DNA of 39,375 nucleotides from Chitinophagaceae bacterium (lineage in GTDB: Bacteria > Bacteroidota > Bacteroidia > Chitinophagales > Chitinophagaceae), in contig SEAD01000097.1 of NCBI GenBank assembly GCA_004173355.1, forward strand, positions 1-39,375, read 5' to 3'. How positions within the stretch are numbered: the first letter of the stretch is position 1; the number at the start of each line of letters is the position of its first letter. Positions 1-39,375 of this stretch are shown here, piece after piece. The position numbers were made by a program, and so were the translations under genes. The notes under the pieces are model-generated. The model was not told where the DNA came from and did not search any database. It saw nothing but the letters and a program-made list of their open reading frames with translations.

Positions 1-758
1 CGCATATCCGTGCAGCGTGCCTGCAGGGTGGTACTGCTTGCCCGGTCGATTTGGTATTATGAGTCGCACCGCCGGGAAGACCGACCTTTACGACAACGCA
101 TCAAAGAGATTGCCGAAGTCCGGGTGAGATATGGGCTATGGCGGATCTATGTATTACTGCGGCGCGAGGGCTTTACGGATAATCCTAAGCGGGTGCGCCG
201 GATTTACAGAGAAGAAGGATTGAACCTGCGAAGCAAAAGACCCAGGCGCAACAAAGCCGCGGCACACCGGCTGGAAGCCTGCCCAACAACCAGCTTAACG
301 AGTGTTGGTCAATGGATTTTGTGCAGGACAACCTGTTCGACGGCAAGAAATTTCGCTGTTTAACGATAGTTGATAATTTTAGTCGCTACTGCCATGCAAT
401 ACGAGTGGCTAAATCCATCAAAGGGATCGACATTGTCGAAGTGATGGAAGCGTTTAAAAACCAGGACGCGAAAATCCCTAAACGCATCCAGGTAGACAAT
501 GGAAGCGAGTTCATCAGCAAAGAATTTGACAAGTGGGCGTATGACAACAAAGTAGTACTTGATTTTTCAAGGCCGGGTAAGCCGACAGATAATGCCTTCA
601 TTGAATCGTTCAATGGAAGCTTTCGTGATGAGTGCTTAAACATGCACTGGTTCCTATCTTTGGATGACGCATATGAAAAGATTGACGCGTGGATACAAGA
701 ATATAACAACTACAGGCCGCACAGCTCATTGAATCATATGACGCCAACGGAATTATAG
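1..758 (+). pseudogene. IS3-family transposase (OrfB), frameshifted and cut by the window edge
   Basis: This is the DDE transposase subunit of an IS3-family insertion sequence. Frame 1 is open from base 1 and reads the helix-turn-helix-like region (YGLWRIYVLLRREG) up to about 280. The catalytic core continues from about 279 in another frame: SMDFVQD with the first Asp, QVDNGSEF with the second Asp, IESFNGSFRDECLN with the Glu, and the usual YNNYRPHSSLNHMTP tail before the stop at 756-758. Reading across the junction gives HRLEA then LPNNQLNECWSMDF, which one lost C in the run at 278-284 would explain. OrfA and the left inverted repeat lie outside the window. The gene is probably inactive unless the shift is a sequencing error. 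The family call is secure; the IS group is not resolved. Confidence 0.9.
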
Positions 759-1118
759 ATAAACATAAACAAAGGAAGCAACCAACTGTATGCCTGCCGG
801 CGGCAGCTCATCAGAAAGCCAACCATTTTTCAACGGAAGAATCTCGATCAGCTGCACCGGAAAAAGGGTACCTTTCAGATGAGCTTTTAACGACCTTTAA
901 TAGCCCGAAATTTCCAACATAGCAGTGTCCTGGAATTGGGAGGACCTCAAACTGATGGAAAATACTAGTGATAAACTGTCTCGGTAATGGGGTACTTACA
1001 GTTCAGACCAAACTATCGTACTAGGTTGAAATCAAATTTGAAAAGAGGATGCAGCTTTTGCACTAATCTCCAAAGTTGCAAATGTAATCAAGTACTTTAT
1101 AAATTTGTTGACTGAGAT
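759..1118. other. Non-coding tail of the IS element and flank
   Basis: About 360 bp with no convincing gene. It should contain the right end of the IS3 element, because the transposase stop normally lies close to the right inverted repeat. Without the left end I cannot define the repeat or a target-site duplication. A short GC-rich palindrome, TGCCGGCGGCA, lies near 793-805. The rest is AT-rich. Confidence 0.4.
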
Positions 1119-1610
1119 TCAATGCGAGATAGGTGGCCTTTTCCTACAGTCAAAATCTTTTATCCTGAGAATATTGAATAGCGAATCTACTACATCTATC
1201 CTATATTTTAAAAGGTCTTTCTCATTCAACCCGAATCTGCCTCCCATTGTCAAGGAGAGTGTGTCGCATTTGCGATTTTCCCTGTCAACCAGAATAACGA
1301 ATCGCGCATATGTCGGACCAGTACTTGATTCCCGTTGGAATGGGGTTCTAAAGAAAAGATCATCTATCCGCTCGCACTGCAGACTGTCAGTTGTGTGAAA
1401 AAATAGAAATTCAGGTTTAACAAACTGTCTGACTCTGAGGCCACTGAAACCCTCACAGGCGAATCCTTCCATTCTACCTGGAATTGTATCATTTGTGGAC
1501 CTTAAACAATTGCAATAAACGCGAACTGACTTAACTCGTTCACTTTCCTTTTGACTGGCACAAGAATGGAGAAGAATCAAAAGACCAATTGACAAAAACT
1601 TCAGATACAT
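1119..1610 (-). CDS. Putative lipoprotein, candidate immunity protein for the upstream RHS toxin
   Basis: A 163-residue protein that I do not recognise as a named family. It starts with Met-Tyr-Leu-Lys, a hydrophobic stretch and a lipobox-like LLILLHSC, so Cys17 would be lipidated and the protein anchored in the envelope. Five further cysteines follow in the body. The ATG at 1608-1610 lies 19 bp after the stop of the zincin-containing RHS C-terminus on the same strand, the place where polymorphic-toxin immunity genes sit. That position is the only basis for the immunity idea. Base composition is AT-rich (19 G+C in the 60 bases 1141-1200), unlike the core genes further right, which fits acquired DNA. 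Confidence 0.6.
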   Translation of the reverse strand: MYLKFLSIGLLILLHSCASQKESERVKSVRVYCNCLRSTNDTIPGRMEGFACEGFSGLRVRQFVKPEFLFFHTTDSLQCERIDDLFFRTPFQRESSTGPTYARFVILVDRENRKCDTLSLTMGGRFGLNEKDLLKYRIDVVDSLFNILRIKDFDCRKRPPISH

Positions 1611-1629
1611 CTGGAAATACGTTAAATAG

Positions 1630-2337
1630 TTAAAATGGTTTCAACGGAGGGGTGACATTCTTTGATTTTTCTTGCTCGCTCTTAGCTCCAGACCCTGTAC
1701 TCACAGCAGGTTGCGGCAACTCTGGCACTTGAAAGTTATAAAAAATACCAATAAAATCAAGTACTCCAAAAGTTCTGAAGAAACCGGAATGAAAATGATC
1801 CTTGCGCTGCCCTCGGCCACCATCACCGTTATTTAGCGTTTTAGATATATAGTTCGAGGCGTTAATAGTGGCAAGTTCAAGTATACTCATCCCGGGATTG
1901 ACTCCGCTACTTGTCAATTTCCCATTGTACGAGCCAACCAAATTATAAGCAGCAAAAAGTGCGTGATTTGCTTCATGATCCAGCACCATTGCTGGAGAAT
2001 GGTAGTTCCCTTGTGCATCAATCGTACCCCATAACATGCTCCAATAAATTGTCCCGTTGCGTTTACCGAGTCGCTCAAGTGAAGAAACTTGATCATATTG
2101 AGCGTTGATTTTGCCATCACCATCGGAATCAACGAAAACTCGATTTGTACAATATTCGTATACAGAGGCTTGCTGATATCCTTCAGGACTGACTCCCCCA
2201 ATCCTTATTTCCGTTTTGAAGGGGCTGTTCTCGAGTCTGGACAATGCCGAAGATCCACCCTTTGCCAGATAAGCTCTTGCTGTTTTGTACGCGGCAAGTT
2301 CGGGACTCGATTTTTCATCAATTCCGGGCTCCAATAT
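1630..2337 (-). pseudogene. C-terminal zincin toxin domain of an RHS protein (out of frame with the RHS core)
   Basis: About 235 residues with no usable start: the frame opens after a TAA at about 2340 and its first start-like codon is a TTG at 2334. The centre carries MVLDHEANHALFAAYN, a clear HExxH zinc-peptidase motif, as in metallopeptidase toxin tips of polymorphic toxins such as the M91-like group. A calcium-loop-like DSDGDGKIN lies upstream of it, and the end is a polar Pro/Ser/Lys tail. It directly follows the RHS core fragment in a shifted frame; the crossover must lie between about 2318 and 2337. The original gene was almost certainly one RHS protein with this domain as its variable toxin tip. 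Domain type is fairly sure; exact peptidase family is not. Confidence 0.7.
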
Positions 2338-2949
2338 TTAATCCATTAAGATTAAATGTACCCAGCTTCTCACCGCGTGCATTGTAATTCACTATGTCTC
2401 TTCCGTCCACGTCTTTGAAAACTATTAGATTATTTAAAACAGAGGTATAGGGGCTAAAATCATAATATTTTTCAGCAAAGTCATCGACATGATGCCAACG
2501 TCCTAACTGATTATCATACATTCTGGCTCCATAGTCAGTCCAGTCCAGGCCCTTCGCGTCGGAGAATTCTTTGGATTGCTGTTCCTTTCTATTGTATTTC
2601 AGCCGATTCGGCGATTTTCCTGTCATCGATGACGAGCTAATCCCTGCCATCGTAAGCCCAAATGGATAATAATGCGTCTCCTCCACAATCGCACCAGGTT
2701 TATGGATCACCTGCAGGTTGTCAAAGTAGACATCAAAATTGCTTTCATTGCTTACATACACGAACAGGTAGCCGTTTTTAGCCACCGCCACATTCTGTAT
2801 ATTCAGCAGTGCCTCATCCACAACCCAGTGATCTTTTAACGACCCAGATCCGCCTACTCGGCTGAAGTTGCCCGATACAAACTTAAACTGATCGTCTAGC
2901 AAGATATAATTTATATAGGCCTTGGGAACCGTCGTCGTGCTTTCCTGTT
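2318..2949 (-). pseudogene. RHS repeat-associated core fragment, 5' truncated
   Basis: This fragment encodes the conserved end of an RHS/YD-repeat protein: VPKAYINYILLDDQFKFVSG, the YYPFGLTMAG box, LKYNRKEQQ, and the core signature LDWTDYGARMYDNQLGRWH followed by DVDGRDI where the variable tip begins. Full RHS proteins are well over 1000 residues. Here the shell-forming repeats are absent, no ATG is available (the first start-like codon is TTG at 2902), and the upstream sequence runs straight into the 3' end of a recombinase gene in another frame. The fragment therefore looks like the residue of a deletion or recombination. Its end overlaps the zincin domain in a different frame. Confidence 0.85.
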
Positions 2950-4117
2950 CAATAATTTTGCATAGTGCTGTGTTTGCTTCAGCGTACTATGGCCGAGCAT
3001 TTTGCTTACGGTTTTAATCGGCACGTTGTTGTTCAGCGTTACACTTGTAGCGAATGTGTGCCGGGCTGTATGAAATGAAAGCGTTTTGTCAATTCCACAA
3101 ACATCCGCAATCTCCTTTAAGTAACCGTTCGTTTTCTGGTTACTCAACACCGGAAGTACCCAACCTTTCGGATCATTCTTTGGAAAAACTAACATTTTTC
3201 GCCAGGATTCTTGTGGCGGTCGGAAGTAAAGGAACAGGTGACGGACTACCTGTCTTTTGCCGGTCTATGAATAACCACTTCTCTCCATCAAAGCCTGCTC
3301 TTATTTCAGAGGACTTCAATTTCAATACATTTGCATAAGCCAGCCCAGTAAAACAACTGAAAACAAAAATATCACGCACCTGACTCAGCCTGACGTTTCC
3401 GAAATCCTTTGCCGCTATATGATCAACCTCCTCCATCATCAGGAAATCCTTGGTTACTTTCCGCCGGGTGAGTTTGTAACCTCCGAAAGGATCTTTCTCC
3501 AAATCCCCCCGGTGGATGGCAAGAGTTGTAATCTTTTTTAAATCGCCCAAATATTTCATGGCGGTGTTGTGATCACAGATATCCAATTTGAGGTAATACT
3601 CGAAGTCTTGGACAAACGCGTAGTTAACTTCTCGCAGTGCACAATCACTCTTTTGCTTGTATTTAACAAGGAATTCCCGAACATGTCGTTTGGTAGTTTC
3701 AAAATGGGTGTGCGTCCCTTTCGCATACTCACCCCGTGAAACTAATGCCAGTAATCGATCATTGTGTTCGGTAAAGACGAACAATAAAGTTTTGGATTTT
3801 TCCAGATCCTTGCCGGTTAACTTTGAACGCAGTTCTTCAATGGAAAAGGATCCGTAGCGCTGTAACAATTCTTGTTCAGCCTCCCGGACCTTCAATGACC
3901 AAGTATCTAAGTAAGCATTAATAGCTCGGGCATCTTCTTTTGTGCCAGATACTTTACCAGCCCGCTGGTTCCAACGCGGTAATTCAATCATCCGGCCGGT
4001 TGATAATTCGAATCGTTTGCCCATGAGGGTGATGCGCATGTGAATGGCCTGGGGTTGGGCAATGCGCGATGCCTTTTGTTTTAATCGAAATTGGATGGAT
4101 ACACGTTGCTGTAACAT
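2911..4117 (-). pseudogene. Tyrosine recombinase (phage integrase family), frameshifted
   Basis: A Bacteroidota-type site-specific recombinase of about 400 residues. The N-terminal arm-binding and SAM-like domains and the first part of the catalytic domain (CFTGLAYANVLKL) are in the frame starting at ATG 4117. The rest (WVLPVLSNQKTNGYLKEI, the HTARHTFAT box with His and Arg, MLGHSTLKQTQHYAK with the nucleophile Tyr) is in another frame. The switch lies at 3185-3199, where runs of five T and five A occur, so a homopolymer indel is likely. The last dozen codons are foreign: they read RHS-derived DNA out of frame to the stop at 2911. The gene reads away from the tRNA-Ser at 4372, the standard layout of an element integrated at a tRNA 3' end. 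Confidence 0.88.
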
Positions 4118-4217
4118 GTTGTTGCTTTTTAAACGGTGATAAATTTAAATTCACCAGCAACCCGAAGGAGCACCTGTCCAAATTTTGAAATGGTTGAACC
4201 TGTGCATTTTATAAAGG

Positions 4218-4298
4218 AAAAGGGACTAAAAACTTACGGACTACTTCTAGTCCCTTTTTAGTCCCTTTTATTTGGACCAATTTGACCAGGTTTGACCA
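4218..4298. repeat. Short direct and inverted repeats between recombinase and tRNA (candidate arm-type sites)
   Basis: TAGTCCCTTTT occurs twice in perfect tandem (4248-4258, 4259-4269) and once inverted as AAAAGGGACTA (4218-4228). Immediately after come three 10-bp-spaced copies of TTTGACCA or TTTGGACCA (4271, 4281, 4291). The cluster lies between the recombinase start (4117) and the tRNA 3' end (4372), where arm-type binding sites of integrases usually lie. The function is inferred from position. Confidence 0.6.
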
Positions 4299-4309
4299 CC
4301 CCCAAAACG

Positions 4310-4341
4310 AAAAAAGCCTGTAAATACAAAGATTTACAGGC
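4310..4341 (-). terminator. Rho-independent terminator after tRNA-Ser
   Basis: Perfect 10-bp stem GCCTGTAAAT/ATTTACAGGC with a 6-base loop (4316-4341). On the minus strand it is followed by a T run (A run at 4310-4315 on +). It lies 31 bp downstream of the tRNA 3' end. Confidence 0.85.
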
Positions 4342-4371
4342 TGTATCGACATCTATAAGGATGTACTGATG

Positions 4372-4460
4372 CGGTGAGGAAGGGATTCGAACCCTTGGTA
4401 CAGTTTAACCCGTACGGCAGTTTAGCAAACTACTGATTTCAGCCACTCATCCACCTCACC
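4372..4460 (-). tRNA. tRNA-Ser (anticodon GCU)
   Basis: On the minus strand the acceptor arms are GGTGAGG and CCTCACC, with a G discriminator at 4372. The anticodon loop is TTGCTAA within stem GTAGT/ACTGC, giving anticodon GCT. There is a long variable arm typical of class II serine tRNAs, and a T-arm containing GGTTCGAATCC. The CCA end is not encoded. The 3' half faces the recombinase at 4117, so this tRNA is the likely attachment site of the island to its left. I did not find a second copy of the tRNA 3' end between 1 and 4300, so the other attachment site is outside the window or lost. Confidence 0.95.
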
Positions 4461-4533
4461 GTTGGCTGTGATTAAAGGGTGGCAAAAATAACGAGAACAT
4501 ATTAATAAACCCAAAAAAACACGATCTAAACCT

Positions 4534-4568
4534 AAAAAAAACAGGCTCCCGGAAATCCGGAAGCCTGT
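4534..4568 (-). terminator. Rho-independent terminator of dnaA
   Basis: Near-perfect stem ACAGGCTcCCGG/CCGGaAGCCTGT with loop AAAT (4541-4568). It is followed on the minus strand by a run of seven T or more (A run 4534-4540), 28 bp past the dnaA stop. Confidence 0.85.
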
Positions 4569-4596
4569 CAAATATTTAAAGGGAAAAATTACAATC

Positions 4597-6030
4597 CTAC
4601 ATCGCAGCCAGCTGCACTTTCTGCTGCAGTTCCAGCACGTTCTCGCGGAAAATCGTATCCGTATCCATCAGGTCCTTCACCGTCTGGCAGGAATGGATCA
4701 CCGTGGTATGGTCCCGGCCCCCGAAATGCTCGCCTATCGTCTTGAGTGAATTTTTGGTAAACACCTTGGCGAGATACATGGTGATCTGCCTTGCCTGCAC
4801 GATTTCCCTCTTCCTCGTTTTCTGGAGGAGCTTGTCGTAAGACACGTCGAAGAACTCACAAACCATCCGCTGGATAGTGTCAATAGTGATCTCCTTGCTT
4901 GCTGATTTTACAAAATTACGTAACACTTTCTTTGCTAGGTCTAGGTCAATTTCCCTACGGTTAAGCGAAGATTGTGCCAACAGTGAAATCAGTGCCCCTT
5001 CGAGCTCACGGACGTTACTATTGATGTTATAAGCAATGTACTTGACTACTTCCTTCGGCATCTCCAGCCCGTCATTCTTCATCTTCTTCTCCAGGATCTC
5101 GATCCTGACCTCATAGTCAGGGATCTGCAAGTCAGCACTCAGCCCCCAGCGGAACCGGCTGAGCAGGCGCTCCTGCACACCATCCAGGTCCTTCGGACTC
5201 TTGTCCGAGGTCAGGATTAGCTGCTTATGACTCTGGTGCAGATGGTTGAAAATGGCAAAAAACGCGTCCTGGCTCTTTTCCGCCTTGGCGAAAAACTGCA
5301 CATCATCAATAATCAGGACGTCTATCAGCTGGTAAAAATGGATGAAATCATTGATCGCATTGTTCCGGCTGTGGTCCATAAACTGGTTGATGAACTTCTC
5401 GGAACTGACATATAATACCACCTTGTTCGGGTGAAGGCGCTTTACCTCATTCCCAATCGACTGCGCCAAGTGGGTCTTGCCCAGCCCTACACCACCATAA
5501 ATAACAAGGGGATTGAAGGAGTTTGCACCTGGCTTCTCCGCAACGGTCTTACCCGCCCTGCGCGCCACACGGTTACAATCACCCTCCACAAAAGCATCAA
5601 AAGTATAAATGTGATTAAGCTGCGGGTCGATCTGCATCTTCTTCAGACCCGGTATAACAAACGGATTCTTGACAGGGTTATTTATGACCAGCGGAAAATC
5701 CATTTCATTATTTGAAAATGTTTTGAATCCCTGACCGGTCACATCCATCGTCAATGGCTTGTTCTTGCTGTTGCCACTGTCCACCATGATCCGGTACTCC
5801 AGACGCGCATCCTTACCAAGCTCACGCTTGAGCGTCTTCGCTAATAAATTTACGTAATGTTCCTCCAAATACTCGAAAAAGAATTGGCTCGGCACCTGGA
5901 TGACCAGGATGTTACTTTTTATTGAAACAGGAGTAATCGGTTCAAACCAGGTTTTGTAATGCTGCCATTCAACAATGTCCTTGATGATCTTTAAACAATT
6001 AGCCCAGACTTTTTCAGCATTTTTCTCCAT
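4597..6030 (-). CDS. dnaA: Chromosomal replication initiator protein DnaA
   Basis: A 477-residue AAA+ initiator that binds DnaA boxes at oriC and opens the DNA for loading of the replicative helicase. Domain I is at about residues 1-85 (VWANCLKIIKDIVEWQHYKT). A linker leads to the AAA+ core with Walker A GGVGLGKT at 179-186 and Walker B VLIIDD at 238-243. The C-terminal helix-turn-helix ends with the DnaA signature GGRDHTTVIHS near residue 450. Length and domain order are normal. The ATG at 6030 is preceded by no Shine-Dalgarno sequence, as usual in Bacteroidota. The gene stands alone: dnaN, recF and gyrB are not adjacent. Transcription ends at the hairpin at 4541-4568. Confidence 0.98.
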   Translation of the reverse strand: MEKNAEKVWANCLKIIKDIVEWQHYKTWFEPITPVSIKSNILVIQVPSQFFFEYLEEHYVNLLAKTLKRELGKDARLEYRIMVDSGNSKNKPLTMDVTGQGFKTFSNNEMDFPLVINNPVKNPFVIPGLKKMQIDPQLNHIYTFDAFVEGDCNRVARRAGKTVAEKPGANSFNPLVIYGGVGLGKTHLAQSIGNEVKRLHPNKVVLYVSSEKFINQFMDHSRNNAINDFIHFYQLIDVLIIDDVQFFAKAEKSQDAFFAIFNHLHQSHKQLILTSDKSPKDLDGVQERLLSRFRWGLSADLQIPDYEVRIEILEKKMKNDGLEMPKEVVKYIAYNINSNVRELEGALISLLAQSSLNRREIDLDLAKKVLRNFVKSASKEITIDTIQRMVCEFFDVSYDKLLQKTRKREIVQARQITMYLAKVFTKNSLKTIGEHFGGRDHTTVIHSCQTVKDLMDTDTIFRENVLELQQKVQLAAM

Positions 6031-6477
6031 CTGTCGGAAAGCAGTTTATATCGCTCTTTTAACTAAACTTGTTTGAAATGGTCCAAATAAATCTCCACAC
6101 AGTGTCAATAAAAAAAGTTGGACAGGACGGCGAATATCACCATTCCCACTTTCAAAAAAAAATTTTTATTCCTTACTTTTTTTAATTTTTCGATAAGGTT
6201 GGATTACCATCACATTACGTCTCCATAACGCATAATCATGCCACAGACCGCCAGTGCCTGACAATCATTTTTTTCTCGTAATAACGTCTGTTTGTTGTTG
6301 AGGTTCGATGCAGGAAGTAATAACGTTCGGACCTTTTGAAGATAGAGTATTTTCCCATTCCCCAAAAGAAAAGATGCGCCCTTTGCCGGGATTTTTTTTA
6401 CCTGTCCCGGACACTGAACCAACAATACCCACTTAAGGTGATATCGGCCATTTAACCTACGCCGCATTACCTTATTT
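6031..6477. other. Intergenic region between dnaA and the divergent FAD dehydrogenase
   Basis: About 450 bp without a gene. It contains an AT-rich stretch at 6150-6195 with long A and T runs. I looked for DnaA boxes (TTATNCACA) and found only a two-mismatch relative at 6091-6099 (ATCTCCACA), so there is no sequence support for an origin here. It must hold the dnaA promoter, which I cannot place with confidence. Confidence 0.5.
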
Positions 6478-6480
6478 TTG
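6473..6480 (+). promoter_or_regulatory. -7 promoter element of the FAD dehydrogenase gene
   Basis: TATTTTTG matches the Bacteroidota -7 consensus TAnnTTTG. It overlaps a possible TTG start at 6478, so translation must begin downstream, at ATG 6520. Confidence 0.65.
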
Positions 6481-6519
6481 CGGCCTGAACTGTTTCAGGA
6501 TAAAAACCTGCCCAGGCAA

Positions 6520-8094
6520 ATGCAAAAGAATATAACTCTCAAACTGCTTCCTTCGGAAGCCACCAATGATCGTTCCGTACGTAAGGCAATCGCCGCTGCT
6601 GAAGCCACCAGCACAGCTTCCATCACGGGTTACAATATAATCAAACACAGTATCGACGCGCGTTCCAGGCAGGTATGGATCAGCCTTACCGTCAATGCCT
6701 ATATCGACGAACCGTTCCACGAACGGGAAAGGATTTCATTCCATTTCAGGGATGTGAGCAAATCCCCGCTGAGCGTGGTAATCGTTGGCGCCGGCCCGGC
6801 CGGCCTCTTCGCAGCCCTGCGCCTGCTCGAACTGGGTATCAGACCCATCCTGCTTGAAAGGGGTAAAGACGTCAGGGCAAGACGACGTGACCTCGCGCGG
6901 CTCAACAAGGAAGGTGAAGTAAACCCCGAAAGCAACTACTGCTTCGGCGAAGGCGGTGCAGGCACATACAGCGATGGCAAATTATACACGCGGAGTTCCA
7001 AACGCGGCGATATCAACCGCATACTGAACCTCTTCGTTTACTTCGGTGCAGAAGACAAAATACTATATGAAGCACACCCGCATATCGGCACCAATAAACT
7101 ACCACAGATCATCACCGCTATGCGCGAAAAAATCACGGACTGCGGTGGCGAATTCCTCTTCAATAAAAAAGTAGTTGACTTCACCCTTACCAACAATACC
7201 ATCACGGCAGTACATACCGCCGACGGTGACAAATACACTTCCCCCTATGTGATCCTGGCCACTGGCCATTCGGCGCGTGACATCTTCGAACTGCTGCATA
7301 AAAAAAACATCCGCATCGAGGCAAAACCTTTTGCACTCGGCGTGCGGATCGAACATCCGCAATCATTGATTGACTCGGTACAATACCACCAGCCGCAACG
7401 GGAAGATGCCCTTCCCCCGGCCTCCTACTCCCTGGTCCAGCAGGTGGAAGGCAAAGGTGTATTCTCCTTCTGTATGTGCCCGGGGGGCATCATCGCACCC
7501 GCCGCCACTTCTCCGGGCGAACTGGTGGTAAATGGCTGGAGCCCGTCAAAACGGAACAACCCCTTTGCCAACAGCGGCATGGTAGTGAGCATCGAAGAAA
7601 AAGACCTTAAAAAGTTTGAAAAAGAAGGTCCGCTGGCAGCCCTGGAATTCCAGCGCTCAGTAGAACAGAAAGCCTTTGAAGCAGGGGGTGGCAAATTCGT
7701 GGCACCGGCACAACGGATGGTCGATTTTACCAGCAACAGGGTATCGGACAGCCTGCCGGACTGCTCCTACCTGCCTGGACTGCAGTCAGCGCCGCTCAAT
7801 ACGGTACTCCCGGGCATCGTCCACCGGAGCCTGCAACTTGCTTTCCAGGAATTCGGGAAAAAAATGAAGGGGTATTTCACCAACGAAGCAATCGTGGTGG
7901 CTACGGAATCGAGGACCTCCTCGCCGGTTCGCATCCCGAGGGATCCGGTTACGCTGGAACATGTGCAGGTGAAAAATCTGTATCCCTGCGCGGAAGGGGC
8001 AGGTTATGCCGGAGGGATTGTAAGTGCCGCAATGGACGGCGAACGGGTAGTGGAAGAAATAAAAAAAAAGGCTGCGCAATTCAGCCTTTCATAG
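6520..8094 (+). CDS. FAD-dependent dehydrogenase (COG2509 type)
   Basis: A 524-residue flavoprotein of the uncharacterised NAD(P)/FAD-dependent dehydrogenase group COG2509. After about 85 residues of an N-terminal domain comes a Rossmann dinucleotide fold with VIVGAGPAGLFAALRLLE (GAGPAG at 90-95). The family block NYCFGEGGAGTYSDGKLYTR and the C-terminal FAD-contact segment GAGYAGGIVSAAMDG follow. It is probably cytosolic, since no signal peptide or membrane segment is visible. The substrate is unknown. ATG 6520 is preferred over the TTG at 6478 because the promoter element overlaps the latter. The gene is monocistronic; its last codons form one arm of a hairpin that acts as a terminator for the opposite strand. 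Confidence 0.9.
   Translation: MQKNITLKLLPSEATNDRSVRKAIAAAEATSTASITGYNIIKHSIDARSRQVWISLTVNAYIDEPFHERERISFHFRDVSKSPLSVVIVGAGPAGLFAALRLLELGIRPILLERGKDVRARRRDLARLNKEGEVNPESNYCFGEGGAGTYSDGKLYTRSSKRGDINRILNLFVYFGAEDKILYEAHPHIGTNKLPQIITAMREKITDCGGEFLFNKKVVDFTLTNNTITAVHTADGDKYTSPYVILATGHSARDIFELLHKKNIRIEAKPFALGVRIEHPQSLIDSVQYHQPQREDALPPASYSLVQQVEGKGVFSFCMCPGGIIAPAATSPGELVVNGWSPSKRNNPFANSGMVVSIEEKDLKKFEKEGPLAALEFQRSVEQKAFEAGGGKFVAPAQRMVDFTSNRVSDSLPDCSYLPGLQSAPLNTVLPGIVHRSLQLAFQEFGKKMKGYFTNEAIVVATESRTSSPVRIPRDPVTLEHVQVKNLYPCAEGAGYAGGIVSAAMDGERVVEEIKKKAAQFSLS
8061..8089 (-). terminator. Minus-strand intrinsic terminator at the far end of the repeat-rich region
   Basis: Stem AAAGGCTG/CAGCCTTT (8067-8089) with a 7-base loop. 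On the minus strand it is followed by nine T (A run 8061-8069). On the plus strand the hairpin is followed only by a few T, so it suits minus-strand transcripts, i.e. RNA coming from the LytTR/Hpt genes through 8978-8100. It overlaps the 3' end of the FAD dehydrogenase gene. Confidence 0.7.
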
Positions 8095-8099
8095 GTGTT

Positions 8100-8978
8100 G
8101 TGAATTAGTGTAAAATTAGTCTTGCGATAGTTACGGATTTAGGGTTTTACAATCAGATTTCCATCGAACTTTTTAGTAATTCTTTAGGATTGGACTGGAC
8201 TTGGATGATTTTTCGAATGTCCCCTTCAAAGGGTCAACAAATTGGATTGGATCGGTTGGTTCTTCAGGATGTTCGGACGGTGGTTCTTCAAGGGGCAAAT
8301 GGACTCTGTGGTTGTTTCATGGATCGTTTGGCTTCATTCGGTCTTCAATGCGATAATGGACTGGACGGACTTCTCAATTTGATACTGGATTTCGGACGGT
8401 TCGGTTTTTCAAAAGATCTCCTGGAGTTTCAGCGATTTCAAAGGATTGGTTTTCGGTTCTTCTTCGGACTCGCTTCACTGTGGTAGCAGCTGGCGTCTGG
8501 TGGATCGGATCTTGATTCTGGTGGCTTTCAAAGGTTTGGTTCGGTCGGTTCTTCAGTCGGTCATCGGATTCTCGTCTTTCAAAGGATTGGTCTTCGGTTT
8601 TCCACGGATGCTTCGATTCTTTCAGTTTTCAAAGGATTGGTTCTTCTTGGTTTTTTCAAAAAACCCGGATTAATTACGGGACTTGTTCAGATCTGGATTT
8701 GGCTTCTTCAATGGATTCGGATGGTGGCTTTCAAAGTCGTTGGATCTCAATTCGTCTGGTTTTTCAAAATCCGGCCCTTTAACAAAACTGGTGGCTTCAT
8801 CTTCAGGGCCCGTAGGATTTTGGATTGTTGTTGGGGTCCGTTTGGTGCTGAATCAATTCGTACCTCGCTTCAACAATACAAATGTATATCGCAGTTCAGG
8901 GGCCGTGCGGGATTTTCGGTAGTTGGTCGTTATCCTTCGGAGTTTGGGGGATCTGCTTCGGTTTTCGGTAAACCGTAC
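8100..8978. repeat. A-poor, repeat-containing non-coding region (about 880 bp)
   Basis: No gene is credible here. The plus strand is rich in G and T and poor in A: a hand count of 8521-8640 gives A18 C23 G32 T47. The 15-mer TTTCAAAGGATTGGT occurs exactly at 8436, 8577 and 8627, with variants at 8526 (TTTCAAAGGTTTGGT) and 8729 (TTTCAAAGTCGTTGG). The distances between copies are 90, 51, 50 and 102 bp, so roughly multiples of 50. Shorter words such as GGTTCTTC and GGATTGG recur throughout. The scarcity of A removes stop codons, so all plus frames look open; the proteins they would give resemble nothing. The region lies between the LytTR stop and a minus-strand terminator at 8061-8089, so it could be a long 3' UTR or an RNA gene. 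Confidence 0.75.
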
Positions 8979-9701
8979 CTACACAATACGCAGGCGCTGC
9001 AACACTTCGGCCTTGTGGGCGCGACTGATAGGAATCAGGCTGCCATTGATAACCAGGTTATTATCCTGGATATCCTTGATCTTGCTGGTGTTCACTATAA
9101 ATGAACGATGCACCTTCAGGAAGTTCGTAGGATCGAGCTTTTCCTGGATACCTTTCATAGTGGCATGGGATACCACCTTCTTGTCACCGGTCACATACCT
9201 TACATAGTCACCGATACATTCCACATACAAAATATCATCGAGCGACAAACGGATCAGCTTGCCATCCGAACGAATAAATATATCATTGCTTTTAGAAGTC
9301 ACTTCCTCCGGCACCTGCTTTACGGGCGCTGCCGGCGTCATACTTTCAGTCACCTTGCCAACCGACCGCATAAACCGGTCATAGGTCACCGGCTTCTTCA
9401 GGTAACCGGCCACTTCGTACTGGAACGCCGTAAAGGCATAGTCGGTCTTGGAAGTGGTAAGGATGATTTTGGGGGAATAGGTCAGCTGGTCCATCAGCTC
9501 AAACCCGCTGAGCTCGGGCATTTCAACATCAAGGAATACAATATCCACCACATTGGACCGGAGATACACCAGCGCCTCGGCGGGATTGCTGAACTTGCCT
9601 GCCACCTCCACCATACCTGACTTTACACAATAATTCTCCAGGATAGCCAGGGACACCTGGTCATCATCTATGAGAATACCTTTTATCAGTGATGGTTTCA
9701 T
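8979..9701 (-). CDS. LytTR-family response regulator
   Basis: A 240-residue two-domain regulator. The receiver domain (about 5-125) has the acidic pocket IDDDQ and phospho-acceptor Asp58 in FLDVEMPELSG, then TTSKTDYAF and the KKP lysine. The LytTR DNA-binding domain (about 140-240) shows IRSDGKLIRLSLDDILYVEC and FLKVHRSFIVN. It should bind direct repeats upstream of target genes when phosphorylated. ATG 9701 is chosen over a TTG at 9719 because MKPSLIKGILIDDD fits the family start. It lies 19 bp downstream of the Hpt gene and probably shares its transcript. A 6-bp stem (8959-8975) follows the stop but has no T run, so transcription may continue leftward. Confidence 0.93.
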   Translation of the reverse strand: MKPSLIKGILIDDDQVSLAILENYCVKSGMVEVAGKFSNPAEALVYLRSNVVDIVFLDVEMPELSGFELMDQLTYSPKIILTTSKTDYAFTAFQYEVAGYLKKPVTYDRFMRSVGKVTESMTPAAPVKQVPEEVTSKSNDIFIRSDGKLIRLSLDDILYVECIGDYVRYVTGDKKVVSHATMKGIQEKLDPTNFLKVHRSFIVNTSKIKDIQDNNLVINGSLIPISRAHKAEVLQRLRIV

Positions 9702-9720
9702 ACGATAGCTTATTATCAAC

Positions 9721-10104
9721 TCAGGAAGCCATGGCCTCCAGCTCCTTTAGTTTTCCCAATTCGTTTTCCACCCACGGCACTTCCACCAGCAAACGGGTGG
9801 TGACGGCAGCATAATGGGCCGACAACTCCGAAGTCTGTTTCACCTCACCGCAACGGACCTCCAGCTCACTGAGTTTTTCGTACAGGGATGTGAGTCCCAC
9901 ATACAGGAAACCCGGCTTGATCTTGTGTACCAGCCGCCTGAATTCCGCTAAATCACCTGATGTATAAAGATTACCCAGTTCGGGCAGTGCCGTAACCGTC
10001 TCCATCACAAAGGCATCAAAAACACCAACTGCGAGACGGGGGTCACCATCGTAAAATTCCTGTAGTTTGGCCAGGTCTAAATGATCTGAAAAGCGGTAAT
10101 TCAT
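9721..10104 (-). CDS. Hpt (histidine phosphotransfer) domain protein
   Basis: A 127-residue all-helical phosphotransfer protein. The phosphorylated residue is His60 in RRLVHKIKPGFLYVGL, which follows the Hpt pattern HKxKP/G. It would carry phosphate between the receiver domain of a hybrid kinase and a response regulator. It lies divergent from the hybrid kinase at 10201 and just upstream of the LytTR regulator, so the three genes form a plausible phosphorelay: kinase His, receiver Asp656, Hpt His60, LytTR Asp58. The pairing rests on gene order and domain content. Confidence 0.9.
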   Translation of the reverse strand: MNYRFSDHLDLAKLQEFYDGDPRLAVGVFDAFVMETVTALPELGNLYTSGDLAEFRRLVHKIKPGFLYVGLTSLYEKLSELEVRCGEVKQTSELSAHYAAVTTRLLVEVPWVENELGKLKELEAMAS

Positions 10105-10200
10105 AAGTAGGATACAGCATCAAACGCTGGAGGGCGTAAAAATATTACACAGGTCCTGAAGATCAAAGCAAAATAAGCGCGTTTATTTTCCGTTATACAG

Positions 10201-12381
10201 TTGTCCAAGTTTAAATCCTTGAAAAATAATCTCCAAAACAGCCCCAGGCCTGCATTTCCCGTGTCAGGCATCATCCGCCGGATGGTCGACCAGTTCGTCT
10301 ACGGTACGCTGAATAGTAGTTATACTTTCGAGGAACGTAAATTTGCGATACGCTACAATCAGTTCTTCCTTTGCGCTATCCTGTTCTTCATGGCAGGTTT
10401 CCTGTTCAAGTTTTTCAACGGACTTTACCTGAGCTCGTTTGTCTGTCTCGGATCATTCGGACTGTCGCTTCTCAACTACTTACTGTTACACCGGAATACC
10501 TATCGCCGCCACCTTGCAAAATACAGCCTGCTGGCATTGGTCAATGTGGCTATCGTGGGACTGAGTTACGTGGAGGGATTACATTCGGGCACCTATATTT
10601 TCCTGTTCCCGTTTATCGTATGCCAGACCTTCATCCTCAACTATGATGAACAGGCGGCCTTCCGCACATCCATTATCATCTCCCTTGTGAGTATCATGAT
10701 GGTATTCACTATCAGCCCGCCGCTCAGCACACTGCAACATCTCGCTTCCGATAATTACCGCAGCATTTTTTACCTCAATTGTGTTCTCGCATTTGTAATC
10801 AGCTGCCTGTTCTCCTATATCGTTATCAAGGAAAACAAAAAGAATGAAATCGGCCTGCTGCAGGAACGACTCTTCCTCGACACCCTCTTCAACACCGCAC
10901 TGGATGCGATTTTTATCGTTGACCAGCGCACGGGACAGATCGTCAACTGCAACACCAAAGCCGTCGACCTTTTTAATTCACCGGGGAAAAACAGCCTGCT
11001 TGGTACCACCATCGACCGCTGGGTGATCTCCCAGTACAATGCCGACCCGCTGCCGGCAGAAGTAGTCGGTTACACCAAAGAGATCTGGGAAGGGGAAGTA
11101 AAATGTATCACCGGACAGGGTCTCAACTTCGTAGGCGCTATCTTCGTATCACCTTTCAGGGATGAAATCCAGCCACTGAAAAAAATCAGCATCTTCGATA
11201 TCACCGACCGGAAAAATGCCGAAGAAGCACTGATCGATGCAAAAGTAAAAGCGGAAGAGGCAGCCCTTTCAAAGGCAAGGTTCGTATCCAACATGAGCCA
11301 CGAACTCCGCACTCCACTCAACGGGATCATAGGCACCACCAATCTCCTGCTGCAGGAAAATATCCTGGCCGAACAGAAAGAACATTTTGACATCCTGAAA
11401 TATTCGTCCGAACACATGCTCGAACTGATCAACGATGTACTGGATGTAAATAAAATCGATGCAGGACGACTGGAAATCGAAAAGAAACCAAATAACCTTA
11501 AGCTATTTATCGACCGCATCGAGACGATCTTCCACAACCAGTTCCACAGCAAGAACATCGCGTTCGTGGTCAAAGTGGATCCGAAACTCGACCGCAAATT
11601 TATCTTTGACCCCACGCGGCTCGGACAGGTACTCCAGAACCTGCTCTCCAATGCACTCAAGTTTACCCACCGCGGCAGCGTAACCCTCGATATCAAATGT
11701 GTATCGGCCAGCAGTGATGCCGCCACTGTTGAATTCAGCGTCACCGACACCGGCATCGGTATCGAATCGAAAAAACTGCCGCATGTATTCGAACGGTTCT
11801 ACCAGGCCGATGTGATGACCACCCGCAAATACGGCGGCAGTGGGCTCGGCCTCTCCATCAGCAAAAAACTGATTGAGCTGTATAAAGGCGAACTCAAAGT
11901 GGAATCAGAGCTCTATAAAGGCAGTCGCTTCCATTTCATGCTCACACTGAACAGCTATGTTGAAAAAAAACCGCTGATACAGGACACCAGCCAGCAACAA
12001 CCGCTCAACAGCACTGCCCGCGTACTCATTGCCGAAGACAACCCGGTGAACATGATGATCGCCCGTCGTTTTCTCCAGAAATGGAACCTCGAAATCTTTG
12101 AGGCTACGGACGGACAAAAAGCCATCGAACTTTTTAATAAAGGACAATACGATATCCTGCTGATCGATCTTGAAATGCCGGAGAAAGACGGGTACATGGT
12201 ATTGAATGAGGTCCGCGAAAGCCATCCACACCTGCCCGTTATCGCGTTCACCGCAGCTTCCTTTGAAAATATGGGGCCACTGCTCAAGGAAAAAGGTTTT
12301 ACCGACTTTGTGCAGAAACCATTCAAGCCGGAGGAACTGCATGCCAAAATCCTGAAGTTCGTCCGCAACCCCGCCGCCTGA
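10201..12381 (+). CDS. Hybrid sensor histidine kinase with C-terminal receiver
   Basis: A 726-residue inner-membrane sensor. Six hydrophobic segments lie at about 54-70, 75-95, 106-122, 130-146, 155-173 and 188-209. A PAS domain follows (about 222-335), then a HisKA dimerisation helix with His367 in SNMSHELRTPLNG, an ATPase domain (LLSNALKFTHRG, DTGIGI, GGSGLGLSI) and a receiver with Asp656 in LLIDLEMPEKDG. The receiver should pass phosphate to an Hpt protein such as the one at 9721. The start is uncertain: TTG 10201 keeps the whole N-terminus, while the first in-frame ATG (10282) would also keep all membrane segments. The signal it senses is not evident. Confidence 0.93.
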   Translation: MSKFKSLKNNLQNSPRPAFPVSGIIRRMVDQFVYGTLNSSYTFEERKFAIRYNQFFLCAILFFMAGFLFKFFNGLYLSSFVCLGSFGLSLLNYLLLHRNTYRRHLAKYSLLALVNVAIVGLSYVEGLHSGTYIFLFPFIVCQTFILNYDEQAAFRTSIIISLVSIMMVFTISPPLSTLQHLASDNYRSIFYLNCVLAFVISCLFSYIVIKENKKNEIGLLQERLFLDTLFNTALDAIFIVDQRTGQIVNCNTKAVDLFNSPGKNSLLGTTIDRWVISQYNADPLPAEVVGYTKEIWEGEVKCITGQGLNFVGAIFVSPFRDEIQPLKKISIFDITDRKNAEEALIDAKVKAEEAALSKARFVSNMSHELRTPLNGIIGTTNLLLQENILAEQKEHFDILKYSSEHMLELINDVLDVNKIDAGRLEIEKKPNNLKLFIDRIETIFHNQFHSKNIAFVVKVDPKLDRKFIFDPTRLGQVLQNLLSNALKFTHRGSVTLDIKCVSASSDAATVEFSVTDTGIGIESKKLPHVFERFYQADVMTTRKYGGSGLGLSISKKLIELYKGELKVESELYKGSRFHFMLTLNSYVEKKPLIQDTSQQQPLNSTARVLIAEDNPVNMMIARRFLQKWNLEIFEATDGQKAIELFNKGQYDILLIDLEMPEKDGYMVLNEVRESHPHLPVIAFTAASFENMGPLLKEKGFTDFVQKPFKPEELHAKILKFVRNPAA

Positions 12382-12511
12382 TTCCCCTCACATCCCTCGG
12401 GAAATGAACCCCAGACCCTGCATTTCACCCTCGTGATCCCGCCGCTTACCGGTTTATCCTTCCAATCAGCCATTTCGTGTAATTAATTGCGGCATAAGCG
12501 GGCTGAACGGC

Positions 12512-12519
12512 TATTTTTG
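12512..12519 (+). promoter_or_regulatory. -7 promoter element of the ABC exporter operon
   Basis: TATTTTTG matches TAnnTTTG and lies 21 bp before ATG 12541. It rules out the more distal start-like codon at 12487. Confidence 0.65.
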
Positions 12520-12540
12520 CCTTTCAATACAGAACTAACT

Positions 12541-13476
12541 ATGGCATTACTCCAGTTGAACCACCTGAAAAAAAACTTCGCCACGCAGAAGGCCGTTGAT
12601 GACATCAGCCTCAACATCGAACGCGGCTCCATTTTCGGGCTGCTTGGCCCGAATGGTGCAGGGAAAACAACCCTTATCCGGATGATCACCGGGATCTTCT
12701 ACCCGGATGAAGGCGAGATCCTGTTCGACGGTAAAAAATTTGACCCCCTCAATGATATCGAACATATCGGATACATGCCGGAAGAACGTGGGCTGTACAA
12801 AAAAATGAAGATCGGTGAGCAGGCCCTCTACCTCGCCCAGTTAAAAGGACTCAGTAAAACCGACGCCACCCTCAAACTCAAAACATGGTTCAAAAAGTTT
12901 GACATGGAAAGCTGGTGGGATAAAAAAGTGGAAGACCTTTCCAAAGGGATGCAGCAGAAACTGCAGTTTGTGACCACCGTGTTGCATGACCCCAAACTGA
13001 TCATCCTCGATGAACCATTCAGCGGTCTCGACCCGGTAAACGCCAACCTCATCAAGGATGAGATCTATAACCTTGCAAAAAACGGGGCTACGATCATCTT
13101 CAGTACACACCGGATGGAACAGGTAGAAGAGATCTGTGACCATATCGTACTGGTGAATAAAGGCCGTAAAATCCTCGACGGTACGGTAAAACAGATCAAA
13201 AACGATTTCAAGGAAAATCTTTTCCGCATTTCATTCACCAATGAAATCCTGCCGGAACACCTTGGCATCTTCCTGTTTGAACTGGTAAAGAAAACCGGTA
13301 ACGAGGTCATTGTAAAAATCAACCCCGGACATACCAACAATGAAGTAATCCAGTACTTCCTGAACAAGGAACGGGAAATCGAATCATTCAATGAAATCCT
13401 CCCATCCCTTAACGAAATATTTATCCGCCAGGTGGACGGTACTCCCACCGCGCGCCAGTTCCAGGAAACAAACTGA
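12541..13476 (+). CDS. ABC transporter ATP-binding protein (ABC-2/Nat type)
   Basis: A 311-residue nucleotide-binding subunit: Walker A GPNGAGKTT (36-44), signature LSKGMQQKLQ, Walker B LIILDEPFSGLD and the H-loop IIFSTHR. A C-terminal extension of about 90 residues is typical of the DrrA/NatA-like group. It energises the membrane protein encoded next (26 bp downstream). The substrate could be a lipid, drug or ion and cannot be told from sequence. The start is ATG 12541, placed 21 bp after a TAnnTTTG promoter element. Confidence 0.94.
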   Translation: MALLQLNHLKKNFATQKAVDDISLNIERGSIFGLLGPNGAGKTTLIRMITGIFYPDEGEILFDGKKFDPLNDIEHIGYMPEERGLYKKMKIGEQALYLAQLKGLSKTDATLKLKTWFKKFDMESWWDKKVEDLSKGMQQKLQFVTTVLHDPKLIILDEPFSGLDPVNANLIKDEIYNLAKNGATIIFSTHRMEQVEEICDHIVLVNKGRKILDGTVKQIKNDFKENLFRISFTNEILPEHLGIFLFELVKKTGNEVIVKINPGHTNNEVIQYFLNKEREIESFNEILPSLNEIFIRQVDGTPTARQFQETN

Positions 13477-13502
13477 TCGTCCATCGCCAAAACAACCAAC
13501 TC

Positions 13503-14780
13503 ATGAATAAGATACTTCTCATTATACGCAGGGAATACCTGACCAGGGTCAGGAAAAAAACCTTCCTGATCAGTACCCTGCTTTTCCCGGTGCTTTATTT
13601 CGGACTCATCGTCGGTACCGGGTACATCACCGCCAAAAGCGGAAAGAGCCTGAAGATCGCCATGATCGATTCAAGCGGCTACTTCGACAAAGGAAAAGTG
13701 GAAAGGGAAAACCAGGCCGACAGCTCGGCCACTATCGTACCGGTCAGCATTGCAGCCGATTCGCTGAAAGCAAATTTTGAATCACTGGGTTATGATGGTT
13801 ATGTAATCATACCCGCAAATACCAACTGGGAAGACGGGCTCGACAACCTGTCGCTGAAAACCAGCCGCACACTGAGTGTGGAAAGCGCAAGGCCGCTGGA
13901 GCGCAAACTGAATAATATCTGGAACTCTGTCAAAAACGAGAAACTGGGTATCGACGAGATCAAGAAAAAAACGATGGAAAACAGCCGGGTGGAAGTGGTT
14001 CCGGAAAATGTGAATGACGAAACCGCCAACTCCACCATCGCATCTATCCTCGGAGTGGTAGCCGCGGTGCTGACCTATATCATCCTGATGATTTACGGCT
14101 CACAGGTAATGATGGGAGTGATGGAAGAAAAAACCAGCCGCATTGCAGAAGTGATCGTATCGTCGGTAAAACCATTCCAGCTCATGCTTGGCAAGATCCT
14201 CGGGATCGGCCTCGTGGCACTCACACAGGTGGGTCTCTGGCTGGTGACAGTTTTGATCATTTACAATGTAACCAAGGGCACCACCAGTGCCGGCGGTATG
14301 CAGGGTATGATCGGTGGCATGCAGGAAGTGTTTACCAGCGTCAACATTCCGTTCATGATCTTCTTCTTCCTGTTTTACCTGCTCGGCGGCTTCTTCTTTT
14401 ACGCATCACTGTTCGCCGCTGTGGGTAGTGCGGTCAACGAAGACATGCGCGAAGCACAGTCACTCAGCTTCCCGCTGATGATGCCGATTATCTTCTCCAT
14501 CATCACCATGCAGGCCGTGATCAAGGATCCTACCGGACCACTCGCGGTCTGGGGAAGTATCATCCCGTTCACCTCGCCGATTTACATGATGGCACGGATT
14601 CCCTTTGGTGTACCCGGCACGGTACAGTGGTGGGAACTTGCAGTGTCAATGCTCAGCCTGATCGGGGGATTCATCTTCACCACCTGGTTCGCCGGCAAGA
14701 TCTACCGCACCGGGATCCTGATGTACGGGAAAAAACCAAGCTGGAAAGAACTTATTAAATGGGGTTTCCGGAAAAATTGA
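13503..14780 (+). CDS. ABC-2 family permease (NatB-like)
   Basis: A 425-residue membrane partner of the preceding ATPase. One membrane segment near the N-terminus (FLISTLLFPVLYFGLIVGTG) is followed by a large extracytoplasmic domain of about 150 residues, then five or six membrane segments. The coupling region EEKTSRIAEVIVSSVKP is typical of ABC-2 NatB-like permeases. The two genes form a simple operon ending at the hairpin at 14802. The transported substrate is not known. Confidence 0.92.
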   Translation: MNKILLIIRREYLTRVRKKTFLISTLLFPVLYFGLIVGTGYITAKSGKSLKIAMIDSSGYFDKGKVERENQADSSATIVPVSIAADSLKANFESLGYDGYVIIPANTNWEDGLDNLSLKTSRTLSVESARPLERKLNNIWNSVKNEKLGIDEIKKKTMENSRVEVVPENVNDETANSTIASILGVVAAVLTYIILMIYGSQVMMGVMEEKTSRIAEVIVSSVKPFQLMLGKILGIGLVALTQVGLWLVTVLIIYNVTKGTTSAGGMQGMIGGMQEVFTSVNIPFMIFFFLFYLLGGFFFYASLFAAVGSAVNEDMREAQSLSFPLMMPIIFSIITMQAVIKDPTGPLAVWGSIIPFTSPIYMMARIPFGVPGTVQWWELAVSMLSLIGGFIFTTWFAGKIYRTGILMYGKKPSWKELIKWGFRKN

Positions 14781-14801
14781 TCCCTTAATGACAATACTGA
14801 A

Positions 14802-14826
14802 ACCCGCCCTGGTGGCGGGTTTTTTT
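14802..14826 (+). terminator. Rho-independent terminator of the ABC exporter operon
   Basis: Stem ACCCGCC/GGCGGGT with a 5-base loop, followed by seven T, 21 bp after the permease stop. Confidence 0.9.
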
Positions 14827-14945
14827 GTGCTATCAACACGCCATGCCATGCTGCTAGCGTTCACACCGCATCGAGCCACACTGGTATTCCTCCCGGCAGT
14901 CGGCCATTTGTTAAAGTTTTCAAAGTTTCCCCACGACTGTAACTT

Positions 14946-14989
14946 AATACGAAACCAATCGTATATTTGAATACGAAACATTTCGCATT
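14946..14989 (+). promoter_or_regulatory. Promoter flanked by two palindromic operators
   Basis: A -7 element TATATTTG (14962-14969) sits between two related palindromes. The left one is ATACGA-6-TCGTAT (14947-14964). The right one is AATACGAAA-CA-TTTCGCATT (14970-14989, one mismatched pair). The decamer AATACGAAAC is exactly repeated 24 bp apart (14946, 14970). A dimeric repressor bound here would cover the promoter. Because the downstream protein resembles a BlaR1/M56 C-terminus, a BlaI/MecI-type repressor is the natural guess; none is encoded in this window. Confidence 0.75.
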
Positions 14990-15008
14990 TACTCCTAAAA
15001 TAGCTTAC

Positions 15009-15881
15009 ATGAAACCAAAATCAATCAAAATCGGCCGTGCTGTTTCAGTCTTCGCCATCATTGCCAGCACCGTTATCCTCCTGTCCTGGCAGAAACAAAC
15101 GGAAGAAACGGCACCTCCCGGACACAGCCGCCCGTCAACCCTGAACCTTAAACATTTCATGGCAGGATTTGCCTGTGACACCACCCCGAATAAATACAAA
15201 CAGCCAAAGGATATTGACGAAGCGATCGAGCAACTGGAAAAACTCGATATTGAAAAAGAAATGAAACAGGCAATGGAGTCGGTTAAAATTGCCATGGACC
15301 AGCTGGACGACAAGAAAATAAAACTCGAGATCGAAAAGGCAATGAAGTCGGTAGACATGGACAAGGTAAAAAAGGATGTGGAACTGTCGCTCGACGAGGC
15401 AGACATGGCCGGACTGAAAGACCTGGTAAAGGAATCACTGGCAAAGGTTGACTGGGACCAGATCCAGAGGAACCTCAATAAAATCAACTGGAAAGAAATG
15501 CAGGATGGCATGCGCACTGCGCAACTGGAACTGAAAAAACAGGGTCCGGTGATCAAACTGGAAATGGAGAAAGCAAAAATCGAAATCGAAAAAGCTACAA
15601 AAGAGCTGAAAGAATATAAGGTCTTTATCGATGATCTCGACAAAGATGGCCTGATCAACAAGGAAAAAGGATATACCCTTGAACTGAAAGACGGCGAACT
15701 GAAAATCGATGGCAAAAAAGCCAGCGATGCAACGCACAAAAAATACCGCTCATTCCTCGAAGAACACAAACAGTTCCATATTGAATCACGTGATGGTAAA
15801 TTCAATATGAACGACAACAACTGGAATGACGAAGACCAGGATAACGATAACGAAAACGATTCTGAGGATGTAGTATCCTGA
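15009..15881 (+). CDS. Membrane-anchored charged coil protein resembling the C-terminal domain of M56/BlaR1 proteins
   Basis: A 290-residue protein with one N-terminal hydrophobic segment (VSVFAIIASTVILLSW, no lipobox), so it is anchored and exported. A long Lys/Glu/Asp-rich helical stretch follows with a loose repeat around Asp-Lys-Val-Lys and Val-Asp-Trp-Asp. It then has DDLDKDGLINKEKGYTLEL and a segment KYRSFLEEHKQFHIE, and ends in an Asn/Asp-rich tail. From memory, this helical block plus the LDKDGLI...KYRSFLE segment matches the extracytoplasmic tail of Bacteroidota BlaR1-like M56 peptidases. Here it stands alone with no peptidase. ATG 15009 is chosen over TTG 14967 because the promoter element overlaps the latter. 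The serine-rich open frame on the opposite strand is a shadow. Confidence 0.8.
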   Translation: MKPKSIKIGRAVSVFAIIASTVILLSWQKQTEETAPPGHSRPSTLNLKHFMAGFACDTTPNKYKQPKDIDEAIEQLEKLDIEKEMKQAMESVKIAMDQLDDKKIKLEIEKAMKSVDMDKVKKDVELSLDEADMAGLKDLVKESLAKVDWDQIQRNLNKINWKEMQDGMRTAQLELKKQGPVIKLEMEKAKIEIEKATKELKEYKVFIDDLDKDGLINKEKGYTLELKDGELKIDGKKASDATHKKYRSFLEEHKQFHIESRDGKFNMNDNNWNDEDQDNDNENDSEDVVS

Positions 15882-15888
15882 ATCCCCA

Positions 15889-15925
15889 ACCCTCCGGGCT
15901 GCAGCCCGGGGGGTTTCTTTTTTAT
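15889..15925 (+). terminator. Terminator between convergent genes
   Basis: GC-rich hairpin with arms CCGGGCT/AGCCCGG (15894-15909), extended by flanking AACCC/GGGTT, then a T-rich run (15915-15923). It ends the gene at 15009 and abuts the stop of the convergent S51 peptidase gene. Confidence 0.85.
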
Positions 15926-16752
15926 GGGAGGGTAAAGCTATCCCCCGCGGTAAACACCGATAACCGGATGTCCCGGTATTTGATCAGTCCGGCTTCCGTC
16001 ACATCCGCCCCGACCGGATCCGCAAACATGATCACCTGTCCCACCCCTTCCACTTTTACATTTTTTCCCGATACCACAATGGCCGTGGCCTCATCGATAC
16101 CGATACAGGCCAGCTTCGGATAAGCCTGCAACGCAGAAAGCATCCGGTTGTACCTGCTCCGTTTGATAAAGTGCTGGTCGATCACTGCATTGGTAAGTAA
16201 GGCCAGACCGGGTTTGAATTCGATATTCTCCGCCCTCAGGCTGGAGATCGTCTCCCGCACTACCGAATCCCCGCGTAATTGCCGTCCGGTCACCATATGC
16301 TCACTCATTACCGCCGCACCCGCACTGGTACCGGCGATCATCGCACCATTTGCGTAAGCTTTGTGGATCGACGCATATACCGGTGTATTCAGCACCAGCT
16401 TCATAAACCGGCTCTGGTCACCCCCGGTGATAAAAACCAGTTTCGATTTCTCCAGCGAGTCAAGCCGGGAACGGCTGCCCACATTCCCGCTGTTAAACGC
16501 CAGGTTCACGATCGTATATTTCCCGATCACATCAATTGATTTCTTAAAATAAAAAAACGAGGTATCCGGTTCCCCGCTCGACATGGGCAACACCGCGATA
16601 TAATCGGTTGGTCCAAGACCCGCCTCCCGGATCATCGTCGCCATCAGCGCCGGGGCACGATCTCCCCCACCAATAATAAAGAGTTTGCCCTGGGAAAAAA
16701 CGCTGGAAAAAGACAGGAACAGGACTATACCGGCCAGCAGTGGTTTTCTCAT
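15922..16752 (-). CDS. Secreted cyanophycinase-like peptidase (family S51)
   Basis: A 276-residue protein with a clear signal peptide (hydrophobic LLAGIVLFLSFSSVFS before QGK). The mature part has the class-I amidotransferase-like fold of S51 peptidases: GKLFIIGGGDR at the start, FITGGDQ, and the nucleophile elbow GTSAGAAVMSE with the catalytic Ser. S51 members cleave cyanophycin or alpha-aspartyl peptides. Because it is exported, nutrient use or a peptide-processing role is more likely than storage-polymer turnover. ATG 16752 is chosen because the upstream in-frame codons would bury the signal peptide. It is divergent from the CvpA-CAP gene. Confidence 0.88.
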   Translation of the reverse strand: MRKPLLAGIVLFLSFSSVFSQGKLFIIGGGDRAPALMATMIREAGLGPTDYIAVLPMSSGEPDTSFFYFKKSIDVIGKYTIVNLAFNSGNVGSRSRLDSLEKSKLVFITGGDQSRFMKLVLNTPVYASIHKAYANGAMIAGTSAGAAVMSEHMVTGRQLRGDSVVRETISSLRAENIEFKPGLALLTNAVIDQHFIKRSRYNRMLSALQAYPKLACIGIDEATAIVVSGKNVKVEGVGQVIMFADPVGADVTEAGLIKYRDIRLSVFTAGDSFTLP

Positions 16753-16901
16753 AAACTGATTTGAATAAAAATAGCTGATATTGACTGAAGAACAGTTTAA
16801 AAACTGCATTTCATTAACAACCCCGTCGCACAAATTCCGGTCATAGAACTGTTATACACGTGCGAAGGCATGTTATTTGACATAACCCCAAATAAAAACC
16901 G

Positions 16902-17861
16902 ATGAACTGGGTCGACCTCTCCCTGCTGCTGATTTTCCTGCTTGCCATCTGGGCCGGTTACTACCGTGGTTTCCTGCTGGGCACATTCGACCTGGTCACC
17001 TGGGGAGCCAGTCTCGTGACTGCCTATATTTTTTATAACGACACCGCCGCTTTCCTGCAACGTTTTTTCCAATGGGGAGTATGGATGCTTCCCATTGCTT
17101 TCCTCGCTACCATGCTGCTTGCCCGTATAATTTTCGGACTCGTGGCACGTTTCATCATCCGCCTCATCCCGGAACAGGAACACCGCACCAGTACCAACCG
17201 GCTGCTGGGTATGATACCTGGTGCCATTACCGGATGGGTAGCCTGTATCATCGTGTCCGCACTGCTGCTTGCGTTGCCGTTGCGCGACAGCATCAACACT
17301 GAAACACGCGACAGCAAATGGGCGACCAACCTCGCCATGCAGTCGGAGTGGGCAAACAAAAAACTGGCCCCGGTATTTGACGAAGCGGTACGGCATACCA
17401 TGAACAGCCTTACAGTGCACCCGGCTTCAGACGAAACCGTGCAGCTTGGATTCACATTTGACAAACCCGAAGTACGGCCCTTCCTCGAAGCGCAGATGTT
17501 GGCAATGGTCAATGAAGAACGACTGAAAGAAGGCCTGAAACCGGTGGTCGCCGACCCCGAACTCAGCAAAGTGGCACGTGAACATTCACGGGACATGTTT
17601 GCCCGCGGTTATTTTGCCCATGTAAATCCCGATGGCAAAGACCCGTTTGACCGGATGCGCGGACACGGTGTCAAATTCAACTCCGCGGGGGAAAACCTGG
17701 CCCTGGCACAAACCCTCGAAATTGCGCATACCAACCTGATGAATTCACCGGGCCACCGCGCAAACATCATGAATCCCTCATTCGGAAGGCTGGGAATTGG
17801 CATCCTCGATGGTGGGTTTTACGGTCTCATGATCAGTCAGGAATTCCGCAACCCGGAGTAA
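16902..17861 (+). CDS. CvpA-like membrane domain fused to a CAP/SCP domain
   Basis: A 319-residue fusion. Residues 1 to about 130 form a four-helix CvpA-like module (MNWVDLSLLLIFLLAIWAGY, YRGFLLGTFD, later LLGMIPGAITGW). A linker leads to a C-terminal CAP/SCP domain of about 125 residues with MVNEERLKEGLKPV, EHSRDMFARGYFAHVNPDG, the GENLA box, and MNSPGHRANIMNP with the conserved His. The CAP part should lie outside the cytoplasmic membrane. CvpA proteins are linked to colicin V production and envelope maintenance; the role of bacterial CAP domains is poorly known. The start is the ATG at 16902. Confidence 0.9.
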   Translation: MNWVDLSLLLIFLLAIWAGYYRGFLLGTFDLVTWGASLVTAYIFYNDTAAFLQRFFQWGVWMLPIAFLATMLLARIIFGLVARFIIRLIPEQEHRTSTNRLLGMIPGAITGWVACIIVSALLLALPLRDSINTETRDSKWATNLAMQSEWANKKLAPVFDEAVRHTMNSLTVHPASDETVQLGFTFDKPEVRPFLEAQMLAMVNEERLKEGLKPVVADPELSKVAREHSRDMFARGYFAHVNPDGKDPFDRMRGHGVKFNSAGENLALAQTLEIAHTNLMNSPGHRANIMNPSFGRLGIGILDGGFYGLMISQEFRNPE

Positions 17862-17953
17862 TCAGTCCGACAGCCTGTTTTCGTAAACCTTTTACAGGAA
17901 TGGGTTTCAGGCCATCAACGATAAGCCCCCGATCCCGGCACAATTTTTTTTAG

Positions 17954-17974
17954 TACAGGGTTTTAATCCCTGTA
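17954..17974 (+). promoter_or_regulatory. Perfect hairpin just before the mscS start codon
   Basis: TACAGGG/CCCTGTA, 7-bp perfect arms with a 7-base loop, ending 3 bp before the ATG at 17978. It could fold in the mRNA leader or serve as a repressor site. It lacks a following T run, so it is not a terminator. Confidence 0.5.
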
Positions 17975-17977
17975 AGT

Positions 17978-18645
17978 ATGAATATCGACTGGAGAGATCT
18001 TGGCAACCGCCTTGTTGAATGGCTGATCACACATGGCCCCCGGATTATCGCGGGCTTCCTGGTACTTATTGTCGGCTTCTGGCTGATCCGCGTACTGGGT
18101 CGAACCCTGCGGAAAACCATGGAACGGCGGAATTTCAATCCATCCCTCCGTTACTTCCTGCAGAACCTCGTGATCGTTGCGTTGCAGATTATCCTGGTCA
18201 TTTTCGGTCTCGGCCTGATGGGCATCCAGCTAATATTGTCAGCCAGGGACAGGAAGGGAAAGTGCAGTCCATCCAGCTATTTTATACAATCATCCTGACC
18301 CACGACAACAAAACCATTGTGGTGCCCAACGGCCAGCTCTCCAACAATGTGACCATTAATCTCAGCCGGGAAGGTGACCGGCGTCTGGATATCGAACTCA
18401 AACTTTCCTACGGTATTGAATACGCCGATGTGAAAAAACTCCTCGAAGAGGCCATCCGGTCTGTAAAAGATGTGCTGGAGGAACCGGAATTCCGCATCGG
18501 GGTGAGCAAACTTGAAGCAGATAAATACACCGTGGAAATCAATGTATGGATTGCTGCGTCAGGGTTTCGGGACACTTCCATGATTGTTCACGAAACCATC
18601 ATGGAAAAACTGAAACAAGGTGGCATTAAATTACCGGGCATGTAA
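17978..18645 (+). pseudogene. MscS-family mechanosensitive channel with an out-of-frame internal deletion
   Basis: The first frame (17978-18230) encodes two membrane helices up to LGLMGIQ. From 18232 another frame encodes NIVSQGQEGKVQSIQLFYTI, DNKTIVVPNGQLSNNVTIN and the C-terminal alpha/beta domain to the stop at 18645. In intact MscS proteins these two parts are separated by roughly 40-50 residues that form the pore-lining third helix and the start of the beta domain. That segment is missing here and the frame changes exactly at the gap (18230/18232). If the sequence is right, no channel can be made. The gene follows the CvpA-CAP gene by 116 bp and has a hairpin just before its ATG. Confidence 0.88.
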
Positions 18646-18680
18646 CATGTATGGGTGAGCCACCGGAAGTCCGGAGGGCC

Positions 18681-18688
18681 TACCTTTG
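18681..18688 (+). promoter_or_regulatory. -7 promoter element of the alcohol dehydrogenase gene
   Basis: TACCTTTG is an exact TAnnTTTG match, 34 bp before ATG 18723. It excludes in-frame start-like codons further upstream (18651). Confidence 0.7.
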
Positions 18689-18722
18689 CGGGACTTCTTT
18701 AATAATCAACAATCACTTTTTT

Positions 18723-19775
18723 ATGGGAATAAACGTAAACGCCTATGCCGCCAAAGCGGTAAAAGCACCTTTGGAGCCATTCAATTTCCAGCGCCGGGAC
18801 ACCGGACCCAATGATGTAAAAATAGAAATCCTGTTCTGTGGTGTGTGCCACTCGGACATCCACCAGGTAAAGGATGAATGGGGCGGTTCTATTTTCCCCA
18901 TGGTACCAGGTCATGAAATCGTGGGCCGTATCACGCAGGTGGGTGACAAGGTAAAAGGTTTCAAAGTCGGCGAGCTCGCAGGTGTGGGCTGTTTTGTGGA
19001 CTCCTGCCGCACCTGTCCAAGCTGCCAGGCAGGCGAAGAACAATACTGTGATAACGGGATGACCGGCACTTACAATGCGTACGAACGCGATGGCAAAACG
19101 CCAACCTATGGCGGTTATTCAACGCATATTGTGGTGAACGAGGACTATGCGCTGCATGTATCCGATAAACTTCCGCTGGAAGGCGTGGCACCATTGCTTT
19201 GCGCGGGCATCACCACCTACTCACCACTCCGTCACTGGAATGTGACCAAGGGTACCAGGGTGGCAGTCGTTGGCCTCGGTGGCCTGGGCCATATGGCGGT
19301 GAAATTCGCCGTGTCCTTTGGTGCAGAAGTAACGGTACTCAGCACCTCCACCAGCAAACAGGAAGATGCACTGCGTCTTGGCGCACATCATTTCGTGGTG
19401 ACCAAGGATAAGGAACAGATGAAAAAAGTGCGGGGCAGCTTTGATTTCATCCTGAACACGATCTCTGCCGAACACGAATACAATGATTACCTGTCGCTGC
19501 TGGATCGCGATGGTACCATGGTAGTGGTAGGTATCCCGGAAAAACCATCTGTGGCACCTGCATTCACACTCATCGGGAAACGCCGTTCACTCGCGGGTTC
19601 TATGATCGGTGGTATCAAGGAAACACAGGAAATGCTGATCTACTGTGCGGAAAACAATATCACTTCAGATGTGGAAGTAATCGACATCAAGGATATCAAT
19701 ACCGCCTACGAACGCATGCTGAAAAACGATGTGCGTTACCGTTTTGTGATCGATATCGCTTCTTTAAATAAATAA
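18723..19775 (+). CDS. Zinc-dependent NAD(P) alcohol dehydrogenase (cinnamyl-alcohol dehydrogenase-like)
   Basis: A 350-residue medium-chain dehydrogenase that interconverts aldehydes and primary alcohols. The catalytic zinc ligands are in GVCHSDIH (Cys, with a following His-Glu in VPGHEIVGRI). The structural zinc site is the four-cysteine block CRTCPSCQAGEEQYC. The cofactor fold has GLGGLGHMAVKFA. The mix fits the YahK/CAD group of broad-specificity, usually NADPH-linked reductases. The protein is cytosolic. It leads a run of three co-oriented oxidoreductases (18723-21903) that may handle reactive carbonyls and enones, but the 42-65 bp gaps do not prove an operon. Confidence 0.93.
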   Translation: MGINVNAYAAKAVKAPLEPFNFQRRDTGPNDVKIEILFCGVCHSDIHQVKDEWGGSIFPMVPGHEIVGRITQVGDKVKGFKVGELAGVGCFVDSCRTCPSCQAGEEQYCDNGMTGTYNAYERDGKTPTYGGYSTHIVVNEDYALHVSDKLPLEGVAPLLCAGITTYSPLRHWNVTKGTRVAVVGLGGLGHMAVKFAVSFGAEVTVLSTSTSKQEDALRLGAHHFVVTKDKEQMKKVRGSFDFILNTISAEHEYNDYLSLLDRDGTMVVVGIPEKPSVAPAFTLIGKRRSLAGSMIGGIKETQEMLIYCAENNITSDVEVIDIKDINTAYERMLKNDVRYRFVIDIASLNK

Positions 19776-19839
19776 CCCGGATTTATCCCGGAACAATTCC
19801 GTCGCCCCCTTGTTATCATGATCTATAAAAACAACAGTT

Positions 19840-20784
19840 ATGGAGAAACGAAAACTCGGGAGGACAAATCTCGAAACCGCACCAGTCATTTTCGGTGGTA
19901 ATATTTTCGGATGGACAGTGGACGAAGGGAAATCGTTTGAACTGCTGGACGCCTTTACTGACAAGGGTTTTAACACAATTGATACAGCTGATGTGTATTC
20001 CCGCTGGGTGCCTGGTAACAAGGGTGGCGAATCGGAACTGATTATAGGGAACTGGGTAAAAAAGAAAAACAACCGCAAACAGGTGATCATCGCTACCAAA
20101 GCCGGTGCTGATTTCGGGAATGGCCCGGACCTGAGTGCAAAAAATATCATTGCATCTGCGGAAGCTTCCCTGAAAAGGCTGCAGACTGACTATATCGATC
20201 TGTACCAATCACATTTTGATGATGGCACTACCCCTGTTGATGAAACCCTCGAAGCGTATGCACAGCTGGTGGCAGCCGGGAAAGTATTGTATATCGGCAC
20301 CTCCAATATGACACCGCTGCGTATCACACAATCACTGGACGCAAGCCGTACCAGATCCTTACCCCGTTACGAAACATTGCAGCCACAGTATAACCTGTAT
20401 GACCGCGAAAAATTTGAACAGGAATACCAGCAACTCGCGAAAGACAACGAACTGGGTGTGATCCCGTACTACTCGCTCGCCAGCGGCTTCCTCACCGGCA
20501 AGTACCGCTCGGAAGCGGACCTGGGTAAAAGCCAGCGTGGTGGCGGTATCAAAAAATACCTCGGTGAAAAAGGCCGACGCATCCTGAAAGCCCTTGATGA
20601 GGTAAGTGAAGCAAGGAGTGCAACACCCGCACAGGTTTCACTCGCGTGGCTGGTAGCCCAGCCCACGATCACTGCTGCAATTGCAAGCGCCACATCGATC
20701 CAACAGCTGGACGATTTCAGTAAAGCTGCTGCACTGGTACTTACCGTTGACGAACTGGAAAAACTTACAAAAGCGGGAAACTGA
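19840..20784 (+). CDS. Aldo/keto reductase
   Basis: A 314-residue TIM-barrel NADPH oxidoreductase. Visible residues are the DTADVYSRW block with the catalytic Asp and Tyr, the active-site Lys in IIATKAGADF, and the His of YIDLYQSHFDD. The C-terminal cofactor loop IASATSIQQLDD follows. Length is normal for the family (YajO/Tas-like subgroup). It reduces aldehydes or ketones; the physiological substrate cannot be told. It starts at ATG 19840, 64 bp after the alcohol dehydrogenase. Confidence 0.93.
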   Translation: MEKRKLGRTNLETAPVIFGGNIFGWTVDEGKSFELLDAFTDKGFNTIDTADVYSRWVPGNKGGESELIIGNWVKKKNNRKQVIIATKAGADFGNGPDLSAKNIIASAEASLKRLQTDYIDLYQSHFDDGTTPVDETLEAYAQLVAAGKVLYIGTSNMTPLRITQSLDASRTRSLPRYETLQPQYNLYDREKFEQEYQQLAKDNELGVIPYYSLASGFLTGKYRSEADLGKSQRGGGIKKYLGEKGRRILKALDEVSEARSATPAQVSLAWLVAQPTITAAIASATSIQQLDDFSKAAALVLTVDELEKLTKAGN

Positions 20785-20826
20785 TCCGCCAGCGATAGCC
20801 GCCATTCTGCTCTTTAAAACTTTAGT

Positions 20827-21903
20827 ATGAGTTCCCTTTTTTCTGAATTAGTTATCAAATCAGTCCGGTTCAAAAACCGGATCGCCGTTTCACCTATGTG
20901 CCAGTACAGTGCCGTTGATGGCTTCGTGAACGACTGGCATCTTGTGCATCTCGGAAGCCGTGCAGTTGGTGGGGCCGCGCTGGTCATCCAGGAAGCAACC
21001 GCAGTATCACCCGAGGGCCGTATCAGCTATGGCGATCTTGGCATCTGGAAAGATGAACATATACCGGCATTGAAACGTATCAACAATTTTATACGTGAAC
21101 ATGGCGCCGTGCCGGGGATTCAGCTTGCACACGCCGGCCGCAAGGCAAGCTGTGACCTGTCATGGAACGGTGGTGCGCAACTGGTGACTGGTGAGCATAG
21201 CTGGCTGACGGTATCGGCATCTGCGATCCCTTTCAAGGAAACCGAGCGGCCTCCGCTTGCATTGGATGCAGATGGCATCAGGCAGGTAATCAGCGATTTC
21301 CGCGATGCGGCAAGACGCGCGCTGGAAGCGGGCTACCAGGTTATTGAAATCCATGCGGCTCATGGTTACCTGATCAACCAGTTCCTGTCACCGACATCCA
21401 ACAAACGGACTGACCAGTACGGGGGTTCATTTGAAAACCGCAGCCGGCTGCTGCTGGATATCATCCATGCGGTGCAACTGGAATGGCCGGCGGACCTGCC
21501 CATATTTGTGCGGATTTCCGCCAGTGAGTGGGTGGAAGGTGGATGGACCATCGACGATTCGGTAAAACTGGCCGTTGTGCTCAAAGAAAAAGGAATTGAC
21601 CTGATTGATTCTTCTTCAGGCGGTAATTCGCTGACACAGAAAATAACAGTCGGGCCAGGTTACCAGGTTCCGTTTGCTGAAGAGATCCGGGAACGTGCGG
21701 GTATCATGACCGCTGCAGTTGGACTCATCACCACCGCTGCCCAGGCGGAAGAAGTGGTAAAGGAAGGCAAGGCCGATCTGGTATTCCTCGCGCGCGAGAT
21801 GCTCCGTGATCCTTACTTCCCGATGCGTGCTGCGGTTGAACTGGGTGCAGACCATACCTGGGCTGTACAATATGAGCGCGCGAAGCCGCGTACAGGCCGC
21901 TAA
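20827..21903 (+). CDS. NADH:flavin oxidoreductase, old yellow enzyme family (YqjM-like)
   Basis: A 358-residue FMN-binding TIM barrel that reduces activated C=C bonds of enones and similar electrophiles. Signature regions are FKNRIAVSPMCQYSAVDG (with the YqjM-type Cys), NDWHLVHLGSRAVGG, the paired His in EIHAAHGYLINQFLSP, TDQYGGSFENRSR, and the phosphate-binding LVFLAREMLRDPYFP near the end. The sequence is complete and intact. It starts at ATG 20827, 42 bp after the aldo/keto reductase, and may be co-transcribed with it. Confidence 0.94.
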   Translation: MSSLFSELVIKSVRFKNRIAVSPMCQYSAVDGFVNDWHLVHLGSRAVGGAALVIQEATAVSPEGRISYGDLGIWKDEHIPALKRINNFIREHGAVPGIQLAHAGRKASCDLSWNGGAQLVTGEHSWLTVSASAIPFKETERPPLALDADGIRQVISDFRDAARRALEAGYQVIEIHAAHGYLINQFLSPTSNKRTDQYGGSFENRSRLLLDIIHAVQLEWPADLPIFVRISASEWVEGGWTIDDSVKLAVVLKEKGIDLIDSSSGGNSLTQKITVGPGYQVPFAEEIRERAGIMTAAVGLITTAAQAEEVVKEGKADLVFLAREMLRDPYFPMRAAVELGADHTWAVQYERAKPRTGR

Positions 21904-22039
21904 TGGTCATCTGCAGTAAAATCCTGATAACATGTATTTCCGGCTGCCATGGAAGCTGTTGGTTTAACCGGTAGCCGGCCAATGCCGGGTTCCTGTTAAA
22001 ACGACACAAAGTAATTCCGGTCAAAATCCCGGGGCTCTT

Positions 22040-22047
22040 TATCTTTG
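22040..22047 (+). promoter_or_regulatory. -7 promoter element of the MFS gene
   Basis: TATCTTTG, exact TAnnTTTG match, 20 bp before ATG 22068. Confidence 0.7.
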
Positions 22048-22067
22048 CCGGAGTTCCCCAAAACCTT

Positions 22068-23246
22068 ATGTCCGAACCAGCACAGGATATCGCTTTACCA
22101 TCCCCGGCACTGAGCAATCGCCAGGTCCGTATTGCCGTATCAGCATTTTTCTTTTTCCAGGGACTTTCATTCGCGTCGTGGGCGAGCCGCATCCCGGATA
22201 TCAAAACCACACTTGGACTGACCGATGCCGCACTGGGTTCTATCCTGCTGGCTTTACCCGCAGGGCAACTCACGGCCATGCCATTTACGGGCAGGCTGGT
22301 CACGCACTTCGGGAGTAAAAAAATACTCCGGATCGGTTCGATCCTTTATGTACTCTGCCTGACCAATCTCGGGCTCGCTACGAAGTCCTGGCACCTTGCC
22401 CTTGGGCTCTATTTCTTCGGCATATTTGGTAATCTCTGTAATATTTCTGCCAACACCCAGGCCATCGGCGCGGAAAAATTATACTCCCGCCCGATCATGG
22501 CTTCCTTCCACGGGGTATGGAGCACAGCGGGTTTTACCGGGGCTGCCATCGGACTGCTGATGACCGCGCTGCATGTAAATCCCTACATCCATTTCTGGGT
22601 TGTTGCGGTACTGATTGTAGCTGGCGGACTCACAGCGCAAAACTGGCTGCAGACCGGACGTTCAACTGCCCCGCGGGAGAAAAAACCATTCCTCTCCAGA
22701 CCGGACGGCATGCTGGTACAACTGGGTATTATTGGTTTCTGCAGTATGGCAAGTGAAGGTGCGATGTTCGACTGGAGTGGTGTCTATTTCAAGGAAGTAG
22801 TGCATGCGCCGGCAAAACTTGTGGTGCTTGGTTATGCTTCATTCATGGTCATGATGGCCACGGGCAGGTTTATCGGTGATAAGCTGATTGAAAAACATGG
22901 CCGGAAAAGAATGCTGCAGGCAAGCGGGATCCTGATCTCCGTTGGTCTTTTTATCTCCGTGCTCTTCCCGCATATCGTTACCGCAACCATCGGATTCCTT
23001 ATTGTTGGTTTTGGCGTTTCTTCCATTGTACCAATGGTCTACAGCAGTGTGGGCAGGGTCTCCAAAATCCCGCCGGGAATTGCACTGGCAACTGTGTCCA
23101 GCATCAGTTTCCTCGGCTTCCTGATGGGGCCACCCCTCATCGGATATATCTCCGAGCTGTTCAGCCTGCGCCATTCATTCGCTGTTATCGGATTGTTCGG
23201 ATTCGGCATCGCGATCATGGTTTCCAAACTCAAGGCATTGCATTAA
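22068..23246 (+). CDS. MFS transporter (YbjJ-like)
   Basis: A 392-residue major facilitator protein with about 12 hydrophobic segments. The N-terminal SFASWASRIPDIKTTLGLTD resembles the YbjJ/fucose-permease-like subgroup, and the loop 2-3 motif appears as GRLVTHFGSKKILRIGS. It lies in the inner membrane. The direction and substrate of transport are unknown. Its stop overlaps the stop of the convergent ABC exporter gene (23243-23246). It has its own promoter element. Confidence 0.88.
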   Translation: MSEPAQDIALPSPALSNRQVRIAVSAFFFFQGLSFASWASRIPDIKTTLGLTDAALGSILLALPAGQLTAMPFTGRLVTHFGSKKILRIGSILYVLCLTNLGLATKSWHLALGLYFFGIFGNLCNISANTQAIGAEKLYSRPIMASFHGVWSTAGFTGAAIGLLMTALHVNPYIHFWVVAVLIVAGGLTAQNWLQTGRSTAPREKKPFLSRPDGMLVQLGIIGFCSMASEGAMFDWSGVYFKEVVHAPAKLVVLGYASFMVMMATGRFIGDKLIEKHGRKRMLQASGILISVGLFISVLFPHIVTATIGFLIVGFGVSSIVPMVYSSVGRVSKIPPGIALATVSSISFLGFLMGPPLIGYISELFSLRHSFAVIGLFGFGIAIMVSKLKALH

Positions 23247-25036
23247 CCCGGCGTTGATGGGCTACCCATCGCGGATGTGGATGTTACCACCGGATCCCTT
23301 CTCTCCCCGACCTGCTGCCGCCACATTGCGTAATACAGTCCCCGGGCTTCCACCAATTTATCATGCGTACCCTGCTCCACGATCTTTCCTTTTTCCAGTA
23401 CATAAATCACATCGGCATACATGATGGTTGATAACCGGTGCGCGATCATAATGGTAATCGGATCCCGCTGCCGCGAAATATCGCGGATGGTCTGCGTGAT
23501 CGACTCCTCGGTCAGCGAATCCAGTGCAGAAGTTGCTTCATCAAAAATCAGCAGCCGTGGATTGCGCAGGAGCGCACGGGCAATAGCGATCCGTTGTTTT
23601 TCACCACCCGATAACTTCATCCCCCCTTCACCCAATAACGTATCCAGGCCGCGGCCGGACCGGTCAAGCAGTTTGTCGCAGGCGGCTTTATGAAGGGCAT
23701 CCAGCATTTCCTCATCGGTTGCCGATGCTTTTACAAACAACAGGTTGTCGCGGATCGTGCCATAAAATAATTGTGTCTCCTGTGTTACAAACCCGATCTG
23801 ACGGCGCATTTCATTGTACCGGATATCCGACGAGCCGATACCGTTAAACGATACCTTTCCTGTGACCGGGCGGTACAGTCCCACGAGCAGTTTTACCAGT
23901 GTGGATTTACCCGAACCCGATGGACCAACAAACGCAATCGTTTCCCCGCTTTTTACTTCAAACGAAATGCCGTCGATCGCATTCTGTGAAGCAGTGGCAT
24001 GATGGAATACCACGTCTTCAAATTTCAGGTTGCGGAGTTCACCCAGTTCAACAGGTTCCTCAGGCCTGGTCTCCACCGGTTTCTGCATCAGTTTATCAAA
24101 GGTCATAAGGGATGCCTCTGCTTCCCGGTACGAAAGGATAATATTCCCGAGGTCCTGCAGCGGACCAAAAATGGTGGTGGATATAAATTGCATGCTGATC
24201 AGTTCACCTGTGGTGAGCACATCCCGGAAGATCAGCCAGAGCAGGATGAACAGGATGGATTGTTTCAGTAATGTCAGCGATGAACTCTGCAGGAATGATA
24301 AAGTGCGCACCTTGCGGGTCTTCATCATTTCAAGGTCATAAATCTTCTGCGTGTATTCTTTCAGTCGCCGGATCTCGGGATAAGTGAGTCCAAGGCTTTT
24401 GACCAACTCGATATTCCTCAATGATTCGGTAATCGCACCGGACATCTGGTAGGTTTCCCGGTTGATCGATCGCTGGATGGTTTTGATCCGTTTGCTCAGG
24501 AGTCCGGTCAACCCGCCAAGTACTACCACGCCGATCAGGAATACCGGGATCAGCATCCAGTGTTTGGTGACCGCATACCAGATCAGGAATCCGATACCGA
24601 TGACTGATGAAAAAAGGATGTTGATGAAAGAGTTGATAAATCGTTCCGTATCGGTCCGTACTTTTTGCAGGGTGGAAAGCGTCTCGCCGCTGCGTTGATT
24701 TTCGAATTCAGTAAATGACAGCCGGAGCGTCTGTTTCAGCCCGTCATTGAAAATCTGCATCCCGAACCGTTGCACCGCCAGCCGCATCACATAATCCTGG
24801 AACGCCTTTGCAAGCCGCGCGAGCAGCGCAACCCCTACTGCCACGAGCAGCCAGAATACAACCCCGCGCACCAGCTCTTCCTGTGGTCGGGCCGTTTTGT
24901 TGCCGGCATAATCATCGATTATTTTACCGAAGATGAGCGGATCAATCAGGGTAAGCAATTGCGCCACACCGGCGAGGAACAGCGAGAGCACGATCAGCGG
25001 ACGATGGGGACGGAGATAGTTCCAGAGGATTTTCAA
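23243..25036 (-). CDS. ABC exporter, fused membrane and ATPase domains
   Basis: A 597-residue half-transporter of the MsbA/MdlB type. Six membrane helices lie at about 10-310. The ATPase domain follows with Walker A GPSGSGKST, Q-loop FVTQETQLF, signature LSGGEKQRIA, Walker B LLIFDEATSALD and H-loop IMIAHRLST. It works as a homodimer or with a partner not encoded here. Possible cargoes are lipids, drugs or peptides. The start appears to be TTG at 25036: a stop lies seven codons upstream with no ATG between, and KILWNYLRPHRP is the usual N-terminus. Confidence 0.93.
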   Translation of the reverse strand: MKILWNYLRPHRPLIVLSLFLAGVAQLLTLIDPLIFGKIIDDYAGNKTARPQEELVRGVVFWLLVAVGVALLARLAKAFQDYVMRLAVQRFGMQIFNDGLKQTLRLSFTEFENQRSGETLSTLQKVRTDTERFINSFINILFSSVIGIGFLIWYAVTKHWMLIPVFLIGVVVLGGLTGLLSKRIKTIQRSINRETYQMSGAITESLRNIELVKSLGLTYPEIRRLKEYTQKIYDLEMMKTRKVRTLSFLQSSSLTLLKQSILFILLWLIFRDVLTTGELISMQFISTTIFGPLQDLGNIILSYREAEASLMTFDKLMQKPVETRPEEPVELGELRNLKFEDVVFHHATASQNAIDGISFEVKSGETIAFVGPSGSGKSTLVKLLVGLYRPVTGKVSFNGIGSSDIRYNEMRRQIGFVTQETQLFYGTIRDNLLFVKASATDEEMLDALHKAACDKLLDRSGRGLDTLLGEGGMKLSGGEKQRIAIARALLRNPRLLIFDEATSALDSLTEESITQTIRDISRQRDPITIMIAHRLSTIMYADVIYVLEKGKIVEQGTHDKLVEARGLYYAMWRQQVGERRDPVVTSTSAMGSPSTPG

Positions 25037-25088
25037 TAATGCCTTGTTTGAGTTTTAAAGTTAGACGATCTGTCCGGCCTTACCCCAC

Positions 25089-25111
25089 AAAAAAAGACCC
25101 AAAAGGGTCTT
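25089..25111 (-). terminator. Rho-independent terminator after the DUF6600-type gene
   Basis: Stem AAGACCC/GGGTCTT with loop AAAA. On the minus strand a T run follows (A run 25089-25095). It separates the repeat protein gene from the ABC exporter gene. Confidence 0.85.
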
Positions 25112-25149
25112 GATAGTTTCCAGGGTTAATATTTTATGCGCGGCCAGGC

Positions 25150-26691
25150 CTAATCCCTTGTCCGGCGGCTGCCGCCTCCGCCACCGCTACGGTTTTCGGA
25201 TGGACGGGAGGGTTGGGAAGGGCGTTCCATACGGGGTTGCGACTGACGTTCCATGCGGGGTTGCGACTGGCGCTCCATACGTGGCTGCGACTGACGCTCC
25301 ATACGTGGCTGCGATTGACGCTCGGGTTGCGACTGCCTTTCCATGCGTGGCTGCGATTGACGCTCCATTCGCGGCTGTGATTGCCGCTCAGGCTGCGACT
25401 GGCGCTCCATGCGCGGTTGTGACTGCCTCTCCGGTTGCGAAGGCCGTTCAATACGCGGCTGTGTTTCATTCCGCTGCTGCGCGGGCCGGTCACTGATAAT
25501 CCGGTTTGGGCGATCATTGTTCGGGCGGTCACTGATTGTCCTGTTCGGACGGTCATTATTCGGGCGGTCACTGATAGTCCGGTTCGAACGGTCGCTATTC
25601 GGGCGGTCACTAATAGTCCGGTTTGGACGGTCACTATTCGGACGATCCCCGATAGTCCTGTTCGGACGGTCACTATTCGGGCGGTCACTGATAGTCCGGT
25701 TCGGACGATCACTATTCGGACGATCCCCGATAGTCCTGTCCGGACGGTTATTGTTATCATCCCTCCGGTCGCCGGACCTCACCCCATTTTCATTCCTCGT
25801 CCGTGTATCACGGCCATCAGCGATCCGGTTATCATTGCCCCTCACACGGCTTCCATTGTTTGCGTTCGCATTATTGGTGCCGCGGTTGCGGTCATAACGG
25901 TCGAAGTTCCTCGGGGCAATGGCATTCCTGTTTCCATTGTTATTGTTTGCATCCACACGTGGGCGATACATATTCAGGGTATTTCCGCGGTATTCCCTTC
26001 CACCGGGACGGTTGCTTTCATTAAACCGTACCGAACGGATATTGCCGGCATAACGCTGCGCTTCTGCGCGACGGGGACCGCCATTCACAAACACATTGTT
26101 CCGGTTGCCATAGTAATTATTGATGATCGTTGTATTATTGATAATCGTCGTGTTGCGTCCACGGTCAACATAGTAGTTGCGGATCCGCGGTGAATTGATG
26201 TAACGGCGTGGGGCAAAACACCAATAGTTGGACGGGGGATTGTAATTCCCGAAACCTACACTGATACTGATACCTGGAGTGATCGGCGCCCATCCATAAT
26301 AATCACCACCGGTTCTCCAGCTTACCCAGGCCGGTGACCATTCATAACCCGGCATCCACATCCAGCCATAAGAAGGATCCTGGAACCAGCGACCGTAGTG
26401 GAACGGAGCCCATCCCCAGTCGTAGTCCGATACCCAGATCCACTCGTAATCATCGGACCATACCCAGTGCCCACCTGTGCTGTACGGCTGGAAATCAGCA
26501 CCCATATTCGGCGCCCATACATACCCATACTCTGGATAATCGATCCATTGCCCGTAAGGACTCAACTCATCATAGAAGGTCTGGTAAGAAACGCTCACAC
26601 CAACACGCGGTTGGGCCTGGATCCGTGATCCGGCCGATGTCCCAAGCAATACGGCGAGGGTCAGTGAAAGCATGGTAAATAATCGTTTCAT
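25150..26691 (-). CDS. Secreted DUF6600-type protein with arginine-rich tandem repeats
   Basis: A 513-residue exported protein. A signal peptide (about 1-27, ending near RIQAQ) precedes an aromatic module of about 120 residues in which Trp/Tyr/Gly motifs recur (YGQWIDYPEYGYVWAPN, GHWVWSDDYEWIWVS, HYGRWFQDPSYGWMWMPG). I associate this with the DUF6600 family. The middle is Asn/Arg-rich. Two repeat arrays follow: about six 13-residue units of the form DRPNSDRPNRTIS, and an array of PRMERQSQ/PERQSQ units. The end is Gly/Arg-rich. The tail is strongly basic and probably disordered, so it may bind polyanions at the cell surface. Long open frames on other frames here are products of the repeats. 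Confidence 0.88.
   Translation of the reverse strand: MKRLFTMLSLTLAVLLGTSAGSRIQAQPRVGVSVSYQTFYDELSPYGQWIDYPEYGYVWAPNMGADFQPYSTGGHWVWSDDYEWIWVSDYDWGWAPFHYGRWFQDPSYGWMWMPGYEWSPAWVSWRTGGDYYGWAPITPGISISVGFGNYNPPSNYWCFAPRRYINSPRIRNYYVDRGRNTTIINNTTIINNYYGNRNNVFVNGGPRRAEAQRYAGNIRSVRFNESNRPGGREYRGNTLNMYRPRVDANNNNGNRNAIAPRNFDRYDRNRGTNNANANNGSRVRGNDNRIADGRDTRTRNENGVRSGDRRDDNNNRPDRTIGDRPNSDRPNRTISDRPNSDRPNRTIGDRPNSDRPNRTISDRPNSDRSNRTISDRPNNDRPNRTISDRPNNDRPNRIISDRPAQQRNETQPRIERPSQPERQSQPRMERQSQPERQSQPRMERQSQPRMERQSQPERQSQPRMERQSQPRMERQSQPRMERQSQPRMERPSQPSRPSENRSGGGGGSRRTRD
25205..25446 (-). repeat. 24/18-bp coding repeats (PRMERQSQ / PERQSQ)
   Basis: An array of imperfect units encoding PRMERQSQ (24 bp), interrupted by the shorter PERQSQ (18 bp), near the 3' end of the DUF6600-type gene. 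Units differ mostly at silent positions, so the array is old enough to have drifted but is conserved in protein sequence. Confidence 0.8.
25486..25750 (-). repeat. 39-bp coding repeats (DRPNSDRPNRTIS)
   Basis: About six tandem 39-bp units encode a 13-residue repeat in which Ser5 alternates with Asn and the last residue is Ser or Gly. Each unit holds two Asp-Arg-Pro-Asn half-units. It lies just before the ERQSQP array in the same protein. Confidence 0.82.
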
Positions 26692-26928
26692 GTGAAGAAT
26701 TTTTAATTTTTATAAAACCGGTTCCCAGCCTACTGTCCAGAACACGGATCACACTATCTGGAGCAGTTATAGTGCCACAGGGTTGCACCCCCACCCCATA
26801 AGAACGATTGTTAGGAAAACATTAGCCAAAACCGCCATTATGTGTTAAAAACCAGCGCCCTGTTAAACCCGGAGCCCCTTTTCCGATCGCGGTCAGCAGA
26901 ACAGCCTGAATGGCTAACTTCGCCGGGG

Positions 26929-27576
26929 ATGGAACTGACCGATTATTACCAGATACTCGAATTACCGGCCTCGGCCAGCATGGAGGAAATCAAAAAATCC
27001 TACCGCAGGATGGCGCTGGCTTACCATCCCGATAAAAATGCCGGCGACCCTTATGCCGCAGCCCAATTTGCCGTGGTGAAAGAAGCCTACGAAACCCTCA
27101 CCGATCCCATCCGGAGGAACCAATACCTCCAGGACCGATGGCTGGCAAAAGCCTCAGGCAAGCCAAAACCAAAATCAGTACTGAATCCCGAAACCCTGCT
27201 CCGCCAGATGATCGCGAAGGAACGCGCAGTGGCCATGATGGACAACCACCGGATGAACAAGGATGGGTTACTGGATGAATTGCTCCGGATTTTTAACGGC
27301 GAGGCGATCGGGATGCTGAACGATTTCGGGGACCTCTCCATCAATTCGCAGATCGTGCGACTTGCCATACGAAGCTCCGCAGCACTGGGTTTTGCCGGGC
27401 GTAGCCGGCTCTACGAACAACTTTTAAGGATTAATGCGGAACCCTCCGTGGCACAGGAAATCAAACGCTCACTAAACAGCCGGCTCAACAGCGAACGCTG
27501 GGACCGCGCAAAAATATGGCTGTTACTTTTTGTTGTAACAGCCATCTGTGCCTTGATATTTATGGTAAGCCGGTAA
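26929..27576 (+). CDS. Membrane-anchored J-domain protein
   Basis: A 215-residue protein. Residues 1-70 form a J domain with TDYYQILELPASASMEEIKK and the HPD triad in LAYHPDKNAGD, which stimulates the ATPase of DnaK-type chaperones. It lacks the Gly/Phe and zinc-finger regions of DnaJ proper. A helical middle (about 90-190) matches nothing I know. The C-terminus is a hydrophobic segment (IWLLLFVVTAICALIFMV) followed by Ser-Arg, so the protein is probably tail-anchored with the J domain in the cytosol. ATG 26929 is chosen because the J domain begins right there; the longer frame from 26842 has an atypical extension. Confidence 0.88.
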   Translation: MELTDYYQILELPASASMEEIKKSYRRMALAYHPDKNAGDPYAAAQFAVVKEAYETLTDPIRRNQYLQDRWLAKASGKPKPKSVLNPETLLRQMIAKERAVAMMDNHRMNKDGLLDELLRIFNGEAIGMLNDFGDLSINSQIVRLAIRSSAALGFAGRSRLYEQLLRINAEPSVAQEIKRSLNSRLNSERWDRAKIWLLLFVVTAICALIFMVSR

Positions 27577-27605
27577 AAGGGATGTCCATTTCCCCGTATG
27601 CATTA

Positions 27606-28169
27606 TCAACTTTCACCCCTCGCCATCGTGTTTTCAATCTTGTGCATCAGGTTGGAAATCGGACCCTCCATTTTGTTGGTCCTGTCATCCATCGAATTGT
27701 CATTTAACAGGTCACCGATCTGCATGGCCGCAGGCAGGTACACCAGGATATTATGACGCTGCTGGCTCATATATTCCCGCAAGGAAACAGTGTCACCGGC
27801 AGGACCAGCCTGCTCCTTCCGGATGACGCCGATCGCTTCAACCGCTATTTTTTCCATTAACGGCTCAGCATCTGCGCGCGGAACATTGGCATATCGTGCA
27901 ACTTTCTCCACAACATCCGCTGTTTTCGCGTCAAAAATTATTTCCAGCCAGCTATCCGAAACCTGTGAACCCTGCACCTTCGCGCAGCCCTCATCGGTAC
28001 GGGTGAGACGGTAGATACCGGTCGCCACCGTCGGAATAGCCGCCTGCGCCAGTTTCGCGCCGGAACTGATTGAATTCTTGTCCTTTGCCTCCTGTATATT
28101 CGGATCTACTTTCTGGAGCGCAGGCAAACCAAGATTTGCCTGGATGCTCTCTACCAGATTGTTTGCCAT
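27606..28169 (-). CDS. Hypothetical protein (187 aa)
   Basis: A 187-residue protein that I do not recognise. It is mostly helical in appearance, without a signal peptide or membrane segment. It has an N-terminal block MANNLVESIQANLG, a central SDSWLEIIFDAKTADVVEKV, and YMSQQRHNILVYLPAAMQIG near the C-terminus. The Leu/Ala-rich hydrophobic patches and polar tail suggest a small soluble domain. Codon usage resembles its neighbours. It converges on the J-domain gene (30 bp between stops) and diverges from the ABC-F gene. Confidence 0.75.
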   Translation of the reverse strand: MANNLVESIQANLGLPALQKVDPNIQEAKDKNSISSGAKLAQAAIPTVATGIYRLTRTDEGCAKVQGSQVSDSWLEIIFDAKTADVVEKVARYANVPRADAEPLMEKIAVEAIGVIRKEQAGPAGDTVSLREYMSQQRHNILVYLPAAMQIGDLLNDNSMDDRTNKMEGPISNLMHKIENTMARGES

Positions 28170-28242
28170 AATTATTTTTCATATATGGGCAAAAAACTAT
28201 GCCAATCAGCCCTCAGAAGCCGGAAAAGCCCTGCCCCTGCTT

Positions 28243-28250
28243 TATCTTTG
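28243..28250 (+). promoter_or_regulatory. -7 promoter element of the ABC-F gene
   Basis: TATCTTTG, exact TAnnTTTG match, only 4 bp before the ATG at 28255. Transcription starting a few bases after the element would give an almost leaderless mRNA. Confidence 0.65.
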
Positions 28251-28254
28251 CGGA

Positions 28255-30094
28255 ATGCATTACGTGTCAGTCGAGAACCTTACGAAAAGCTACGGTATCA
28301 AGCCCCTTTTTGAAAACATTTCATTCAATATCGAGGAAGGTGATAAAATCGCCCTGGTGGCCCGGAACGGGTCCGGAAAATCGACCCTCCTGAAAATCCT
28401 GGCGGGTAAGGAAGTGGCCGATTCAGGAAAAGTCTGGATCAGCAAGGACGTTGACGTTATCCTTTTTGAACAGGAACCCGAGTTCGAGGAAAACAAATCG
28501 GTCCTCGATAATATTTTCCATCATAACCACCCGGTCATTAACGCTATCAAACTGTACGAACAGGTAAGTGATGACGGCGACGTTGACAAACTCACCGACG
28601 CACTGGTCATGATGGATGAAATGAATGCATGGGATTTTGACAACAAGGTGAAACAGATCCTGGAGAAACTCAAGATCCATCACATGAACCAGCCCGTGGG
28701 TACATTGAGCGGTGGTCAGCGCAAACGGATCGCACTCGCAAAAACACTCATCGATATCGGCTTCGAGCAGAAACACGTCCTGCTCATCATGGATGAACCG
28801 ACCAACCACCTTGATGTGGAAATGGTGGAGTGGCTGGAACATTACCTCGATAAGGAACGCATCACCCTCCTGCTCGTTACGCACGACCGCTACTTCCTCG
28901 ATACTGTTTGCGAGGAAATCTGGGAAATCTCCCCTGGACCGGCCGGGGAAACGGCTGCACTCTATGTGCACAAAGGCGACTACGCCAATTTCCTGGAGAA
29001 AAAAGCGATCCGGATAGAAAACGCAGCCTCCAGCATCGACAAGGCACGCAACACCTACCGGAAGGAACTGGAATGGATGCGCAAACAGCCAAAAGCCCGC
29101 ACGACCAAATCGAAAAGCCGCCAGGATAATTTTTATGAAGTGGAAAAACGGGCAAAACTGCAGGTAGAGGAACAACAGCTGGAACTGCAGATGAAGATGA
29201 ACCCGCGGTGAACGAATCGGTGTGGTGGGAAAAAATGGTGCGGGCAAATCGACCTTCATCAATATGATCATGCAGCTGGAAGAACCCGATAGCGGCAAGA
29301 TCAATATCGGTGATACCATCGTGTTCGGTAACTACTCGCAGACCGGTCTTGTGATGAAAGAAGACAAACGGGTCATTGAATATGTAAAAGATATTGCGGA
29401 ACATTTCCCGCTGGCCGATGGCTCAACCATGAGCGCTGCGCAGTTCCTGCAGTTATTCCTTTTTGACCCGGACAAACAATACACGTTCATCAGCAAACTC
29501 AGTGGTGGTGAAAAACGCAGGCTGCACCTGTTGTCTATCCTCTTCCGCAATCCCAACTTCCTTGTACTGGATGAACCTACCAATGACCTCGACCTGCCAA
29601 CCCTGAGCATACTCGAAAACTTCCTCGGGGAGTTCCCGGGCTGCCTGCTGATTGTTTCGCATGACCGTTACTTTATGGACCGGCTGGTGGATCACCTCTT
29701 CGTATTTGAGGGCGAAGGCAACGTACGCGATTATCCAGGCAACTATAGCCAGTATCGCCAGGCCGTCAAAGACCAGGTACCCATGGATGATACCCGCAGC
29801 CTGCTGACAGATAAACCGGCAGCGCCCGTCACGGCAACCACCGCAACCACTGTCAACACCCCGGCAACCGAAAAAAAAAGAATGTCGTTCAAGGAGAAAA
29901 GGGAATTTGAACAACTGGAAAAGGAAATCGCCGATCTCAATAAAGAACGGGAACAGGCGACCATAAAACTGAATGCCGGTGGCAGCGATTTCGCCGAACT
30001 GCAGGGTCTGTCAAACCGGATCGGGGAAATTTCTGCACTGCTGGATGAGAAAGAACTTCGCTGGCTCGAACTCAGCGATATGGACAATCAGTAG
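28255..30094 (+). pseudogene. ABC-F family ATPase with an out-of-frame internal deletion
   Basis: ABC-F proteins are soluble twin-ATPase proteins that act on the ribosome. The first frame (28255-29211) holds ATPase domain 1: Walker A VARNGSGKS, signature LSGGQRKRIA, Walker B LLIMDEPTNHLD, and the linker ending LQLEMKMNP-like (here ELQMKMNPR then stop). The second frame resumes at about 29204 with RGERIGVVGKNGAGKS, signature LSGGEKRRLH, Walker B FLVLDEPTNDLD and a C-terminal coil to 30094. The end of the linker and the first 30-40 residues of domain 2, before Walker A, are missing, and the frame changes there. ATG 28255 follows the promoter element and starts the usual HYVSVENLTKSYG strand. 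Confidence 0.9.
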
Positions 30095-30334
30095 GTATTT
30101 ACCCGGATTATTTGTTTATGGAATGACCGAGGCAGATCATTTAAACACAGTGGTTTCAAATGGTTTATCAATCAATGTATGAGGCATGTCCAAATTTTTC
30201 TGGCCAAAAACTTGCAACCCAGCATATCGCGGACTACTTTAGCCCCAGCTTTCACATCCTCCAATCCTGCGACTTAAAACTCAAGAAAAAATTCCGGTAT
30301 CCTGCCATTATTAATCTAAATCGGTTTACCGAAA

Positions 30335-30826
30335 ATGAGCAGGAATTTTTCATCAGATCAGGAACTGATCGATAACCTATCGCAGAACGACACCGTTGCA
30401 TTCGAAGAATTATACCGTCGTTACTGGTACAGCCTCTACTCTTATTCACTCAAGAAACTGGAGTCGTCCGATGATGCACGTCGCATCGTGCGGAAGATCT
30501 TTATACAGCTCTGGGAAAACAGGCACCGCACCCCTGTTGACTTTTCCATCTCGCAGCACCTCTATTCACATGTACGCATGGCTGTAGTGGAATGCCTGAA
30601 CGAAAGGCTCAACAACGCCGCCGACCAGGAACTGATTGCCGAAACCTTACTCAACAGTTTCACCGTGGAAGCGCTGGAAGGTGCACGTCGCCCGGTTGAA
30701 CTCAGGTCAGACGCAGAAACGGTTTTCATCAGCCAGCGGGCACAGGTTGATGAAGTACACCCGAAGTACAGCCCGTTCAGTGTAAAGTGGCTTTCCGATC
30801 TCGTATCGTCGAAATCACATTCCTGA
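30335..30826 (+). CDS. Sigma-70 region-2-only protein (ECF-like, lacking region 4)
   Basis: A 163-residue protein whose first 95 residues match region 2 of FecI/ECF sigma factors: DNLSQNDTVAFEELYRRYWY, SLKKLESSDDARRIVRK, IFIQLWENR, and a following helix. The C-terminal 60 residues show no region-4 helix-turn-helix (no LPxxxRxVF or YKEIA pattern), so -35 recognition is absent. In the region 2.2 segment where the family reads roughly AEDIVQEIF, this protein has ARRIVRKIF, exchanging acidic residues for arginine and lysine. It is followed 35 bp later by a FecR-like anti-sigma stub. It may be a regulator derived from a sigma factor or a decaying copy. Confidence 0.75.
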   Translation: MSRNFSSDQELIDNLSQNDTVAFEELYRRYWYSLYSYSLKKLESSDDARRIVRKIFIQLWENRHRTPVDFSISQHLYSHVRMAVVECLNERLNNAADQELIAETLLNSFTVEALEGARRPVELRSDAETVFISQRAQVDEVHPKYSPFSVKWLSDLVSSKSHS

Positions 30827-30861
30827 ACCAACAATAATCCCCAACCCTACAAACGAACAAA

Positions 30862-31110
30862 ATGAAAACGGAAATTTTACACAAAAAACTGGAACGATAT
30901 GTCAACGGTGAATCAAGGCCTGCGGAAGTAAGGCAGATCCAGACCTGGCTGTCGGTACCACAACAGGAAAAACAAATGACCGCTGAGGAGAAAGACCAGC
31001 TTGGTATGGACATCCTCGCGGAAATAAAGGAAGAAACGGCCTATCCGCTCTTTTATCCACGCGGTGATGAAAAGCCCTGGTGGCAGAAAGCCGTGGCAGC
31101 ATTCTTCTGA
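30862..31110 (+). CDS. FecR-like anti-sigma N-terminal stub
   Basis: An 82-residue protein resembling the cytosolic sigma-binding domain of FecR-type anti-sigma factors: LERYVNGESRPAEVRQIQTW, then LTAEEK-like residues (MTAEEKDQLGMDILAEIKEE), and WWQKAVAAFF at the very end. In full FecR proteins this Trp-rich segment leads into a membrane helix and a periplasmic domain; here the gene stops exactly there and a terminator follows 20 bp later. The product would be a soluble sigma-binding domain. Its partner is presumably the sigma-like protein encoded just upstream. Confidence 0.75.
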   Translation: MKTEILHKKLERYVNGESRPAEVRQIQTWLSVPQQEKQMTAEEKDQLGMDILAEIKEETAYPLFYPRGDEKPWWQKAVAAFF

Positions 31111-31126
31111 TTTTATTCAGGAATAT

Positions 31127-31660
31127 TCAGGCCTCCTTTGCGGGAGGCTTTTTTGTGCGTACAGAACCTGTATTTTTTGCTTCGCCCGGTGAGGCAGGGT
31201 TACCGGTAGATATTGATTTTATGCGCTTATCAAAATAAAACGGCTCCACGCCGTTGTGTTTTATTTTCCGAAAATCCCGGTGGAGAGGATTGATGAGGTA
31301 ATTGTATTCAGCAGGAATAATTGCAGACGGCACCCGCAGGACTGCACTTGATTGCGCAACCACCCAGGCATCCCCGATTCCCTGGGTGTAAGGGTAGTGC
31401 CTGTAATCCATCCAATCAGTATCAAGATCGCTCAGTAATATCTCTTCCATTACCAGATTGTCCGGAACCAGGATGCGGACGGTTTTGAAGTAGTGCGAGG
31501 AACCTAACGAGTTGCGGTGAACTACGTTTTCCAGACAGGCAAGAGCCCTTGAGCCCGCAGCATAGATAACGTTAATGTCCCGGGAATTCCATCGGGCGGG
31601 AATTCCTGAGGCGACGAGTGACTTCGCGTATTTTTCGAGTGTAATCCGGTACGCCTCCAT
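31127..31660 (-). CDS. RES-domain toxin of a type II toxin-antitoxin pair
   Basis: A 177-residue protein of the RES family, whose studied members are NAD+-degrading toxins. The conserved block is intact: YRITLEKYAKSLVASG, ARWNS (Arg23), NVIYAAGSRALACLENVVH with Tyr33, Glu44 and His48, and a later APLH-like INPLHRDF. Length is typical, apart from a Lys/Pro-rich tail encoded inside the terminator of the convergent anti-sigma gene. It follows the antitoxin gene by 2 bp, so the two are co-translated, antitoxin first. Expression is presumably held down by the operator at 32129. Confidence 0.92.
   Translation of the reverse strand: MEAYRITLEKYAKSLVASGIPARWNSRDINVIYAAGSRALACLENVVHRNSLGSSHYFKTVRILVPDNLVMEEILLSDLDTDWMDYRHYPYTQGIGDAWVVAQSSAVLRVPSAIIPAEYNYLINPLHRDFRKIKHNGVEPFYFDKRIKSISTGNPASPGEAKNTGSVRTKKPPAKEA
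31131..31154 (+). terminator. Terminator of the sigma/anti-sigma pair
   Basis: Stem GCCTCC/GGGAGGC with loop TTTGC, followed by six T. It overlaps the last codons of the convergent RES toxin gene. Confidence 0.88.
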
Positions 31661-31662
31661 AA

Positions 31663-32088
31663 TTAAGCAAGATCTCCATATTCCAGCCTCGTTAATTCCT
31701 CATCGATCAAACTGACCCCGGTCATTGTGTCAAGCAAGTCATCGGGTTTCTGGCCCCCCAGACCATAAGCGGGCCCCGCCATCCAGGCATTAAACTCACG
31801 GACACTCCCGAATATCGTCAGCCCTTTTTTATACAAGGCAAAAATGGACAGCACTTTCTCGCTCATCGAAGGATTCAGGTAGGCGTTCCTCCGTTTATAA
31901 TTATTCAGGGTTTTCAGGGTGACATAAAATACTGATTCAACCCTCGACCCAGGCAATAAAGTCAGCGCAAGCAAATCAAACGCAGCCTGCGGCTCCAGGC
32001 CTTCTTTGGAAGAAAGGAACAGGGAAATACTGCTTGCGTATTTTTTTTCATACTTACGTAACACTTTATCGGCGGCCGCTGTCTCCAT
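31663..32088 (-). CDS. Xre/MbcA/ParS-type antitoxin
   Basis: A 141-residue antitoxin of the Xre family paired with RES toxins. The N-terminal part is a divergent helix-turn-helix-like domain (LKTLNNYKRRNAYLNPSMSE). The C-terminal part is the toxin-binding DUF2384-like domain with KVLSIFALYKKGLTIFGSVR, EFNAWMAGPAYGLGGQKPDD and LLDTMTGVSLIDEELTRLEYG. It blocks the toxin and represses its own promoter. Two palindromes 21 bp apart lie 41-76 bp upstream of the ATG at 32088. Confidence 0.92.
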   Translation of the reverse strand: METAAADKVLRKYEKKYASSISLFLSSKEGLEPQAAFDLLALTLLPGSRVESVFYVTLKTLNNYKRRNAYLNPSMSEKVLSIFALYKKGLTIFGSVREFNAWMAGPAYGLGGQKPDDLLDTMTGVSLIDEELTRLEYGDLA

Positions 32089-32128
32089 TTGATTTTTTCT
32101 ACCCCCAATTTAAGAAAAAAGGACAGGA

Positions 32129-32164
32129 ACTGGAAATTTTTCCCGGTGCACTGGAAATTTTTCC
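32129..32164 (-). promoter_or_regulatory. Twin palindromic operator of the Xre/RES pair
   Basis: The 15-mer ACTGGAAATTTTTCC occurs twice, at 32129-32143 and 32150-32164, exactly 21 bp (two helical turns) apart. Each contains the perfect inverted repeat GGAAA-TT-TTTCC. Position upstream of an Xre antitoxin gene fits autoregulatory binding by dimers on one DNA face. A weak -7 element (TAAATTGG, one mismatch) lies between the operator and the ATG. Confidence 0.78.
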
Positions 32165-32197
32165 AATGCCTGCTGTTATCCTCAGAGTGAAATGGAA

Positions 32198-33217
32198 TTA
32201 CATTGCGGAAATAACCTCCAGGCACTGCGCGGTGACCGCAGCAGGACTGATTCCCTGCATACAACCCCGTTCGCCATGCACGGGACAGGGTTTATTCCCA
32301 AACACCGATGACGGCCGGCAGGGAAGATCCAGCTGGATTGCATTTGCCATCGGCTGACGCCACCCATAAAATCCGAGATAAGGATGTGTGCCGCCCCAGA
32401 TTGAAATCACCGGCACGGAATACATCGATGCCAGGTGCATATTCGCGGAGTCCATGCTGACCATCAGGTCGAGCTGGCTGATCAGGTTCAGTTCATCGTG
32501 GAAACTTATCCTGCCGGCTACGGAATAAATATTTTCACCCACCCATGTTTCAAGTACAGGCGCTTCCGCGCGACTGCCAAACAGGATCACCTGAATACCT
32601 TGCGCTGCGGCCAGGCCTTCGGCTACCTGTTTCATTTTATCAAGGGGATACATCTTGGGTTCATGCCTTGCAAAAGGGGCAATGCCCACCAGTTTTTTGC
32701 CGGCAGCGCCCGGAACCAGTCCGGGCAAAGGTCCTGGCTTATTTACGTACGGCGCCTGCAGGTCAACCGGGTAGCCGAGTGCGGCAAATACATCGGCATA
32801 TCTTTCAAACCCAGTCTTCAATTGCCGCAGTTTTTTATTCTCCGGACGGGTCAGCTCCTTTTTTTCTGCACGTCCTTTATCAATCACCGCTTTTTTTAAT
32901 CCGGATAAAAAAAGACGGAGCACTTTCGTACGTAACACATTGTGCAGGTCGGCCACCGCGGTAAACCGATGCAACTTTTTCAGCCGGCGACTGAGCCTGG
33001 ACAAACCTGCAAGACCGGCATAATCTTTCTTCGTGTCCACCCCCACAAATTCCAGCCTTTCGATGCCGTCAAACATCGGTGCCACAAACGGCGCGGACAC
33101 AAATGTCACGTGAAGTCCCGGATGTTGCTGGAGCAGCAAACGCAGCACCGGTACGGTCATGGCCACATCACCCAATGCAGAAAACCGGAAGACCAGGATA
33201 TGGGTTTGGGGAGCCAA
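32198..33217 (-). CDS. Glycosyltransferase family 9 (heptosyltransferase-like)
   Basis: A 339-residue GT-B fold enzyme of the ADP-heptose:LPS heptosyltransferase family. Motifs are ILVFRFSALGDVAMTVPVLR at the start, GIAPFARHEPKMYPLDKM in the middle, and the sugar-nucleotide site SMDSANMHLASMYSVPVISI followed by WGGTHP. It acts at the inner face of the cytoplasmic membrane in lipooligosaccharide core assembly. The start appears to be TTG at 33217, one base after the TAA of the DUF4254 gene, suggesting translational coupling; the next ATG would remove the first beta strand. Confidence 0.93.
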   Translation of the reverse strand: MAPQTHILVFRFSALGDVAMTVPVLRLLLQQHPGLHVTFVSAPFVAPMFDGIERLEFVGVDTKKDYAGLAGLSRLSRRLKKLHRFTAVADLHNVLRTKVLRLFLSGLKKAVIDKGRAEKKELTRPENKKLRQLKTGFERYADVFAALGYPVDLQAPYVNKPGPLPGLVPGAAGKKLVGIAPFARHEPKMYPLDKMKQVAEGLAAAQGIQVILFGSRAEAPVLETWVGENIYSVAGRISFHDELNLISQLDLMVSMDSANMHLASMYSVPVISIWGGTHPYLGFYGWRQPMANAIQLDLPCRPSSVFGNKPCPVHGERGCMQGISPAAVTAQCLEVISAM

Positions 33218-33218
33218 C

Positions 33219-33821
33219 TTATTTATTTTGGTAAAGTACCGGGTTCAGTGATTCATCATTGTACATCTTCATCTGTTTGTACACCTTCATGAATTTTTTA
33301 CCGGCACTGATATCATCGAGCAGTTGCTGGATGGCATGGGAAAGATCGGCACGCTGCACCAGCAGTACGTCCAGTTTGGCCTCACAGGCTTTACGATGTT
33401 CTTCGGTAGCATCGGCGCGCATCGATTCGATCTGCATATGGTAGATCTTCAGTTCAAGGATAGAAAGCCGGTCGATTGCCCATGCAGGGCTCTCGGTATT
33501 ATAAGAAGCATCAGGCTTCACTTTTACATCGCGGTATTGTTCAAGGAACCAGCTGTCCACAAACTCTACCATATCCGTCCGGCGCTGGTTGGAGGAATCG
33601 ATCCTGCGTTTAATTGCCAGTGCCTCTACCGGATCAATATTCGGATTGCGGATAATATCCTCGAGATGCCATTGCACGGTATCAATCCAGCTTTTCAGGT
33701 ACAGCAGGTGTTCCAGCGAACCGGGTTCATGACCGTTGCGGTCTTCGGAATCCACCGAATCCGTCTCGTGGTAATCATTGATTGCCTGCTGGAAGATGCT
33801 GATTGCGTTTTCGATTAACAT
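33219..33821 (-). CDS. DUF4254 family protein
   Basis: A 200-residue, largely helical protein of DUF4254, a family seen in Bacteroidota beside LPS-core glycosyltransferase genes. It has charged helices such as LKSWIDTVQWHLEDIIRNPN, RRIDSSNQRRTDMVEFVD and the block SPAWAIDRLSILELKIYHM. There is no signal peptide or membrane segment. Biochemical function is unknown. It is the first gene of a two-gene operon with the GT9 enzyme (one base between stop and next start), so a role in core glycan synthesis is likely. A -7 element lies just upstream of the ATG at 33821. Confidence 0.9.
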   Translation of the reverse strand: MLIENAISIFQQAINDYHETDSVDSEDRNGHEPGSLEHLLYLKSWIDTVQWHLEDIIRNPNIDPVEALAIKRRIDSSNQRRTDMVEFVDSWFLEQYRDVKVKPDASYNTESPAWAIDRLSILELKIYHMQIESMRADATEEHRKACEAKLDVLLVQRADLSHAIQQLLDDISAGKKFMKVYKQMKMYNDESLNPVLYQNK

Positions 33822-33825
33822 CCGG

Positions 33826-33833
33826 CAAAATTA
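33826..33833 (-). promoter_or_regulatory. -7 promoter element of the DUF4254/GT9 operon
   Basis: On the minus strand TAATTTTG matches TAnnTTTG and ends 4 bp before the ATG at 33821, so the mRNA would be almost leaderless. Confidence 0.6.
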
Positions 33834-33891
33834 GGGCATATGGAACACTTTCCGGACTGGCAGTACGGCATATTCCCAAAGCTTCGCGGAC

Positions 33892-35136
33892 TTATTCCTC
33901 GGTATAATTGAGGTCCTTGTGGAAAGTCTCCTCCGTAAAGTATGCGGCCACCAGCGTGATTGCCATCACTATAACACCCGTGGTGATCCCGCTCTGCACG
34001 ATAGTCCAGCCCCAGGATTTCTGGAAAAGATCGAGGAACATCATATTGATCAGCGGCAGGGCACCCCGCACCATATTGGGAATGGTGGTGGCGGCGGTTG
34101 CGCGGAGGTTGGTACCAAACTGCTCGGCCCCCATAGTTACAAAAATGGCCCAGAAACCGGTACTGAAACCCAGTGCTGCGCAGGCGATATACATGGTCAC
34201 ATCATTGGTGATAAAACCGCTGAAGAAAAAAATCCCCGACAGGATAGTGAATCCATAAAACAGGTAGAGTGCCTTTTTACGGCTCTTAAAATACTGGCTG
34301 ACCAGTCCCACGAGAATATCGCCGATTGCAATCGCGGCGTAGGCATACATGATGGCGCGACCGGATTCAATTTTATTTTCGCCATAAAATGCATTGGCAA
34401 ACCGGTTGCTGTAGTTGACGAGGATGCCAATCACAAACCAGGTAGGCAGGCCGATCAGGATGGCGAGCAGGTATTTTTTAAACCGGTAACGATCGGAGAA
34501 AAACATGAAAATGTTCCCGCGTTTGACATTCCGGTCTTTTGTGTCTTTAAACATTCCGCTCTCGGCCACACCTACACGCAGCAGGAGCAAACCGATTCCC
34601 AGTCCGCCGCCGATCTTGTAACAAAGCCGCCAATCCTGGGTGTAATGGAAAGTAAAATAGGCGAACACCGCTCCAAACAAACCGATGCCGGCAACCAGTG
34701 AAGTACCTACTCCCCTTTTTGTTTTGGGCAACAGTTCGCTCACCAGTGTGATCCCTGCACCGAGTTCACCTGCAAGGCCAAGACCCGCCACGAATCGGGC
34801 ATAGGCATACTGGTCGGTGGTTTGTACAAAACCGGTGATAAAATTGGCAACCGAGTAGAGGATGATGGAACCAAAGAGTACGGAGAGCCGCCCTTTTTTA
34901 TCACCCAGCATGCCCCAGAAAATCCCGCCGATCAGGAGTCCGACCATCTGCCAGTTGATAATTTTTGCACTCGCGCCCAGCACCTGCGCCGAGTTGCTGA
35001 GATCAATCCCGAGATCACGCAGACTCGGTTCACGCACAATGGTAAACAGCAGGAGATCGTAAATATCTACGAAGTAGCCGAGGGCGGCAACCACTACGGC
35101 AATATGGAAAATGGAGTCTTTCCTGGCAAGCGTCAT
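33892..35136 (-). CDS. MFS transporter (metabolite:H+ symporter-like)
   Basis: A 414-residue, 12-helix transporter. VDIYDLLLFTIVREPSLRDL in helix 1, GMLGDKKGRLSVLFGS (loop 2-3 motif) and GLGLAGELGAGITLVSELLP with TKRGVGTSL in the helix 4-5 region place it near the sugar porter or metabolite:H+ symporter branches. Proton-coupled uptake is likely; the substrate is not evident. It stands alone, between the DUF4254/GT9 operon and the gltP/DedA genes, and is intact. Confidence 0.9.
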   Translation of the reverse strand: MTLARKDSIFHIAVVVAALGYFVDIYDLLLFTIVREPSLRDLGIDLSNSAQVLGASAKIINWQMVGLLIGGIFWGMLGDKKGRLSVLFGSIILYSVANFITGFVQTTDQYAYARFVAGLGLAGELGAGITLVSELLPKTKRGVGTSLVAGIGLFGAVFAYFTFHYTQDWRLCYKIGGGLGIGLLLLRVGVAESGMFKDTKDRNVKRGNIFMFFSDRYRFKKYLLAILIGLPTWFVIGILVNYSNRFANAFYGENKIESGRAIMYAYAAIAIGDILVGLVSQYFKSRKKALYLFYGFTILSGIFFFSGFITNDVTMYIACAALGFSTGFWAIFVTMGAEQFGTNLRATAATTIPNMVRGALPLINMMFLDLFQKSWGWTIVQSGITTGVIVMAITLVAAYFTEETFHKDLNYTEE

Positions 35137-35192
35137 CGTTCTGGATTTTGAGGCGGTCCGTAACCCGCTGTAGCAGCCGGTTTCCGGGTTTA

Positions 35193-35222
35193 ATAAAAAA
35201 GGGAAACCGGTTAGGGTTTCCC
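35193..35222 (-). terminator. Terminator after the DedA gene
   Basis: Stem GGGAAACC/GGTTTCCC with a 6-base loop (35201-35222). On the minus strand a T-rich run follows (A run 35193-35200), 12 bp past the DedA stop. Confidence 0.87.
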
Positions 35223-35233
35223 TTGATCAGTTA

Positions 35234-35965
35234 TCAACTTTTAATATCGGTATCAGCGGGTGGCGGCACCACCGGCTTTTTTGCGAAAAATAATTTGTAC
35301 AGGACTGGCAGCGTCGTGATCACCACGATAATAATGGTGATGAGTTCGATATGGTCCTTCAAGCTGAAGCCGAATTGTTTTTCGACCCAGGTCTGCAGGA
35401 AAAATCCACCCAGCATCATCGACGATACCCAGGCGATACTGCCAAGCACATTATAAAATATGAACTGCGGTTTGGGCATCCGTACGATACCCGCAACGAT
35501 GGGTGCAAAGGTCCGGATAATGGGCAGGAACTTGGCCATGAAGACCGTTGCTTTTCCATATTCATTGTAAAAGTCGCGCGCGCGGATCAGGTGTTTCTTT
35601 TTGAAAATCCAGGTATCGCGGCGTTCGAATAACAGTGGTCCCGTTTTGTTACCAAACCAGTACCCAACCATATTCCCGATGATGGATGCAAGGATGACCA
35701 TCACGATTATGATTACATGCCAAAAACCAAAACCATGCAGCTGGTCCTTCGGCAGTCCGGCTACTTCTGCAACGAGTGCATTCATAAAAATCCCGGCAGC
35801 AAAAAGTAATGAGTCCCCGGGGAGGAAGAAACCGACAAAGAGACCGGTTTCGGCAAATACCACGAAAAGCAGGAAATAGAGACCGCCGTTTTCAATGATC
35901 CAGGTGATGAAGCGTTCGATGAAACCGCCGCCCTCGAGTAAAAAGATCTGGAGTAAACTTTCCAT
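35234..35965 (-). CDS. DedA family membrane protein
   Basis: A 243-residue DedA/SNARE-associated protein. Family hallmarks are FAETGLFVGFFLPGDSLLFA with the acidic and GxxxPG-type loop, IGNMVGYWFGNKTGPLLFER, and the FMAKFLPIIRTFAPIVAGI block with the essential Arg. DedA proteins move or flip lipids (phospholipid or undecaprenyl phosphate recycling in studied cases) and support envelope integrity. The gene lies 29 bp downstream of the gltP-like gene on the same strand and may share its transcript, ending at the hairpin at 35201. Confidence 0.93.
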   Translation of the reverse strand: MESLLQIFLLEGGGFIERFITWIIENGGLYFLLFVVFAETGLFVGFFLPGDSLLFAAGIFMNALVAEVAGLPKDQLHGFGFWHVIIIVMVILASIIGNMVGYWFGNKTGPLLFERRDTWIFKKKHLIRARDFYNEYGKATVFMAKFLPIIRTFAPIVAGIVRMPKPQFIFYNVLGSIAWVSSMMLGGFFLQTWVEKQFGFSLKDHIELITIIIVVITTLPVLYKLFFAKKPVVPPPADTDIKS

Positions 35966-35994
35966 GAGTTGTTCTGTAAAGAATGATTTAGGTG

Positions 35995-37238
35995 TTAAAT
36001 GGCATCAGCCGTTTGTTCATTAAAGGCAAGCGCTTTCTGGTCGTCGAACTCCCCTTCCCAGCGTGCAATCACACAACTCGCAAGCGCGTTGCCGATCACA
36101 TTTACGGAAGTGCGGGCCATGTCCATCAGCTCATCGATACCATATATGGCCATGATTGGCCAGATCGGTAATTTGAATGTGCTGGCCGTCGCAATCAGGA
36201 TGACCAGTGATGCCCTCGGTACTGCCGCCACCCCTTTGCTCGTGAGCATGAGGGATACGCCGATGATGATCTGTTCACCTATACTGAGGTCCATACCTGC
36301 CGCCTGCGCCACAAAGATAGAGGCGAGCGAAAGATATAGTGTCGTTCCGTCAAGATTAAATGTGTAACCGGTCGGTATCACGAAGGAAACCACCTTACGG
36401 GGTACCCCGAATTTCTCCATATTTTCCAGCGTCTTGGGCAGGGCCGAATCTGAACTGGTGGTGGCAAAGGCGATGGAAACCGGCTCGCGGATGGCCTGGA
36501 GGAATTTTTTCACCGGGATTTTTGCCACAAAAAGCGCGATCGGCAGCAATACCACCAGGATAAAGGCAAACAGGGCCAGGTAAAGCGTGAGCAGCAGGAG
36601 AAACAGGTTCTTGAGCACGTCGATCCCCAGGTGGCCGACCGTCACGGCTATGGCCGCACCCACCCCGAACGGCGCGAAGTACATGATGATATTGGTGAAC
36701 TTGAACATGGTTTCTGCCAGGCTTTCGGTAAACTCGATCATCGGCCGTTTTTTGGCCTCCGAGAGCAGGGCGACTGCGATTCCGAAGATCACGCTGAATA
36801 ATACAATCGGCAGCACGTTTCCTTCGTAGATACTTTTTATAATGTTTTCGGGGAAAATATCGATGATATGGTCCTGCCAGGTCTTGCCCGGGGCGTCGGG
36901 CAGGCGGGTGAGCAGGTCCGCCGGATGGGAAATGCCGGCACTGTCGAGTACTGCAATCATTTTGGACTGCATCAGCCTTTCGGATGATTTCGGGAGTTCG
37001 GAAAGGTGTTCCGGCACCACGATCCCTTCACCGGCTTTGGTGAGATTGATAAAGAGGAGTCCGATAAAGAGAGCCAGTGTGGTCACTATTTCAAAATAAA
37101 CCAGCGATTTCCATCCCATCCTTCCCACCTGTTTGAGGTTGGAGTGCCCGGCGATACCGACCACTAGGGTAGGAAATGGATAATTGCAACGATGGTAAAG
37201 AGGAAAAGGGAAAGCAGTCCGGCCTTGCGTTTATCCAT
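35995..37238 (-). pseudogene. Dicarboxylate/amino acid:cation symporter (GltP/DctA-like) with an N-terminal internal deletion
   Basis: The family takes up glutamate, aspartate or C4-dicarboxylates with H+ or Na+. The start (ATG 37238, 23 bp after a TAGTTTTG promoter element) encodes MDKRKAGLLSLFLFTIVAII and then HFLP, followed by TAG at 37164-37166. Another frame picks up at 37164 with VVGIAGHSNLKQVGRMGWKS and runs to 35995. That part includes the substrate-binding hairpin (AFATTSSDSALPKTLENM) and the NLDGTTLY motif. The intervening piece normally present between the first membrane helix and VGIAG (at least 50 residues, including membrane helix 2) is missing and the frame shifts. If correct, the transporter is inactive. 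Confidence 0.88.
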
Positions 37239-37260
37239 ATTAGCTGTGATGGGTAAATCT

Positions 37261-37268
37261 CAAAACTA
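37261..37268 (-). promoter_or_regulatory. -7 promoter element of the gltP-like gene
   Basis: On the minus strand TAGTTTTG matches TAnnTTTG, 22 bp before ATG 37238. It supports that ATG as the true original start rather than the internal GTG at 37164. Confidence 0.6.
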
Positions 37269-37413
37269 AAGGTTTCGCGGCAAAAACGGGCAAAAGAGGG
37301 AAATGAGTTTAAACACCTGTTCGGGTAAATCTTTTTTACTGATCTTAGCCGGAATTGCCTATTTTTCGGGCCGTTTTTGAACTGCAAACTAAATTAACAA
37401 TCACACACTACTT

Positions 37414-39063
37414 ATGAGTTTATTTATCAAGAAGCCCCTGGCCGGACTCATGGCTGAAGCTGCTGAGACTGGTGAACATAACCTGAAACGGACATTGGGC
37501 GTCTGGGGCCTGATCGCCCTTGGGATCGGTGCCATTATCGGGGCTGGATTATTCTCTATCACGGGTGGTGCGGCTGCTAACCAGGCCGGACCTGCAATCA
37601 CCATTTCCTTTATTGTTGCTGCACTGGGTTGTGCGTTCGCGGGTCTGTGTTACGCGGAATTCGCCTCCATGATTCCCGTTGCCGGTAGCGCATACACCTA
37701 CAGTTATGCTACGATGGGTGAATTTATCGCCTGGATTATCGGATGGGATCTTGTTCTCGAATACGCGGTTGGTGCTGCTACGGTCAGTATCAGCTGGAGC
37801 CGTTATCTGGTCAAATTCCTCGAAGGGTTTGATATCCATCTCGGGGCCCAGTGGACGGTGGGACCATGGGATGGTGGCTGGATCAACCTGCCCGCGGTAT
37901 TTATCGTGGTGCTGATGAGCCTGCTGCTGATCAAGGGTACCCAGGAAAGTGCAATGGTAAATGCCATCATCGTGGGCCTGAAAGTGACTGTGGTAGTGAT
38001 CTTCATCGTTCTCGGCTGGAAATACATCAACGAATCGAACTATACCCCTTACATCCCTGACAACACCGGTAAATTCGGTGAGTATGGTTTCAGTGGTATT
38101 ATCCGGGCGGCTGCCATCGTATTCTTTGCCTATATCGGGTTTGACGCGGTGAGTACCGCGGCCCAGGAGGCCAAGAACCCCAAGAAACACATGCCATGGG
38201 GGATCCTCGGTTCGCTCGCGATCTGTACGATCCTTTATATACTGTTTGCCCACGTAATGACCGGTGTTACTTCCTATACTTCCTTCAAGGGACAGGATGG
38301 TATTGCACCAGTAGCCGTGGCTATCGAACATATGGGTACTCCTGATGCTGCGGGTGTGATCCACCCCGATTATCCCTGGCTGAACCGGGCGATCATTGTA
38401 GCGATCCTTGCGGGTTATGCATCGGTGATCCTCGTGATGCTGATGGGCCAGAGCCGTGTATTCTTCAGTATGAGCAAGGACGGACTGCTGCCAAGGGTAT
38501 TCTCCAGTGTGCATCCAAAATTCAAGACACCGGCCAGGAGCAATATGATGTTCATGCTGTTTGTAAGCCTGTTTGCGGCATTTGTACCCGCACGTGTGGT
38601 GGGTGAAATGACGAGTATAGGGACACTGTTTGCGTTTATCCTTGTCTGTATCGGTATCGTGGTCCTGCGTAAAAGTGATCCGGATGCACCGCGTTCGTTC
38701 CGCACCCCGCTGGTTCCGCTGATCCCGATCCTGGGTGTGGTGACCTGTTTCTTCATGATGGCCTTCCTGCCGCTGGATACCTGGATCCGACTGATCGTGT
38801 GGATGCTGGTTGGGTTTGATATTTACCTCTGGTATGGTATCAAAAACAGCAAGTTGTCAAGCGGGATCCCGACCACTATCGCACAGGGCAACAAGGTGAT
38901 CGGCTGGTCAGGTAGTATCCTGGCGCTGACACTGGCTGTGGTGGCTTATTTCCACCATATCAATGCGGAAGTTGGGCAGAGTGATGACGGACTGTTCTAT
39001 TTTTCCCTTGGTTTTGCGCTGCTGCACGTCCTGATCTTCGGGGCGCGACTGGCTAAGAAATAA
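37414..39063 (+). CDS. APC-family amino acid permease (cationic amino acid transporter type)
   Basis: A 549-residue permease with about 12-14 membrane helices. The family signature GIGAIIGAGLFSITGGAAA (unwound helix 1), then CYAEFASMIPVAGSAYTYSY and FAYIGFDAVSTAAQEAKNPK (helix 6) fit the CAT/YfnA-like branch that takes up amino acids. Near the C-terminus it has two extra helices. It is intact, starts at ATG 37414 and has a near-consensus -7 element (TATTTTTC, 37360-37367). It is divergent from the gltP-like gene. Confidence 0.93.
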   Translation: MSLFIKKPLAGLMAEAAETGEHNLKRTLGVWGLIALGIGAIIGAGLFSITGGAAANQAGPAITISFIVAALGCAFAGLCYAEFASMIPVAGSAYTYSYATMGEFIAWIIGWDLVLEYAVGAATVSISWSRYLVKFLEGFDIHLGAQWTVGPWDGGWINLPAVFIVVLMSLLLIKGTQESAMVNAIIVGLKVTVVVIFIVLGWKYINESNYTPYIPDNTGKFGEYGFSGIIRAAAIVFFAYIGFDAVSTAAQEAKNPKKHMPWGILGSLAICTILYILFAHVMTGVTSYTSFKGQDGIAPVAVAIEHMGTPDAAGVIHPDYPWLNRAIIVAILAGYASVILVMLMGQSRVFFSMSKDGLLPRVFSSVHPKFKTPARSNMMFMLFVSLFAAFVPARVVGEMTSIGTLFAFILVCIGIVVLRKSDPDAPRSFRTPLVPLIPILGVVTCFFMMAFLPLDTWIRLIVWMLVGFDIYLWYGIKNSKLSSGIPTTIAQGNKVIGWSGSILALTLAVVAYFHHINAEVGQSDDGLFYFSLGFALLHVLIFGARLAKK

Positions 39064-39080
39064 ATTTTTACCAAATACCG

Positions 39081-39118
39081 ATAGCCGTCCAGCTTCCTGC
39101 CGGGCGGCTATTTTTTTT
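39081..39118 (+). terminator. Terminator of the amino acid permease gene
   Basis: Stem ATAGCCG(T)CC/GG(G)CGGCTAT with a central loop, followed by a run of T (39111-39118), 18 bp after the stop. Confidence 0.88.
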
Positions 39119-39122
39119 GTTT

Positions 39123-39130
39123 TACATTTG
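39123..39130 (+). promoter_or_regulatory. -7 promoter element of the YebC gene
   Basis: TACATTTG, exact TAnnTTTG match, 65 bp before ATG 39196 and just after the permease terminator. Confidence 0.65.
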
Positions 39131-39195
39131 CAAACCCCTGCGGGAGGGCCTGTTGGGCTGGCGGGGGCTCCTGATAAATTTCAAATACAAAGTAC

Positions 39196-39375
39196 ATGGG
39201 ACGGATTTTCGAAGTACGTAAGTCAAGCATGTTTGCCCGCTGGGACAAAATGGCAAAAAACTTTACCCGGATCGGTAAGGAGATTGTGATTGCGGTGAAA
39301 GCCGCTGGTGCAGACCCGAACAGCAACGCTGCCCTGCGTCGTTGCTTCCAGAATGCGCGCAGTGTGGGCATGCCG
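39196..39375 (+). CDS. YebC/PmpR family protein, N-terminal part (runs off the window)
   Basis: The last 60 codons of the window encode the beginning of a YebC/TACO1-type protein: [55 protein letters not shown] and VGMP, the conserved N-terminal DNA/RNA-binding helices. Family members act as transcription regulators or relieve ribosome stalling at proline stretches. The gene is open to the window end without a stop; full-length proteins have about 240 residues. It has its own promoter element at 39123. Confidence 0.9.

Follow-up and report, generated by a model that had tools for sequence, protein, structure and literature searches.

A proposed A/C-rich RNA gene with repeated words behind a LytTR response regulator in Chitinophagaceae

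The gap downstream of the lytTR gene in our window, the 39,375-nt stretch of Chitinophagaceae DNA that we analysed (contig C277 of the draft genome G000, 5.36 Mb in 372 contigs), probably holds an RNA gene of about 815 nt on the minus strand (8064..8875), judging from its promoter box, terminator, composition and lack of a long frame, and this gene is probably under the control of the LytTR protein encoded beside it. For our favored reading as a whole, in which this free-standing RNA is switched by the neighboring relay and titrates an RNA-binding protein through its repeated words, we put the chances at about even; titration would most likely be what the RNA does, by analogy with known systems. 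The preliminary description of the region had named a separate RNA gene as the alternative to a long 3' UTR. We favor the separate gene, and do not retain the 3' UTR as the sole reading, because a TTTG box and a phased CGAA array at a fixed distance from it recur behind lytTR orthologues of other genera, and because the units in those genera are short and have terminators of their own. Some read-through from lytTR may occur as well, since no terminator precedes the RNA.

In outline, a histidine kinase-Hpt-LytTR relay would switch on the neighboring RNA gene. LytTR would bind three or four CGAA-centered direct repeats at 21-bp steps and then activate transcription, the transcript would end at the terminator at 8090-8066, and the RNA would accumulate. 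Each word would be bound by an RNA-binding protein, for which an RRM-domain protein is the candidate, and a burst of the RNA would pull that protein off its mRNAs, much as CrcZ does with Hfq. The same protein may have the word-bearing leaders of a HATPase-like gene, described below, among its ordinary targets.

The hybrid histidine kinase (PAS, HisKA, HATPase_c and receiver domains by Pfam; 10201..12381 on the plus strand, from a putative start codon) is divergent from hpt-lytTR on the minus strand, which encodes a 127-aa Hpt domain protein (9721..10104; PF01627, 26.1 bits against a cut-off of 24.6) and the LytTR response regulator (8979..9719; PF00072 and PF04397). On the far side lies a convergent FAD-dependent oxidoreductase-like gene (6478..8094, plus strand; PF21688 and others), a neighbor outside the proposed system, and a gap of 884 bases (8095-8978) separates it from lytTR. 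The gap is indeed A-poor on the plus strand, as had been noted: it has T322 G233 A170 C159 overall, with A at 170 of the 884 positions, and 8521-8640 has exactly A18 C23 G32 T47.

The region had also been described as having no plausible protein, and we agree. Minus-strand frames of at least 50 aa are absent, and the longest ATG/GTG/TTG frame within the proposed RNA, when frames from 15 aa upward are scanned, is 41 aa. One could still think of an mRNA for one or several very small proteins, or of a decayed protein gene, given that the minus strand has UUG-started frames reaching 41 aa, that the plus strand has frames of 51-98 aa, and that a 12-codon frame was seen by eye before the terminator of a similar unit in the genome G020. 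We regard this as highly improbable. Besides the lack of a 50-aa frame on the minus strand, the many gaps between the window and G001, the only genome of its genus in the search, preserve no reading frame by eye, and a degraded protein gene, the case that the preliminary description had set against its own reading, was not found in the loci of related genomes that we read.

At the far end of the region, the terminator scan found the minus-strand site that had been claimed there, with 9 pairs and a T run (8066..8090), overlapping the 3' end of the convergent gene. The scan proves nothing by itself, since it returned three terminator-like sites in 2.6 kb against 2.8 in shuffles; the site is identical in G001. 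The 3' end of the RNA (8063..8136, minus strand) aligns to G001 with 74 of 74 bases identical, and 42 of these (8095-8136) are outside the coding frame of the neighbor. These identical non-coding bases before the terminator are possibly a seed or a binding site.

From 8978 down to 8090 there is no terminator-like site, and the earlier statement that none follows the LytTR stop therefore stands. This is also what one would see if the hpt-lytTR mRNA simply continued through the region as a long 3' UTR and no separate transcript were made. The stretch, which is poor in U and has more C than G and little structure, might then be a place where Rho loads. The A/C-rich composition of the minus strand points the same way, as does the folding of the window block (z 1.0, no better than shuffles). 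However, the phased array and TTTG box are conserved across genera, so that the region appears to have its own promoter, and other genera have tandem units, each with a terminator. On balance we think a 3' UTR is improbable.

The promoter box TACATTTG (8879..8886, minus strand) is kept in G001. We take it to be a Bacteroidota-type promoter box (consensus TANNTTTG), and from its position the 5' end of the RNA is presumably near 8875. A sigma-70 type scan led no further, with 6 sites against 3.2 in shuffles. The proposed LytTR operator is a CGAA repeat array (8915..8967, minus strand; 5' bases of the CGAAs at 8967, 8960, 8939 and 8918), which is also kept in G001. The last three CGAAs are at 21-bp steps, with 36 nt from the nearest one to the TTTG. 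A sample of 648 kb, about 12% of the genome, contains the [CT]CGAA triple a single time, at this locus.

We compared close lytTR orthologues, taken as best matches that covered nearly the full protein at 49% identity or more, from nine genomes (G000, G001, G003, G008, G009, G024, G026, G029 and G030); many of the compared genomes are MAGs. TTTG boxes were chosen by eye in eight spacers (G029 has another TTTG 8 bases upstream). CGAA was found 36 nt before the TTTG in six of these spacers, that of the window among them, 57 nt before it in four and 78 nt before it in six. None of 5000 shuffles had CGAA at one distance in six spacers, and leaving out G001, which gives five, again resulted in 0 of 5000. 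The repeat at -36 is absent from the G030 and G003 spacers. CGAA pairs at 21, 42 or 63 bp numbered 10 against 0.10 in shuffles (0/2000), a repeat pattern of the LytTR operator kind. In a self-match test that used no word, offset 21 came out on top among offsets 12-63 with 31 9-mer windows, the next having 12 (G000 and G001 are both counted). G024 has the operator upstream of its second RNA-like unit too.

According to PMC4847170, the repeats to which LytTR regulators bind are 9-11 nt long and spaced by 11-13 nt, and in PMC4847170 and PMC4064291 the operators of the family (YpdB, AlgR, AgrA, VirR) are, as here, direct repeats with a step of 20-24 bp. The array here differs in having three or four repeats with a CGAA core and in that the controlled gene would be an RNA gene. 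Our search of the open-licence literature found no paper on LytTR direct-repeat binding sites in Bacteroidetes, and for LytTR together with small RNAs in this group it gave two genome papers.

Scanning the examined loci for the operator gave 27 rows, with 10 located between lytTR and RNA in six genomes (including the second RNA of G024), 3 in L077, L078 and L101, and 14 elsewhere, which are probably chance. In L077 and L078, from Cytophagales-type MAGs, the operator stands directly after lytTR and before a gene that looks by eye like one for a glycosyltransferase. Most other word-bearing loci are without the array; a 21-bp CGA step is present in one or two of a further 18 upstream stretches (G216). 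Loci L064 and L065 have CGAA words at about 6882-7080, two of them 21 bp apart, before the next gene (by eye), as if LytTR controlled that gene instead of an RNA unit.

Seven of the nine close orthologues (G000, G001, G003, G024, G026, G029 and G030) are followed on the same strand by a non-coding, A/C-rich unit that contains UCC-N1-4-GAA words and has a terminator. A word-bearing RNA unit thus lies beside the response regulator, as in the CrcZ type, in the window and in six of the eight other orthologues. In G009 the unit is short and has the array and a terminator but lacks the word, and in G008, where the next frame starts about 110 nt after lytTR, there is no unit. Four further named lytTR orthologues, at 48-51% identity (L063-L066; L066 is from Gynurincola endophyticus), have no unit either. 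From TTTG to terminator, the units at the lytTR loci of other genera are 177-275 nt long. They are tandem at three loci: G030 and G003 have two consecutive units, the first without the word, and G024 has at least two with operators. The first units of L005 (G030) and L007 (G003) are alike, with an inverted repeat TGAAATCC...GGATTTCA by eye. Upstream of lytTR, Pfam recognizes an Hpt protein in the window, G026 and G003, and G024, G029, G030 and G009 have a frame of 133-141 aa in this place.

The words are enriched in these units. Seven units in five genomes of five other genera have 16 words against 3.56 in shuffles (0/1000), and none are antisense. G029 was reached through a scan for the word itself, with the remaining units then located by position; leaving it out gives 12 words against 3.02 (1/2000).

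In the window itself there are nine UCC-N1-4-GAA words on the minus strand (8189..8715, at 8715, 8636, 8608, 8586, 8468, 8445, 8323, 8269 and 8189), and over 960 nt the count is 9 on the RNA strand against 1 on the opposite strand. The repeated form in the RNA, which is A/C-rich and U-poor, is AUCC-N-GAAA. The preliminary description had pointed to three exact copies of a 15-mer and two variants. The exact copies of TTTCAAAGGATTGGT are at 8436, 8577 and 8627, and one variant is at 8526 with one mismatch; the other does not come up in a scan that allows up to three mismatches. The start-to-start steps are 90, 51 and 50. That scan gave 6 matches in the window, 4 of them in the region, against a chance mean of 1.93, and 1 of 100 shuffles reached 6. 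Not one of 500 dinucleotide shuffles had any 15-mer three times. The words are predicted to be slightly less unpaired than the rest of the RNA (0.44 against 0.52). A role as a platform for an RNA-binding protein or small RNA, which had been suggested, fits the repeated words; the partner is at the stage of candidates.

We then have to consider that the promoter is real and that the A/C-rich body is functionless low-complexity DNA growing by duplication, so that only the conserved 3' end acts. When the window is aligned to G001, the promoter and array are 79.6% identical, the 5' part 73.9% and the adjoining coding end 82.4%; the body reaches 62.8% and needs 129 gap columns. The contrast of the body with the 100% of the 3' end speaks for such a reading, as do lengths that range from about 180 to 815 nt. 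However, lytTR loci of other genera and unrelated loci have the same words, on the RNA strand and very seldom on the opposite one. We find a functionless body about as improbable as a 3' UTR. G001 has 13 words in 1100 nt, 11 of them between promoter and terminator and mostly at other places than in the window. Since the ends are fixed and the body consists of shifting repeats, a multi-site RNA fits better than a protein gene. The G001 block (L003, about 2650-3000) also has three GTCATCCTGAG...GCGAAGGA-type repeats that are absent from the window; repeats of this type are dispersed in Bacteroidota genomes. There was also a weak match in G018 (E 0.005), and comparing the window block with plasmid records gave no match.

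Similar sequence is found at other loci. A second block in the same genome (C311) has 115 8-mer positions in common with that of the window, against 33.2 in shuffles (maximum 53) and 5 on the opposite strand. It forms the roughly 830-nt leader of a gene for a 151-aa protein, which resembles a degenerate HATPase by eye and has no Pfam match. Word-bearing leaders also stand before orthologues of this protein in G001, G004 and the genus g114; by eye, we saw no words in the leaders of its homologues in C27, C685 and G030. Word leaders of about 150-830 nt before the HATPase-like ORF (L058, which is G000:C311, at 8680-9567; L143, L144, L265 and L266) are conserved across three genera or more. By eye, the ORF adjoins adenosylhomocysteinase, and in L145 (G030:C65) a distant homologue of it is beside an RRM protein gene.

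There are also free-standing units with promoter-like boxes and terminators, by eye, in G020, G059, G063, G184 (two), G216, G275 (where the box is doubtful) and G352/G376. The words that stand out over six blocks are ATCCTTTG, CTTTGAAA, ACCAATCC and AAAACCAA. Folding z over 18 blocks ranges from -2.2 to +3.3, with 17 at -1.1 or higher and G352 at -2.2. Whether the words or the rest are the more unpaired varies from block to block; in the window it is the rest. In G352 and G376 the unit (L243 1385-1775 and L245) is made of four tandem elements with the terminator last, each element having a different hairpin and then CCTATGAAA or a variant. L247 1350-1670 and L277 2190-2470 (G137 and G207) have about 12 CTATGAAAAAC-type repeats, each with an ATG, after which come a terminator-like hairpin and then an ORF, of 116 aa in L277.

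A family-wide pattern search gave matches in 58 of 394 genomes, and its reversed control in 18 (counted from the table); the 58 is no count of RNAs because many matches sit in long open frames. For the order-wide pattern, whose gap range does not cover the window, there were matches in 7 of 396 genomes, six in the family f1 (G059, G069, G115, G162, G359 and G640) and one outside it (G554); those in G162, G359, G640 and G554 stand as pattern matches.

For the partner, we searched 59 genomes for Hfq (PF17209) and found none over the cut-off (G004 has one sub-threshold match), while 5 of 14 control genomes were positive. An Hfq RNA of the CrcZ type is therefore not expected here, and an RRM-domain protein becomes the best candidate. 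RRM_1 is over the cut-off in 48 of the 59 genomes, and three times in the window's own genome, and this is too common for its presence to point to this RNA. The leaders of two RRM genes in the same genome have no word cluster by eye.

The closest known arrangement is CbrAB-CrcZ of Pseudomonas. The crcZ RNA gene directly follows cbrB (PMC10562864), and CrcZ is a 407-nt RNA with six A-rich stretches that can bind and titrate Hfq (PMC4063720). Going by these two papers, both systems place an RNA gene just downstream of a response-regulator gene (with crcZ activated by that regulator), and both RNAs have several sites, those of CrcZ being A-rich and titrating an RNA-binding protein, as we propose here. 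The present system differs in having no Hfq over the cut-off, a LytTR protein with an Hpt relay instead of CbrB, a TTTG box instead of an RpoN promoter, the word AUCC-N-GAAA and, in some genera, tandem units. Rfam returned nothing at E<=1 for the window region, so there is no match to a described RNA family, and nothing at E<=1 for the units themselves; its below-gathering matches were in other loci only.

RsmY and RsmZ under GacA are, according to PMC4064291, multi-site RNAs that compete for a translational regulator. The likeness, extending to the CsrB type, is a multi-site RNA under a response regulator, whose control here is proposed. However, GGA is scarce here, with 0-7 per block over 18 blocks (6 in the 785-nt window block), and there is little structure, so we did not find the many GGA in hairpin loops of CsrB and RsmY.

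Small RNAs of Bacteroides offer another comparison. GibS and FopS with RbpB, to go by PMC11697453, are in the same phylum and share with our case paralogous small RNAs, an RRM protein and a sequence link to start sites. FopS is about 65-70 nt, with one single-stranded seed and a terminator, whereas the units here are 177-815 nt with repeated words. We found no paper on Chitinophagaceae sponge small RNAs, on intergenic noncoding RNAs of Chitinophaga or Bacteroidetes, or on Chitinophaga small RNAs with Rho-independent terminators in the open-licence literature. The comparison bears on a reading that we hold unlikely, but the least so among the alternatives: that this is a real LytTR-controlled RNA gene which acts by base pairing, with the words as decoys for another small RNA or as seeds for mRNAs. 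FopS acts at translation initiation regions according to PMC11697453, and the query used there to predict its targets includes TTTTTCATAG, which is complementary to CTATGAAAAA; CCTATGAAAAAC recurs in some of our blocks. However, CCTTTGAAA is the prevailing form of the word in the window, and the aligned places in G001 read CCTAAGAAA and CCTACGAAA, which breaks a fixed pairing. Furthermore, CCTATGAAA is not a start context in the window's own genome (0/316).

Mimicry of start codons was a separate idea that we set aside. In 70 CCnXTGAAA sites X is T in 44, A in 20, G in 6 and C in none, but most blocks were collected with a pattern demanding A or T, and XTGAAA overall does not avoid C (T58 A31 G10 C15). 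The start-context count for CCTATGAAA and the aligned CCTAAGAAA and CCTACGAAA of G001 weigh against it too.

Titration RNAs controlled by response regulators are already known for RsmA/CsrA and for Hfq. More broadly, and more tentatively than for the window alone, we suggest that the Chitinophagaceae, seemingly without Hfq, may have a family of phosphorelay-switched, multi-site A/C-rich RNAs that present AUCC-N-GAAA, single or in tandem beside LytTR and at further loci, and that sequester an RNA-binding protein. This would be a global post-transcriptional switch with an origin independent of the CsrA and Hfq systems. Since the operator (CGAA 36, 57 and 78 nt before TTTG), the word and the fixed neighborhood are recognizable, the partner protein and the regulon should be directly findable.

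Elsewhere in the window, an open frame on the minus strand (25150-26691) contains tandem repeats of 24-66 and 39 bp at 25210-25748, and at 3173-6030 an integrase-like gene fragment with SAM-like and arm-binding domains adjoins dnaA.
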